Source: Bacteroidaceae bacterium (GTDB lineage Bacteria > Bacteroidota > Bacteroidia > Bacteroidales > Bacteroidaceae). From it: DNA of 56,347 bases. Where the stretch lies: contig JAGCFP010000086.1 of NCBI GenBank assembly GCA_017650045.1, positions 1 to 56,347 of the forward strand, written 5' to 3'. Below the pieces are notes generated by a model. It was not told where the DNA came from. It did not search any database and saw only the letters and a program-made list of their open reading frames with translations. The position numbers and the translations under genes were made by a program. How positions within the stretch are numbered: position 1 is the first letter of the stretch; each line of letters starts with the position of its first letter. Shown here piece by piece: positions 1 to 56,347 of this stretch.

Positions 1-3
1 TAT

Positions 4-117
4 TCAGGTGGCTATTGCGGCGGGGTTCCACCTCTTCCCATCCCGAACAGAGAAGTTAAGCCCGCCCACGCCGATGGTACTGCCTTAGCGGGTGGGAGAG
101 TAGGTAGCTGCCGTCTT
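4..117 (+). rRNA. rrf: 5S ribosomal RNA
   Basis: About 114 nt with the conserved 5S core: the CCGAACAGAGAAGTTAAGC segment near 43-61, the GATGGTACTGC loop region near 73-83 and the GGGAGAGTAGGT segment near 94-105. The ends are approximate and judged from the terminal helix. It sits at the window edge, so the 23S gene should lie just upstream. It is followed directly by a terminator and no tRNA follows it. Confidence 0.95.
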
Positions 118-123
118 GCGAGA

Positions 124-160
124 GCGGGTGGATTCCAATGGAAGTCCACCCGCCTTTTTT
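124..160 (+). terminator. Rho-independent terminator of the rRNA operon
   Basis: Perfect inverted repeat GCGGGTGGA (124-132) / TCCACCCGC (145-153), with a further small stem TTCC/GGAA inside, followed by a T-run at 155-160. It lies immediately after the 5S gene, as expected for the end of an rrn transcript. Confidence 0.92.
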
Positions 161-244
161 GTACATAAATGAACGATTCAAACAATTTGATTCCTTAATT
201 TTGCAAATATGTTAGATATTGAGGCAAAAAAGTAAACGATTTGT

Positions 245-274
245 TTGTTACATGCAATTTATTTGATAACTTTG
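245..274 (+). promoter_or_regulatory. Predicted promoter of the leu operon
   Basis: Bacteroidetes-type promoter: -7 box TAACTTTG at 267-274 with TTG (245-247) 19 nt upstream as the -33 element. Transcription would begin near 280, just ahead of the leader ORF. The 84 nt between the 5S terminator and this promoter show nothing I can name. Confidence 0.6.
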
Positions 275-296
275 CAGCGGTTTTTGAAATTGAATT

Positions 297-365
297 ATGA
301 ATAGATCATCTATATACAGCAACCTACTATTGGGTATTATTATTCGACTGGCGAATGTTAGTTGA
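297..365 (+). CDS. Leucine/isoleucine leader peptide of the leu operon
   Basis: A 22-codon ORF starting at ATG 297 and ending at TGA 363-365. It contains three consecutive Leu codons (CTA CTA TTG, 324-332), a Gly codon, three consecutive Ile codons (ATT x3, 336-344), then Arg and another Leu (CTG 348). Such runs of regulatory codons directly upstream of a terminator hairpin and leuA are the hallmark of ribosome-mediated attenuation. The stop codon overlaps the proximal arm of the predicted antiterminator (364-371). The ORF was too short to be found by length-based gene calling. Sensing both Leu and Ile fits an operon whose LeuCD and LeuB may serve both leucine and citramalate-derived isoleucine synthesis. 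Translation is inferred from this layout, not shown. Confidence 0.8.
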   Translation: MNRSSIYSNLLLGIIIRLANVS

Positions 366-422
366 AGTGAGTTTGGTGCATAAGTATGTAGATTATGGAT
401 AAAATAGAGCCTTTCTCACTTC
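364..422 (+). promoter_or_regulatory. Predicted antiterminator helix of the leu attenuator
   Basis: GAAGTGAG (364-371) is exactly complementary to CTCACTTC (415-422). The distal arm is also the 5' side of the terminator stem (408-420), so the two helices exclude each other. A ribosome stalled on the Leu or Ile codons (324-344) leaves 364-371 free and antitermination can form. A ribosome reaching the stop codon at 363-365 covers 364-371 and lets the terminator fold. The pairing is seen in the sequence; the mechanism is inferred from classical attenuators. Confidence 0.65.
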
Positions 423-440
423 TTAGTGTGAAAGGCTTTT
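408..440 (+). terminator. Attenuator terminator upstream of leuA
   Basis: Stem AGCCTTTC-TCACT (408-420) / AGTG-T-GAAAGGCT (425-437): 12 pairs with one T-T mismatch and a four-base loop, followed by TTTT and an A/T-rich stretch. It lies 29 nt before the leuA start and after the leader ORF, the position expected for a transcription attenuator. Confidence 0.85.
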
Positions 441-468
441 AATTTGAAAGTAATATATATTTAAGTAT

Positions 469-1974
469 ATGAGTGAGCGTTTATTTATTTTCGACACCAC
501 TTTACGTGATGGAGAACAAGTCCCAGGTTGTCAATTGAATACTGTGGAAAAGATTCAAGTTGCAAAGCAACTCGAGTCTTTGGGTGTAGATGTGATTGAA
601 GCAGGATTCCCTATTTCCAGTCCTGGTGATTTTAATTCTGTCATAGAAATATCGAAGGCTGTGACTTGGCCAACTATCTGTGCATTGACTCGTGCCGTTC
701 AAAAAGATATAGATGTGGCTGTGGACTCATTGAAATATGCCAAACGGAAACGTATCCATACGGGAATTGGTACCAGTGATTCACATATTAAATATAAGTT
801 CAATTCTAATCGCGAAGAAATCATCGAACGTGCAGTAGCTGCAGTGAAATATGCCAGAAAGTATGTCGATGATGTGGAATTTTATGCAGAAGATGCAGGA
901 AGAACAGATAATGAATACCTGGCACGTGTGGTTGAAGCAGTAGTGAAGGCTGGGGCAACAGTTGTGAATATCCCAGATACAACAGGTTATTGTCTTCCAC
1001 AAGAATATTACGAAAAAATCAAATATCTCAAAGAACATGTAGATGGCATAGATAATGCGATTATTTCTACACATTGTCATAACGATTTAGGAATGGCCAC
1101 AGCCAATACATTAAATGGTGTTTTGGCAGGTGCCCGTCAAGTGGAGGTCACCATCAATGGTATAGGTGAACGTGCTGGAAATACATCTCTTGAAGAGATT
1201 GCCATGATTTTGAAATGCCATAAGTATTTGAATATCGATACCAATATTAATACAACCAAGATCTACCCAGTCAGTAGGTTGGTCAGCAGCTTGATGAATA
1301 TGCCTGTTCAGCCGAATAAAGCTGTGGTTGGTAGAAACGCTTTTGCTCATTCCAGCGGTATTCATCAAGATGGAGTGTTGAAGAACGTGAAGACATATGA
1401 AATCATGGATCCGAAGGATGTAGGTCTGGATGAAAACTCCATTGTACTTACAGCTAGAAGCGGAAGAGCTGCGTTGAAGTACCGACTGAGTGTTCTTGGA
1501 GTTAATGTCGATGATGAAGATAAAGTTGACAATATCTATCAGGCATTCTTGCGTCTTGCCGACCAGAAGAAAGAGGTTACCGACGATGACATCTTGATGT
1601 TGGCAGGAGCTGATCGTACAGCATCACATTCCATCAAACTTGATTATCTGCAAGTGACTACAGGTAAGGGAGTAAGGAGTGTTGCCAGCATCGGACTTGA
1701 TATTTCCAATCAGAAATTTGAAGCAGCTGCTACAGGTAATGGTCCAGTGGATGCTGCAATCAAAGCTCTGAAGAAGATTATCATGAAGCAGATGACGCTG
1801 AAGGAGTTTACCATCCAAGCCATCAGCAAGGGTAGTGATGATGTTGGTAAGGTGCACATGCAGGTTGAATACGACGGTAGTCTCTACTATGGATTTGGGG
1901 CTAATACCGATATCGTTACTGCATCTGTTGAAGCCTACATCGATTGTATCAATAAGTTCAGAATCAGAGAATAA
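469..1974 (+). CDS. leuA: 2-isopropylmalate synthase
   Basis: Catalyses the first committed step of leucine synthesis, condensing acetyl-CoA with 2-oxoisovalerate in the cytoplasm. The N-terminal HMGL-like TIM barrel carries [12 protein letters not shown] (about residues 9-20) and the metal-binding HCHNDLGMA motif (about 202-210). The C-terminal third, with [12 protein letters not shown] and GNGPVDAAI, is the LeuA dimer/allosteric domain used for leucine feedback inhibition. At 501 residues it has the usual length of the short bacterial LeuA. It is the first gene after the attenuator and lies 11 nt ahead of leuC, so it is the head of the operon. Confidence 0.95.
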
Positions 1975-1985
1975 GAATATATACG

Positions 1986-3380
1986 ATGAATACATTATTT
2001 GACAAAATCTGGGATGCTCACATCGTACAAAAAGTTGAAGATGGTCCCACACAACTCTACATTGACAGACTCTATTGTCATGAAGTTACTTCTCCTCAGG
2101 CTTTTGCAGGAATGCGAAGTAGGGGATTGAAATGTTTCCGTCCGGAACAGATTTTCTGTATGCCCGATCATAATACACCAACGCATGATCAGGATAAGCC
2201 TATTGAAGACCCTGTTTCAAAGAATCAGGTAGATATCTTAGAGAAGAATGCTGCTGATTTTGGTCTGACTCATTTCGGAATGAATACTCCAAAGAATGGA
2301 ATCATTCATGTGGTAGGACCAGAAAGAGGACTTAGCCTTCCTGGTATGACCATAGTCTGTGGTGATTCCCACACCTCCACCCATGGAGCGATGGGAGCTG
2401 TGGCTTTTGGTATTGGTACCAGTGAGGTAGAAATGGTTATGGCTTCGCAGTGTATCTTGCAGCAGAAACCTAAATCCATGCGTATCAGCGTACAAGGAAA
2501 ATTGGGTAAGGGTGTGACAGCTAAAGACGTAGCCCTTTATCTGATGTCTAAAATCTCTACTTCGGGAGCCACAGGCTATTTCATCGAATATGCAGGAGAG
2601 GTGGTACGAGATATGAGTATGGAAGGTCGACTGACTTTGTGCAACCTCTCCATTGAGATGGGTGCACGTGGAGGTTTCATTGCCCCTGATGAGAAGACTT
2701 TCGAATATGTGAAAGGTCGCGAATATGCTCCTAAGGGTGAAGATTGGGAGCAGCATGTGGCATACTGGAAGACGTTGAAGAGCGGGGAAGATGCTGTATT
2801 CGACAAGGAATTGCAGTTTGATGGTGCAGATATAGAACCCATGGTGACTTATGGCACCAATCCTGGCATGGGTATGGGTATTACTCAGAGCATTCCTACT
2901 ACTGAAGGTATGGGTGAAGCTGCCAAGGCATCATTTACCAAGTCGCTGAACTATATGGGTTTCCTTCCTGGTGATAAATTGCTTGGTAAAAAGATTGACT
3001 ATGTTTTCCTTGGTGCTTGTACCAATGGAAGAATCGAGGATTTCCGGGCTTTTGCCTCATTGGTAAATGGCAAGAAGAAAGCAGAAAGTGTTATCGCATG
3101 GCTCGTACCAGGTTCATGGATGGTAGATCAGCAGATTCGTGAAGAAGGTCTTGATAAGGTGCTTGCAGACGCTGGTTTTGAAATCCGTCAGCCAGGGTGC
3201 TCAGCTTGCTTAGCCATGAATGATGACAAGGTTCCTGCAGGGAAATATGCCGTATCTACCAGCAATCGAAACTTTGAAGGTCGCCAAGGCCCAGGTGCCA
3301 GAACCATCCTTGCCAGTCCGCTTGTGGCAGCGGCTGCAGCTATTACGGGTGAAATAACAGATCCAAGAACTTTAATGTAA
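1986..3380 (+). CDS. leuC: 3-isopropylmalate dehydratase, large subunit
   Basis: Aconitase-family large subunit. With LeuD it isomerises 2- to 3-isopropylmalate, and in other bacteria the same enzyme also acts on citramalate. The 464 residues match LeuC in length. Visible features are the [13 protein letters not shown] motif (about residues 133-145) and three cysteines for a [4Fe-4S] cluster, one in the GACTNGR segment and two in PGCSACLAM. Start ATG 1986 follows leuA by 11 nt, and leuD follows after 8 nt, which fits co-transcription and assembly of the heterodimer. Confidence 0.96.
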
Positions 3381-3388
3381 TTCAGCAC

Positions 3389-3982
3389 ATGAAACAGAAA
3401 TTCGATATTATAACCAGCACTTGTGTTCCTCTTCCTTTGGAGAATGTGGATACAGACCAGATCATTCCCGCACGTTTCCTGAAAGCTACGGATAAGAAAG
3501 GATTTGGTGACAATCTCTTCCGTGATTGGCGTTATGACAAACAGGGTAATCCCATCAAGGATTTCGTTCTCAATGACCCAACTTATGGCGGAGTAGTACT
3601 TGTGGCAGGTAAGAACTTTGGCAGTGGCAGTAGTCGTGAACACGCAGCATGGGCCATTGCTGGCTATGGGTTCAGAGTGGTGGTGAGCAGTTTCTTTGCC
3701 GATATCCATAAGAACAATGAATTAAATAATTTTGTTTTGCCTGTGGTCGTTTCTGAGCCTTTCCTCCAGGGGTTGTTCAACTCAATCTATGCCAATCCGA
3801 AGATGGAGGTGGTAGTTGATCTTCCTAATCAGACGATTACCAATACAGCTACAGGAAAGAGTGAGACCTTCGAAATCAATGCCTATAAGAAGCATTGCTT
3901 GATGAATGGTTTGGACGATATTGATTTCTTATTGGAAAACAAGGATAAAATAGAAGCTTGGGAGAGTCGACATGGGCATTAA
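3389..3982 (+). CDS. leuD: 3-isopropylmalate dehydratase, small subunit
   Basis: Swivel-domain partner of LeuC. The 197 residues carry the LeuD signatures [13 protein letters not shown] (about residues 19-31) and [13 protein letters not shown] (about 72-84), which form the substrate-binding face. The 3' end overlaps the next synthase gene by 11 nt (ATGGGCATTAA contains both the start of the synthase and the leuD stop), suggesting translational coupling. Confidence 0.96.
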
Positions 3983-5540
3983 TCGTAAGATAGAGTTCAT
4001 GGATACCACTCTCCGTGATGGTGAGCAGACCAACGGAGTATCTTTTGTTCCCCATGAGAAGTTGATGATAGCTCGCCTTTTGCTATCCGACCTTCAGTTG
4101 GACCGCATAGAGGTGGCATCAGCCCGTGTCTCTGAAGGAGAGCATGAGGCGGTACGTCTTATCTGTAACTGGGCAGAGCGTCATGATATGCTTCGTAAGA
4201 TCGAGGTGCTGGGCTTTGTTGATGGTCAGTCCTCTGTGGATTGGATAACTTCTGCTGGGGGCAAGGTGATTAACCTGCTTTGCAAAGGTTCAGAAAAGCA
4301 TTGCACATACCAACTGAAGAAGTCGGTCGAAGAACATCTGGAGGATATCAGAAAGGTCATTGCTTACGCTCATGCGAAAGACATGGATGTAAATGTCTAT
4401 CTGGAGGACTGGAGCAATGGCATTCAAGACTCCCCCGATTATGTCTATCATCTCATGGATGGCCTTCAAGGGCAGGGCATCAAACGTTTCATGCTCCCTG
4501 ATACCTTGGGTGTGCTGAATCCTATGAATACCATGCGCTATATGCGTGACATAGTGAGTCGCTATACAGATGCCCACTTTGATTTCCACGGACATAATGA
4601 CTATGATTTGGCTGTCAGCAATTCCTTGGCAGCTGTTCAGGCAGGATGTTCAGGACTGCATGTCACCATCAACGGCTTGGGAGAGCGTGCAGGAAATGCT
4701 CCACTTGCCAGCGTACAGGCAGGACTGAAAGACCAGATGGGTATAGAAACCAACATCGTGGAAAGCCAGCTCTATCGTGCCAGCCTCTTGGTCTCATCCT
4801 ATTCAGGCATTGCCATTGCCCCTAATAAACCCATTGTGGGTGAGAGTGTTTTCACGCAGGTAGCTGGAGTGCATGCCGATGGGGATAATAAGAAGAACCT
4901 CTATTGTAATAATCTTCTGCCAGAGCGCTTTGGTCGTAGGCGTGAGTATGCTTTGGGAAAGAACAGTGGTAAGGCCAATATCCGCAAGAACTTAGAGGAT
5001 CTGGGATTAGACCTTGATGAAGCCACCATGCGTAAGGTGACAGACCGTATCATTGAACTGGGTGATAAGAAAGAGACTGTTTCTCAAGAAGACCTACCTT
5101 ATATCGTTGCAGATGTGCTGAAGCATAATGTGGTGGTCGAGAAGGTGAAGCTGAAGAGCTATTTCGTGAATCTGGCACATGGCTTGAAACCTATGGCTAC
5201 ACTGAAGATTGAGATCAACGGACAGGAGTATGAAGAGAGCAGTAGTGGTGATGGTCAGTATGATGCTTTTGTGCGAGCCTTGCGCAATGTGTATAAAAGA
5301 ACACTGAACCGCAAGTTCCCTATGTTGACCAATTATGTGGTAAGCATTCCTCCTGGTGGTCGTACAGATGCCTTGGTGCAGACGGTCATCTCCTGGAGTT
5401 TTGCTGGGAGAGAGTTCCGTACTCGTGGCTTGGATGCTGACCAGACTGAAGCTGCTATCAAAGCTACAGTCAAGATGCTCAATATGATTGAGGATGACTT
5501 TACTAACCCAGAAAATATGTACCATGATGGAGAAGTGTAA
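3972..5540 (+). CDS. cimA: Second LeuA-family synthase, probable citramalate synthase
   Basis: A 522-residue homologue of LeuA, clearly different from the leuA product upstream. It has the HMGL-like barrel with [15 protein letters not shown] (about residues 10-24), HGHNDYDLA and [10 protein letters not shown], and a C-terminal LeuA-type regulatory domain (about 390-520, including [11 protein letters not shown]). LeuA relatives use 2-oxoisovalerate, pyruvate (citramalate synthase) or 2-oxoglutarate. The operon leuACD-this-leuB and the Ile codons in the leader favour citramalate synthase, which makes 2-oxobutyrate for isoleucine with LeuCD and LeuB. A second isopropylmalate synthase remains possible, because substrate specificity cannot be read with certainty here. 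Confidence 0.72.
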
Positions 5541-5748
5541 ATTGAAACAGAAAGCCTGGTTGCGCTATCTCATTGTCTTTTTGGTGGCATTGTTTCTGGT
5601 GGTTGGATGGTTCCGCTTTGGGCCAAATAATGATCCAGAAGGCAGTAATCTGTTGGTGAATAGCGTGTTGGCAGCTATCCTGACGCTGATTTATGTAGTG
5701 ATTGAGAAACTTGTCTGCAGAATCAGTAAACATAAGGAAGAGAAATAA
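5524..5748 (+). CDS. Small two-helix membrane protein within the leu operon
   Basis: I do not recognise this protein. From ATG 5524 it is 74 residues: a short basic N-terminus, a hydrophobic helix at about 12-29, a polar loop with GPNNDPEGSN, a second helix at about 42-62, and a Lys-rich tail ending KHKEEK. This is a typical two-TM inner-membrane topology. The frame is open further upstream to ATG 5488, but that would place more of it inside the synthase gene; from 5524 the overlap is 17 nt. It lies 21 nt before leuB on the same strand, so it should be co-transcribed. The coding call rests on the clean TM pattern and the tight fit between two genes. Confidence 0.6.
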   Translation: MMEKCKLKQKAWLRYLIVFLVALFLVVGWFRFGPNNDPEGSNLLVNSVLAAILTLIYVVIEKLVCRISKHKEEK

Positions 5749-5769
5749 CAATTAATATCAATATAAAAA

Positions 5770-6831
5770 ATGGATTTTAAAATTGCAGTTTTACCAGGTG
5801 ATGGTATTGGACCTGAGATTTCTAAGGTGGGTGTCGATGTGATGACAGCCGTGTGTGAGAAGTTTGGTCACAAAGTGACTTACGAGTATGCTATCTGTGG
5901 AGCCGATGCCATTGATAAGGTGGGCGACCCATTTCCAGAGGAGACTTTCCAGGCATGTCTGCGTGCCGATGCCGTGCTTTTCTCTGCTGTAGGCGACCCA
6001 AAGTTTGACAATAATCCTACTGCCAAAGTGCGTCCAGAGCAAGGTTTGCTGGCCATGCGTAAGAAACTGGGGCTCTATGCCAATGTCCGTCCTATGCAGA
6101 CTTTCAAGAGCCTGCTGCACAAGTCACCACTCCGTCCTGAATTGGTAGATGGAGCCGACTTCATCACCATCCGTGAGCTTACAGGTGGTATGTATTTCGG
6201 AGAGAAATACCAGGATAATGACAAGGCATACGACACCAACTACTATACCCGTCCTGAGATAGAGCGTATCATCAAGGTAGGGTATGAGTATGCCCGTCGC
6301 CGTAACCATCATCTCACCATTGTAGATAAGGCCAATGTGCTGGCATCTTCCCGTTTGTGGCGACAGATTGGTCAGGAGATGGAGAAAGATTATCCGGATG
6401 TAAAGACCGACTATATGTATGTGGACAATGCCTCCATGCGTATGATTCAGGAACCTAAGTTCTTCGATGTGATTGTAACAGAGAATACCTTTGGTGATAT
6501 CCTTACTGATGAGAGTTCTTGCATCAGTGGTTCCATGGGTCTGCTCCCATCTGCATCTACTGGTGACAGCACGCCTGTCTTTGAGCCTGTACATGGTTCA
6601 TGGCCACAAGCCAAGGGACTGAACATAGCCAACCCATTGGCACAGGTGCTTTCAGATGCCATGTTGTTCGAGTACTTTGGCATGCAGAAAGAAGCCGACC
6701 TTATTCGTGATGCTGTTGATGCTTCTATCGACCAGAATGTACGTACTCCTGACATTCAGGTGGAAGGTGGTGCCAAGTATGGTACCAAGGAAGTTGGTGC
6801 ATGGTTGGTTGAATATATCCAGAAAGCCTAA
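5770..6831 (+). CDS. leuB: 3-isopropylmalate dehydrogenase
   Basis: NAD-dependent oxidative decarboxylase that converts 3-isopropylmalate to 2-oxoisocaproate. The 353 residues show the family N-terminus [12 protein letters not shown], the substrate arginine region ([11 protein letters not shown] and ANVRP), [26 protein letters not shown] with the metal-binding aspartates, and [11 protein letters not shown]. It is the last gene of the operon and is closed by a hairpin terminator shared with the converging recQ. Confidence 0.96.
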
Positions 6832-6859
6832 TTAAGAGCTTAGAGTTTAGAGATAATAG

Positions 6860-6890
6860 AGGGGATGCTTTCAGTAGTATCCCCTTTATT
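6860..6890 (+). terminator. Terminator between leuB and recQ
   Basis: Ten-pair stem AGGGGATGCT (6860-6869) / AGTATCCCCT (6876-6885) with one G-T pair, followed by TTATT. It lies 28 nt after the leuB stop, and its end touches the stop codon of the convergent recQ. Confidence 0.75.
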
Positions 6891-8715
6891 CTTGTAGTGC
6901 CCACCTTATCAGTGAGGTGAACCGCTCTCCATACTTGCGCTTCTTGTACTCACCCACACCATTGACATTGCCGAATGCCTCTATGGTGGTGGGGTGGAGT
7001 AGTGCCAGTTGCTGAAGGGTTTTATCAGAGAAAACGATGTAAGGAGGCACCATTTCCTCTGCAGCTATCTCTTTACGCAGGTTGCGTAGCAGTTCGAACA
7101 GCTCATCATAGTTTACCGTCTTCTTTAGTATAGAGGTGGTAGGCCTGTCTGTCAAAGGGAGCAGAATGGAGGCCTCTGCTTTCCGCTTCCGCTTAGGCTT
7201 AGGCTCTTCCCGCTGAATCACCACCAGCTGTGCCGTGCTTTTTCCAAAGAGCACATCACTTCCTGCAGCCGTGATCTTAAAGTGGTTATGCTCATTGTAA
7301 GCTATTCCCAGATAACCCAGTTGCACCATCTGCAGAATGTAGTCATTCCAGTCGCGTGAAGGAATATCCCTCCCAGCTCCAAAGGTCTTCAGCTTCGCAT
7401 AGTCATGTGCTATTATCTCCTGATTGAAGTTGCCTCGCAGTATGTCTATCAAGACCGTATTTCCTATCTGTTGCTCAGTGCGATAAACAGCACTCAGAGC
7501 CTTCTGTACGATGACTGTCCCATCAAAGCGGTGGGGAGGGTTCTGGCATACGTCACAATTATGGCAGTCGTGGTCTATGTCTTCTCCAAAGTAAGACAGC
7601 AAGATGCGCCTTCTGCAGATGTCGGCCTCTGCATACTGCTGCATGCGCTTCAGCTTCTCCATGTTGATGCTCTCCTGTCCGCTTTCCTTGGCAAACTCTG
7701 TCAGTGTAATCACATCACTCAGCGAGTAGAACAGCAGGGCTTCACTGGGCATTCCATCACGTCCTGCACGTCCCACTTCCTGATAGTAGCTCTCCAGACT
7801 CTTGGGCATGTTGTAGTGGATAATCCAGCGCACATTGCTCTTGTCTATCCCCATCCCGAAGGCAATGGTGGCACACACCACCTGCACACGGTCATTGATG
7901 AAATCCTCCTGTGCCTTGTCGCGCTGGTTGGCAGTCAGTCCAGCATGATAGATGGTAGCCTTGATACCATGTTGTCGAAGCATCTGGCATACCTTCTCTG
8001 TGTTGCTCCTACTCAGACAATACACGATGCCACTCTCCCCAGTATGACGGGCAATGAAGTTCAGTATGGCAGCATTTTTCTCCTTGCTTCGGTATCCCCT
8101 GCGCACACCCAGTTGGATGTTAGGGCGATCGAAAGAAGAGATAAAGATGCCAGGATCTTCCAGACGCAGTTGTGTCAGAATATCCTCCCTGGTTATCTTG
8201 TCGGCAGTGGCAGTCAGTGCTATGATAGGTACCTTCGGGAACTGCTTTTTCAGCACCCCCAGTTGGGTATATTCAGGACGGAAGTCATGCCCCCACTGTG
8301 AGATGCAGTGCGCTTCATCTACAGCAAAGAGTGAAACCACCGCATCCCTCAGAAACCCCTCCAGTGCAAACATCAGTCGTTCAGGCGAGATATACAGCAG
8401 TTTCAGGGTACCCTGCAGTGCCATGCGTATGATCTGTGAATTCTCTGTTTCCGTATTGTTGCTGTTCAGTGCAGCAGCCATGATGCCGTTGGCCATCAGC
8501 GCCTCCACCTGGTCCTTCATCAGTGAGATCAGGGGTGATACCACTATGGCAGTCCCTTTCATCATCAGAGCAGGCAGTTGGTAGCAGATGCTCTTGCCAC
8601 CACCTGTAGGCATCAGCACCAGTGCATCCTTCCCATGAAGTATATGCGTGATGATTTCCTCCTGCTTAGGGCGGAAGGAGTCAAATCCGAAATATCGCTT
8701 TAGTAGTTCCTGCAT
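6886..8715 (-). CDS. recQ: ATP-dependent DNA helicase RecQ
   Basis: 3'-5' DNA helicase of recombination and repair. Visible motifs are Walker A MPTGGGKSICYQ, motif II DEAHCISQWGHDFRPEY, motif III ALTATAD, motif VI QEVGRAGRDG, a zinc-binding set of four Cys (CRRR...CHNCDVC) and a C-terminal HRDC domain. The open frame extends 11 codons further upstream to a TTG, but a TATCTTCG promoter box lies inside that extension. I therefore start at ATG 8715 (MQELLKRYFGFDSF), giving 609 residues. The gene stands alone and converges on leuB. Confidence 0.94.
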   Translation of the reverse strand: MQELLKRYFGFDSFRPKQEEIITHILHGKDALVLMPTGGGKSICYQLPALMMKGTAIVVSPLISLMKDQVEALMANGIMAAALNSNNTETENSQIIRMALQGTLKLLYISPERLMFALEGFLRDAVVSLFAVDEAHCISQWGHDFRPEYTQLGVLKKQFPKVPIIALTATADKITREDILTQLRLEDPGIFISSFDRPNIQLGVRRGYRSKEKNAAILNFIARHTGESGIVYCLSRSNTEKVCQMLRQHGIKATIYHAGLTANQRDKAQEDFINDRVQVVCATIAFGMGIDKSNVRWIIHYNMPKSLESYYQEVGRAGRDGMPSEALLFYSLSDVITLTEFAKESGQESINMEKLKRMQQYAEADICRRRILLSYFGEDIDHDCHNCDVCQNPPHRFDGTVIVQKALSAVYRTEQQIGNTVLIDILRGNFNQEIIAHDYAKLKTFGAGRDIPSRDWNDYILQMVQLGYLGIAYNEHNHFKITAAGSDVLFGKSTAQLVVIQREEPKPKRKRKAEASILLPLTDRPTTSILKKTVNYDELFELLRNLRKEIAAEEMVPPYIVFSDKTLQQLALLHPTTIEAFGNVNGVGEYKKRKYGERFTSLIRWALQE

Positions 8716-8734
8716 CTCTTCTTTATTTCCACTG

Positions 8735-8766
8735 CGAAGATAGTGCAAGAACAGCTGAAATACAAA
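8735..8766 (-). promoter_or_regulatory. Predicted recQ promoter
   Basis: On the minus strand, -33 TTTG (8766-8763), a 20-nt spacer and TATCTTCG (8742-8735), one mismatch from the TAnnTTTG consensus. It supports the recQ start at 8715 rather than the TTG at 8748. Confidence 0.5.
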
Positions 8767-8840
8767 TAATAAGGTAAATCTTTCCTTACCTATCTTGACA
8801 AATTTGGAAAGAATGATATAATCATTATTTCATCGTTGTG

Positions 8841-9201
8841 ACTGAGCTAAGTCCTAACTAGGACTGAGCTAAGTCAAGGTAGAGAAGGTGTTAAGGCACC
8901 GTAATGACTGAGCTGTATGGTCTACGTACGGATTTCAAACGAAATATGCCTTTAACACCTCACACCTCACCTTTTCTAAGTTAAATCATGATTTACAATA
9001 GTTCCTAAGGGTGAGGTGTTGTTTTGACACCTCACCACTCCTCACCTCTATGCTTCCTACATGCATCATAATTGGTGAGGTGTGGTGAGGAGTGCTCTCT
9101 ATACCTCACCGCTGTAAGTAGATGAGTTCTAGGGTCTTACGCTTGAAGGGTGAGGTGTGAGGTGTTTTTGCATTAATTCATTTAGTTTGTAACTTACAAA
9201 C
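8841..9201. repeat. Non-coding region built of nested inverted and direct repeats
   Basis: The recQ-SGNH gap (8716-9291) holds no convincing ORF. Seen directly: two copies of ACTGAGCTAAGTC (8841-8853, 8863-8875) plus a partial third (8907-8914); hairpin AGTCCT/AGGACT (8850-8865); the 17-mer ACACCTCACACCTCACC (8955-8971) and its exact reverse complement at 9149-9165; hairpin GGTGAGGTGT/ACACCTCACC (9010-9019/9027-9036); further GGTGAGGWGT units at 9074-9093; and palindrome GTTTGTAA-C-TTACAAAC (9185-9201). Function unknown. It could be a REP-like element or the scar of a lost insertion. Confidence 0.7.
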
Positions 9202-9291
9202 AATTAGTTTAACGGCTTTATTCAAGGCGTTTAAAGGCTCCATTCTCTATAGATAAAGGCTGCATTCAGAGCATATTTGATTTCTAATGAT

Positions 9292-10116
9292 TTACGGATT
9301 ACCAATATTGAAATGAACAGGTAGAGACATCAGCTGATAATATAGTGTGGCAGCCATGCGTTCATGCCCAGCAGTGTTGGGATGCAGACGATCTGTCTCT
9401 GCATTGATGAAATATGGCACTTGCTCTTCGACCATAGGATTGAGGCCAGAAAGCGCACTGAGGTTGATGACTGGAATGCCCCAGACATCTGCTGCCTCCT
9501 GAGAAGCTTTGATGTAGGCATTTACATATTCCCCTGCACTGTTCTGATAACTCTCATCTGGTTGCAGATTACGGTCGCCAAAGTTGGCCAGTCCTCTGTG
9601 TAAAGGTGTGAGAAGCACGATCTGCTTGGTGGGGAAGAGCTTCTTCAGTAGGCTGATAGCCTGATTGATGCGCCCTTTGTAGGTATCATTACTCATCACC
9701 ATTGTTCGCCTCACCCGATTCACTGGAGCTTTGGGATGGCCCACTGCCTGCATGACCTCCTCCCGTTTCTCAGTCCACCATTCACCGATGGGTACCCCAG
9801 CCAGAAAATCGTTGGTTCCTATGAAGACGATGATGGCATTTACCTCATCTCCGTGCTCTGCCTTCAGTTGCTCTGCCTGTTGCCTGATGTGTGTCCACTC
9901 ATTGCCACTGACAGCATAGACATACGGAGTGATGCCCAGCCACTCACTGAGGAAACTCCATGATTTCCTTACATCGGTATAGGCATTGGGATCCCAGATG
10001 GAATCACCCAGAAAGCCTACACGTGCACCTTTCCAAGGGTGCTGCATGGGAGCCTGTGCATAAAGGACCCCAGCCAGGCATAGTAGCAGGCTGAAGAAAA
10101 AGAATCTTGTTTTCAT
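9292..10116 (-). CDS. Exported SGNH/GDSL-family hydrolase
   Basis: Esterase-type hydrolase of the SGNH fold. An N-terminal signal peptide (MKTRFFFFSLLLCLAGVLYAQA, cleavage likely after about residue 20) sends it to the periplasm. Catalytic blocks are in order: block I GFLGDSIWD (about residues 34-42, nucleophile Ser), an Asn-containing block with VSGNEWTHIR, block III FIGTNDF and block V TDRLHPNTAGHE near the C-terminus, supplying Asp and His. At 274 residues it is a single-domain enzyme. The substrate could be an acetyl group on a polysaccharide or a lipid ester; the sequence does not say. It is monocistronic and divergent from the DPP III gene. Confidence 0.85.
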   Translation of the reverse strand: MKTRFFFFSLLLCLAGVLYAQAPMQHPWKGARVGFLGDSIWDPNAYTDVRKSWSFLSEWLGITPYVYAVSGNEWTHIRQQAEQLKAEHGDEVNAIIVFIGTNDFLAGVPIGEWWTEKREEVMQAVGHPKAPVNRVRRTMVMSNDTYKGRINQAISLLKKLFPTKQIVLLTPLHRGLANFGDRNLQPDESYQNSAGEYVNAYIKASQEAADVWGIPVINLSALSGLNPMVEEQVPYFINAETDRLHPNTAGHERMAATLYYQLMSLPVHFNIGNP

Positions 10117-10138
10117 AGTAATTGGTGTTTTTCAATGA

Positions 10139-10146
10139 CAAAGATA
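10139..10146 (-). promoter_or_regulatory. -7 box of the SGNH hydrolase gene
   Basis: TATCTTTG on the minus strand (plus-strand CAAAGATA), 22 nt upstream of the start codon at 10116. No clear -33 TTG is seen at the right distance. Confidence 0.55.
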
Positions 10147-10217
10147 CTAAAGTTTTTCTGTTTTTTATTATCTTTGGCTTCGCTGAAAATACTAAGCACT
10201 CGGAAAAACCAAATGTA

Positions 10218-10249
10218 TTTGGCATTTCTCTCGTTTTTTAGTATCTTTG
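10218..10249 (+). promoter_or_regulatory. Predicted promoter of the DPP III gene
   Basis: TTTG (10218-10221), a 20-nt spacer and TATCTTTG (10242-10249), 25 nt before the start codon: a textbook Bacteroidetes promoter. A second TATCTTTG lies at 10169-10176. Confidence 0.7.
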
Positions 10250-10274
10250 CGCTCGTTTAAATCGTATATATGGT

Positions 10275-12323
10275 ATGAAAAAGAAGTTAATGTGTGCCTT
10301 GGCAGTTCTGACAATGTTGGCTGCATGTGGTACAAAACAAGAGAATACAAACGTTTCTGTGGATTATAACTTTTATAACGTGGAACAATTTGCTGACTTA
10401 CAGATACTCCGTTACAAGGTGACGGATTTTGAGAAACTGACGCTCAACCAGAAGAAACTGGTGTATTACCTCACAGAGGCTGCCCTCTGGGGACGTGATA
10501 TCTTCTATGACCAGAATGGAAAGTATAATCTGACCATCAGTCGCACACTGGAGGCTGTCTATACAGACTGGAAGGGTGACCGTGAGAGTGCCGACTTCAA
10601 GGCTATGGAGCTTTACCTGAAGCGGGTGTGGTTCTCCAGCGGCATACACCATCACTATGGCAGTGAGAAGTTTGTGGCAGGCTTTTCAGAGAACTTCTTC
10701 CGTGAGGCAGTGAAGGGCGTGGATGCAGCTAAGTTGCCTTTGAAGCAAGGGCAGACAGTGGAGCAGTTGCTGGATGAGATTTGTCCGGTAATGTTCGACC
10801 CTTCTATCATGAAGATGCGTACCAATCAAGCGGATGGAGAGGACCTGATTCTCACATCTGCAGCCAACTTCTATGAAGGGGTGACGCAGCAGGAGGCAGA
10901 GGATTTCTATAACAAGATGAAAGACCCTAAGGATGAGGCTCCTGTCTCTTATGGCTTGAACAGCAAGTTGGTGAAGCTTGATGGAAAGATCAGTGAAGAA
11001 GTATATAAGGTGGGTGGACTCTACAGTGCTGCCATCGAGAAGATCATCTATTGGCTGGAGAAAGCTGAGGAGGTGGCGGAGACGCCCGAACAACTGGAAG
11101 TGATCAAGAAACTGATAGAGTTTTATCAGACAGGTGACCTGAAGACCTTCGATGACTATACCATCGCTTGGGTAAAAGACCTGAACTCACAGGTGGATTT
11201 CGTGAATGGCTTTACAGAGACTTATACCGACCCTCTGGGCATGAAGGGCAGTTGGGAGGCACTGGTGAACTTCAAGGACATGCAGGCCACTAAGCGTACA
11301 GAAACCATCAGCAGCAATGCACAGTGGTTTGAGGACAACTCGCCTGTGGATGCCCGATTCAAGAAAGAGAATGTGAAAGGTGTAACGGCCAAAGTGATCA
11401 CGGCTGCCATCTTGGCAGGCGATCTCTATCCTGCTACGGCTATTGGCATCAACCTGCCTAACAGCAACTGGGTACGTGCTCAGCATGGCTCTAAGAGTGT
11501 GACCATTGGCAATGTGACGGATGCCTACAACAAGGCTGCGCATGGCAATGGCTTCAATGAGGAGTTTGTTCTGGGTGAGGCTGAGCTGGACCTGATCAAT
11601 AAGTATGCTGATACAACGGATGAACTGCATACCGACCTTCATGAGTGCCTGGGACATGCTTCTGGAAAACTGCTTCCTGGAGTGGATCCTGATGCGCTGA
11701 AGGCCTATGGCTCTACCATAGAAGAGGGTAGGGCTGACCTGTTTGGTCTTTACTATGTGGCTAATCAGAAGTTGGTGGACTTGGGGCTGACTCCTAATCT
11801 GGATGCTTACAAGGCACAGTATTACACTTACATGATGAATGGTCTGATGACGCAACTGGTACGCATTGAACCTGGCAAGAACATAGAAGAGGCACACATG
11901 CGCAACCGCTCTTTCATTGCTCACTGGGCATTCGAGCATGGACAGAAGGACAAGGTGGTGGAGCTGGTGAAGCGTGATGGGAAGACATACGTTCAGATCA
12001 ATGATTATGAAAAGCTGCGTGATCTCTTTGGTGAATTGCTGGCAGAGGTGCAGCGCATCAAGAGTGAGGGGGACTTTGAGGCTGCCCGCCAGTTGGTAGA
12101 GAACTATGGTGTAAAGGTGGATCCTGTACTGCATCAGGAAGTTCTGGAGCGTTATGCCAAGTTGAACCTGGCTCCTTACAAGGGATTCCTGAATCCTAAG
12201 TATGACACAGTGAAAGATACCGATGGTAACATCATCGACGTGGTGGTGAGCTATGGGGAGACTTATCCTGAGCAGATGCTTCGCTACAGTAGGGACTATT
12301 CTGCATTATTCATTGAGAATTGA
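10275..12323 (+). CDS. Dipeptidyl-peptidase III, M49 family lipoprotein
   Basis: Zinc exopeptidase that removes dipeptides from the N-terminus of oligopeptides. The unusual M49 zinc motif HECLGH (HExxxH type) is at about residues 455-460, with the second ligand motif EEGRAD at about 484-489. An N-terminal lipoprotein signal peptide ends in MLAACG, so the mature protein is probably anchored at Cys19 facing the periplasm or surface. The 682 residues match the Bacteroidetes members of the family. The last codons and stop (12311-12323) run into an AATTGAG-type intergenic repeat. The next gene begins 38 nt later. Confidence 0.92.
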   Translation: MKKKLMCALAVLTMLAACGTKQENTNVSVDYNFYNVEQFADLQILRYKVTDFEKLTLNQKKLVYYLTEAALWGRDIFYDQNGKYNLTISRTLEAVYTDWKGDRESADFKAMELYLKRVWFSSGIHHHYGSEKFVAGFSENFFREAVKGVDAAKLPLKQGQTVEQLLDEICPVMFDPSIMKMRTNQADGEDLILTSAANFYEGVTQQEAEDFYNKMKDPKDEAPVSYGLNSKLVKLDGKISEEVYKVGGLYSAAIEKIIYWLEKAEEVAETPEQLEVIKKLIEFYQTGDLKTFDDYTIAWVKDLNSQVDFVNGFTETYTDPLGMKGSWEALVNFKDMQATKRTETISSNAQWFEDNSPVDARFKKENVKGVTAKVITAAILAGDLYPATAIGINLPNSNWVRAQHGSKSVTIGNVTDAYNKAAHGNGFNEEFVLGEAELDLINKYADTTDELHTDLHECLGHASGKLLPGVDPDALKAYGSTIEEGRADLFGLYYVANQKLVDLGLTPNLDAYKAQYYTYMMNGLMTQLVRIEPGKNIEEAHMRNRSFIAHWAFEHGQKDKVVELVKRDGKTYVQINDYEKLRDLFGELLAEVQRIKSEGDFEAARQLVENYGVKVDPVLHQEVLERYAKLNLAPYKGFLNPKYDTVKDTDGNIIDVVVSYGETYPEQMLRYSRDYSALFIEN

Positions 12324-12361
12324 GGATTGAGAATTAAGACAACTCTGTGAAAGACGTTTTT

Positions 12362-13024
12362 ATGGAGGTTAAGGAGCAGATACGGGAGATTAAACAGCAA
12401 CTGCGTTCACTTATGAATGGAGCTGCCAGTGCCAGTATGCGTGAGAAGGGCCTGAACTATAAAGTGAACTTCGGGGTAGAGTTGCCCAGATTGAAACAAC
12501 TGGCTGCTGCGTATGAGAAGAATCACCAGTTGGCTGGCGAACTCTGGAAAGAGGATATCCGTGAATCCAAGATTCTGGCAGCCCTGCTGCAGCCTGTGGA
12601 GAGCTTCTATCCTGAGATAGCCGATATCTGGGTGGATGACATACGCACCATGGAGATAGCTGAACTCACGGTGATGAATCTTTTCCAGCATTTGGAATAT
12701 GCACCTCAGCTCTCTTTCCAGTGGATTTCTTCAGAGGCAGAGTTCAGACAGGTTTGTGGCTATCTGATAATTGCCCGACTGCTATCTAAGAAGGGGGACA
12801 TGGATGAGCGTACAGAGAATGAGTTTCTGGATCAAGCCGTGACAGCTTTCCTTTCTGGCTCCTACAATGTGCGTACAGCGGTGCTCAGGGCATTGAAGAA
12901 ATATGCTACCTATGAGGAGGAGCATGCCTTCAGACTTTGCCGCAAGACAGAAGATCTGAAAGACAGTACCACTGAGCAGGGACAAGCCCTCTATGCATGG
13001 ATTAGAAATTTGGTGTCAGAATAA
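12362..13024 (+). CDS. DNA alkylation repair-like HEAT protein
   Basis: A 220-residue, mostly helical protein resembling the AlkC/AlkD-type DNA alkylation repair family (DNA glycosylases built from HEAT-like repeats). Matching features are the YKVNFGVELPRLKQLA segment near the N-terminus, ELWKEDIRESKILAALL, and a following IADIWVDDIRTMEIAE helix pair. Direct evidence for glycosylase activity is absent, and many members are uncharacterised. The reading frame opens at GTG 12347, but ATG 12362 (MEVKEQIREIK) is a better start. It follows the DPP III gene by 38 nt and may share its transcript. Confidence 0.7.
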   Translation: MEVKEQIREIKQQLRSLMNGAASASMREKGLNYKVNFGVELPRLKQLAAAYEKNHQLAGELWKEDIRESKILAALLQPVESFYPEIADIWVDDIRTMEIAELTVMNLFQHLEYAPQLSFQWISSEAEFRQVCGYLIIARLLSKKGDMDERTENEFLDQAVTAFLSGSYNVRTAVLRALKKYATYEEEHAFRLCRKTEDLKDSTTEQGQALYAWIRNLVSE

Positions 13025-13061
13025 TTTACCGAAAGTTGTAAGACGTTTGGCAAAAAACTAT

Positions 13062-13069
13062 TATCTTTG
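13062..13069 (+). promoter_or_regulatory. -7 box of the fur-family/purA transcript
   Basis: TATCTTTG, 24 nt before the start codon at 13093. TTG candidates upstream are at 13036-13038 and 13047-13049, neither at the ideal distance. Confidence 0.55.
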
Positions 13070-13092
13070 TAAGGTTGTTACTTAACTAAGGT

Positions 13093-13587
13093 ATGATGAT
13101 TGATAATCAGAGTGTGAGAGAAGAGGTGAAACAGATATTCACAGAGTATCTGAAAAAGCATGGACATCGCAAAACGCCTGAGCGTTATGCGATTCTTGAC
13201 ACCATTTATTCACTGGATGGGCATTTCGATATTGAGACGCTCTACACACTGATGGAAGAGAAAGAAAACTTCCGTGTGAGCAGGGCTACGCTTTATAATA
13301 CCATCATCTTGCTCTTGAATGCTAATCTAGTTATCAAGCATCAGTTTGGCACTTCTTCACAGTATGAGAAGTGTTACAACCGTGAAACGCACCATCACTT
13401 GATCTGTACGCAGTGTGGCAGGGTGTCAGAATTTGTGAATGAGGAATTGCAGCATGTCATTGAGCATACGCGTGTAGGGCGTTTCAATATGTCGCACTAT
13501 TCTCTATACATGTATGGCATCTGTAGCAGGTGCGAGAGAGCCAACAAACGAAAAATGACTAATAAACTTCAAAATAGCAAGAAATGA
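13093..13587 (+). CDS. Fur-family transcriptional regulator
   Basis: Metal- or peroxide-responsive repressor of the Fur/Zur/PerR family, 164 residues. The N-terminal winged helix includes RKTPERYAILDTIYS and the recognition helix VSRATLYNTIILL. The C-terminal dimerisation domain holds the HHHLICTQCG metal-binding segment and a second Cys pair (CSRC), the structural zinc site. Which metal it senses cannot be decided from sequence. The stop overlaps the purA start (ATGA, 13584-13587), so the two are translationally coupled. This Fur-purA pairing is an odd metabolic link. Confidence 0.9.
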   Translation: MMIDNQSVREEVKQIFTEYLKKHGHRKTPERYAILDTIYSLDGHFDIETLYTLMEEKENFRVSRATLYNTIILLLNANLVIKHQFGTSSQYEKCYNRETHHHLICTQCGRVSEFVNEELQHVIEHTRVGRFNMSHYSLYMYGICSRCERANKRKMTNKLQNSKK

Positions 13588-14858
13588 GAGCCGATATTCT
13601 TTTAGGTTTGCAATGGGGTGATGAAGGCAAGGGAAAGGTTGTCGATGTGCTGACCCCTAATTATGATGTAGTGGCACGTTTTCAGGGTGGCCCTAATGCG
13701 GGACATACACTGGAGTTTGAGGGACAGAAGTATGTGCTTCGGTCTATCCCTTCAGGTATCTTCCAGGGCGACAAGGTGAATATAGTGGGAAATGGCGTGG
13801 TGCTGGATCCTGCATTGTTCAAGGAGGAGGCTGAGGCTTTGGCTGCCAGCGGACATGACCTGAGAAAACGTCTGGTGGTCTCAAAGAAGGCGCACCTGAT
13901 TTTACCTACACACCGCCTGCTGGATGCTGCCTATGAGGCTGCCAAGGGTAAGAGCAAGGTGGGTACCACAGGTAAGGGTATCGGTCCTACTTATACCGAT
14001 AAAATTAGTAGAAATGGCTTGCGTGTAGGTGATTTGCTGAAGGACTTTGACCAGAAGTATGCAGCTGCAAAGGCTCGTCATGAACAGATATTGAAAAACC
14101 TGAACTTCGCCTATGATCTGAAGGATGCTGAGCAGAAGTGGATGGAGGGTGTGGAATACCTGAAGCAGTTCCAACTAGTGGACAGTGAGCATCTGGTGAA
14201 CAAGTTGCTGAAAGAAGGCAAATCCATTCTCTGCGAAGGGGCTCAAGGTACGATGTTGGATGTGGACTTTGGTTCCTATCCTTTTGTAACATCTTCAAGC
14301 ACAATCTGTGCTGGTGCTTGCACGGGTCTGGGTATGGCTCCAAATAAGATTGGGGATGTGTATGGCATCTTCAAGGCATATTGCACCCGTGTGGGAGCTG
14401 GTCCTTTCCCAACTGAACTTTTTGATGAGGTGGGCGACAAGATTCGTGATCTGGGACATGAGTATGGTGCAGTGACTGGTCGCAAGCGTCGTTGTGGCTG
14501 GATAGATCTTGTGGCACTGAAGTATGCCATCATGATCGATGGTGTGACCAAGCTCATCATGATGAAGAGCGATGTGCTGGACAGCTTCGAAACCATCAAG
14601 GCTTGTGTGGCCTATAAGGTGAATGGCGAGGAGATAGATTATTTCCCATTTGACATCAATGAGGGCATTGAGCCAGTGTATGTGGAACTTCCAGGATGGA
14701 ATACCGACCTGACTAAGATGAAGAGTGAGGATGAGTTCCCTGAGGAGTTCAATGCTTACCTGGACTTTCTGGAGAACGAGTTGGAGGTGCCTATCAAGAT
14801 AGTCTCTGTAGGTCCTGACCGTGAGCAGACAATAGTTCGCTATACAGAAGAAGATTGA
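13584..14858 (+). CDS. purA: Adenylosuccinate synthetase
   Basis: GTP-dependent ligase that joins IMP and aspartate on the way to AMP. At 424 residues it is full length. The N-terminal GLQWGDEGKGK phosphate loop (about residues 7-17), GGPNAGHT and GNGVVLDP are present, as are the IMP-binding STTGKGIGPTY-like segment, GAQGTMLDVDFG and TGRKRRCGW. It overlaps the Fur-family gene by 4 nt and is followed, 2 nt later, by the fucosidase gene. Confidence 0.97.
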   Translation: MRADILLGLQWGDEGKGKVVDVLTPNYDVVARFQGGPNAGHTLEFEGQKYVLRSIPSGIFQGDKVNIVGNGVVLDPALFKEEAEALAASGHDLRKRLVVSKKAHLILPTHRLLDAAYEAAKGKSKVGTTGKGIGPTYTDKISRNGLRVGDLLKDFDQKYAAAKARHEQILKNLNFAYDLKDAEQKWMEGVEYLKQFQLVDSEHLVNKLLKEGKSILCEGAQGTMLDVDFGSYPFVTSSSTICAGACTGLGMAPNKIGDVYGIFKAYCTRVGAGPFPTELFDEVGDKIRDLGHEYGAVTGRKRRCGWIDLVALKYAIMIDGVTKLIMMKSDVLDSFETIKACVAYKVNGEEIDYFPFDINEGIEPVYVELPGWNTDLTKMKSEDEFPEEFNAYLDFLENELEVPIKIVSVGPDREQTIVRYTEED

Positions 14859-14860
14859 AG

Positions 14861-16168
14861 ATGAAGAGATTCATAAGTTGCATAGGGCTCGTGATGTTGC
14901 TGGCACTGCAGGCGTTGGCACAATATCAGCCTTCACCAGAGAACCTAAAAGCACGTGCAGAGTTTCAAGACCGCAAGTTCGGTGTGTTCTTGCACTGGGG
15001 TGTCTATTCCATGATGGGACAAGGCGAGTGGGTGATGAACAATCGTAACATCAACCATGAGGAGTATGCCAAGATGCCAGGTGGCTTCTATCCCCAGTAT
15101 TTCAATGCAGAAGAGTGGGTAAAGGCCTTCAAGGAGGCAGGGGTGAAATACATTACGTTCACTTCACGTCACCATGATGGCTTCTCTATGTTTGGCTCAA
15201 AGGTGGATGGGGGCTACAATGTGGTGGATGCCACACCTTTCAAGCGTGATGTGGTGAAGGAATTGGCTGCAGCTTGCGAGAAATACGGCATAAAGCTGCA
15301 TCTTTATTACTCACACCTTGATTGGCACCGATTGGATTATCCTATTGGCAGTTCTGGTCGCCAACTGGGTAGGCCAACCAACCAGCAAGACTGGAAGAGT
15401 TACTATAAGTTCATGAACGGCCAGATCACTGAGTTGCTTACCAACTATGGCTCCATAGGTGCCATGTGGTTCGATGGTGTGTGGGATCATGCTGGAGATG
15501 CTACTCCTTTCAATTGGCAACTGGAAGAGCAGTATGCCCTGATCCATCGTCTGCAGCCTTCATGTCTGATTGGCAATAACCATCACAAGGACCTGAATCC
15601 TGGGGAGGATATCCAGATCTTTGAGCGTGACCTTCCTGGACAGAATACCGCTGGCTATTCGGCTGGGATGACAGTAAGCAATACCGTACCTCTGGAATCA
15701 TGCCAGACTATGAGCGACAGTTGGGGTTTCAATATTACAGATACACGTTATAAGAGTAGGGAAGACCTGATTCAGATGTTGGTACGTGCAGCGGGTATGA
15801 ATGCCAATCTGTTGCTCAACATCGGTCCTCAGTCTGATGGCCGTCTGCCTGCCACTGCCCTTTCACGTCTGAAGGAAATGGGTGATTGGCTGGGTGTTTA
15901 TGGCGAGACTATCTATGGTACACGTGGTGGAATAATAGAGCCACATGAGTGGGGAGTCACCACACAGAAGGACAACAAGCTCTATGTGCATATCATGAAA
16001 CTGCAAGACAGTGCACTCTTCCTGCCACTGACAGGGGTAAAGGTGAAAAAGGCTAAAGTGTTCAAGGATGGGACTTCTGTACGCGTGACTAAATCGAAAG
16101 AAGGGATATTGCTGGAATTAGGTTGTGTACCAGAGGATGTGGACTATGTAGTGGAACTCACACTCTGA
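14861..16168 (+). CDS. Exported alpha-L-fucosidase, GH29
   Basis: Retaining exo-glycosidase releasing alpha-L-fucose from glycans in the periplasm. The signal peptide MKRFISCIGLVMLLALQALAQ precedes the GH29 catalytic barrel. Family features are FGVFLHWGVYS (about residues 40-50), TSRHHDGFSMFGS, and MWFDGVWDH (about 204-212) carrying the catalytic nucleophile Asp. A short beta-sandwich at the C-terminus completes 435 residues. The open frame starts at TTG 14855, but ATG 14861 gives a cleaner signal peptide and does not overlap purA. The neighbouring genes are unrelated housekeeping genes rather than a polysaccharide utilisation locus. Confidence 0.92.
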   Translation: MKRFISCIGLVMLLALQALAQYQPSPENLKARAEFQDRKFGVFLHWGVYSMMGQGEWVMNNRNINHEEYAKMPGGFYPQYFNAEEWVKAFKEAGVKYITFTSRHHDGFSMFGSKVDGGYNVVDATPFKRDVVKELAAACEKYGIKLHLYYSHLDWHRLDYPIGSSGRQLGRPTNQQDWKSYYKFMNGQITELLTNYGSIGAMWFDGVWDHAGDATPFNWQLEEQYALIHRLQPSCLIGNNHHKDLNPGEDIQIFERDLPGQNTAGYSAGMTVSNTVPLESCQTMSDSWGFNITDTRYKSREDLIQMLVRAAGMNANLLLNIGPQSDGRLPATALSRLKEMGDWLGVYGETIYGTRGGIIEPHEWGVTTQKDNKLYVHIMKLQDSALFLPLTGVKVKKAKVFKDGTSVRVTKSKEGILLELGCVPEDVDYVVELTL

Positions 16169-16170
16169 TT

Positions 16171-16190
16171 TTTGGCACGGGTTTTGTTAG
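16171..16190 (+). promoter_or_regulatory. Sigma-54-like promoter of the zinc peptidase gene
   Basis: TTGGCACG-GGTT-TTGTT (16172-16188) fits the RpoN pattern TGGCACG-N4-TTGCT with one change, T for C at -12, and the two G positions are 12 nt apart as required. The 20-mer 16171-16190 matches the groES upstream site at 18337-18356 at 16 of 20 positions without gaps. Confidence 0.5.
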
Positions 16191-16242
16191 AGAACCTAGT
16201 ATAGAGATAACTAAACAATTGATTAATTAATACATACAGACT

Positions 16243-16923
16243 ATGGGAATACAGTGGATTATTTTTATAGGTGTGATGATTGCAAGTTGGCTAGTTCAGC
16301 AGAATTTGCAACGGAAGTTCAAGAAGTACTCTGCAGTGATGAGTGAAAGCGGACTTACGGGTCAGCAAATCGCAGAGAAGATGCTTCGTGACAATGGTAT
16401 CTATGATGTGAGAGTGACTCATGTAAGCGGTCAGCTGACCGATCATTATAATCCTGTGACCAAGACCGTGAATTTAAGTCAGGGAGTATATGAGAGCAAT
16501 AGCGTAATGGCTGCTGCCGTAGCTGCCCATGAGTGTGGCCATGCAGTGCAGCATGCTACAGCTTATGGTCCGCTGACCATGCGTAGCAAGTTGGTCCCAG
16601 CCGTTTCTTTTGCCAACAAGTGGGTTTCTTGGGTCATCCTGTTGGGTATTGTCTTGCTGAACAGCTTCCCTCAGATTCTGTTGGCAGGCATCATCCTCTT
16701 TGCAATGACCACCGCTTTCAGTTTGATTACCTTACCTGTGGAAATCAATGCCAGTAAGCGTGCTTTGGCATGGCTTAGTGCTTCAGGTATGACCACTTCC
16801 CGTAATCATGCCATGGCTGAGGATGCCTTGAAGGCAGCTGCTTATACCTATGTGGTGGCAGCAGTTGGCTCGTTGGCCACCTTATTATATTATATATTGA
16901 TTTATTCAAATCGTAGAAGTTAA
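16243..16923 (+). CDS. Membrane zinc metallopeptidase, YugP-like
   Basis: Putative neutral zinc metallopeptidase of the YugP type (Zn_peptidase_2 family). The 226 residues begin with a hydrophobic segment ([19 protein letters not shown]). The zinc motif HECGH lies at about residues 96-100 in [15 protein letters not shown]. Two more hydrophobic segments follow ([13 protein letters not shown] with [13 protein letters not shown], and a C-terminal helix after about residue 200). Family members are integral membrane proteins of unknown substrate. The upstream sigma-54-like element shared with groES suggests a role in stress or protein quality control; that is inference. Confidence 0.85.
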
Positions 16924-16928
16924 TACAA

Positions 16929-18290
16929 ATGGCAGGTAAACCTAGCATTCCAAAAGGAACGAGAGATTTTTCGCCCATAGAGATGGCGAAGCGCAACTAT
17001 ATTTTTGACACTATCCGTGGGGTTTACCACCTCTATGGCTTTCATCAGATAGAAACACCTGCCATGGAAATGCTTTCTACGTTGATGGGAAAGTATGGGG
17101 AAGAGGGAGACAAGTTGCTCTTCAAGATTCAGAACTCAGGAGATTATTTCAGGGGACTGACAGATGAAGAACTGCTGAGTCGTGATGCTTCTCATTTGGC
17201 CTGTAAATTCTGTGAGAAAGGGCTGCGCTATGACCTTACTGTTCCTTTTGCTCGCTATGTGGTGATGCATCGTGAAGAAATCACATTCCCTTTTAAGCGC
17301 TATCAGATTCAACCAGTATGGCGTGCAGATCGCCCTCAGCGTGGTCGTTACCGTGAATTCTACCAGTGTGATGCTGATGTGGTAGGTAGTGATTCCCTGC
17401 TGAATGAGGTGGAACTGATGCAGATAGTAGATACGGTATTCTCACGCTTTGGTGTGAGAGTATGCATCAAGATCAACAATCGCAAGATTCTCTCTGGCAT
17501 CGCTGAGGTTATCGGTGAGGCTGATAAGATAGTGGATATCACGGTGGCCATCGATAAGCTGGACAAGATAGGCTTGGAGAATGTGAATGCTGAACTTCGT
17601 GAGAAGGGCATCAGTGAAGAAGCCATCGAGAAATTACAACCTATTATCTTGCTGAGTGGCTCAAATACGGAGAAATTGGCAACCCTGAAAGAAGTGCTGA
17701 GTGGAAGTGAAACTGGGCAGAAGGGTATTGAGGAGACTGCTTTTATCCTGAATACCTTGGCGGATATGGGATTGAAGAATGAGCTAGAACTTGACCTTAC
17801 GCTTGCGCGTGGACTGAATTACTATACAGGTGCCATCTTTGAAGTCAAGGCTTTGGATGTGCAAATTGGCAGTATCACAGGAGGTGGACGCTATGATAAT
17901 CTGACAGGTGTATTCGGTATGCCTGGCATATCTGGGGTGGGTATCTCATTTGGTGCTGACCGTATCTTTGATGTACTCAACCAACTGGATCTCTATCCGA
18001 AAGAGGCAGTGAATGGCACCAAGTTGCTTTTCATCAATTTTGGTGAGAAGGAAGCAGCCTATTGCCTCCCCATCTTGCAAAAAGTCCGTGCAGCAGGTGT
18101 GAGCGCGGAGATATTCCCTGACTCAGTGAAGATGAAGAAGCAGATGGCTTATGCCAATGCCCATGAGATTCCATTTGTGGTCTTGGTAGGCGAGAATGAA
18201 ATGCAAGAGGAGAAAGTAACCCTGAAGAATATGACCACAGGTGAACAAGCCATGGTCAGCGTGGAAGAACTGACAGAACAGCTTTGCTGA
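16929..18290 (+). CDS. hisS: Histidyl-tRNA synthetase
   Basis: Class II aminoacyl-tRNA synthetase charging tRNA-His. At 453 residues it is full length. N-terminal [17 protein letters not shown], motif 2 ([19 protein letters not shown], about residues 130-148), the HisA motif [14 protein letters not shown], motif 3 (GGGRYDNL and GISFGADRI) and the C-terminal anticodon-binding domain are all present. It starts only 5 nt after the zinc peptidase gene and is probably on its transcript. Confidence 0.96.
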
Positions 18291-18292
18291 TT

Positions 18293-18356
18293 TGTCAGTT
18301 TGTCAGTTTTATACTGACAATGCTACTTCTATAGGCTTTGGCACACTTTTGGTTAG
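18293..18356 (+). promoter_or_regulatory. Sigma-54-like promoter and palindromic site upstream of groES
   Basis: Tandem TTTGTCAG copies (18291-18298 and 18299-18306) lead into the palindrome TGTCAGT-TTTAT-ACTGACA (18301-18319), then TTGGCACA-CTTT-TGGTT (18338-18354), which resembles a -24/-12 element (the G pair is spaced by 12 nt, but the -12 box is imperfect). The arrangement, palindrome upstream of a -24/-12 box, resembles an activator site plus RpoN promoter. groES begins 68 nt further on. No TATCTTTG box is visible here. Confidence 0.42.
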
Positions 18357-18423
18357 GATATAAGGCGTGCCTGAAAAGGTAGTAATGAAAGATAATATGT
18401 ATAACAAATAAAAACTAATAATT

Positions 18424-18699
18424 ATGAACATTAAACCATTAGCTGACCGAGTTCTGGTGCTCCCAGATCCAGCAGAAGAAAAGACAGTAGGCGGTCTGAT
18501 TATCCCTGATACCGCTAAGGAAAAGCCACTGAGTGGCCAGATTGTTGCCGTTGGTAATGGCACAAAGGATGAGGAAATGGTGTTGAAACCAGGTGACTCT
18601 GTATTGTATGGCAAATATGCTGGTACTGAAATTGACGTTAAGGGTGAGAAATACCTGATTATGCGCCAGAGTGATGTTGTAGCAGTTGTAGAGGAATAA
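18424..18699 (+). CDS. groES: Co-chaperonin GroES
   Basis: The 91-residue, 10-kDa lid of the GroEL chamber. N-terminal [27 protein letters not shown] contains the mobile loop that docks onto GroEL, and the C-terminal DVVAVVEE strand is typical. It lies 30 nt before groEL in the standard order. Confidence 0.98.
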
Positions 18700-18720
18700 T
18701 TTAAGAACATTTTAAAATAA

Positions 18721-20358
<1,638 letters not shown>

Positions 20359-20380
20359 TACGCTTGATAATAGGTAAAGA

Positions 20381-20416
20381 AAAGCCACGGCTTCGTAAAG
20401 AAGTTGTGGCTTTTTT
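20381..20416 (+). terminator. Terminator of groESL
   Basis: Stem AAAGCCAC (20381-20388) / GTGGCTTT (20406-20413), extended inward by GGCTTC/GAAGTT with two G-T pairs, followed by a run of six T. Confidence 0.92.
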
Positions 20417-20473
20417 CGTTGGTTATTCCCCTAAAAAATAGTATCTTTACACCCTCACTCTAAAAACGCAGAG

Positions 20474-21793
20474 ATGGAACAGGAAGAGATATTAAGGAAT
20501 CTGAAGATTGAACAACTGAATGCTATGCAGCAGACTACGCTTGAGGCTTATGCCGAACAGCGTGACTTGGTATTGCTTTCACCTACTGGTTCTGGTAAGA
20601 CACTGGCTTACATGCTCCCTTTGGTACAGATGTTAAAGAAAAAGGAGAGTGGCGTGCAGGTAGTAGTGCTGGTACCAAGTAGAGAACTGGCATTGCAAAC
20701 AGAGAATGTCTTCAAGCAGATGGGAACATCTTTTAAAGCCATGAGTTGCTATGGTGGTCGTCCGGCTATGGAGGAACATCGGACAATGAATGGGATAAGA
20801 CCTGCAGTCATCATAGGTACTCCAGGACGCTTGCTTGATCATCTTCAGAAGCAGAATTTTGATGCTCATACCGTTCAGACTTTGGTTATCGATGAGTTTG
20901 ATAAGTGCTTGGAGTTCGGATTCCAGGAAGAAATGCAGGCTGTTATAGAGCACCTTCCACGCATTAGGAAACGAGTGTTGCTTTCTGCTACTGATGCAGA
21001 ACAGATACCTCTGTTTACTGGAGTGGGAGAAGCAAAGAAACCTATACGTTTGGATTATCGTGATGAGGGAAGAACTGAACGTCTGAATCTGCAGATAGTG
21101 AAATCACCAGAGAAAGACAAATTGCAGACCTTACTGCGTTTGCTTTGTGCATTAGGTAGCCAGCGCACACTGGTATTTGTCAATTACAGGGAGAGTGTGG
21201 AACGGGTAACAGGTTTTTTGGAGGCCAATCATTTCCCTTGTGACATGTTTCATGGTGGTATGGAACAGCCTGACCGTGAGCGCTCTATCTACCGTTTGAG
21301 AAATGGAAGTTGCCCTGTACTGATCTCTACCGACCTTGCTTCGCGAGGCTTGGATATCCCTGGAATAGATAATATAATTCACTATCATCTTCCTATCAAT
21401 GAAGAGGCTTTCATTCATAGAAACGGACGAACTGCAAGATGGGATGCCACAGGGGCCGCTTATATGATTCTGGGACCAGAAGAATCTATTCCTGAGTATA
21501 TCCAAGAGAAGGTAGAGGAGCTGGAACTTCCTGCAGAAATGGGAAAGCTTCCTAAACCAGAGTGGACCACACTCTATATCAGTAAAGGGAAGAAAGACAA
21601 ATTGAATAAGGTGGATATTGTAGGTTTTCTATATAAAGTTGGTGGACTGCAACGCGATGAGGTGGGAGCAGTTGATGTGAAAGACCGTTATGCCTTTGCT
21701 GCTATCAAACGTTCTAAGGTTAACCAACTCCTGAGTATGGTGAGTGGGGAGCGAATAAAAGGGATGCGAGTATTGATAGAAGAGGCCAAATAA
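20474..21793 (+). CDS. DEAD-box-like RNA helicase with DbpA-type C-terminal domain
   Basis: ATP-dependent RNA helicase, 439 residues. Walker A SPTGSGKT, motif Ia VPSRELALQ, motif Ib TPGRLLDHL, motif III-like LSATDA, motif V TDLASRGLDIPG and motif VI HRNGRTARW are present. Motif II reads DEFD instead of DEAD. The C-terminal about 75 residues (from TTLYISKGKKDKLNKVDIVGF) resemble the DbpA RNA-binding domain that targets 23S rRNA, suggesting a role in ribosome assembly. A weak TATCTTTA box lies upstream near 20442. The gene stands alone between groEL and serC. Confidence 0.88.
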   Translation: MEQEEILRNLKIEQLNAMQQTTLEAYAEQRDLVLLSPTGSGKTLAYMLPLVQMLKKKESGVQVVVLVPSRELALQTENVFKQMGTSFKAMSCYGGRPAMEEHRTMNGIRPAVIIGTPGRLLDHLQKQNFDAHTVQTLVIDEFDKCLEFGFQEEMQAVIEHLPRIRKRVLLSATDAEQIPLFTGVGEAKKPIRLDYRDEGRTERLNLQIVKSPEKDKLQTLLRLLCALGSQRTLVFVNYRESVERVTGFLEANHFPCDMFHGGMEQPDRERSIYRLRNGSCPVLISTDLASRGLDIPGIDNIIHYHLPINEEAFIHRNGRTARWDATGAAYMILGPEESIPEYIQEKVEELELPAEMGKLPKPEWTTLYISKGKKDKLNKVDIVGFLYKVGGLQRDEVGAVDVKDRYAFAAIKRSKVNQLLSMVSGERIKGMRVLIEEAK

Positions 21794-21813
21794 TATGCAT
21801 AAAATTTGCATAT
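21793..21813 (+). terminator. Possible weak terminator after the helicase gene
   Basis: Stem ATATGCA (21793-21799) / TGCATAT (21807-21813), a seven-base loop, then TTCATAAAAATT. The stem is A/T-rich and the T-run poor, so this is tentative. Confidence 0.35.
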
Positions 21814-21867
21814 TTCATAAAAATTGGCTACTATTGTAATCGCTGTGAGGTTTTTAACGACAAAAGA

Positions 21868-21898
21868 TTTGTTATACGGAATTTATTCTGTAATTTTG
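21868..21898 (+). promoter_or_regulatory. Predicted promoter of the serC operon
   Basis: TTTG (21868-21871), a 19-nt spacer and TAATTTTG (21891-21898) give a good Bacteroidetes promoter, 88 nt upstream of serC. The leader between them is A/T-rich and I see no riboswitch in it. Confidence 0.6.
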
Positions 21899-21986
21899 CA
21901 GTCGCTTGTTAGGTAAGCCTTGCAAAAAGTAAGAGAAATAAATAAAATAATATAAAATTGATTGTTTAATCAAATAAACTATCGCA

Positions 21987-23054
21987 ATGAAAAAGTATAA
22001 TTTCAACGCAGGCCCTTCTATCCTTCCACGTGAAGTGATTGAGGCTACAGCAAAGCAAATCTTAGACTTCAATGGTTCTGGTCTTTCTTTGATGGAAATT
22101 AGCCATCGCGCAAAGGATTTCCAGCCAGTAGTAGATGAAGCAGTAGCTCTTACCAAAGAGATTCTTGATATTCCTGAGGGATATTCGGTTGTTTTCCTTG
22201 GAGGTGGTGCCAGCCTTGAATTCTGTATGATACCATATAACTTCCTGGAAAAGAAGGCTGCTTACCTGAACACGGGTGTTTGGGCTAAGAAAGCTTTGAA
22301 GGAGGCTAAGTTGTTTGGTGAGACCATAGAGGTGGCCTCTTCTGCTGATGCTAATTACACTTATATCCCAAAGGGTTGGACTTGTCCTGCCGATGTGGAT
22401 TACCTGCATATAACTACTAACAATACCATCTACGGTACTGAAATTCGTAAGGATCTCGATGTACCAGTGCCAATGATTGCCGATATGTCATCTGATATCT
22501 TCAGCCGTCCTGTGGATGTGAAGAAGTACAACTGTATCTATGCTGGTGCACAGAAGAATCTGGCCATGGCAGGTGTGACTATTGTTATCGTGAAGGATGA
22601 TGCACTGGGCAAGGTTAGCCGTACTATTCCTACCATGCTCGACTATCGCACCCATGTAGAGAAGGGCTCTATGTTTAATACTCCTCCTGTGGTTCCTATC
22701 TATTCAGCTTTGGAAACATTGCGTTGGATCAAGAGAAGTGGTGGTGTAGAGGAGATGGATCGCCGAGCTAAGGAACGTGCAGAAATGCTCTATGCAGAAA
22801 TCGATCGCAACAAGATGTTCCGTGGTACAGTGGCTACAGAAGATCGTTCTCTGATGAACCTCTGCTTCGTGATGGCAGATGAGTATAAGGAGTTGGAGAA
22901 GGACTTCATGGAATTTGCCACTTCTCAGGGTATGGTAGGTGTGAAGGGTCACCGCTCAGTAGGTGGTTTCCGTGCTTCTTGCTACAATGCGCAACCTCTT
23001 GAGGGTGTGAAGGCGTTGGTAGCTTGCATGAAGGAGTTTGAAGCAAAACACTAA
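21987..23054 (+). CDS. serC: Phosphoserine aminotransferase
   Basis: PLP enzyme transferring an amino group from glutamate to 3-phosphohydroxypyruvate, and also acting in pyridoxine synthesis in many bacteria. The 355 residues begin with [11 protein letters not shown], the SerC signature. The PLP lysine is in the [12 protein letters not shown] segment (about residues 188-199), and the substrate-binding [11 protein letters not shown] is near the C-terminus. It heads a serC-serA-DUF1015 operon; serA starts 49 nt downstream. Confidence 0.96.
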
Positions 23055-23103
23055 CAGTATTATGAATTAGCACATGATTCATAATTTATAATTAATAACT
23101 CAA

Positions 23104-24021
23104 ATGAAAGTATTAGTTGCAACAGAAAAACCTTTCGCTAAGGTTGCCATTGATGGCATTCGCAGTGAAGTAGAGGCAGCTGGTCATCAGTTGGCTTTGT
23201 TGGAGAAATATACAGAGAAAGCACAGTTGCTTGATGCAGTGAAAAATGCCGATGCACTGATTATCCGTAGTGATAAAATCGATGCAGAGGTGCTGGATGC
23301 TGCCAAACAACTTCAGATAGTGGTGCGTGCTGGTGCCGGTTATGACAACGTGGACTTGGCAGCAGCTACCGCACATAAGGTAGTGGTGGAGAATACCCCA
23401 GGGCAGAATGCCAACGCTGTAGCAGAATTGGTATTTGGCTTGTTGGTCTTTGCTGTACGCAATTTCTATAATGGTAAGTCTGGAACGGAATTGCTGGGTA
23501 AGAAATTGGGTATTCTGGCATTTGGTAATGTAGGTCGTAATGTGGCACGTATCGCCAAGGGCTTTGGCATGGATGTTTATGCCTTTGATGCTTATTGTCC
23601 GAAGGAAGCCATTGAGGCTGCTGGTGTGCATGCTGTAGATTCACAGGACGCCCTTTTTGAGGTTTCTGACATCGTTTCCCTGCATATCCCAGCTACTGCT
23701 GAAACTAAGGAGAGCATCAACTATGCCTTGGTGAACAAGTTGCCTAAGGGTGGCATCTTGGTGAATACAGCCCGTAAGGAAGTCATCAACGAGCCTGAGC
23801 TGCTGAAACTGATGGCAGAGCGTACCGATTTGAAGTATGTGGCAGACATCAAACCAGATGCTGATGCTGAGTTTGCACAGTTTGAAGGTCGCTATTTCGC
23901 TACACCTAAGAAGATGGGTGCTCAGACTACTGAGGCTAATACCAATGCCGGTATTGCTGCAGCCAAGCAAATCAATGCTTACTTTGCAGAAGGTTGCACC
24001 AAGTTTCAGGTTAATAAGTAA
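23104..24021 (+). CDS. serA: D-3-phosphoglycerate dehydrogenase, short type IIIK-like form
   Basis: Oxidises 3-phosphoglycerate to 3-phosphohydroxypyruvate, feeding SerC. At 305 residues it lacks the ACT and intervening domains of long SerA, so serine feedback by ACT is not expected. The dehydrogenase folds are visible in VRAGAGYDNVDL, the NAD-binding LGILAFGNVGRNVARIAK segment and VNTARKEVINE. The usual catalytic His motif TPHxG is replaced by TPKKMGAQT (Lys 269-270), the pattern described for type IIIK enzymes such as that of Entamoeba histolytica and Bacteroides relatives. It lies 3 nt before the DUF1015 gene. Confidence 0.93.
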   Translation: MKVLVATEKPFAKVAIDGIRSEVEAAGHQLALLEKYTEKAQLLDAVKNADALIIRSDKIDAEVLDAAKQLQIVVRAGAGYDNVDLAAATAHKVVVENTPGQNANAVAELVFGLLVFAVRNFYNGKSGTELLGKKLGILAFGNVGRNVARIAKGFGMDVYAFDAYCPKEAIEAAGVHAVDSQDALFEVSDIVSLHIPATAETKESINYALVNKLPKGGILVNTARKEVINEPELLKLMAERTDLKYVADIKPDADAEFAQFEGRYFATPKKMGAQTTEANTNAGIAAAKQINAYFAEGCTKFQVNK

Positions 24022-24024
24022 GCT

Positions 24025-25269
24025 ATGAGAGTAAAACCGTTTAAAGGCATACGTCCTCCCAAGGAATTGGTGGAGTTGGTAGAGAGCCGTCCTTATGATG
24101 TGCTTGATAGTGATGAGGCCCGTGCCGAGGCAGGTGATAACGAAAAGTCGCTTTACCATATCATCAAACCAGAGATAGACTTCGAGCCTGATTGTAGTGA
24201 ATATGATCCTCGTGTCTATGAGCAGGCTGCCAAGAACTTCCAGAAGTTCCAAGACAAGGGCTGGCTGGTGCAGGATGACAAGGAACAGTATTACATCTAT
24301 GCCCAGACCATGAACGGCAAGACACAGTATGGACTGGTGGTTGGAGCATGGGTAGAAGACTATATGACTGGTCGTATCAAGAAGCATGAGCTCACCCGTC
24401 GTGACAAGGAAGAAGACCGCATGAAGCATGTACGTGTGAACAATGCCAACATCGAACCTGTATTCTTCGCTTATCCAGACAATGCAGTACTGGATGCCCT
24501 GCTAAAGCGCTATGCAACTACCGAGCCAGAATACGATTTCATTGCTCCTATTGACGGTTTCCGTCATCAGTTTTGGGTGGTAAGCGATAATGCTGATATC
24601 CAGTTGATCACAGCAGAGTTTGCTAAAATGCCTACCATGTATATCGCTGATGGACATCATCGTTCTGCTGCAGCTGCTTTGGTTGGCGCTGAGAAAGCCA
24701 AGCAGAATCCCCATCACACAGGAACAGAGGAGTACAACTATTTCATGGCTGTTTGCTTCCAAGCATCACAGCTTACCGTGCTCGACTACAACCGTGTGTT
24801 GAAGGACCTCAACGGCATGACACCTGCTCAATTCATTGAAGCGTTGAAGAAGAACTTTGTGGTGGAACTGAAGGGTAAAGATATCTATAAGCCTTCGTTC
24901 CTGCATAACTTCTCCCTATATCTTGAAGGACAGTGGTACAGCCTAACGGCCAAGTCAGGCACCTATGACGACAAAGACCCTATCGGTGTGCTAGATGTGG
25001 ATATCTCCAGTCGCCTGATTCTTGATGAACTACTTGGGATCAAGGATCTGCGTAGCAGTCAGCGCATTGATTTCGTGGGTGGTCTCCGTGGTTTGTCTGA
25101 ACTAAAGCGCCGTGTAGATAGCGGAGAGATGAAGATGGCTTTGGCCCTCTATCCTGTTTCCATGAAGCAAATCATGGATATAGCCGATAGCGGTAAGATC
25201 ATGCCTCCAAAGGCCACTTGGTTTGAACCAAAACTTCGCTCAGGATTGGTTATCCATAAGTTGGTATAA
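24025..25269 (+). CDS. DUF1015 family protein
   Basis: A 414-residue cytoplasmic protein of the DUF1015 (COG4198) family, function not established. Recognisable parts are the N-terminal VKPFKGIRPPKELVELV, YDVLDSDEARAEA and YHIIKPE, and a central IADGHHRSAAAAL (D209-R213 core) that resembles the GxxR nucleotide-binding motif of ParB/sulfiredoxin-like folds, where the serine kinase SerK also belongs. It begins 3 nt after serA, so co-translation with serine synthesis enzymes is likely. A role in serine or phosphoserine metabolism is my inference from this linkage. A strong terminator follows. Confidence 0.85.
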   Translation: MRVKPFKGIRPPKELVELVESRPYDVLDSDEARAEAGDNEKSLYHIIKPEIDFEPDCSEYDPRVYEQAAKNFQKFQDKGWLVQDDKEQYYIYAQTMNGKTQYGLVVGAWVEDYMTGRIKKHELTRRDKEEDRMKHVRVNNANIEPVFFAYPDNAVLDALLKRYATTEPEYDFIAPIDGFRHQFWVVSDNADIQLITAEFAKMPTMYIADGHHRSAAAALVGAEKAKQNPHHTGTEEYNYFMAVCFQASQLTVLDYNRVLKDLNGMTPAQFIEALKKNFVVELKGKDIYKPSFLHNFSLYLEGQWYSLTAKSGTYDDKDPIGVLDVDISSRLILDELLGIKDLRSSQRIDFVGGLRGLSELKRRVDSGEMKMALALYPVSMKQIMDIADSGKIMPPKATWFEPKLRSGLVIHKLV

Positions 25270-25290
25270 CCATTATAAATTCGATAAATC

Positions 25291-25366
25291 ATCTTCCACA
25301 ACTTCCATTTCCCACAGCATTATATTTGTGGAATCTATATGGAGGTTGTGGAAGATTTATTTTTTA
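25291..25366 (+). terminator. Terminator of the ser operon
   Basis: Long stem ATCTTCCACAACTTCCAT (25291-25308) / ATGGAGGTTGTGGAAGAT (25339-25356), 18 pairs with one G-T, capped by an inner CCACA/TGTGG helix, then TTATTTTTTATAAA. Confidence 0.88.
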
Positions 25367-25488
25367 TAAAGAGCTCTCTTCTGATTACTTTTCATCTAAC
25401 TCACGTTAAATAACAGCCAAATACAACTATCTATAATAAAAAAGAATCAATTATACACTAATTATTAAAAACATTCAGAAAATTGTTG

Positions 25489-25496
25489 TAAGTTTG
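25489..25496 (+). promoter_or_regulatory. Candidate -7 box for the glycogen/partner-switching operon
   Basis: TAAGTTTG, matching TAnnTTTG, about 90 nt before the first gene. No good TTG is seen at the -33 position, so this is a tentative call. The rest of 25367-25588 is A/T-rich with no ORF or clear structure. Confidence 0.4.
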
Positions 25497-25588
25497 TACC
25501 ACTGACGAGAACCTACATTTGTTGTGCCAGAAATCCGCATCTAAAAGATTGTATAATTGAAAGATTGAATATTAAAGAAACATTTTTT

Positions 25589-26743
25589 ATGAAGAACTGG
25601 TTTGACAATATCCGAATCTATCATCTGCTTATTGATAGATTCAATGGAGGCTGGCAGATACCACCAGCCAGTGAAAACAAATTTTGTGGTGGAAACCTTC
25701 AAGGAGTTATTGATAAACTCGACTACATCAAAGGTCTTGGTTTCACCGCCATCATGCTTTCGCCCATATTCAAGACCCAAAACTATCATGGGTATCATAC
25801 CTTGAATTTTGATGAGGTTGATCCACACTTCGGCACATGGGAAGATTATCAGCAACTGCTTGACCAGGCTCATGACAAGGGGCTGCGAATTATCTGTGAC
25901 TTTGTGCCCAACCATTGCTGGTATCAAGCTCCTCTCTTCAAAGAGAGTCTTCTTTCAAATGGCGGAAAGCACCGCGATTGGTTTTTCTATCCTAAGGAAG
26001 GTAGCGATGAGTTCGTATCGTTCCTGGGTTTTGGCGACCTGCCCAAGTTTAATCTGACGAGCCCAGAAGTCGTTCGGTTTATGATCGATAAGGCTGAGAA
26101 GCTTACACGTATGGGGGTAGATGCTTTCCGTATCGACCATGCTTTGGGACAGCCATTCAGCTTCCTGCAAAGTCTTCGTGAACAGCTACAGGACATACGC
26201 AGTGATATTGTAGTTTTCGGTGAGGTGTGGGCTCAAGGCATCGGTAAGGAGTTGGCTGGCCAACTGTATTTCAAGACGGAGAGTCGGCTGAACGAGTTTC
26301 TAACACAAGATGAAAAACCTTTCAGTCAGGACAACCTGCAGGCTGACTACGTGGGTACATTGGATGGTGTCTTGGATTTTGCCTATCGCGACATCCTCTT
26401 GGAAGAAATCCATGCAGGCCGACGCATCAAAGGGAACCAGACCTTGCGCAGCAAGATTGCTGACCATTTCGCCAAGTATCCTGCCGACTTCAAGTTGGTG
26501 CTGTTCTTGGATAATCATGACACCGACAGGTTTATGTTCGACTGTCATGACGATGTATCTTTATTGCAAGAAGCCATCGATTTGACCATGGAACTGCCTA
26601 GGCCGTTCTCTTTCCTCTATGGTACAGAGCAGCTGATGACCATCAAGTCTACCATTTTCAATGCAGAGCCATATGCTGACCTCCGTGTGCGTTGTTGCAT
26701 GGATTGGTCTCAGAAGCCAACAGTGTTGAATTTGCAGAAATAA
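25589..26743 (+). CDS. Small cytoplasmic GH13 alpha-amylase-family enzyme
   Basis: GH13 alpha-glucan hydrolase or transferase with the four conserved regions: region I DFVPNH (residues 104-109), region II DAFRIDHA with nucleophile D183, region III FGEVWA with acid/base E212, region IV FLDNHDTDR with D311. It has no signal peptide, and at 384 residues it stops soon after the barrel, so the usual C-terminal beta domain is short or missing. The frame opens at TTG 25565, but ATG 25589 (MKNWFDNIRIY) is the natural start. It is the first gene of a five-gene operon with a SpoIIE phosphatase (10 nt on), STAS protein, GlgX-type enzyme and RsbW-like kinase. An intracellular maltodextrin or glycogen substrate is likely but not proven. 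Confidence 0.85.
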   Translation: MKNWFDNIRIYHLLIDRFNGGWQIPPASENKFCGGNLQGVIDKLDYIKGLGFTAIMLSPIFKTQNYHGYHTLNFDEVDPHFGTWEDYQQLLDQAHDKGLRIICDFVPNHCWYQAPLFKESLLSNGGKHRDWFFYPKEGSDEFVSFLGFGDLPKFNLTSPEVVRFMIDKAEKLTRMGVDAFRIDHALGQPFSFLQSLREQLQDIRSDIVVFGEVWAQGIGKELAGQLYFKTESRLNEFLTQDEKPFSQDNLQADYVGTLDGVLDFAYRDILLEEIHAGRRIKGNQTLRSKIADHFAKYPADFKLVLFLDNHDTDRFMFDCHDDVSLLQEAIDLTMELPRPFSFLYGTEQLMTIKSTIFNAEPYADLRVRCCMDWSQKPTVLNLQK

Positions 26744-26753
26744 CACTTCCTTT

Positions 26754-28679
26754 ATGAAGATGCCTCTGCTTCTACGTATCCAAGAATCGCTTGCAAGCCG
26801 CATCAGCTTGTGGGTAGTTCTTTGTGTGGTGGTAATCCTTACCGCCACAGCCTTTCTTGGCAATTATTACGTGGTAAAAAGCATCAAACTCGAAGAAAGC
26901 GTAAAGGCAAACGGCATCCTCTATATCGTGGGACAACGTATTGATGCAGCACTCATCTCCGTAGAAGTTGCTGTGAGGAATCATCTCAATGACATTAAGG
27001 AGAACCTGAATGAAACTGATGAGCTCTACAGCATCACCCAAAGAATGCTTGAGGACAATCCCACCATCGTTGGTTCGGCTATCGCCTTTAAGCCTAACTA
27101 CTTCCCAGAAAAAGGGGTATGGTTTTCTCCTTACAGCTACCGGGAGGGCGGTACCATCAGATCGAAGCAGTTGGGATCAGCCGACTACGATTATCACAAG
27201 ATGGACTGGTACCAGACTACCGACTCGCTCAAGCACGACTTCTGGAGCGACCCTTACTTCGACAAGGGTGGAGGTGAGATGTTGATGACCACCTATAGTT
27301 GTCCAGTGACAGACGAGGCGGGTAACTTCATCGCAGTGGTCACTGCTGATATCTTGCTCGATGATCTGTCAAAGTTGTTGGATGTGGATTATTACGAAAA
27401 TGCTTATGCCTGCATGATAGGTCGTAGTGGCACTTTCATCTCGCACCCCATCAAAGATCTGGTACTCCAGCAAAATGTTTTCAAAATTGCTAAGGAGATG
27501 GGGCATCCTGAACTGATAGAGGTGGCCCAAGAGATGATTGATGGAAAGAGCGGCATGCGGAAGTGGCATTCACCCACGTTTGGTGATTCCTATATCTTCT
27601 TTGTGCCTTTCGAACACACGGGTTGGTCGATGGCCATTGTATGTAAAGCCTCTGAACTGTTCAAGGGAGTACGTAAAACTGAACTGTTTTTGGTGGTCCT
27701 GTTTATCCTAATGCTGGTGTTGCTTACCTACATCTTGTGGCGGAGTGTGCATCGTCTCATTGCCCCACTCACTGCGTTTGCCCAAGCTGCAGACGAGGTG
27801 GCACAAGGTAATCTTCAAGCCATGCTTCCCGATGTCCGTTCCAAGGACGAGATGCAACGGCTGCACCATTCATTCAGTATCATGCAACAGTCACTGGTCA
27901 GCCAGATGGAGGAACTGAAACAAGTGAACGAGGCTAAGGGTCGTATAGAAGGGGAGTTGAAAGTGGCCAGAGACATTCAGCTTTCGATGTTGCCAAAAGT
28001 TTATACCCCTACTGCTTACGGCAAAGATTTGGATATCTATGGTCAACAGATTTCTGCCAAGGAGGTGGGTGGTGACCTTTATGATTTCTTCATTCGTGAT
28101 GAGAAACTGTTCTTCTGCATTGGCGATGTCTCTGGTAAGGGTGTACCTGCAGCCTTGGTGATGGCAATGACGTTGAGCCAGTTCCGCAATGTGGTCAGTT
28201 ATGAAAACGATTTGGAGAAAATAATCAAGTCCATTAATAAGAATACGTGTGATGGTAATGATGCCTCTATGTTTGTAACCTTCTTCGTGGGTGTACTGGA
28301 CTTGCCTACGGGATTATTGAATTATTGTAATGCAGGGCACAATAAACCGTTTATCGTCACCGATATCATCACTGAACTACCCGCAAAGCCCGACCTGCCT
28401 TTGGGTGTTTCCGAGGAGGCAGGCTATGTTGTAAGGGAATATACTGTGCCGCCAGGAGCGATGTTGTTCCTCTATACCGATGGACTGACCGAAGCCATGA
28501 ACGGACAGCGTGAGCTATTTGGTCGCGAGCGACTCATAGACAATCTGAAGAACGAAGAAGACTGCAAGAGTCTGATAGAAAAGATGATCCAGGCGGTTCA
28601 CCAGTTTGTGGACAACGCCTCCCAGAGCGACGACCTCACCATGCTGGCCATACGCTCCATCGTTTCTCAAAAAAGATAG
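26754..28679 (+). CDS. Membrane sensor phosphatase: Cache, HAMP and SpoIIE (PP2C) domains
   Basis: RsbU/RsbP-type serine/threonine phosphatase expected to dephosphorylate a STAS anti-anti-sigma protein. The 641 residues hold a TM helix (about 18-40), an extracytoplasmic Cache-type sensor (about 45-305, with WYQTT, FWSDPYFD and MLMTTYSCPV), a second TM helix (about 308-330), HAMP (about 330-385), a short coiled linker, and a SpoIIE PP2C domain (about 420-640) with metal-site motifs EVGGDLYDFF and GDVSGKGVPAALVM. The likely target, the STAS gene, begins 10 nt after it. The ligand is unknown, but the Cache domain implies a small periplasmic molecule. Confidence 0.92.
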   Translation: MKMPLLLRIQESLASRISLWVVLCVVVILTATAFLGNYYVVKSIKLEESVKANGILYIVGQRIDAALISVEVAVRNHLNDIKENLNETDELYSITQRMLEDNPTIVGSAIAFKPNYFPEKGVWFSPYSYREGGTIRSKQLGSADYDYHKMDWYQTTDSLKHDFWSDPYFDKGGGEMLMTTYSCPVTDEAGNFIAVVTADILLDDLSKLLDVDYYENAYACMIGRSGTFISHPIKDLVLQQNVFKIAKEMGHPELIEVAQEMIDGKSGMRKWHSPTFGDSYIFFVPFEHTGWSMAIVCKASELFKGVRKTELFLVVLFILMLVLLTYILWRSVHRLIAPLTAFAQAADEVAQGNLQAMLPDVRSKDEMQRLHHSFSIMQQSLVSQMEELKQVNEAKGRIEGELKVARDIQLSMLPKVYTPTAYGKDLDIYGQQISAKEVGGDLYDFFIRDEKLFFCIGDVSGKGVPAALVMAMTLSQFRNVVSYENDLEKIIKSINKNTCDGNDASMFVTFFVGVLDLPTGLLNYCNAGHNKPFIVTDIITELPAKPDLPLGVSEEAGYVVREYTVPPGAMLFLYTDGLTEAMNGQRELFGRERLIDNLKNEEDCKSLIEKMIQAVHQFVDNASQSDDLTMLAIRSIVSQKR

Positions 28680-28689
28680 AATAAACGAA

Positions 28690-29004
28690 ATGAATATGAA
28701 TATAGACAATTATCAATTAGGTGAAGAGCTGGATTCTTTCAACTACCAGCAAGTACAAGAAGATATTCTGGCTATTCTGGAGAGAGGTTGCAGTGCGGTG
28801 CTTGATATGACTGCCTGCAAATACGTTTCCAGTACAGGTTTGCGTGTTTTACTCTATTCCAAGAAAGTGGCAGCCTCCAAGGGATTGAAGCTTTATTTGG
28901 TCGGCATGAGTGATGAAGTCAAAGACATCATGGAAGTCACAGGCTTCGATAGTTTCTTCGATTCTTTCAAAACCATGGAAGAATGTCTTGAGAATGTCAA
29001 ATAG
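28690..29004 (+). CDS. STAS-domain anti-sigma factor antagonist
   Basis: A 104-residue single STAS domain of the SpoIIAA/RsbV type. VLDMTACKYVSSTGLRVLLYSKK aligns with the phosphorylation loop of RsbV (DSTGL): Ser48 or Thr49 is the predicted phosphosite. The open frame runs further upstream inside the phosphatase gene, but ATG 28690, 10 nt after its stop, gives a clean STAS N-terminus. Unphosphorylated STAS proteins bind the partner kinase and free its target. The phosphatase lies upstream and the kinase two genes downstream, so a full partner switch is encoded here. Confidence 0.92.
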   Translation: MNMNIDNYQLGEELDSFNYQQVQEDILAILERGCSAVLDMTACKYVSSTGLRVLLYSKKVAASKGLKLYLVGMSDEVKDIMEVTGFDSFFDSFKTMEECLENVK

Positions 29005-29019
29005 CATAAAGGTGGAACG

Positions 29020-31140
29020 ATGCAAAGAGTTGATTTATTTCCTACACATGAGTACCAAGGATTGAAGTTGCGTGCAGGCAGACCATATCCATTTGGGGCA
29101 ACGGTCATAGGTAATGCGGTTAACTTTTCAGTGTATTCCCGCTATGCCACCGACTGTACGTTGGTACTTTTTCACAATCGTGAAGAGAAACCATTTATTG
29201 AGATTCCTTTCTTCAAGGAGTTCAGGTTGGGTAATGTGTTCTCGATGATGGTTTTCGACTTGGATTATGAAAACATTGAATACGGTTACCGAATGGATGG
29301 TCCTTTCCAACCGGAAGAAGGCCATCGTTTTGATAAGTCAAAAATACTATTAGATCCCTATGCCAAATTAATCGTGGGTCGTGATGTGTGGGGGCAGCAG
29401 CCCAATTGGGACAAACTATACCAATATCGTGCCCGTGTGGTATTTGACGACTTTGACTGGGAGAACGACCAGCCATTGGAAACGCCTGTCAACGACCTTA
29501 TCGTCTATGAGATGCATGTGCGCAACTTCACGTGCGGTCCAGCTTCTGGTGTGAAACACAGAGGAACGTTTGCTGGCATCAGTGAAAAGATACCCTATCT
29601 CCTTGAACTGGGTGTTAATTGTGTAGAGCTGATGCCCATCCATGAGTTCGACGAGTTTGAAAACTCTAAGCCCTCACCTGTAGACGGCCACATGCTATAC
29701 AACTTATGGGGTTACAGCAACGTGGGATTTTTTGCCCCCAAAGCTGCTTACGCCTCGTCAGGAAGGTTCAGTATGCAGGTGGATGAGTTGAAGAACCTTG
29801 TGAAGCGACTGCATGCCAACGGCATTGAGGTGATACTCGATGTGGTGTTCAACCACACGGCAGAAGGCAACGAGAAAGGTCCTTATATTTCCTATCGTGG
29901 CATCGACAATAAGACCTATTATATGCTGACCCCCGACGGTTATTACTATAACTTCAGTGGCTGTGGCAATACGCTGAACTGCAACAATCCCAATGTGCGC
30001 GATATGATTGTGGAAAGCCTGCGTTACTGGGTAACTGACTATCATATAGATGGTTTCCGCTTTGATTTGGCTGCCATCTTGGGACGCGACCAAAATGGTT
30101 ATCCCATGTCGAATCCACCATTGCTTGAATCGCTGGCCCACGACCCGATTCTCGGCAAGACAAAACTGATAGCCGAGGCTTGGGATGCTGGTGGCCTCTA
30201 TCAGGTAGGTTCGTTTCCTTCGTGGGGACGCTGGGCCGAGTGGAATGGTAAGTTCCGCGACAGCATACGTCGCTTCCTTAAGAGTGATGAACAGGTGTTG
30301 GCCGATGTGAAGGAGCGTATCATTGGCTCACCTGATCTTTACGCTTCACAAAAACGAGGCATCAAGGCCAGTGTGAATTTCGTCACTGCACACGACGGTT
30401 TCACTCTGATGGACATGGTGTCTTATAATGACAAGCATAACGAAGCCAATGGTGAAGGGAACCGTGATGGTGAGAACCACAATAACAGCTGGAACTGTGG
30501 CTGCGAGGGTGAGACCAATGATCCAGGTATCAACTACCTTCGCCACCAGCAAGTGAAGAACGCCATCTCACTGCTCATGGTGAGTCAGGGTATTCCAATG
30601 GTTCTTTCAGGCGATGAGATGGGCAACTCTCAACAAGGCAATAACAATGCTTATTGTCAGGACAATGAAATTGCTTGGCTTGATTGGAACAATCTGGAGA
30701 AGAATGCCGACATCTTCCGTTATTTCAAGCTGATGATTAAATTCCGACGGTTGCATAAAGTGCTTCGCTATGAGGATCATCTGAGCCATAGCGACTATCG
30801 CAACCTTGGCTATCCAGACTTTTCGTGGCATGGTGTGAAAGCTTGGCAACCCGAAAGTGGTTATAACAATCTTACTACTGCTTTTATGCTGAACGGCCAA
30901 TATGCCGAGACCGATGGTGTGGCAGATGATTTCATATATGTGGCAATGAACATGCATTGGGAGATGCACGGCTTTGAGTTGCCTATGTTGCCTCAAGGTA
31001 TGACTTGGCACATATTCGCTAATACTGGGATGCCATCTCCAGAGGACATTTTCGAACCAGGAAAGGAACCAATAATTGATAACCAACGTGAAGTGCTGGT
31101 TGGCCCACGTTCCATCATCATTTTAGTGGGGAGGGAATAA
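29020..31140 (+). CDS. glgX: Glycogen debranching enzyme, GlgX/isoamylase type
   Basis: GH13 enzyme hydrolysing alpha-1,6 branches of glycogen or amylopectin, 706 residues, no signal peptide. An N-terminal CBM48-like domain (about residues 15-120, with PFGATVIGNAVNFSVYSRYA) precedes the barrel. Catalytic regions are visible: region I DVVFNHTAEG, region II IDGFRFDLAAILG with the nucleophile Asp, region III IAEAWDAGGLYQVG and region IV TAHDGF. The GEGNRDGENHNNSWN segment is typical of isoamylase/GlgX proteins. It sits between the STAS gene (15 nt upstream) and the kinase gene (2 nt downstream), so it is physically embedded in the regulatory module. Confidence 0.93.
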   Translation: MQRVDLFPTHEYQGLKLRAGRPYPFGATVIGNAVNFSVYSRYATDCTLVLFHNREEKPFIEIPFFKEFRLGNVFSMMVFDLDYENIEYGYRMDGPFQPEEGHRFDKSKILLDPYAKLIVGRDVWGQQPNWDKLYQYRARVVFDDFDWENDQPLETPVNDLIVYEMHVRNFTCGPASGVKHRGTFAGISEKIPYLLELGVNCVELMPIHEFDEFENSKPSPVDGHMLYNLWGYSNVGFFAPKAAYASSGRFSMQVDELKNLVKRLHANGIEVILDVVFNHTAEGNEKGPYISYRGIDNKTYYMLTPDGYYYNFSGCGNTLNCNNPNVRDMIVESLRYWVTDYHIDGFRFDLAAILGRDQNGYPMSNPPLLESLAHDPILGKTKLIAEAWDAGGLYQVGSFPSWGRWAEWNGKFRDSIRRFLKSDEQVLADVKERIIGSPDLYASQKRGIKASVNFVTAHDGFTLMDMVSYNDKHNEANGEGNRDGENHNNSWNCGCEGETNDPGINYLRHQQVKNAISLLMVSQGIPMVLSGDEMGNSQQGNNNAYCQDNEIAWLDWNNLEKNADIFRYFKLMIKFRRLHKVLRYEDHLSHSDYRNLGYPDFSWHGVKAWQPESGYNNLTTAFMLNGQYAETDGVADDFIYVAMNMHWEMHGFELPMLPQGMTWHIFANTGMPSPEDIFEPGKEPIIDNQREVLVGPRSIIILVGRE

Positions 31141-31142
31141 TA

Positions 31143-31553
31143 ATGAGTGAATTACATTTCCAACCTATCAAAGGACAGGCTCGCATCATACTCAGGGCTA
31201 TCTTGCAGACACCAGAGGTCTCTTCTTGCCATCTGAAGGAGGTTTTAGTCATCCGACTGGCTTGCGAGGAAATAGTCATGAATGTGGCGTCCTATGCCTA
31301 CCCTGAAGGTACCGATGGTTATTTGGATGTGGAAATTGAAAAGACCGACCGTATTATTATCCGTTTCAAAGATGGTGGTTTGCCTTTCAACCCTCTGGAA
31401 CAGAAAAAGCCGGATACCAACTTGTCATGGAAACAACGACACATTGGTGGGCTTGGCATCTTTCTCGTTACTAGGAAGATGGATGATGTCCGCTATGCTT
31501 ATGTGGATAATGAGAATGTGTTGACAATCGAAAAGGTTATAAAAGCGGACTGA
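31143..31553 (+). CDS. RsbW-like anti-sigma factor serine/threonine kinase
   Basis: A 136-residue GHKL ATPase of the SpoIIAB/RsbW type. The N box is LACEEIVMNVASYAYP (about residues 39-54, with Glu and Asn for Mg-ATP), G1 is FKDGGLPFNPL (about 77-87) and G2 is HIGGLGIFLVTRKMD (about 100-114). Such kinases phosphorylate their STAS antagonist and sequester a sigma factor or other output protein. The start is 2 nt after glgX. No sigma factor gene is adjacent, so the output partner is unknown. Confidence 0.92.
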   Translation: MSELHFQPIKGQARIILRAILQTPEVSSCHLKEVLVIRLACEEIVMNVASYAYPEGTDGYLDVEIEKTDRIIIRFKDGGLPFNPLEQKKPDTNLSWKQRHIGGLGIFLVTRKMDDVRYAYVDNENVLTIEKVIKAD

Positions 31554-31559
31554 ATCTCT

Positions 31560-31590
31560 GCATAAGAATAAGTAAACATATTTTGTGTTG
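31560..31590 (+). repeat. Copy 1 of a 31-nt intergenic element
   Basis: Begins GCATAAGAATAAGTAAACAT and ends TTGTGTTG; 27 of 31 positions match the sequence at 37468-37498 upstream of valS. The core AATAAGTAAAC-(A/T)-TATT is close to palindromic. It occupies most of the 47-nt gap before the YigZ-family gene. Confidence 0.6.
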
Positions 31591-31600
31591 AAATAAGAAT

Positions 31601-32212
31601 ATGGACGATAGCTACAAGACCATAGCCGCCCGCAGTGAAGGACTCTACACGGAGAAACGCAGCAAGTTCATTGCGATGGCCATCCCAGTACGAACACTAG
31701 ATGACGTGAAAGAAGAACTGGCTGCCATTAATAAGAAGTACTATGATGCTCGTCATGCTTGCTATGCCTATGTGCTTGGACCTGAGCGTAAGGACTACCG
31801 TGCCAATGACAATGGGGAACCTTCAGGTACGGCTGGGCGTCCGATACTTGGACAAATCAACTCGTTGGAGCTGACGGATATCCTTTTGGTAGTAGTACGC
31901 TATTTTGGGGGTATCAAGTTGGGTACCAGTGGACTCTATGCAGCCTATAAAGAAGCTGCTGCTGAGGCTTTGCAGACAGCAGTGATTATTGATAAAACTG
32001 TCGATGAAGATATCTCTTTCCGCTTTGAATATCCTTTTATGAACGATGTGATGCGCATTGTAAAGGAGGAGGAGCCAGAACTGGTAGGCCAAGGCTTTGA
32101 AGGCGATTGCCTCATGACTCTCCGCATTCGTCGCTCAATGATGCCACGTCTGAAAGCAAGACTGGAAAAGGTAGAAACGCTTAGTTTCCTTTCCGATGCT
32201 CCCAAGCCATAA
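31601..32212 (+). CDS. YigZ/IMPACT family protein
   Basis: A 203-residue member of the YigZ (UPF0029, IMPACT N-terminal) family. Signature segments are RSKFIAMAIPV near the N-terminus, ARHACYAYVLG, NDNGEPSGTAGRPIL and VVRYFGGIKLGTSGL. The C-terminal about 70 residues form the second ferredoxin-like domain. Eukaryotic IMPACT affects Gcn2 signalling; the bacterial role is unclear. Its last 32 nt overlap the 3' end of the convergent DUF3810 gene. Confidence 0.92.
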   Translation: MDDSYKTIAARSEGLYTEKRSKFIAMAIPVRTLDDVKEELAAINKKYYDARHACYAYVLGPERKDYRANDNGEPSGTAGRPILGQINSLELTDILLVVVRYFGGIKLGTSGLYAAYKEAAAEALQTAVIIDKTVDEDISFRFEYPFMNDVMRIVKEEEPELVGQGFEGDCLMTLRIRRSMMPRLKARLEKVETLSFLSDAPKP

Positions 32213-33254
32213 GCAGCGCCACTACTTGTGAATAGTTTTTACGACCACCTTCAACACGATGGCTGCGCAGATAGAGGTCGTATATACGGTCTTGAATATT
32301 ACCCAGTATAGGACTGTAGCGATCTATCCAGTACGACTGGCGGATATTTACCAAACGTCGTATCTCAGGGCGCACTTGTTTCAGTAAGTTAGCATACTGA
32401 CTTTCACCCATCAACTTGCGGACATTATTCATCAGATGACTGAAAACGGAAAGCATACCGCTGAAATGTATTTCAGGAACCTCGGAATTGATACATGCCA
32501 GATAAGCGTAAAAGTTGGCTTCTCCCTCACTGGTGATGCCATAGAGATGTGATAGTTCATGGGCATAAATGGCAGGGTAGTCCACAGGCAGCACCTCTCT
32601 ATTTATGGTAAATTCTCCGAAGAAAGGCCCCATACTTCCCGTTACGCCAACCATGGAAGCCAATCTGCTGATAAGCATGGTTTTTATCTGTGGATTATCT
32701 ACAAAAGGGCGATTAATGCCGATTTCTTGATAGATTGATTCATAGCTTTTTATGATTTCTTGTTTAACCTGTTCTTTAGATATGTCTTCCACTTCTACAT
32801 AGGCATCGTTTAGCTGATGAATATAGTTGCTAACGTATGCTCCTAAGGTGTTGTATGAATACTCTACATACGCTGTTCCAGTACGTAAGTAGAAATTGTC
32901 TTGCCAGTAATTCAGTCCCCAAGCTGTGTAGAACCAAGCATACAACCAGAGTATGGATTCGACGATGTTGAAGCTTACTTTCAATTTTTTCTGTTTAAGG
33001 AAGAAGATGCTAATGATAGGATAGGTAAGTAATAGACCTATGAGAATAAGGTACCACACGTCGCTAATACTGTAACGAATGTTCCCTGTAATGGATGAGA
33101 GAAAGCCTCCTATGGTAGGGTATAGTTTACGTGCATACCATTCTCCCGCTCCGTCGATAAGTTGGAAAAGCCACACCGCCACCAGCCATATAGCCAGTAT
33201 GTAATGCCTCAGACTAAACTCTATTATTCTATATTTTTGCTTTTTCTTTGCCAT
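32181..33254 (-). CDS. DUF3810 membrane protein with HExxH motif
   Basis: A 357-residue protein resembling the Bacteroidetes DUF3810 family. N-terminal TM helices are visible (about residues 13-35, 55-80 and 90-110). The soluble C-terminal half carries AIYAHELSHLYGI with a complete HExxH zinc motif, followed 14 residues later by EANFYAYLAC, a plausible third ligand. It is therefore a candidate membrane-anchored metalloprotease, though no member I know of has an assigned substrate. It converges on the YigZ gene with a 32-nt coding overlap, and diverges from the ABC transporter gene. Confidence 0.85.
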   Translation of the reverse strand: MAKKKQKYRIIEFSLRHYILAIWLVAVWLFQLIDGAGEWYARKLYPTIGGFLSSITGNIRYSISDVWYLILIGLLLTYPIISIFFLKQKKLKVSFNIVESILWLYAWFYTAWGLNYWQDNFYLRTGTAYVEYSYNTLGAYVSNYIHQLNDAYVEVEDISKEQVKQEIIKSYESIYQEIGINRPFVDNPQIKTMLISRLASMVGVTGSMGPFFGEFTINREVLPVDYPAIYAHELSHLYGITSEGEANFYAYLACINSEVPEIHFSGMLSVFSHLMNNVRKLMGESQYANLLKQVRPEIRRLVNIRQSYWIDRYSPILGNIQDRIYDLYLRSHRVEGGRKNYSQVVALLMAWEHRKGN

Positions 33255-33302
33255 ATTCTTTGCGAAGATACTGAAGAATTGAAATTATCCCAAATAAAAT
33301 AC

Positions 33303-33310
33303 TAACTTTG
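33303..33310 (+). promoter_or_regulatory. Candidate -7 box of the ABC transporter gene
   Basis: TAACTTTG, matching TAnnTTTG, 91 nt upstream of the start at 33402. It lies in the 147-nt divergent intergenic region. Confidence 0.45.
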
Positions 33311-33401
33311 CGGTATAAAAGTGCGAAGCAACTTGGGCATGATTAATGACAACAGGTTACCTTTGCTCTTATAGTATGATAATAATTGACAGAAGCTAAA
33401 T

Positions 33402-35237
33402 ATGGAAACAAAGAAAACTACTGAAACCACTCCCACGAGCAAGATGAATATCTTGGACTTGCTCAAGAATATTCTTCCGTTTGTCCTACCATACAAATGG
33501 CTTATCGCTGCCACGGTGACCCTTACTTTCATTGGCTCCCTCATGGCACAGGTAAATGCTGTGGTTCTGGACAAGACGGTAGATGCGATCAATGCCTTGA
33601 TACAGACCCCTAATTTTGCATGGGACAAGGCTACACAGATACTTATCACTATCAGTATCATTCTGTTGGGTAAGGAAGTGCTCTCGATGGTTATTACGTT
33701 CTTTCAGCGCTATTTTGGTGAGAAAATGCGTATCTTGGTAAGCCGTGATCTTGCAGTGAAGGTTATAGACCGTATGCTGTCTTTCCGCATGGCCTTTTTC
33801 TCTTCAGAGGGGAATGAGACAGGTAAATTACAGTCGCGAATAGATCGAGGCATCATGAGCCTCAGTAGTACGGTGAACAATTTCTTTATTGAAATTTTGC
33901 CACTTTTTACCAGTGCTATTTTGGCCCTGGCGCTGATGTTTATGGCTAATGTGTATGTTGGATTAGTGGCATTATGTATCGTACCCATTTATTTCTACGT
34001 AACTTATGTTCAAGCTAAGCGAATGAAGGGAGGGCGCCGTAGTATCTTTGGTAGTCATCAGGCTGTAAGCCAGGGGATTCTGAATATTATTGAAAGTATC
34101 ACTGTAATTAAATCCTTCAATCGTGAAGTCATAGAATCCAAGCGCCAGGAGGCCATCCAGCAACAGATGACCGACCAGCAACTCAACATCCGTAAGCAGA
34201 GTTATATGTTCAATGGTCTAAAGAGTTTCTTGGAACAGATTGGTACCGTGCTTATCATTATCCTGACGGCCTACTTGGTTCTGATAGATTATCCAGGTAT
34301 GACCATTGGTAAGATTATGTACCATGTGATGCTTTTTAGCAATGTCAGTGCTCCTATCCGCCAACTTCACCGCATCTACGATGATATGAATGATGCACTG
34401 ATTTATGCTGAGGGATTCTTTGGCATTCTGCATGCTGACCATGAGGTAGAAGATAGTGGTAAGCATCATCCGCAGTCGGTGAAGGGCGACTTTGTGCTCC
34501 AAGGTGTGGACTTTACTTACAGCAATGGCACACAGGCACTCTTTGGGGTGGATATGCATATTGAACCTGGTAAAATCACGGCGTTGGTTGGATTGAGTGG
34601 TGCAGGAAAAAGTACCGTGGTCAACCTGCTCGACAAGTTCTATCATCCCGATACTGGAAGTATCAAGTTGGATGGTGTGGATCTGAGCGACTGGGATACT
34701 CAGTGGCTCCGCGAACATATTGGCTTAGTTTTGCAGAAAAACCATATTTTCAGTGGCAGTATCGAAGAGAATATCAAGTATGGTAACCCAGAAGCTACGC
34801 ATGAAGAAGTGATGGAGGCTGCAAAGCAGGCTTATATCTATGATCAGGTTATGCAACTGCCTGATGGCTTTGAAACCAGCGCTCTGCAACTCAGTGGTGG
34901 TCAGCAACAACGTGTGGCCATTGCTCGCATGTTCCTTAAGAATCCACCTATTATCTTCCTCGATGAACCAACAGCAAGTCTTGATGCCATCGCTACTGAG
35001 CAAATCAAGGCAAGTATAGATGCCATTAAGGCAGGGCGCACGGTGATTATCATTTCGCACAACATTGGCCAGATTATCGATGCCGATACCATCTATGTGC
35101 TGCAGCAAGGTAGGGTAGTGCAGAGTGGTAAACCAGATGAGGTTTACCGTCAGGGTGGTGCTTATAAGGAGATTCTTGATGCCAGTGCCCGTAGCATGAA
35201 TGTCGATAAGATAGCCAGTGTGATGGAAGAAGCATAA
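33402..35237 (+). CDS. ABC exporter, fused permease and ATPase
   Basis: A 611-residue half-transporter of the MsbA/MDR type. The N-terminal half has about six TM helices (roughly residues 25-330, including LPYKWLIAATVTLTFIGSL). The C-terminal nucleotide-binding domain has Walker A VGLSGAGKST (about 400-409), a Q-loop in GLVLQKNHIFSG, signature LSGGQQQRVAIAR, Walker B IIFLDEP and H-loop IISHN. The substrate could be a lipid, drug or peptide and is not readable. It works as a homodimer, since no partner half is adjacent. A SpoIIE phosphatase gene follows after 130 nt with its own promoter box. Confidence 0.92.
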   Translation: METKKTTETTPTSKMNILDLLKNILPFVLPYKWLIAATVTLTFIGSLMAQVNAVVLDKTVDAINALIQTPNFAWDKATQILITISIILLGKEVLSMVITFFQRYFGEKMRILVSRDLAVKVIDRMLSFRMAFFSSEGNETGKLQSRIDRGIMSLSSTVNNFFIEILPLFTSAILALALMFMANVYVGLVALCIVPIYFYVTYVQAKRMKGGRRSIFGSHQAVSQGILNIIESITVIKSFNREVIESKRQEAIQQQMTDQQLNIRKQSYMFNGLKSFLEQIGTVLIIILTAYLVLIDYPGMTIGKIMYHVMLFSNVSAPIRQLHRIYDDMNDALIYAEGFFGILHADHEVEDSGKHHPQSVKGDFVLQGVDFTYSNGTQALFGVDMHIEPGKITALVGLSGAGKSTVVNLLDKFYHPDTGSIKLDGVDLSDWDTQWLREHIGLVLQKNHIFSGSIEENIKYGNPEATHEEVMEAAKQAYIYDQVMQLPDGFETSALQLSGGQQQRVAIARMFLKNPPIIFLDEPTASLDAIATEQIKASIDAIKAGRTVIIISHNIGQIIDADTIYVLQQGRVVQSGKPDEVYRQGGAYKEILDASARSMNVDKIASVMEEA

Positions 35238-35277
35238 ATTTCACTGTTGCAGATGTATCAATGTATCGTTTTTTCAT

Positions 35278-35285
35278 TATCTTTG
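35278..35285 (+). promoter_or_regulatory. -7 box of the second SpoIIE phosphatase gene
   Basis: TATCTTTG, 82 nt before the chosen start at 35368. No TTG is seen at the ideal -33 distance. Confidence 0.5.
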
Positions 35286-35367
35286 CACCCAAATATCTGC
35301 TATAAGGCATTATCTATGATAATGGGGAGATATCAAGTATTGATTGGAGTTTAATTTTAGAGAGAAT

Positions 35368-37143
35368 ATGAAGCTGGATTTAAAGGATAAGACGAGTATA
35401 GCCATCATTGCTATTGCGGCTATCTTGTTGGAAGCCACTTCGTTTATACAGTATTGGTATTCACGCGAAGGGATCCGTGCTGAAGTTGTGCATCGTGCAC
35501 AGACTGAGCTGAAGGTGAAAAGCCTAACCATTAAGAATGCCACGCTGGAAGTAGAAACGGCCGCAAGAAATATGATGTGGGTTGTGGAAGAGAATCTCCA
35601 ATATCCAGATTCCATGTATTCTGTCATCCGTCGCTTGTTGAACAACAATCCAGATATTTTAGGATGTGGCATAACTTTCAAGCCCAATTATTATAAATCT
35701 AAAGGTTATTGGTATGAGCCTTATGGAGCCAGACGTGAAAATGGAGTCATTGAAACGACTCAATTAGCGGGTGAGAATCACGATTATACTAAGAGCGAGT
35801 TCTATACAGTGCCAATGCAGACTGGTCAGCCACAATGGTCAGAACCTTATCTCGACAGTGATGGTGCTCGTGCAATGCTCACTACTTATTCGCTCCCAAT
35901 ACACGATAGTAATGGAGAGATTGTGGGAATCATGGGACTTGATGTTTCTCTGGATTGGATGAATGAATACCTCAATTCGCAGCGTATTTATCCCTCCTCT
36001 TACAATATCGTGATATCTCGAAAGGGACAATTGATGGTGGCTCCTGTCGAAAGTTTGACAATGCGATATACGGTTCAGGAACTTGCCACTGTGCTTGAAG
36101 ATACTACCTACGACGTCATCAACAATGCAATGATGGCAGGTGAGAGCGGACAATCGTCTGTAATCGACAATGAAGGAGAGAAAAACTATGTATTCTATGG
36201 TCCAATAGAGGGAAATACGGGTTGGTCAATGGCTGTTGTCGCATTGGATAAGGATATCTATTCCAGCCTTCGTCACATTGCCTTCGTCCTGTTTATCTTG
36301 ATGTTGGTGGGTTTGCTCCTTATCGGAATAATCCTGAATCGTTCAGCAAAGAGTTTCCGTCGTCTCCAGCATGCAAATGCTGAGAAAGAGCGCATTGGTA
36401 GTGAGTTGCGTATCGCAAGTGGCATTCAGCGTGGCATGCTCCCAAGAATATTCCCTCCATATCCTGAAAGAAATGACATTGATGTGTTTGCTTTCCTGGA
36501 TTCAGCCAAGGAGGTGGGTGGCGACCTCTTCGATTTCTATATCCGTGATGAGAAATTGTTCTTCTGTATTGGTGACGTGAGTGGCAAGGGAGTACCAGCC
36601 TCACTTGTGATGGCAGTAACTCGTTCTTTATTCCGTACCATTTCCGCCCATCAGGAAAGAGTTGGATTAATAGTGCAAGACATGAACAATGCCATGTCTG
36701 AGATGAATGAAGACAATATGTTCGTTACCTTCTTTATAGGTAAGCTCGACCTTGCTACTGGTTTGCTCCAATATTGTAATGCTGGGCATTGTGTTCCATT
36801 GCTGGTAGGTCATGGCGTAGAGAAGATGGAGGTGAGCCCCAACATACCTTTGGCTCTTGTGAACGGTTGGGATTTTGAAGAACAAGAGATCAAACTGAAA
36901 CCTAAGACTACGGTCTTCCTTTATACAGACGGACTTATTGAGGCAGAGGATGTGTCCAAGCGCCTGTTTGGTGAAGAACGTATGATAGAGGAAGTTCAAA
37001 AAGCCTTGGATAAGGGAAATAGTGGGGCAGAACCACTAATCAAGAGTCTGGATGCTGCTGTGAAGCATTTCGTTGGTGGGGCACAACAGAGTGACGACCT
37101 TACCATGCTGGCAGTGAAGTATTTGAAGGAAGATTTGGCTTAG
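35368..37143 (+). CDS. Second membrane sensor phosphatase: Cache and SpoIIE domains
   Basis: A 591-residue paralogue of the phosphatase at 26754. A TM helix (about residues 10-30), a Cache-type extracytoplasmic sensor (about 35-290, with FYTVP, WSEPYLD and MLTTYSLPI), a second TM helix (about 300-320) and a C-terminal SpoIIE PP2C domain (about 375-590) with EVGGDLFDFY and GDVSGKGVPASLVM are visible. Unlike the first copy it has only a short linker between TM2 and the phosphatase, with no recognisable HAMP domain. The frame opens at TTG 35344; ATG 35368 (MKLDLKDKTSIAI) is preferred. No STAS or kinase gene is adjacent, so it may act on the STAS protein at 28690; that is inference. Confidence 0.9.
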   Translation: MKLDLKDKTSIAIIAIAAILLEATSFIQYWYSREGIRAEVVHRAQTELKVKSLTIKNATLEVETAARNMMWVVEENLQYPDSMYSVIRRLLNNNPDILGCGITFKPNYYKSKGYWYEPYGARRENGVIETTQLAGENHDYTKSEFYTVPMQTGQPQWSEPYLDSDGARAMLTTYSLPIHDSNGEIVGIMGLDVSLDWMNEYLNSQRIYPSSYNIVISRKGQLMVAPVESLTMRYTVQELATVLEDTTYDVINNAMMAGESGQSSVIDNEGEKNYVFYGPIEGNTGWSMAVVALDKDIYSSLRHIAFVLFILMLVGLLLIGIILNRSAKSFRRLQHANAEKERIGSELRIASGIQRGMLPRIFPPYPERNDIDVFAFLDSAKEVGGDLFDFYIRDEKLFFCIGDVSGKGVPASLVMAVTRSLFRTISAHQERVGLIVQDMNNAMSEMNEDNMFVTFFIGKLDLATGLLQYCNAGHCVPLLVGHGVEKMEVSPNIPLALVNGWDFEEQEIKLKPKTTVFLYTDGLIEAEDVSKRLFGEERMIEEVQKALDKGNSGAEPLIKSLDAAVKHFVGGAQQSDDLTMLAVKYLKEDLA

Positions 37144-37217
37144 AAGTTGTCATAGCTGCAGATATAATATGCAGCATAGAGAGATAAAACCTGCCGTTTA
37201 GTGGGACAAACTTTAAT

Positions 37218-37254
37218 CAGCAGTGGTGACTATATAGTTGCCACTGCTGTTTAT
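37218..37254 (+). terminator. Hairpin after the second SpoIIE gene, possible terminator
   Basis: CAGCAGTGGTGACT (37218-37231) pairs with AGTTGCCACTGCTG (37236-37249) around a four-base loop, with two G-T pairs, followed by TTTATA. The stem is strong but the T-run is short. Confidence 0.5.
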
Positions 37255-37467
37255 ATAATCACCACTTCTGATTATACAGACAGCAGTGCCAATTAACTTT
37301 TACCTTGGCTATCAGAAGGGTTTTTCTGGTGGTTCTTTTATCTTTTGGTATGCTTGAAACGGATAAATAGATGAAGTTTACCTCCAGCATTACGATACTT
37401 CTTTTGGCTTTTTTACGTTCTTTTTTGTCTTGCTTTCTTTACTGTTGCTAAAATAGGCTGCTTCTCA

Positions 37468-37498
37468 GCATAAAAATAAGTAAACTTATTTTGTTCTG
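37468..37498 (+). repeat. Copy 2 of the 31-nt intergenic element
   Basis: Matches 31560-31590 at 27 of 31 positions. It contains the near-palindrome AATAAGT-AA-ACTTATT (37475-37490) and lies 15 nt before the valS -7 box, so it covers the -33 region of that promoter. Confidence 0.6.
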
Positions 37499-37512
37499 CA
37501 CTTGATTTGCAC

Positions 37513-37520
37513 TATCTTTG
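37513..37520 (+). promoter_or_regulatory. -7 box of valS
   Basis: TATCTTTG, 29 nt before the valS start codon. TTG at 37491-37493 lies 19 nt upstream, inside the repeated 31-nt element. Confidence 0.7.
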
Positions 37521-37549
37521 CACCCAAAAAATAAAAACAGCAAGAAATT

Positions 37550-40231
37550 ATGGAATTAGCAACGAAGTACAACCCTGCCGATGTGGAGGGAAAGTGGTAT
37601 CAATATTGGACTGACCACAAACTTTTCAGTTCTAAACCTGACGGACGTGAACCTTACACTATCGTCATTCCTCCACCAAATGTTACGGGTGTACTGCATA
37701 TGGGCCACATGCTCAATAATACCATTCAAGATATTCTGGTGCGTCGCGCCCGTATGGAGGGTAAGAATGCCTGTTGGGTGCCTGGTACCGACCATGCCTC
37801 TATTGCCACTGAAGCTAAGGTGGTGAAGAAACTGGCAGGAGAGGGCATCAAGAAACGCGATCTCACACGTGAGCAATTCCTGGAGCACGCATGGGCTTGG
37901 ACACACGAGCATGGAGGCATCATCTTGCAGCAGCTTCGCAAGTTGGGTGCATCCTGCGATTGGGACCGCACAGCTTTCACGATGGACGAGGAGCGCAGCA
38001 AGAGCGTTATCAAAGTTTTCGTGGATCTATATAACAAGGGTTACATCTACCGCGGACTCCGCATGGTGAACTGGGACCCTAAGGCGCTCACAGCACTGAG
38101 CACTGAGGAAGTAATCTATAAGGAAGAGCAGAGCCATCTGTTCTATCTGAAATACTACGTGGCTCCTGAATATCAGGATACAATAGATGAAAGCGGTGAG
38201 GGCAACGTGATTCATAAGGATGAGCGTGGCTACTATGCCGTGGTGGCAACCACCCGTCCTGAGACCATCATGGGTGATACGGCCATGTGTGTGAATCCCA
38301 AGGATCCTAAGACACAGTGGCTGAAGGGTAAGAAGGTCATCGTACCATTGGTGGGTAGGGTGATTCCTGTTATTGAAGACCGCTATGTGGACATCGAGTT
38401 TGGTACGGGCTGTTTGAAGGTGACTCCTGCACACGATACCAACGACTATATGCTGGGTAAGACGCACAACCTTGAGACCATCGACATCTTCAATCCTGAT
38501 GGCACCATTTCTGAGCAGAGTCCGCTCTATGTGGGTATGGATCGCTTTGACTGTCGTAAGTTGATTACCAAGGACCTTCAAGAAGCTGGTCTGATGGAGA
38601 AGGTAGAAGACTATACCAACAAGGTGGGCTACAGTGAGCGTAACCCTGATACCGCTATCGAACCACGTCTTTCACTGCAGTGGTTCCTGAAGATGGAGCA
38701 CTTTGCAGAAATCGCTTTGAAGCCTGTGATGGAAGGCGAGATGCATTTCTATCCGCAGAAATACGTGAACACCTACAAGAATTGGTTGGAAAACATACAG
38801 GACTGGTGCATCAGCCGTCAGTTGTGGTGGGGACATCGCATTCCTGCTTACTACTACGATGCAGAAGACCACTTCGTAGTGGCAGAGACGCGTGAAGAGG
38901 CGTTGAAGTTGGCACAGCAGAAGAACCCTGCAATAACAGATGCAGACCTCCGTCAAGATGAGGATGCCCTCGATACGTGGTTCTCTTCATGGCTGTGGCC
39001 TATCTCCCTTTTTGGAGGTATCAATAATCCTGGCAATGAGGAAATCAACTATTACTATCCAACCAGCGACTTGGTGACGGCTCCAGATATCATCTTCTTC
39101 TGGGTGGCCCGTATGATCATGTCGGGTGAGGAGTATATGGGAACCTATCCGTTCAAGAATGTGTATTTCACAGGTATCGTACGTGATAAGTTGGGCCGAA
39201 AGATGTCCAAGAGCCTTGGCAATAGTCCTGATCCATTGGAACTGATCGACAAGTATGGTGCTGATGGTGTACGTATGGGTATGATGCTCTCTGCACCTGC
39301 AGGTAACGATATCCTCTTCGACGATGCCCTCTGTGAGCAGGGACGCAACTTCTGCAATAAGATCTGGAATGCCTTCCGACTGTTGAAGGGTTGGGAAGTG
39401 AGCGAGGATGTAGAAGTTCCTGAGGCTTCAAAGTTGGCCATGGAGTGGTTCGAGAGCAAGCAGAATGCCGTGGCTCTGGAGATGGCCGACCTCTTCAGCA
39501 AGTACCGCATCAGTGAAGCGTTGATGGCCGTTTATAAACTGTTCTGGGACGAGTTCTCTGCATGGTACTTGGAGATGATCAAGCCTGCTTATCTGAAGCC
39601 TATCAGCAAGGTGGTGATGGATAAGACCATCGAGTTCTTCGATAATCTGTTGCACCTGTTGCATCCGTTTATGCCATTCATCACGGAGGAATTGTGGCAG
39701 CACATCATTGATCGTAAGGATGGCGAGAGCCTGATGGTGAGCCCAATGGCTCCTGTAGGTAAGGTGGATGAAACCCTGCTCGACCGCTTCGAAGAGATGA
39801 AGGAAGTCATCAGCAACGTACGTGCCGTACGTGTGCAGAAGAACATTGCTCAGAAGGAAACCTTGGAGTTGCAGGTAGTAGGCGCAAATCCTGTCGCCGA
39901 CTTCAATGCCATTATATATAAGATGTGCAACCTGAGTGACATCACTGTGGTGGATGCCAAGGCTGAGGGTGCTGCAACCTTCATGGTACGCACTACTGAG
40001 TATGCTGTGCCTATGAAGAACCTTATCGATGTGGAGGCTGAAATTGCCCGCATGGAGAAAGAACTTAAGGCAAAGGAAGGCTTCCTGCGTGGTGTACTGG
40101 CGAAGCTTAGCAACGAGCGCTTTGTGGCCAATGCCCCAGAAGCAGTGGTAGCTTTGGAGCGTAAGAAGCAAGCTGATGCCGAGAGCATCATCAAATCGCT
40201 CAAGGAAAGCATTGAGGCGTTGAAAAAATAA
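37550..40231 (+). CDS. valS: Valyl-tRNA synthetase
   Basis: Class I aminoacyl-tRNA synthetase, 893 residues. HMGHMLNN (HIGH motif, about residues 49-56), the CP1 editing domain with [13 protein letters not shown], the KMSKS loop ([17 protein letters not shown]) and a C-terminal coiled-coil arm (about 825-893, rich in Lys and Glu) are present. It may form a unit with the nitroreductase lipoprotein gene 18 nt downstream. Confidence 0.98.
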
Positions 40232-40249
40232 AACCGTAAGGAGACAAAT

Positions 40250-40861
40250 ATGAGAACAAAGTATCAAGTGGCTCTTAGGAGCCTTTGGGCCGTTGTGTTT
40301 ATCTTGCTACTTAGCAGTTGTGGCAGTGGCAGTACATTCGACCAGTTGGTCGCTTCCCGTCGAAGTGTACGTAGTTATGATGCTACGAAAACCATCACAG
40401 AGGATGAGGTGCGCACCTTGATAGCTACGGCACAAGAAGCCCCCTCATGGGCCAATGTGCAAGGCACACGCTACTATGTGGTGATGAGTGCTGAGAAACG
40501 TGCAGCCTTGGCACCTGTGATGGGCAATAATGCGCAGAACATCAAGGATGTGCCTGTGGTGCTGGTTACAACCTTCGTACAGCGGCAATCGGGCTTCTTC
40601 AACGATGAGCCCAGCAACGAGTTGGGTGATACTTGGGGAGCCTTCGACAACGGATTGAGCAATGCGTTCCTCATCTTGAAAGCCAAGGACATGGGCTTCG
40701 ATACCTTAATTATGGGCCTGCGTGATGCTGAAGGCTTGCGTCGTATTCTCGGCATCCCTTCTTATGAAACAGTCACTTCAGTTATTGCCCTTGGCTATGG
40801 GGCAGGTAATCCTGCACGTCCTACACGCAAGGATCTCAGTGAAATCGTAAAGTTTTTCTGA
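40250..40861 (+). CDS. Nitroreductase-fold lipoprotein
   Basis: A 203-residue protein of the nitroreductase (FMN-dependent NAD(P)H oxidoreductase) family. The FMN phosphate-binding RRSVRSYDATKTI (about residues 37-49), PSWANVQGTRYYVV, and the C-terminal VTSVIALGYG with PTRKDLSEIV are typical. Unusually for this fold, it begins with a lipoprotein signal peptide ending LLLSSCG, with the lipidated Cys at about residue 25. A periplasmic location raises the question of where FMN and reductant come from. It starts 18 nt after valS. Confidence 0.85.
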   Translation: MRTKYQVALRSLWAVVFILLLSSCGSGSTFDQLVASRRSVRSYDATKTITEDEVRTLIATAQEAPSWANVQGTRYYVVMSAEKRAALAPVMGNNAQNIKDVPVVLVTTFVQRQSGFFNDEPSNELGDTWGAFDNGLSNAFLILKAKDMGFDTLIMGLRDAEGLRRILGIPSYETVTSVIALGYGAGNPARPTRKDLSEIVKFF

Positions 40862-40995
40862 TCAGTAAAAGGGAGAAAACAATTGTAGCACTGTAACACT
40901 TTTCAGTGTTTGGCTACGTCATATTGCTGACATTTGATAAAAATGTTGGCTTAATCATCATTGCCTCTGTTTTTTGCAAAAAAAGAAAAAAGCAT

Positions 40996-41003
40996 TATCT
41001 TTG
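40996..41003 (+). promoter_or_regulatory. -7 box of the VOC lipoprotein gene
   Basis: TATCTTTG, 28 nt before the start at 41032. The preceding 130 nt contain a small stem-loop (AACACT/AGTGTT, 40895-40910, flanked by GTAGC/GCTAC) without a T-run. Confidence 0.6.
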
Positions 41004-41031
41004 TGGCAGTGAACATTAAAAACTAATACGT

Positions 41032-41631
41032 ATGAAAAACGGGTTTATCATCATGATGGCACTGATGCTTATGACATCGTGCTCTTCGCCACAGGGCGAC
41101 ACTGCCAATCAATCCCAGGCCTCTGCTCAGGCCTCTACTCAAGTGACAACTGTAAAAGACTACCAGAAGCTTGACATTCCACTGAAGAAAGATAAGTTTA
41201 TCCAGATTAATATCGTGGTGGGCGATATCTACCAAGCTGCCAAGGCATGGGCAGCATTGCTCGATATCCCTGTGCCTGAAATCACCACCAATCACTTAGA
41301 GAGCAAACCTGAATTCCCTTATACTTATCGTGGCAAGGACAGTACGTGCGACCTTCTGGTGTGCACCATCGACATGGGTGGATGGGTGCTTGAGTTGCAC
41401 CAAGCTGATGCGAAGGAAAGTTCGTTCCGTGAGTTCTACGACAAGCACGGCAACGGTGTGCACCACATAGGTTTTGAGGTGGGTGCCGATCGTGATCGTG
41501 TGATTAAGGAACTTTCTGACATGGGCTTCAATACCGACCGCACCTTTGGTGCCTATACAGGCAGCAGTTGGACCATTGTTGACAGCGAAGACATCTTGGG
41601 TGTGAACTTGAATATCAAACCGCAGCGTTGA
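41032..41631 (+). CDS. VOC/glyoxalase-fold lipoprotein
   Basis: A 199-residue exported protein. The lipoprotein signal peptide MKNGFIIMMALMLMTSC is followed by a Gln/Ala/Ser/Thr-rich linker (about residues 20-42), then a vicinal-oxygen-chelate domain with FIQINIVVGDIYQAAKAWAALL, GWVLELHQ, GNGVHHIGFEVG and GSSWTIVDSEDILGVNLNI. The His and Glu in these strands could hold a metal, but the substrate is unknown. VOC proteins are usually cytoplasmic. The stop overlaps the next start (TGATG at 41629-41633). Confidence 0.85.
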   Translation: MKNGFIIMMALMLMTSCSSPQGDTANQSQASAQASTQVTTVKDYQKLDIPLKKDKFIQINIVVGDIYQAAKAWAALLDIPVPEITTNHLESKPEFPYTYRGKDSTCDLLVCTIDMGGWVLELHQADAKESSFREFYDKHGNGVHHIGFEVGADRDRVIKELSDMGFNTDRTFGAYTGSSWTIVDSEDILGVNLNIKPQR

Positions 41632-42803
41632 TGAAGAAACCGTTCCGCATAGGACTGTTGCCACGCATCTTGATAGCCATTGTGCTGGGCATCGTCATCG
41701 GTCAGGTACTACCACTGTGGCTGGTGCGCGTGTTCGAGACATTCAACGGCATCTTCAGTCAGTTCCTTGGCTTCTGCATCCCCTTCATCATTGTGGGACT
41801 GGTCACTGTGGCCATTGCCGACATTGGTCGTGGGGCTGGTCGTATGCTACTTATTACGGTGCTCATCGCATACGGATGCACGTTGGTGGCAGGATTGCTC
41901 TCTTATGCTACTGGACAGACGTTCTTCCCCAAGCTCATCACACCAGGCATACCATTGGAGGAAATCAGTGAAGGGCAGGGTATAGCTCCCTATTTCACAG
42001 TGACCATTCCGCCACTGATGGATGTAATGACTGCGCTGGTGATGGCCTTTGTCTTAGGCTTGGGAGCCGCCACACTCGAAACCGATTATCTGAAGAATGT
42101 GGCACGCGACTTCCAACAAATCATCGTGAAGACCATCAGCAGTGTGATATTGCCACTGCTGCCACTCTACATTTTCGGCATCTTCCTCAACATGACCAGT
42201 TCAGGACAGGTATTCGGCATCCTGATGGTGTTTATCAGCATCATCGGCATCATCTTCGCACTGCACATCTTGTGGCTCATCGGACTCTATTGTGTGGCTG
42301 GCAGTGTGGTGAAACGCAATCCACTGAAACTCCTTTGGAACATGCTGCCCGCCTATTTCACAGCCCTCGGCACCCAGTCGAGTGCTGCCACCATCCCTGT
42401 GACATTGGAGCAGACGCGTAAGAATGGTGTGTGTGAAGAGGTGTCGGGCTTCGTGATACCGTTATGTGCCACCATCCACCTCTCTGGCAGTATGCTCAAG
42501 ATTGTGGCTTGCGCGCTGGCATTGATGATGATGCAAGGCATGCCCTACACGTTCTGGCAGTTCTTTGGCTTTATCTGCATGTTGGGCATCACCATGGTAG
42601 CTGCTCCCGGTGTGCCAGGCGGAGCCATTATGGCCGCACTGGGCATCTTGCAATCCATGCTTGGTTTTGATGAGGCTGCTCAGGCATTAATGATAGGACT
42701 TTACATCGCTATGGACAGCTTTGGTACTGCCTGCAATGTGACGGGCGATGGAGCCATAGCGCTGGTGATTGACAGATTAACGAAATTGAAAATTAAAAAT
42801 TGA
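41631..42803 (+). CDS. Dicarboxylate/amino acid:cation symporter
   Basis: Secondary transporter of the sodium:dicarboxylate (SDF/DAACS) family, 390 residues with about eight hydrophobic helices. FSQFLGFCIPFIIVGLV, LGTQSSAATIPVTLEQ (the serine-rich reentrant motif, about residues 243-258) and the conserved helix GTACNVTGDGAIALVID near the C-terminus are present. It starts at ATG 41631, one base into the VOC stop, so it is probably translationally coupled. The last codons (KLKIKN) are encoded by an A/T-rich intergenic repeat. Confidence 0.92.
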   Translation: MKKPFRIGLLPRILIAIVLGIVIGQVLPLWLVRVFETFNGIFSQFLGFCIPFIIVGLVTVAIADIGRGAGRMLLITVLIAYGCTLVAGLLSYATGQTFFPKLITPGIPLEEISEGQGIAPYFTVTIPPLMDVMTALVMAFVLGLGAATLETDYLKNVARDFQQIIVKTISSVILPLLPLYIFGIFLNMTSSGQVFGILMVFISIIGIIFALHILWLIGLYCVAGSVVKRNPLKLLWNMLPAYFTALGTQSSAATIPVTLEQTRKNGVCEEVSGFVIPLCATIHLSGSMLKIVACALALMMMQGMPYTFWQFFGFICMLGITMVAAPGVPGGAIMAALGILQSMLGFDEAAQALMIGLYIAMDSFGTACNVTGDGAIALVIDRLTKLKIKN

Positions 42804-42846
42804 AAATTGAACATCACTGCGCAGCCATAATGCTCAATGTTCAATA
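42784..42846. repeat. AATTGAAA-type intergenic repeat
   Basis: Units of TTGAAAATT and AAAATTGA run from inside the symporter 3' end (42784) to about 42812, followed by a related CTCAATGTTCAAT segment at 42833-42845. Similar sequence occurs at 12311-12337 and 53831-53850. Confidence 0.5.
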
Positions 42847-42858
42847 AAATAAAGAAAT

Positions 42859-43191
42859 ATGGCAACAACCAAGAAGACAACCACTAAAAAGACCACGAAG
42901 AATGGAGTGACCGTGACTACCACGACCACCACTACAGGCACTACGCGTAAGAAAAAGACCACGGGCACACAGATTGTCCCTGGTGTGAACGTTACTGTCA
43001 GTTGGAAGAAGCTGCTGGGCATTACCAAACTTAAACGCTGGTTCACCAAGCAGACGGGCATTCCTACTACCGAGGCGGGTATTCAGCGCAAGATAGGTAA
43101 GTGGATAACCGATTTGGTGACTGGAAAGAGCTCGAAGAAATCTACCAAGAAAGACAGCTTAGCAGATGTTGTTGATGAGAATAAACTGTAG
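42859..43191 (+). CDS. Thr/Lys-rich small basic protein
   Basis: I do not recognise this protein. The 110 residues begin with about 36 residues made almost only of Thr and Lys, including a run of seven Thr. A compact basic middle follows (about 40-90, with VSWKKLLGITKLKRWFTKQ, then GIPTTEAGIQRKIGKWI), and a Lys/Ser-rich end. The low-complexity head suggests a disordered nucleic-acid-binding or surface-binding tail, and the middle could be a small helical domain. No signal peptide or TM helix is seen. It lies between two transporter genes on the same strand, 55 nt after one and 19 nt before the other. Confidence 0.75.
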   Translation: MATTKKTTTKKTTKNGVTVTTTTTTTGTTRKKKTTGTQIVPGVNVTVSWKKLLGITKLKRWFTKQTGIPTTEAGIQRKIGKWITDLVTGKSSKKSTKKDSLADVVDENKL

Positions 43192-43210
43192 CATTGTAGC
43201 ACATTAAGAA

Positions 43211-44539
43211 ATGTATTCTCCTTGGACACTCTTCGTTGATGTGGGCTTCATCGCCTGCCTATTGTTGCTCGGTAAGCTCATCCGTGTGAAGCTGCGCTTC
43301 GCACAGCAGTATTTCATACCTCCCAGTTTGATTGCGGGTTTCTTAGGCCTGGCCTTCGGTCCTGGTGGATTGGGATGGCTGCCAATGAGCGACCAGTTGG
43401 GCACTTATGCGGGCATACTCATCGCACTGATATTCGCCTGCCTGCCATTCTCCTCATCGAAGGGAGGTCAGAAGCAGGGAGAGAACATCGGACGCATGTG
43501 GGCTTTTTCGCAGACGGGTATGCTGTGGCAATGGGCCTTTGGCGGATTGATTGGCTTCTTCATCCTCAGTTGTTTGTGGCCACTTGAGGAATACTTCGGA
43601 CTTTGCATGCCGGCTGGCTTTTGTGGCGGACATGGCACGGCAGCAGCCATCGGACAGTCGTTCCTCCGCCTTGGAGGCGATGACATGCTCACCCTTGCCA
43701 TGACGGCAGCCACCGTAGGTATCTTGGCATCAGTATTCATTGGATTGGCATTGGTGAAGTGGGGCACGCGTCGTGGCTACACTTGCTTCATTACCGACTT
43801 TGCCGAACTGCCCGACGAGCTGCGTACAGGCCTTATGCCCGAGGAGAAACGTGAGAGCATGGGTGAAGCCACCAGTAGCAGCATCTCTATCGACAGTTTG
43901 GCCTTCCATGTCTGCATCATCTGTGTGGTGGCGCTTGGTGGCTATGGCATCAGTCAGCTGGTGGCACATTACCTGCCACAGTTAGAAATGCCCGTGTTCA
44001 GTTGTGCCTTCGTGGTGGGTATCCTTTTAAAACTCTGTTTCGACCGTGCCAAGGTTTCTTTCTATATTTCTCCGAAAGCCATGGGACATCTCAGTGGTAC
44101 GTTTACCGATTTCCTGGTGGCTTTTGGCATCAGCAGCATCAAGCTCAGTGTGGTGATGCAATACCTGGTACCATTGCTCATCCTTCTGGCATGCGGCCTC
44201 TTGGCTACCCTGTTCTATGTGCTCTTCGTAGGACGAAGACTCATGAACAACTGTTGGTTTGAGAAGTCGCTCTTCACATGGGGATGGTTCACGGGTACCA
44301 TGGCCATGGGCATTGCTTTATTACGCATTGCCGACCCCGAGATGCGCAGCCGCTGCTTGGAGAACTATGCGTTGGCTTACCTCTTCATTGCACCCGTAGA
44401 GATATGCTTGGTTACATTCGCGCCGGTGGCCTTTGCAGCTGGCTATGGTTTGCTGTTCCTTGGCATTGCCGCTGTGGCAGGATGTGGCATCATGGCGTAT
44501 GCTTGGAAGAGGGGATGGCTTAAAACTAAAGCGGATTAA
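43211..44539 (+). CDS. GltS-like sodium:glutamate symporter
   Basis: A 442-residue integral membrane protein of the glutamate:Na+ symporter (GltS/ESS) family. About 10-12 TM helices are visible. The two inverted-repeat pore motifs typical of the family are PAGFCGGHGTAAAIGQSF (about residues 136-153) and, in the second half, SLFTWGWFTGTMAMGIALLRIAD. YFIPPSLIAGFLGL near the N-terminus is also typical. It is somewhat longer than E. coli GltS. Substrate specificity for glutamate is inferred. Confidence 0.85.
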   Translation: MYSPWTLFVDVGFIACLLLLGKLIRVKLRFAQQYFIPPSLIAGFLGLAFGPGGLGWLPMSDQLGTYAGILIALIFACLPFSSSKGGQKQGENIGRMWAFSQTGMLWQWAFGGLIGFFILSCLWPLEEYFGLCMPAGFCGGHGTAAAIGQSFLRLGGDDMLTLAMTAATVGILASVFIGLALVKWGTRRGYTCFITDFAELPDELRTGLMPEEKRESMGEATSSSISIDSLAFHVCIICVVALGGYGISQLVAHYLPQLEMPVFSCAFVVGILLKLCFDRAKVSFYISPKAMGHLSGTFTDFLVAFGISSIKLSVVMQYLVPLLILLACGLLATLFYVLFVGRRLMNNCWFEKSLFTWGWFTGTMAMGIALLRIADPEMRSRCLENYALAYLFIAPVEICLVTFAPVAFAAGYGLLFLGIAAVAGCGIMAYAWKRGWLKTKAD

Positions 44540-44566
44540 ATAATTTATAATTCTATATTGATAACT

Positions 44567-47146
44567 ATGAAAATAAGAAATTTTGCTCTTGCATTGACAG
44601 CCCTTGCCTTAACTGCTTGCGGCCCTGAGGAAACTTCTGAGAAGTTTGTCAAGGTCGAGGCATTACCCAATGCGGCATGGGACGTTTCTCAGTGGATTTC
44701 GGTTGTAGATGCCCCCGTAGTGACGGGTCGCATCAACGATAGCGACAATGGTCGCTCTGCCGATGGTGCCAGTTGGTTTGTCACCACAGTGAAGAACGAC
44801 CAGAAAGTGACCTCTGCACGCTGGATGACTGCCGGACTCGGGGTCTATCAGCTCTATGTGAACGGTACACCCATCGGCGATGAGATTTTGAAGCCAGGCT
44901 TCACGCATTATGAGAAGACCAAACGCTCATTTACCTACGATGTCACTGGCGCTTTCAAGACTAAGAGCGGTGCAGAGAACCAACTGGCCGTGCAGGTCAC
45001 TCCCGGATGGTGGGCCGACCGCATCGTCACTCCTGGCGGACATGAGGGCATGGTAGGTAAGAAGGTGGCTTTCCGTGGAGTGCTCGAGCTCACCTATGCC
45101 GATGGTAGCAAACAGCTTGTGGGAACAGATACTGAACACTGGAAAGCTGGCATAGCTGGCCCCGTGAAGCATGCCGCCATCTTCGATGGTGAAGAATATG
45201 ACGCCCGTGTACCATTGGGCTATCTTACGCCTGAGAAGCTCTCTACGCCTGAGGTGAATACCGAGTTTCAAGGTGAGATTCTCCCCTCAGAGGGTGCCGA
45301 GATTTATCTGCGTCCCGACTTAGCCTTAGCTCCCGTGAAAGCTTATAAATATAAAGAGGTGGCTGATGCCAAGGACGAGGAATATGGTAAGGTGGTGATC
45401 AGCGAGGAGTTTACCCCTGGTGCCGAGATGACTGTGGCTCCTGGTGAGACATTGGTCGTGGACTTCGGTCAAAATGCCGCTGCTGTACCGTCGTTTATCT
45501 TCAGTGCACCTCAAGGCACCGTCCTTACCTGCCTGCCAGGAGAGTTGCTTAACGATGGCAATGGTGCTAAGAGCCGTGGCATGGATGGTCCCGAGGGCAG
45601 TGTGCATCGCGACAATCTGCGTATCCCGAAAATCGGCATGATACTCACCTATACCTTTGCTGGCGACAAGGGCTTCGAAACCTACATTCCACAATGTACT
45701 TTCTTTGGCTATCGCTATGCTGCCATCACGGCTACCGATGAGGTGCACATCACTTCACTGGTATCGATACCAGTCACCTCTATCACGCAGCAGATGGAGA
45801 TTGGTACGATTACCACAGGCAACGAGTCGGTGAACAAGCTCATCTCAAACACCCTGTGGGGACAACGAAGCAACTACCTCTCAGTGCCAACCGACTGTCC
45901 GCAGCGCAATGAGCGACTGGGATGGACGGCCGATACACAGGTGTTCTCAGAGACAGGCACCTTCTTTGCCAATACCGACCAGTTCTTCCATAAATGGATG
46001 CGCGACATGCGCGATACACAGAGCCCTCGCGGTGGATTCCCCGGTGTGGCACCATTGGCTCAATACGGTGGCGACATGCTGCGCTTAGGATGGGCCGATG
46101 CAGGCATCATCGTGCCTTGGACCGTTTGGAAGCAGTTCGGCGACCGCCAGATGGTGGAAGAGAACTGGCAAGCCATGGAGAAATATATGAACCTCATTAA
46201 TGAGACGAAGTACGACCACGTGGCGCTGATCGCCGACAATGGCAACTACCAGTGGGCCGACTGGCTGAGTTATGAACCTTTGGAGAGTTGTGGAGGCGGA
46301 GCCTTCACCGACACACCGCGTGGCAGACAGCCGTTGCCTGAAGCTATCGTCTATTGGAACTACCTCAGCGCTTCTTATTGGGCCATTGATGCAGGCATGA
46401 TGGCCGACATGGCACGTGCCACGGGTCGTGATGCCTCTAAATACACCCAGATGGCCGAGGATGCCAAGGCTTACCTACGCCAACAGTTCCTTCGTGCCGA
46501 TGGCTCTTTCAAGACCGCTATCCTGAACACCATGCAGACGCCAGCCCTCTTTGCACTGAAGAACCAGTTGCTCGACGGAGCTGCACGTGAGGCCATGATC
46601 GCACGCTTGCGCGACAACTTCGCACAGCATGGCAACTGTCTGCAGACGGGCTTTTTGGGCACCTCAATCCTGATGCCTACGCTTACCGAGAACGGCATGG
46701 CCGACATCGCCTATGAGCTGCTCTTCCAGCGTCGCAACCCCAGTTGGCTCTACAGCATCGACAATGGTGCCACTACCATCTGGGAGCGTTGGAACAGCTA
46801 CATGGTCGATCAGGGCATGGGACCACAAGGCATGAACAGCTTCAATCACTACGCCTATGGTTGTGTGTGCCAGTGGATATGGCAAACCGCAGCAGGCATA
46901 GCTTCCGACCCTGCCGATCCTGGCTTCCACCACATCATCATGCGGCCAGTGCCCGACAAACGTTTAGGACATCTCACGGCTGAATACCAGTCGGCTGCCG
47001 GACTTATCCGCAGTGCCTGGCACTATGAGGGTGACCAGTGGACGTGGGAGTTTACCATCCCTGAAGGAGCCACCGCCACTGTGACCTTACCCGGTGAGAC
47101 CGAGTCGAAGGAATACACCGCAGGCTCCTATACAGTGACTAAATAA
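44567..47146 (+). CDS. Alpha-L-rhamnosidase lipoprotein, GH78
   Basis: Exported glycosidase releasing L-rhamnose from plant or bacterial glycans, 859 residues. The lipoprotein signal peptide ends LALTACG. The next residues PEETSE are acidic, like the surface-export signals of Bacteroidetes lipoproteins. Domains in order: N-terminal beta domains (with GVYQLYVNGTPIGDEIL and GWWADRIV), a rhamnosidase concanavalin-like part (VVDFGQNAA), the (alpha/alpha)6 catalytic barrel with SVPTDCPQRNERLGWTADTQ and ATTIWERWNSY, and a C-terminal beta-sandwich. The open frame starts at TTG 44558; ATG 44567 is preferred. There is no SusC/SusD pair nearby. Confidence 0.93.
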   Translation: MKIRNFALALTALALTACGPEETSEKFVKVEALPNAAWDVSQWISVVDAPVVTGRINDSDNGRSADGASWFVTTVKNDQKVTSARWMTAGLGVYQLYVNGTPIGDEILKPGFTHYEKTKRSFTYDVTGAFKTKSGAENQLAVQVTPGWWADRIVTPGGHEGMVGKKVAFRGVLELTYADGSKQLVGTDTEHWKAGIAGPVKHAAIFDGEEYDARVPLGYLTPEKLSTPEVNTEFQGEILPSEGAEIYLRPDLALAPVKAYKYKEVADAKDEEYGKVVISEEFTPGAEMTVAPGETLVVDFGQNAAAVPSFIFSAPQGTVLTCLPGELLNDGNGAKSRGMDGPEGSVHRDNLRIPKIGMILTYTFAGDKGFETYIPQCTFFGYRYAAITATDEVHITSLVSIPVTSITQQMEIGTITTGNESVNKLISNTLWGQRSNYLSVPTDCPQRNERLGWTADTQVFSETGTFFANTDQFFHKWMRDMRDTQSPRGGFPGVAPLAQYGGDMLRLGWADAGIIVPWTVWKQFGDRQMVEENWQAMEKYMNLINETKYDHVALIADNGNYQWADWLSYEPLESCGGGAFTDTPRGRQPLPEAIVYWNYLSASYWAIDAGMMADMARATGRDASKYTQMAEDAKAYLRQQFLRADGSFKTAILNTMQTPALFALKNQLLDGAAREAMIARLRDNFAQHGNCLQTGFLGTSILMPTLTENGMADIAYELLFQRRNPSWLYSIDNGATTIWERWNSYMVDQGMGPQGMNSFNHYAYGCVCQWIWQTAAGIASDPADPGFHHIIMRPVPDKRLGHLTAEYQSAAGLIRSAWHYEGDQWTWEFTIPEGATATVTLPGETESKEYTAGSYTVTK

Positions 47147-47172
47147 AAAACGCTAACTTAAATACAAATACC

Positions 47173-48636
47173 ATGAACAAGCAAATCCATCTTAAAGAAG
47201 AGGCAACCCGCTGCTTACTATGTGTTGATGCTCCTTGCAGTCAGGTCTGCCCAAACGGTGATCCTGCACGTGCCATTCGTGCCATTAGGTTTGATAATCA
47301 GCAGCATGCAGGTCGGTGGGTGGCCCAGTGCACAGACGCTGAACTACTGGCTGCCGAGGAAGCCTGCATACACTACGACCGTCCCATACGCATCAGGGAA
47401 CTGGCCCATGCGTTGGTGGAGCCTCCTGTGTCAGAGGCCAGTTTGCCAAGCCTGGCCATTGACTTTTGTGGCATTCACTGTGAAAACCCTTTCTTCCTGG
47501 CCTCTTCGGCGGTGAGCACCTGCTATGAGATGGTGGCACGCGCCTTTGACGCTGGGTGGGGAGGTGTGTTTTATAAGACGATCTGCGCGCAAGACATCAA
47601 AGAGGTGTCGCCTCGATTTGATGCCATGCAATCCGATGAGATGGGTGATTTCTACGGATTCCGTAATATGGAGCAACTCAGTGAGAACCCCATGCGTGTC
47701 GACTTCGACATCCTGAAACGACTGAAGAAGAACTATCCTAATAAGGTAGTGATAGCTTCTATCATGGGACAGACAGAGAAACAGTGGGTATCCTTGGCGC
47801 GCATGGCAGAACGTGCAGGGGTGGATGCCGTTGAACTCAATTTCTCCTGTCCACAGATGCGACTGGCGGGCATGGGTTCAGATGTGGGACAGAATTCAGA
47901 ACTGGTCACCTTCTACACTGCATACGTGAAACGTCATGTCTCTATCCCCGTCATCCCAAAGATGACTCCAAACATTACCCATATCACAGATCCAGCCATG
48001 GGTGCTTACTTTGCTGGTGCCGATGCTATCTCTGCCATCAACACCATCAAGAGTGTGACGATGAACAGTCGTGCTGCTGTGTCCGACAAGAAGACCATCT
48101 CTGGCTATTCCGGACGTGCCGTGAAACCCATCGCACTGCGTTTCATTCTGGAGATGGCACAGCACCCTGTGCTTAAGCATATGCAACTCAGTGGCATCGG
48201 AGGCATTGAGACATGGCGTGATGCGCTGGAATTCATCCAGTTGGGATGTCGCAACGTACAGGTATGCACGGCTGTGATGCAATATGGCTATCGCATTATC
48301 GACGACCTGCTGATGGGCCTTCAGGCCTACATGCAACAGCGGGGCATAGAGAAGCTTGAGCAGTTAGTGGGTGAGGAGATTCCCAACTTCGTGTCGCCAA
48401 GCAACCTCGACCGACAGACCATGGTTTATCCGCGCATTGATCGTGAACGCTGCATCGGCTGTGGACGCTGCTACACCTCTTGTCAGGATGGCGGCCATCA
48501 GGCCATCACCTTCGATGCCTCCAACCGTCGTCCACAGATAGTGGGCACCCGTTGCGTAGGTTGCCACCTCTGTCGTTTGGTATGTCCTACTGGAGCCATT
48601 GGTGCTTCCAAGCGAATTGATAAGAAGAAGGTGTAG
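47173..48636 (+). CDS. preA: PreA-type dihydropyrimidine dehydrogenase with extra N-terminal Fe-S domain
   Basis: FMN/Fe-S enzyme of the dihydropyrimidine/dihydroorotate dehydrogenase family, 487 residues. The central barrel (about residues 95-400) has LNFSCPQM, PKMTPNITHI and SGIGGIETWRDA. The C-terminus holds two [4Fe-4S] motifs (CIGCGRCYTSC and CVGCHLCRLVC). Ahead of the barrel lies an extra about 90-residue domain with CLLCVDAPCSQVCPNGDP, the Cys pattern normally found at the N-terminus of the PreT subunit or of animal DPYD. The FAD/NAD(P)H domains that usually follow that module are absent, and no preT gene is nearby. The electron donor is therefore unclear. Confidence 0.85.
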   Translation: MNKQIHLKEEATRCLLCVDAPCSQVCPNGDPARAIRAIRFDNQQHAGRWVAQCTDAELLAAEEACIHYDRPIRIRELAHALVEPPVSEASLPSLAIDFCGIHCENPFFLASSAVSTCYEMVARAFDAGWGGVFYKTICAQDIKEVSPRFDAMQSDEMGDFYGFRNMEQLSENPMRVDFDILKRLKKNYPNKVVIASIMGQTEKQWVSLARMAERAGVDAVELNFSCPQMRLAGMGSDVGQNSELVTFYTAYVKRHVSIPVIPKMTPNITHITDPAMGAYFAGADAISAINTIKSVTMNSRAAVSDKKTISGYSGRAVKPIALRFILEMAQHPVLKHMQLSGIGGIETWRDALEFIQLGCRNVQVCTAVMQYGYRIIDDLLMGLQAYMQQRGIEKLEQLVGEEIPNFVSPSNLDRQTMVYPRIDRERCIGCGRCYTSCQDGGHQAITFDASNRRPQIVGTRCVGCHLCRLVCPTGAIGASKRIDKKKV

Positions 48637-48656
48637 GGTTTTAGCGTAAGATTTTG

Positions 48657-48664
48657 TATCTTTG
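48657..48664 (+). promoter_or_regulatory. -7 box of the CobW-family gene
   Basis: TATCTTTG, 19 nt before the chosen ATG at 48684. Its presence rules out the upstream TTG at 48654 as the start. Confidence 0.65.
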
Positions 48665-48683
48665 CAGCCTCAAACTAACTAAG

Positions 48684-49937
48684 ATGGAAATTAAGATGAA
48701 AATGGAAACACCTGTGCTTTTGCTCACAGGTTATCTGGGCAGTGGAAAAACCACGTTGCTCAACAGGATTTTGACCAATGAACGCGGCATCAAGTTTGCC
48801 GTCATCGTGAACGACATAGGCGAAGTGAATATCGACGCCACGCTTATAGAGAAAGATGGAATAGTAGGGCAGAAGGACGATAGCCTGGTGGCTTTGCAGA
48901 ATGGTTGCATCTGCTGCACCTTGAAGATGGACCTCGTAGAACAGTTGCACGACATACTACGCATGCAGCGCTTCGACTACATTGTGATAGAGGCCAGTGG
49001 CATCTGCGAACCTGCTCCCATCGCCCAAACCATCTGCTCTATTCCTGAACTCATGCCCAACTATGCTGCCGATGGATTACCACGTCTCGACTGTATCGTC
49101 ACGGTGGTGGATGCCCTTCGCATGAAGGATGAGTTCGCTGGCGGATTGGACTTGCTGAAACAGAATATTGAAGAAGAAGACATCGAGAATCTGGTCATTC
49201 AGCAGATAGAGTTCTGCAACATCGTGCTGCTCAATAAGGCACGTGAAGTCAGTCCCGAAGAACTGGAACGCCTGAGTCAAATCGTCCGTGCTTTGCAGCC
49301 AAAGGCGGAGATCATCCCTTGCAACTTTGGTGACGTAGAATTGGACAAGATTCTGAATACCCACATGTTCAACTTCGACAAGGTTGCTACTTCTGCCACG
49401 TGGATCAGTGAGGTGGAATCTGAATATAAGGAGGAAGAACACCATCACCACGATGATGACGACGATGATGATGATGACCACGATCACGACCATGATCACG
49501 ACCATGACCATGAGGAGCATGAGCACCATCACCACCACCATCACCACCACGACGAAGGCGAAGCTGAGGAATACGGTATTGGTACCTATGTGTATTTCCG
49601 CCGTGAGGCATTCGACTTGTCTCGTTTCGATGAGTTTGTCGCGCGCTTCTGGCCAAAGAGTGTGATTCGTGCCAAAGGTCTGTGCTACTTCAGTGATGAG
49701 CGTGAGACGTGCTACGTCTTCGAGCAGGCAGGTAAGCAGGTATCCTTACGCAATGCCGGGCAGTGGTATGCCACCATGCCCGAGGAAGAACTCTATCGCC
49801 TCATGGAGCGAGAACCCGCCCTGCGCCGCGACTGGGACGAGCGCTATGGTGACCGTATGCAGAAGCTCGTCTTTATCGGTCAGCACCTCGACAAGGAGGC
49901 CATTGCCCATGCGCTGGACAAGTGTCTGGTGAAGTAA
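48684..49937 (+). CDS. CobW/COG0523-family GTPase, putative metallochaperone
   Basis: G3E-family GTPase, 417 residues. Walker A GYLGSGKTTLLN (about residues 14-25), the metal-binding CxCC motif in NGCICCTLK (about 71-79), Walker B-like IVIEASGICEPAP and a guanine-specificity motif LLNKA are present. A CobW C-terminal domain starts near YVYFRREAFDLSRF. Between the two, residues about 250-285 form a His/Asp/Glu-rich tract with a block of nine Asp, a (HD)-repeat and a block of nine His, expected to bind Zn, Ni or Co. Family members deliver metals to enzymes, often under zinc limitation. I see no obvious Zur box in the short upstream region. Confidence 0.93.
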   Translation: MEIKMKMETPVLLLTGYLGSGKTTLLNRILTNERGIKFAVIVNDIGEVNIDATLIEKDGIVGQKDDSLVALQNGCICCTLKMDLVEQLHDILRMQRFDYIVIEASGICEPAPIAQTICSIPELMPNYAADGLPRLDCIVTVVDALRMKDEFAGGLDLLKQNIEEEDIENLVIQQIEFCNIVLLNKAREVSPEELERLSQIVRALQPKAEIIPCNFGDVELDKILNTHMFNFDKVATSATWISEVESEYKEEEHHHHDDDDDDDDDHDHDHDHDHDHEEHEHHHHHHHHHDEGEAEEYGIGTYVYFRREAFDLSRFDEFVARFWPKSVIRAKGLCYFSDERETCYVFEQAGKQVSLRNAGQWYATMPEEELYRLMEREPALRRDWDERYGDRMQKLVFIGQHLDKEAIAHALDKCLVK

Positions 49938-49952
49938 AAAGAAACACCATAT

Positions 49953-49987
49953 AAAAAAGGCAGGACTTTGTAGCCCTGCCTTTTTTT
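49953..49987. terminator. Bidirectional terminator between the CobW and acyl-CoA dehydrogenase genes
   Basis: AAAAAAGGCAGG (49953-49964) and CCTGCCTTTTTT (49975-49986) form a GGCAGG/CCTGCC stem flanked by A-run and T-run, so it can work on both strands. The two genes converge here. Confidence 0.92.
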
Positions 49988-50003
49988 ATGTTGTGCGTTG
50001 ACC

Positions 50004-51737
50004 TTACTCAGCTACTGGAGCCTCTGGTTCCATAGCACGGTAATACGCCATATCCTCCGCACGGAAGTTCTTGATGAAGTCGTAATGCCCAGCGGCCTCA
50101 CCTTCGATCAAGCGTACATACACGTTCAAGCTCTTAGTGAACAGCTCTGGGGCACGGGTAGCATCTTCGAGCAGCAGCAGGCTCATCACCAATCCGCCTG
50201 TCATCTCGTAGAGACGACGTGCCAGAATATCCTGTACCTCTTGGTTAGCTTGCTCCTTCACCAGATTGATGGCCTCTTCATAGCGATCAGCCAAAGCAGC
50301 CAGACGATTTTGCAGGGCCTTGAACTCTGGAGCTACCTCTGTCTGCAGCATCTCACGGATGATGCTGAGGTAGGTACCATTGGTGATGTAGCGAATGGCA
50401 GCCACCACCTGCAACTGTGTGGTACCCTCGTAGATGGAGAGGATACGGGCATCACGATAGAGGCGCTGGCACTTGTACTCCATGATGAAGCCAGAACCAC
50501 CGTGAATCTGGATGCAGTCGTAAGTGTTCTGGTTGGCATACTCAGAGGTCATACCCTTGCAGAGAGGAGTGAAGGCATCGGCCAAGCGGCTGTACTTCTT
50601 CTGTTCTGCACGCTCCTCTGGGGTGAGCTTGCGCTCGCGACTGATGTCGTTCAGAGCCTTATAGATATCCACATAGCGGGAAGTCATGTAGAGGATGCTA
50701 CGACCAGCATCGAGCTTGGCCTTCATGCGTGCCAGCATGTCATAGACAGCAGGGAACTCGATGATGGCCTTATCGAACTGACGGCGCTCCTGGGCATACG
50801 TCAGTGCCTCGTTGTAGGCAGCCTGACTGACGCCCGTGCTCTGTGCACCGATACCCAGACGGGCACCGTTCATCAAAGCCATGACGTACTTGATAAGACC
50901 CAACTTGCGGTCACCGCAGAGCTCTGCCTTGGCATTCTTGTAAACCAACTCACAGGTTGGGGAACCATGGATGCCGAGCTTATGCTCTATGTGGCGCACG
51001 GTTACACCACCTTGACGCTTGTCGTAGATGAACATAGAGAGGCCACGACCATCGCGGGTACCTTCTTCGCTACGTGCCAGCACCAGGTGAATGTCAGAGT
51101 CGCCATTGGTGATGAAGCGCTTCACACCATTCAGTCGCCAGCAATCTTCCTTCTCATCGTAAGTGGCCTTGAGCATCACACGCTGAAGGTCGGAACCAGC
51201 ATCTGGTTCGGTGAGGTCCATAGACATGGTTTCACCTTGGCATACGCGAGGGATGTAGCGCTGACGCTGCTCCTCGGAACCAAACTCATACAGCGTCTCG
51301 ATACAGTCTTGCAGTGACCAGATGTTCTGGAAACCAGCATCGGCAGCAGAGATAATCTCAGAAGCCATAGAGTAGGGAACGGTAGGGAAGTTCAAGCCAC
51401 CATAGCGGCGAGGCATAGGCACACCATTGAGGCCAGCCTTGATCGTGGCAGCCAGATTCTCCTTGGTCTTCTCAGCATACACCATGCGTCCATCTACCAG
51501 GTGCGGACCTTCGATGTCCACGCTCTCGCTGTTGGGCTCGATGATGTTAGCAGCTATGTCGCCTGCAATCTCTAGCACACGGTCATAGTTCTCAATGGCG
51601 TCGTTGTAGTCAACTGGCGCATCTTCATATTGCTCTTTGTCGGCATAGCCGCGCTCCTTCAGTTCCACGATGCGCTCCATGAGCGGGTGGGTGAGGTGGA
51701 ACTTGAGCTCAGGATAGTCACTATAATAATTTGCCAT
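50004..51737 (-). CDS. Acyl-CoA dehydrogenase
   Basis: FAD-dependent acyl-CoA dehydrogenase, 577 residues, longer than the roughly 380 of classical members because of N- and C-terminal extensions. FAD/substrate motifs are MDLTEPDAGSDLQ (about residues 172-184), KRFITNGDSDIHLVLAR and IHGGSGF. The catalytic base is the Glu of IYEGTTQLQ near residue 440. It is the third gene of an etfB-etfA-dehydrogenase operon (2 nt after etfA), so its electrons pass to or from that ETF. Chain-length specificity is not readable. Confidence 0.92.
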   Translation of the reverse strand: MANYYSDYPELKFHLTHPLMERIVELKERGYADKEQYEDAPVDYNDAIENYDRVLEIAGDIAANIIEPNSESVDIEGPHLVDGRMVYAEKTKENLAATIKAGLNGVPMPRRYGGLNFPTVPYSMASEIISAADAGFQNIWSLQDCIETLYEFGSEEQRQRYIPRVCQGETMSMDLTEPDAGSDLQRVMLKATYDEKEDCWRLNGVKRFITNGDSDIHLVLARSEEGTRDGRGLSMFIYDKRQGGVTVRHIEHKLGIHGSPTCELVYKNAKAELCGDRKLGLIKYVMALMNGARLGIGAQSTGVSQAAYNEALTYAQERRQFDKAIIEFPAVYDMLARMKAKLDAGRSILYMTSRYVDIYKALNDISRERKLTPEERAEQKKYSRLADAFTPLCKGMTSEYANQNTYDCIQIHGGSGFIMEYKCQRLYRDARILSIYEGTTQLQVVAAIRYITNGTYLSIIREMLQTEVAPEFKALQNRLAALADRYEEAINLVKEQANQEVQDILARRLYEMTGGLVMSLLLLEDATRAPELFTKSLNVYVRLIEGEAAGHYDFIKNFRAEDMAYYRAMEPEAPVAE

Positions 51738-51739
51738 AG

Positions 51740-52762
51740 TTACTTCGAATTTTGTTTGTAATACTTAATCAGCTTCGGAACCACTTCTTCCACGGTGCCA
51801 CAGATCACGTAATCAGCAATCTTGTTGATAGGTGCATCGGGGTCATTGTTCACAGAGATGATGATGTCAGAATCCTGCATACCAGCAATGTGCTGAATCT
51901 GTCCGCTGATGCCACAGGCGATATATACCTTAGGATGAACGGTGACACCTGTCTGACCGATCTGGCGGTCATGGTCGCAGAAACCTGCATCTACGGCAGC
52001 ACGACTGGCACCTACTTCGCCATGAAGCACCTTGGCCAACTCGAAGAGCATGTCGAACCCTTCCTTGCTGCCCATGCCATAACCACCGGCTACCACTATC
52101 TTGGCACCCTTGAGGTTGTGCTTAGCAGCCTCTACACGGTGCTCCAGCACGTGTACTACAAAAGCTTCGGGACTTACATACTGGCTTACCTCTGGGTACA
52201 CCACTTCTTTACGACAGTGGCCTTCATAGAGGGCTTTCTGCATCACACCGCTACGCACGGTAGCCATCTGTGGACGATGGTCGGGATTCACGATGGTAGC
52301 TACGATGTTACCACCGAAAGCGGGACGAATCTGATAGAGCAGGTTCTGGTATTCCGTACCTGTCTTCACGTCTTTATGATCGCCAATCTCCAGCTGGGTA
52401 CAGTCGGCAGTAAGTCCGCTGGTCAGTGAAGAAGACACGCGAGGACCCAGGTCACGACCTATCACGGTGGCACCCATGAGGGCTATCTGAGGTTTCTCCT
52501 CCTTGAAGAGATTGACCAGAATGTCGGTATGAGGAGCTGAGGTATAAGGGAACAGTTCGGGAGCATCGAAAACAAAGAGTTTATCGACACCGTATGGCAG
52601 AATCTGCTCTTCCACCTTACCCTTGATATCGGTACCAGCCACTACGGCATGGAGTTCTACGTTCAGTTGGTTGGCGAGTTTGCGGCCTTTGGTCAGCAAC
52701 TCCTGAGATACTTCGGCCACGGTGGTGCCTTCTATCTCGCAATATACAAATACGTTGTTCAT
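51740..52762 (-). CDS. etfA: Electron transfer flavoprotein, alpha subunit
   Basis: FAD-binding subunit, 340 residues. The C-terminal FAD domain is clear: VVAGGYGMGSKEGF (about residues 222-235), ASRAAVDAGF, GQTGVTVHPKVYIACGISG and the NNDPDAPINKIADY end. The N-terminal domain begins NNVFVYCEIEG. It lies between etfB (6 nt upstream) and the acyl-CoA dehydrogenase gene (2 nt downstream). Confidence 0.95.
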   Translation of the reverse strand: MNNVFVYCEIEGTTVAEVSQELLTKGRKLANQLNVELHAVVAGTDIKGKVEEQILPYGVDKLFVFDAPELFPYTSAPHTDILVNLFKEEKPQIALMGATVIGRDLGPRVSSSLTSGLTADCTQLEIGDHKDVKTGTEYQNLLYQIRPAFGGNIVATIVNPDHRPQMATVRSGVMQKALYEGHCRKEVVYPEVSQYVSPEAFVVHVLEHRVEAAKHNLKGAKIVVAGGYGMGSKEGFDMLFELAKVLHGEVGASRAAVDAGFCDHDRQIGQTGVTVHPKVYIACGISGQIQHIAGMQDSDIIISVNNDPDAPINKIADYVICGTVEEVVPKLIKYYKQNSK

Positions 52763-52768
52763 AATTCC

Positions 52769-53662
52769 TTAGCCGATGATCTTCTTGTCCAACAATTCTT
52801 TAACTAAACCTTCCACATCCTCGTCCTTTGCGGTGAGCGTCTGGCTCTCCTTAGCTTGGAAGACGATGTTCTGCACGGTCTTCACCTTAGTAGGAGAACC
52901 GCTAAGACCACATTGCTCCACATCCGCATCGATGTCTGCCACTGTCCATTCCGTCAGGTTGAGGTATGGGCGCTGAGCATAGAGGTCGGCATAAGGCAGT
53001 TCCACACCCTGCTTCGCAAGGTCGGCTTTCTCCAAACCACCCATGGCACGCTTATATTTCATCACCAGCTTGGCATTGCAAGGACGGCAAGGAGCAGCGC
53101 TTCCATTGACGGTGATAACCAGTGGGAGAGGGGCTTCCACCACCTCCACGCCACCGTCTATGTGACGGCGAATGGTGATGCGACGGTTTTTCTCATCCAG
53201 TGAGAGAATCTCCTCTGCATAAGTCACCTGCGTGAGGCCCAACTTCTGAGCTACCTGCGGACCTCCCTGTGCAGTATCACCGTCGATGGCTTGGCGACCG
53301 CCAAGTATCACGTCACAGTTTCCCATTTTCTTGATGGCTGTAGCGATGGCATAAGAGGTAGCCAATGTATCGGCACCAGCAAATGCACGGTCGGTTAGCA
53401 GCACGCCGTCATCGGCACCGCGATATAGTCCTTGACGAATGATTTCCGCTGCACGTCCAGGACCCATGGTGAGCATCGTCACCGTTGAGCCAGGGAAGGC
53501 ATCTTTCAAGCGGAGGGCCTGCTCCAGAGCGTTGAGGTCCTCAGGGTTGAAAATGGCGGGAAGGGCTGCACGGTTGATGGTTCCGTCAGCTTTCATGGCA
53601 TCTTTCCCCACATTTCTGGTGTCGGGTACTTGTTTTGCCAAAACAACAATTTTCAAACTCAT
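52769..53662 (-). CDS. etfB: Electron transfer flavoprotein, beta subunit
   Basis: Nucleotide-binding subunit of ETF, 297 residues. It begins LKIVVLAKQVPDT, with INPED-like NPEDLNALEQALRLKD, LGGRQAIDGDTAQGGPQVAQ and GGVEVVEAPLPLVITVNG. The C-terminal region has SGSPTKV, a segment I associate with the NADH-using, bifurcation-capable ETF group. It is somewhat longer than the roughly 255 residues of respiratory EtfB. It is the first gene of the operon, with a promoter upstream. Confidence 0.93.
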   Translation of the reverse strand: MSLKIVVLAKQVPDTRNVGKDAMKADGTINRAALPAIFNPEDLNALEQALRLKDAFPGSTVTMLTMGPGRAAEIIRQGLYRGADDGVLLTDRAFAGADTLATSYAIATAIKKMGNCDVILGGRQAIDGDTAQGGPQVAQKLGLTQVTYAEEILSLDEKNRRITIRRHIDGGVEVVEAPLPLVITVNGSAAPCRPCNAKLVMKYKRAMGGLEKADLAKQGVELPYADLYAQRPYLNLTEWTVADIDADVEQCGLSGSPTKVKTVQNIVFQAKESQTLTAKDEDVEGLVKELLDKKIIG

Positions 53663-53721
53663 TTATTTATAAGATTAAAGTTATATTCCATTTTGTTTGC
53701 CTCTTTCGACAAATTTGGCTG

Positions 53722-53729
53722 CAAAATTA
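53722..53729 (-). promoter_or_regulatory. -7 box of the etfBA operon
   Basis: TAATTTTG on the minus strand (plus-strand CAAAATTA), 59 nt upstream of the etfB start at 53662. Confidence 0.5.
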
Positions 53730-53762
53730 CGAAAAATCGAGCGGAAAGCCAAATTTATTTAC

Positions 53763-53790
53763 GCTTTTTCGCGTATGCGCGCGCGTCCGC
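53763..53790. other. Alternating purine-pyrimidine GC tract
   Basis: GCGTATGCGCGCGCGTCCGC (53771-53790) is an almost pure alternating CG/TG tract in otherwise A/T-rich intergenic DNA. It has Z-DNA-forming character. Function unknown. Confidence 0.5.
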
Positions 53791-53829
53791 ATAAAAAGAA
53801 AGGCCGCCGCAAGATGCGCCAGCCTTTCT
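53791..53829 (-). terminator. Predicted terminator of the C1 peptidase gene
   Basis: On the minus strand, AGAAAGGC (53829-53822) pairs with GCCTTTCT (53804-53797), with an inner GCG/CGC helix, followed by a T-run (plus-strand ATAAAAAG, 53791-53798). It lies about 100 nt after the peptidase stop codon. Confidence 0.65.
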
Positions 53830-53830
53830 A

Positions 53831-53929
53831 ATTCTCAATGTTCAATTCTCGTGCAAACCGAATGCAGAGCCAAGCTTGCTTGAGCTATGCTGAGGTGCAG
53901 CCGAGAATCAACGAAGTTAATGTTCAATG
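53831..53929. repeat. Putative dispersed intergenic repeat
   Basis: ATTCTCAATGTTCAATTCTC (53831-53850), then a block with GCAGAGCCAAGCTTGCTTG (53864-53882) and GAGGTGCAGCCGAGAATC (53892-53909), ending with a second TGTTCAAT unit (53921-53928). The flanking TGTTCAAT and the GAGAAT/ATTCTC segments give it a mobile-repeat look. Other copies of the GC-rich block are not in this window. Confidence 0.4.
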
Positions 53930-53932
53930 TAA

Positions 53933-55138
53933 TTACATCTTCACTCCCAGCTTGTCCAAAATGCTCTTAGGCACAGCCTTCTTATTTACCACGATGTTCA
54001 TGGTCTTATAGCGAGCGAAAGCCTTAGATACATACCAGATACCATCATACTTGCCCGTCACACCCCATGAGTTCTTCACCATGTAGTAATCTGTGCCATT
54101 CTGATCCTTAGCGATACCGAAAATCTGCATACCGTGGTCATCGGTAGTTTCCCAGTTGTCATAAGCCTTCTGGCGCTCAGCCTGAGTCACCCACTTCTGT
54201 GGAGTCGGCTTGTCAGTCACGTTGCGCTGAGCAGCAGGCAGGTTCAGCCAGTGAGCCATGTCGCTACCAGCCTCTTCAGCCACCTTGGCAATGTCAGGCA
54301 ATACACCGATACCCTGACGGTTGAAACCTTCCTCGCTCACGTCAGAACCCCAAGCGATGGTGTAACCCTGATTGATGGCATAATCGAATACCTCCATCAG
54401 CTCATCGATAGGCAGGTTGTAGCTCTGAGCCCAACGCCAGTTGTCCTGAATCTCCAGCACGAATGGCTCATAGAATGGGTGGTGCGTATAAGAAGTCAGT
54501 GAGATATAGTCGCTGGCCTTCAAACCAGTGCTCTCAAAGAATGACTTCGGAGTGTAAGTGCGGCCCTGATAGGTGAAAGTCTCAGGAGCCTTGCCCAGAT
54601 AAACCTCATGAGCAGCCTTCACAGCCTTGAGCCACATCCAGTTGCCATCAGGATCAGTCTGCAGGTTGCGGCTACGACCATTGGCAATGGCAGCCACCAT
54701 AGCGTCAGTCACTGCAGAAAGCTCAGAGTGACGGCTCACTGTATCGCCATACATCACACCTGGGCGCATCTCAGCTTCAGGGATAAGGCCGAAGTGCTCC
54801 ATTCCATAAAGCACGTCATAGAAAGAACCACCCTGTGAGAAAGACACGTCACCATGGGTGCGAACAGCAGCTTGAGCGCGGTCGTAATACGTGTTCTCCA
54901 CGATGTACATCTCAGAGAAATCATAAGTGCCCTTACCGGCCTTGATGAGCTCTGACTCCAGGAAAGCCAGTGTAGAATAGCACCAGCAGGTACCAGCGCT
55001 TGCTTGGTTCTTAATGCTGGTGATAGGGTTTTGCTTCACTACGGTAAACTTGAACCCGTCTTCAGAAGAAGCAGGGGCCTGTGCCAATGTGCTGAGGCTG
55101 ATAAGGCCTGCGGCAGCAAACAATAATGACTTTTTCAT
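53933..55138 (-). CDS. Exported C1-family cysteine peptidase, bleomycin hydrolase/PepC-like
   Basis: Papain-like aminopeptidase, 401 residues, of the bleomycin hydrolase (C1B) type. A signal peptide (to about residue 20, LSTLAQA) exports it. The oxyanion Gln45 and nucleophile Cys51 are in IKNQASAGTCWCYS, the catalytic His is in DDHGMQIFG and the Asn in VKNSWG near the C-terminus. The long insertion between Cys and His matches C1B enzymes. Bacteroidetes are known for such secreted peptidases used in amino acid foraging. It is monocistronic on the minus strand. Confidence 0.92.
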   Translation of the reverse strand: MKKSLLFAAAGLISLSTLAQAPASSEDGFKFTVVKQNPITSIKNQASAGTCWCYSTLAFLESELIKAGKGTYDFSEMYIVENTYYDRAQAAVRTHGDVSFSQGGSFYDVLYGMEHFGLIPEAEMRPGVMYGDTVSRHSELSAVTDAMVAAIANGRSRNLQTDPDGNWMWLKAVKAAHEVYLGKAPETFTYQGRTYTPKSFFESTGLKASDYISLTSYTHHPFYEPFVLEIQDNWRWAQSYNLPIDELMEVFDYAINQGYTIAWGSDVSEEGFNRQGIGVLPDIAKVAEEAGSDMAHWLNLPAAQRNVTDKPTPQKWVTQAERQKAYDNWETTDDHGMQIFGIAKDQNGTDYYMVKNSWGVTGKYDGIWYVSKAFARYKTMNIVVNKKAVPKSILDKLGVKM

Positions 55139-55176
55139 TTCCTATAAATTTTTGATAGTTTTTACTCAGAGTGTTG

Positions 55177-55214
55177 CAAAGATAGGTATTAAATTGTAAT
55201 AATTATTATCTTTG
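55177..55214. promoter_or_regulatory. Divergent -7 boxes of the C1 peptidase and patatin genes
   Basis: TATCTTTG on the minus strand (plus-strand CAAAGATA, 55177-55184) serves the peptidase, 38 nt before its start. TATCTTTG on the plus strand (55207-55214) serves the patatin-like gene, 37 nt before its start. Confidence 0.65.
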
Positions 55215-55251
55215 CAATAAAAAGTGAAAATTAGTATCAGAATGTTTATAA

Positions 55252-56103
55252 ATGGATCAGATAAACTTGCAAATAGATTCAGAAACCGCGTTGGTGCTTG
55301 AGGGGGGAGGCATGCGTGGCGTATTTACGGTAGGCGTACTCGACAATTTCTTAGACAGAGGGCTTCATTTCCCTTATACCATTGGGGTGAGTGCAGGAGC
55401 CAGCAACGGACTTTCCTTTATGTCACGCCAGCGTGGACGAGCCAAGAAAGCCAATATCGACCTGTTGGAACAATACCAATACATCGGCCTCAAGTATCTG
55501 GTGAAACAGCGTAATATCATGGATTTCAACCTGATGTTCGGGGATTTCCCAGAGCATATCATTCCTTACGACTATGCCACTTATGCAGCCACCCCCGATC
55601 GCTTTGAGATGGTGACCACCAACTGCGTCACTGGACTTCCGGAGTATTGGGAGGAGAAGCACGACAGCCAGCGTATCATCGACATTGTCAAGGCCTCTTG
55701 CAGCTTACCCTTCGTCTGTCCCATTGCTTATGTCGATGGAAAGCCCATGCTCGATGGTGGCATCACAGATAGCATCCCTGTGGAGCGGGCCTTCAGTCAG
55801 GGATATCGCAAGGCAGTAGTGATCCTTACGCGTAATCGTGGCTATCGCAAGAAGCACCATAAGTTCAAGATACCACCGTTTATCTATAAGGATTATCCGC
55901 ACATCCGTGAGGCGTTGGTGATGCGCAGCATTGTCTATAACCAGCAACTCGACCTTGTGGAGCGCTTGGAAGATGAAGGACGCATCACCGTGATACGTCC
56001 TCAGAAACCAGTGGAGGTAGATCGCATAGAGCGCGATACTCGTAAGTTGTTGGCACTTTATAACGAAGGCTATGAGGTAGCCGCGTCTTTTACCTCACCC
56101 TAA
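55252..56103 (+). CDS. Patatin-like phospholipase, RssA/YjjU type
   Basis: Cytoplasmic serine acylhydrolase, 283 residues, with no signal peptide. The patatin oxyanion loop GGGMRG (residues 18-23), nucleophile elbow GVSAGA with Ser47, and DGG with catalytic Asp168 complete the Ser-Asp dyad. The C-terminal about 80 residues (after NRGYRKKHHKFKI) are basic. The natural substrate is unknown. The stop overlaps the stop of the convergent pseudouridine synthase gene by 4 nt. Confidence 0.9.
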   Translation: MDQINLQIDSETALVLEGGGMRGVFTVGVLDNFLDRGLHFPYTIGVSAGASNGLSFMSRQRGRAKKANIDLLEQYQYIGLKYLVKQRNIMDFNLMFGDFPEHIIPYDYATYAATPDRFEMVTTNCVTGLPEYWEEKHDSQRIIDIVKASCSLPFVCPIAYVDGKPMLDGGITDSIPVERAFSQGYRKAVVILTRNRGYRKKHHKFKIPPFIYKDYPHIREALVMRSIVYNQQLDLVERLEDEGRITVIRPQKPVEVDRIERDTRKLLALYNEGYEVAASFTSP

Positions 56104-56347
56104 CCCTCTATACCTTCATCACTGGTGCTTCTGTTAAACAAACGCTTGAAGTCAGCAGGGTAGGGCGTCTCAAACTTCATGGGTTCACGGGTCACAGGAT
56201 GGTAGAAACACAGTTTGAAGGCATGCAGCGCCAGCCTACCCAGCGGATTCAAGTCTTCCACCCCATAGCGCCCATCACCGACGACAGGATGCCCCAGATC
56301 AGCCATGTGCACACGGATCTGGTTCTTACGACCCGTTTCCAACTTCA
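56100..56347 (-). CDS. RluA-family pseudouridine synthase, C-terminal part
   Basis: Only the last 81 codons are in the window; the gene continues past 56347. LETGRKNQIRVHMADLGHPVVGDGRYG is the conserved C-terminal block of RluA/RluD-type rRNA or tRNA pseudouridine synthases, followed by LHAFKLCFYHPVTREPMKFETPYP. The catalytic Asp domain lies outside, so the specific RNA target cannot be named. It converges with the patatin-like gene and shares 4 nt at the stop codons. Confidence 0.9.
   Translation of the reverse strand, partial: KLETGRKNQIRVHMADLGHPVVGDGRYGVEDLNPLGRLALHAFKLCFYHPVTREPMKFETPYPADFKRLFNRSTSDEGIEG

Follow-up and report, generated by a model that had tools for sequence, protein, structure and literature searches.

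Five adjacent genes of a rumen Prevotella-type bacterium appear to encode a partner switch whose output includes a glycogen debranching enzyme of the GlgX type, a reading to which we assign a probability of about 0.55. The genes lie on the plus strand of the 56,347-nucleotide stretch of DNA that was analysed (the window) in the order GH13 enzyme, Cache-HAMP-SpoIIE phosphatase, STAS protein, GlgX and RsbW-like kinase. The gaps between them are 10, 10, 15 and 2 nt, and both order and gaps agree to the base with a preliminary description of this DNA. Since the switch and GlgX are found together across phyla and are fused in two relatives, the arrangement suggests that the switch acts on GlgX itself and not only on gene expression. 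The features of the cluster are the following.

25493..25521, + strand: Bacteroidetes-type promoter-like motif TTTG-N17-TACATTTG, 67 nt upstream of the GH13 start
25589..26743, + strand: GH13 alpha-glucan hydrolase, barrel only, 384 aa (Alpha-amylase model, 6e-47)
26754..28679, + strand: membrane sensor phosphatase dCache-HAMP-SpoIIE, 641 aa (SpoIIE 3e-49, MCP-like_PDC_1 2e-31, dCache_1 and HAMP; Pfam/NCBIfam)
28690..29004, + strand: STAS1 switch protein of the anti-sigma-antagonist type, 104 aa (STAS model, 3e-18)
28831..28833, + strand: codon of Ser48, the phosphosite of STAS1 predicted from its alignment position
29020..31140, + strand: GlgX/isoamylase-type glycogen debranching enzyme of the STAS-linked clade, with CBM48, GH13 and C domains, 706 aa
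31143..31553, + strand: RsbW-like GHKL serine kinase, 136 aa (HATPase_c_2, 3e-16)

The starts of the GH13 and STAS1 genes were taken as the ATG codons at 25589 and 28690, the ORF listing opening at TTG 25565 and TTG 28606, respectively. No signal peptide was seen by eye in the GH13 protein. The parts of a sigma-B/F-type partner switch (STAS, GHKL kinase and SpoIIE phosphatase) are all present in the window, and the matches to the SpoIIE, STAS and HATPase_c_2 domains bear out the complete switch proposed earlier. All 94 aligned STAS1 rows have Ser at the Ser48 position; they include 13 second fetches of the same loci and leave out L157, which has STAS. The GlgX-RsbW fusions described below end in a domain homologous to the kinase. 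The kinase scores far under the cut-off of the RsbW equivalog models (34 of 155 bits), and its sole match in the PDB (phmmer) is SenB at 5e-5. GlgX passes the curated cut-off of TIGR02100 (692.7 versus 640.9 bits) and displays, by eye, FRFDLA, AEAWDA and TAHDGFT, which we take to be its catalytic motifs. In the source genome, which is 77% complete, nothing else matches at 1e-60. The match to TTTG-N17-TACATTTG, presumably the Bacteroidetes-type promoter consensus, at 25493..25521 is the only one on the plus strand between 21868 and 37490; the pattern has 9 matches in the window (two overlapping) versus 1.28 expected in shuffles.

The gene order is not specific to this strain. Among the 80 nearest GlgX loci, 10 have exactly this order, and in one of the comparisons (G081/L054) the identical order, at 80-93% identity, stands between other flanking genes. 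This recurrence, both in the 10 loci and with different flanks, argues that the order is not due to chance. STAS1 is located immediately before GlgX, with no gene found between them, in 75 of the 80 loci, and STAS precedes GlgX in all 11 of these loci that lie outside Bacteroidota. In a tree of 61 chosen rows, the STAS-linked GlgX proteins form a single clade (support 100/99) with two later departures, and the loci of other GlgX proteins contained STAS in 0 of 26 cases, 25 of them with at least 900 nt of upstream sequence. The linkage of the switch with GlgX is ancient and has been kept across several phyla. A kinase is found in the cluster at 64 of the 80 loci; of the 16 without it, 3 end at a contig end and 3 are lone-GlgX loci. 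Two genomes (L238 and L239) have GH13, SpoIIE, STAS and RsbW side by side and GlgX elsewhere, the kinase match of L239 containing a stop. Given these and the kinase-less loci, neither STAS and GlgX nor GlgX and the kinase are obligatory neighbours. The sensory input of the phosphatase has been swapped while the STAS-GlgX pair, mostly with the kinase, persists: it is dCache-HAMP-SpoIIE in the window, HAMP-SpoIIE in L101, receiver-SpoIIE in L112, receiver-GAF-SpoIIE in L140 and a kinase-cNMP-SpoIIE fusion in L130 and L137.

GH13 is the only late addition among the five genes. It occurs in 47 of the 80 loci, all of them from a single rumen Prevotella-type group whose clusters are missing the epimerase, the second STAS and DJ-1. 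The epimerase and second STAS occur in 24 of the 80, with zero overlap between the two sets: a second STAS downstream of GlgX is absent from the window and from 47 of 47 GH13-type loci, and all 24 epimerase-type loci have one. Of 149 genomes of the genus, two have an orthologous GH13, and the source genome is one of these. GH13 was rejected as an ancient partner, as it never stands alongside the epimerase and second STAS in the 80 loci and is found in 0 of the 11 non-Bacteroidota loci. The ancient link that had been proposed for both enzymes thus stands for GlgX, which is linked in several phyla, and fails for GH13.

In two related horse-gut MAGs (L126 and L127), GlgX and RsbW form a single protein of 852 aa. 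These are the only 2 of 128 loci (repeats included) with another module domain in the GlgX frame; STAS was found in that frame in 0 of the 128. Within that family the fusion turned up in two genomes out of 398, and in the order in 0 of 7 matching genomes (the source genome included) among 393. Judged from dN/dS values of 0.05 for GlgX, 0.02 for the junction and 0.09 for the kinase, with dS above 1, the fusion is under purifying selection. There is no start codon at the junction common to both, and the ATP-site motifs of the kinase are retained in both (by eye). In a structure model of the fusion (pLDDT 84.3, pTM 0.81), the last strand of GlgX and the first of the kinase are separated by three residues; the top PDB match of the model is 7u3a, and the PDB matches mostly span residues 14-709, not the kinase part. 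Neutral joining of adjacent genes can also give rise to such a fusion. The existence of a natural GlgX-kinase fusion makes plausible the earlier suggestion that a metabolic enzyme may be the output, and allows the question to be addressed with one purified protein plus STAS.

In the working that we propose, the Cache domain of the phosphatase would sense a small extracytoplasmic ligand and set the SpoIIE activity, as its domains imply. Unphosphorylated STAS would capture the kinase, which is the behavior known for this family. At plentiful ATP and low phosphatase activity the RsbW-like kinase would, by analogy with its family, phosphorylate Ser48 of STAS, and in Synechocystis the phosphorylation of STAS by the kinase is reported for the pair Slr1861/Slr1856. 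As its alternative partner the kinase would have GlgX, probably docked at or near the GlgX C terminus, and this is our main new claim. The phosphorylation state of STAS would then set the debranching of stored alpha-glucan, by activation or inhibition; the physical interactions and the direction of control in this scheme are all what we infer. In the rumen Prevotella-type group, to which the short GH13 was added, one signal would set both debranching and the cleavage of the released chains. We give about even odds to the more specific proposal that the RsbW-like kinase clamps or activates GlgX, that STAS phosphorylated by the kinase releases GlgX, that kinase and enzyme are one polypeptide in some bacteria, and that a sigma output is one of two, cyanobacteria included, with the icfG isoamylase as effector. 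Stored glycogen is only putative in the source genome (77% complete), since GlgB was not found there over the cut-off (best 235.8 of 463.95 bits); Glyco_transf_5 has three matches over its cut-off. If the proposal is true, partner switching extends from transcription to the direct control of carbon-store mobilisation, the icfG cluster gains a concrete effector candidate, and rumen and gut Bacteroidales gain a candidate sensor-to-glycogen pathway.

Pairwise distances for 22 four-ORF loci, with no control for the species tree, gave no excess correlation for STAS-GlgX (partial r -0.10, p 0.78), a weak one for STAS-RsbW (0.14, p 0.16), an excess for GlgX-RsbW (0.36, p 0.003) and a larger one for GH13-GlgX (0.63, p 0.0005); this result is mixed and was not used as support for coevolution. 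Of 279 conserved GlgX positions, 40 carry clade-specific residues (16 of 49 in residues 1-145, 20 of 212 in 146-600 and 4 of 18 in 601-706); for six of the 40, the outgroup has hardly any residues in the column. They were rejected as a docking map, as the proteins of L105, L107 and L108, which left STAS, retain all of them save one position in one row.

A classical output, with the kinase as anti-sigma factor for a primary or ECF sigma factor encoded elsewhere and glgX co-transcribed for reasons of shared physiology, seems to us rather unlikely. It is nonetheless a serious rival, because the Synechocystis kinase is reported to target SigC: Slr1861 of the icfG cluster reportedly controls the RNAP-SigC holoenzyme and phosphorylates Ssr1600 (PMC12329169). 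Also in its favour, the SigBFG model picks up one longer match of sigma-70 type (112 bits) in the source genome along with several short ECF-like ones, and in L069 an ECF-like ORF on the other strand starts some 40 nt past the kinase. However, nothing in this genome, 77% complete, exceeds the TIGR02980 SigBFG cut-off (best 112.1 of 234.35 bits). No sigma-like ORF was found in the window or in 77 of the 80 loci, and in the other 3 none lies inside the cluster; this survey used eight queries from the source genome, and many of the loci end at contig ends. The cluster itself includes no sigma factor, as had been noted before. A sigma output also leaves unexplained both the GlgX-kinase fusion and the fact that, of the enzymes, it is GlgX that is retained beside STAS.

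We consider it improbable that STAS is itself the effector, its unphosphorylated form binding GlgX, with the role of kinase and phosphatase limited to setting the phosphorylation of STAS. No neighbour pair is more constant than STAS-GlgX (75 of 80 loci, versus 64 of 80 with the kinase in the cluster), and the two stay together where no kinase adjoins, for example in L081, L093, L095, L101, L103, L129 and L136, the genome of the last having no kinase match at 1e-8. Yet the fusion links GlgX with the kinase and never with STAS, and the distances of STAS and GlgX do not correlate. Least probable is passive linkage in a mobile cluster with functionally unconnected switch and enzymes. The patchy spread, exemplified by the GH13 ortholog, and the differing flanks would fit it, but the linkage has been kept across phyla in one GlgX clade despite turnover of order, inputs and extra enzymes, and the fusion is kept by purifying selection. 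Direct control of GlgX through the kinase is the reading that we favour.

RsbU-RsbV-RsbW and SpoIIE-SpoIIAA-SpoIIAB are sigma-factor partner switches. The window shares with them all three kinds of protein as well as conservation of the phospho-Ser position, but its cluster has no cognate sigma factor and has metabolic enzyme genes woven in. Direct signal control of a debranching enzyme of the same fold is described for Streptomyces venezuelae GlgX, which is activated by c-di-GMP (PMC9530166); the effector there is a small molecule, whereas a partner-switch protein is proposed here. Among the matches listed in the open-licence literature, none connects partner switching with GlgX in any organism other than Synechocystis.

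The nearest known system is the icfG cluster of Synechocystis PCC 6803 (slr1852-slr1862), given in two papers as STAS-isoamylase-STAS-phosphatase-kinase (PMC12329169, PMC8670252), so that calling the present genes an undescribed system was too strong. As in the window, STAS, isoamylase/GlgX, SpoIIE-type phosphatase and RsbW-like kinase genes are clustered there, with STAS directly upstream of the debranching enzyme. Moreover, in the 61-row tree the window GlgX falls in one clade with cyanobacterial cluster enzymes (those of Oscillatoria and other cyanobacteria), whose genes sit in AGE-STAS1-GlgX-STAS2 clusters that also have SpoIIE. The M-E-R-I-D read from the cloning primer published for slr1857 fits the conserved N-terminal residues of the clade, a weak agreement, since these columns are missing from most outgroup rows and Arg is present as well in 3 of the 4 with column 3. 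The window differs from icfG in having no second STAS (the slr1859 position), epimerase-like gene or DJ-1, and in its added GH13, its Cache-HAMP phosphatase and its order. It is classed as an icfG-type variant, not a member, because the second STAS downstream of GlgX is missing. What is new is the GlgX-RsbW fusion with its signature of purifying selection in two horse-gut MAGs, the swapped phosphatase inputs and the cluster without a sigma factor. We lean towards regarding the five genes as an icfG-type offshoot within Bacteroidota that forms a partner-switching module devoted to GlgX control. The tie to IcfG drawn in the preliminary description goes beyond analogy: the window cluster is related to that of Synechocystis, with its genes rearranged, and the two are joined by homology of the GlgX clade and of its neighbourhood.

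The five open reading frames, with the order and gaps given in the preliminary description, were all borne out by the ORF coordinates. The products carry Alpha-amylase (GH13), dCache-HAMP-SpoIIE, STAS, GlgX and HATPase_c_2 domains, respectively (Pfam and NCBIfam). GlgX scored above the TIGR02100 cut-off (NCBIfam), and the kinase matched HATPase_c_2, with RsbW-model scores far below the cut-off. The features of this region are as follows.

25493-25521, + strand, Bacteroidetes-type promoter-like motif, sole + strand match between 21868 and 37490
25589-31553, + strand, the five-gene cluster
31601-32212, UPF0029/YigZ-like gene, next after the cluster (47 nt gap)
35344-37143, + strand, second dCache-SpoIIE phosphatase, 599 aa, without a HAMP match

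The motif, promoter-like by the Bacteroidetes consensus, is the only such match there, and a single transcript starting with the GH13 gene is therefore predicted as likely. The UPF0029/YigZ-like gene does not adjoin the cluster in a relative (L054). The second phosphatase lies 3.8 kb downstream and is ~35% identical to that of the cluster; neither a STAS nor a kinase gene was noticed adjoining it.

Of 149 genomes sampled within the genus, just 2 carry the orthologous GH13, the window's own genome included, which indicates that the cluster is patchy. In another member of the genus (G081) all five genes recur in this order, at 80-93% identity and with different flanking genes, and two others (G009, G074) have a 44% GH13 relative outside such a cluster. 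Further relatives were obtained by searching contigs with the window GlgX, and the best 80 of 583 confirmed relatives were taken as a sample of loci. The five-gene order is not confined to this strain, being exact at 10 of these best 80 (L062, L063, L065, L073, L083, L085, L091, L125, L128 and L132; SpoIIE is fragmented in L073). STAS precedes GlgX with no module gene in between at 75 of the best 80, with a largest gap of ~400 nt (L138), and an RsbW-like gene, counting fusions, lies within the cluster at 64, three of the other 16 ending at a contig edge.

Two mutually exclusive types were observed among the best 80: GH13-type clusters, at 47 loci, where GlgX is never followed by a second STAS, and epimerase-type clusters, AGE-STAS1-GlgX-STAS2, at 24 loci, where it always is; nine loci have neither enzyme. 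By record titles, mostly of MAGs and any of which may be wrong, 11 of the 80 are from Omnitrophota (4), cyanobacteria (4), Elusimicrobia (2) and Clostridia (1); in all 11, STAS1 comes ahead of GlgX, and 10 belong to the epimerase type. Pfam runs on L112 bore out its receiver-SpoIIE, epimerase, STAS and DJ-1; for L140 they bore out, within the cluster or close to it, epimerase, STAS, kinase, receiver-GAF-SpoIIE, DJ-1 and a glyoxalase-like gene. The window cluster is therefore a rearranged form of a wider cluster, either descended from it or its cousin. Members of the wider cluster in several phyla include a DJ-1/PfpI protein and a ~600-aa protein matching GlcNAc-2-epimerase over part of its length (L112:5808-7682, L140:5621-7444, L240:6224-8035). 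A Clostridia MAG (L136:7652-10277) has the STAS-GlgX pair alone, with overlapping genes and the phosphosite serine retained; its genome gave no kinase match at 1e-8.

Among the loci compared, the linkage to STAS is specific to one type of GlgX. A GlgX match at 1e-60 was found in 53 of 296 genomes of the phylum sample, and loci were drawn from 30 matches, including the window. No STAS was within reach of GlgX at any of 26 loci, from this sample and further loci, with at most 51% identity to the window GlgX (25 have at least 900 nt of upstream sequence), and STAS was upstream at 95 of 102 loci (repeats included) with at least 55%. The seven others are L105, L107, L108, L127 (627 nt of upstream sequence), L126 (300 nt), and L153 and L155 (none). 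When 61 selected GlgX rows were placed in a maximum-likelihood tree, those linked to STAS all grouped in a single clade (100/99), which also holds two departures: L105/L107/L108 and the pair of fusions described below. Two genomes of the first departure keep GH13-SpoIIE-STAS-RsbW at a separate site (L238, L239); that of L105 has distant STAS and kinase matches only.

The proposal of probably ancient co-regulation thus holds, as gene linkage, for STAS and GlgX, found together in one clade and also outside Bacteroidota, but not for GH13, which is a late addition. This short enzyme retains the catalytic motifs; it consists of the barrel alone and most resembles neopullulanase/cyclomaltodextrinase-type enzymes (both ends poorly modelled); judging from its family, it would trim debranched chains. 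Its 44% relatives of 631 aa (L055:2255-4150, L056:9167-11062) have ~260 additional N-terminal residues, which matched no Pfam family (run on L055).

The most constant part of the clusters among the best 80 is STAS and GlgX, mostly with the kinase. The phosphatase varies in position and presence, and its sensory part may be dCache-HAMP, HAMP alone, receiver, receiver-GAF or a kinase-cNMP fusion. In L085, L091, L101, L125, L128 and L132 it is just ~390 aa, with the start and HAMP-SpoIIE retained and the Cache part gone (Pfam on L101 only), which makes it a naturally occurring deletion of the sensor. In Omnitrophota (L130:10455-12053, L137:10451-12085), RsbW-like kinase, cyclic-nucleotide-binding domain and SpoIIE form one ORF inside an icfG-type cluster.

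In Candidatus Cryptobacteroides equifaecalis E4_MB2_98 (L126) and Bacteroidales Horse_feces75 (L127), a single 852-aa ORF joins GlgX (72% to the window) to an RsbW-like kinase (37-39%) and overlaps the SpoIIE gene that comes next. These are the only additional module domains found inside a GlgX frame among 128 loci (repeats included). The fusions are equal in length, with 84% DNA identity in the GlgX part and a dS of 1.1-1.7; dN/dS is 0.05 for GlgX, 0.02 for the junction and 0.09 for the kinase, and the two share no start codon at the junction. Both genomes have STAS, serine kept, at a separate epimerase-STAS-DJ-1 locus (L240, L241). The fusion turned up twice among 398 genomes sampled from their family and once among 81 from the genus of G474; among 393 genomes of the order it was in none of the seven with a match (own included). 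The AlphaFold2 model, with few kinase rows in the input alignment, has a pLDDT of 84.3 and a pTM of 0.81. We read the fusion as pointing to physical cooperation of kinase and enzyme, while a neutral joining of neighbouring genes is possible.

The preliminary description had found no sigma factor with the module. Agreeing with this, a search with eight own-genome proteins gave no sigma-like ORF in the window; it did give such ORFs at three of the best 80 loci (L069, L079, L096), none inside a cluster, and in L069 one begins ~40 nt past the kinase, on the opposite strand. SigB, SigF and SigG gave no match above cut-off in the own genome (assembly 77% complete). These results fit an output at the level of the enzyme, and the cluster GlgX is the single match at 1e-60 in this genome, as it is in five Bacteroidota genomes (G466-G470). 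Streptomyces offers a precedent for a GlgX under direct control by a signal, according to excerpts of PMC9530166. Against an enzyme output stand the report, in the portion of PMC12329169 consulted, that Slr1861 controls SigC in Synechocystis, and the mixed outcome of pairwise-distance tests of the module proteins. The own genome also encodes two ~747-aa fusions of dCache-SpoIIE to an RsbW-like HATPase (L059:7137-9380, L060:6753-8993; RsbW match by tblastn in both, Pfam on L060 only); STAS and ECF-like sigma matches near that of L060 make it a possible crosstalk partner. New evidence for GlgX as part of the switch output comes from the fusion, the clade-wide linkage and the swapped inputs. The cluster is real and conserved and deserves testing.

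It had been put forward as a candidate for an undescribed system; instead, its type is in print, and it is a rearranged and widely distributed relative of the Synechocystis icfG cluster. Excerpts of PMC12329169 and PMC8670252 describe that cluster, with slr1856 a putative anti-sigma antagonist, slr1857 an isoamylase, slr1859 of the same type as slr1856, slr1860 the IcfG phosphatase and slr1861 a kinase, and also an operon, slr1852-1862, with Slr1855 named N-acetylglucosamine 2-epimerase. Earlier work, as related in part of PMC11619594, found Slr1856 the better substrate, and growth with glucose at low inorganic carbon impaired without Slr1859. Oscillatoria (L140) has a set matching this cluster, in the order AGE-STAS-GlgX-STAS-kinase-SpoIIE. 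Synechocystis itself was compared from print: the slr1857 primer in the excerpt of PMC4911114 starts M-E-R-I-D, a weak fit to the N-terminus of the STAS-linked GlgX clade. Because the window cluster has neither a second STAS nor the epimerase, we call it an icfG variant.
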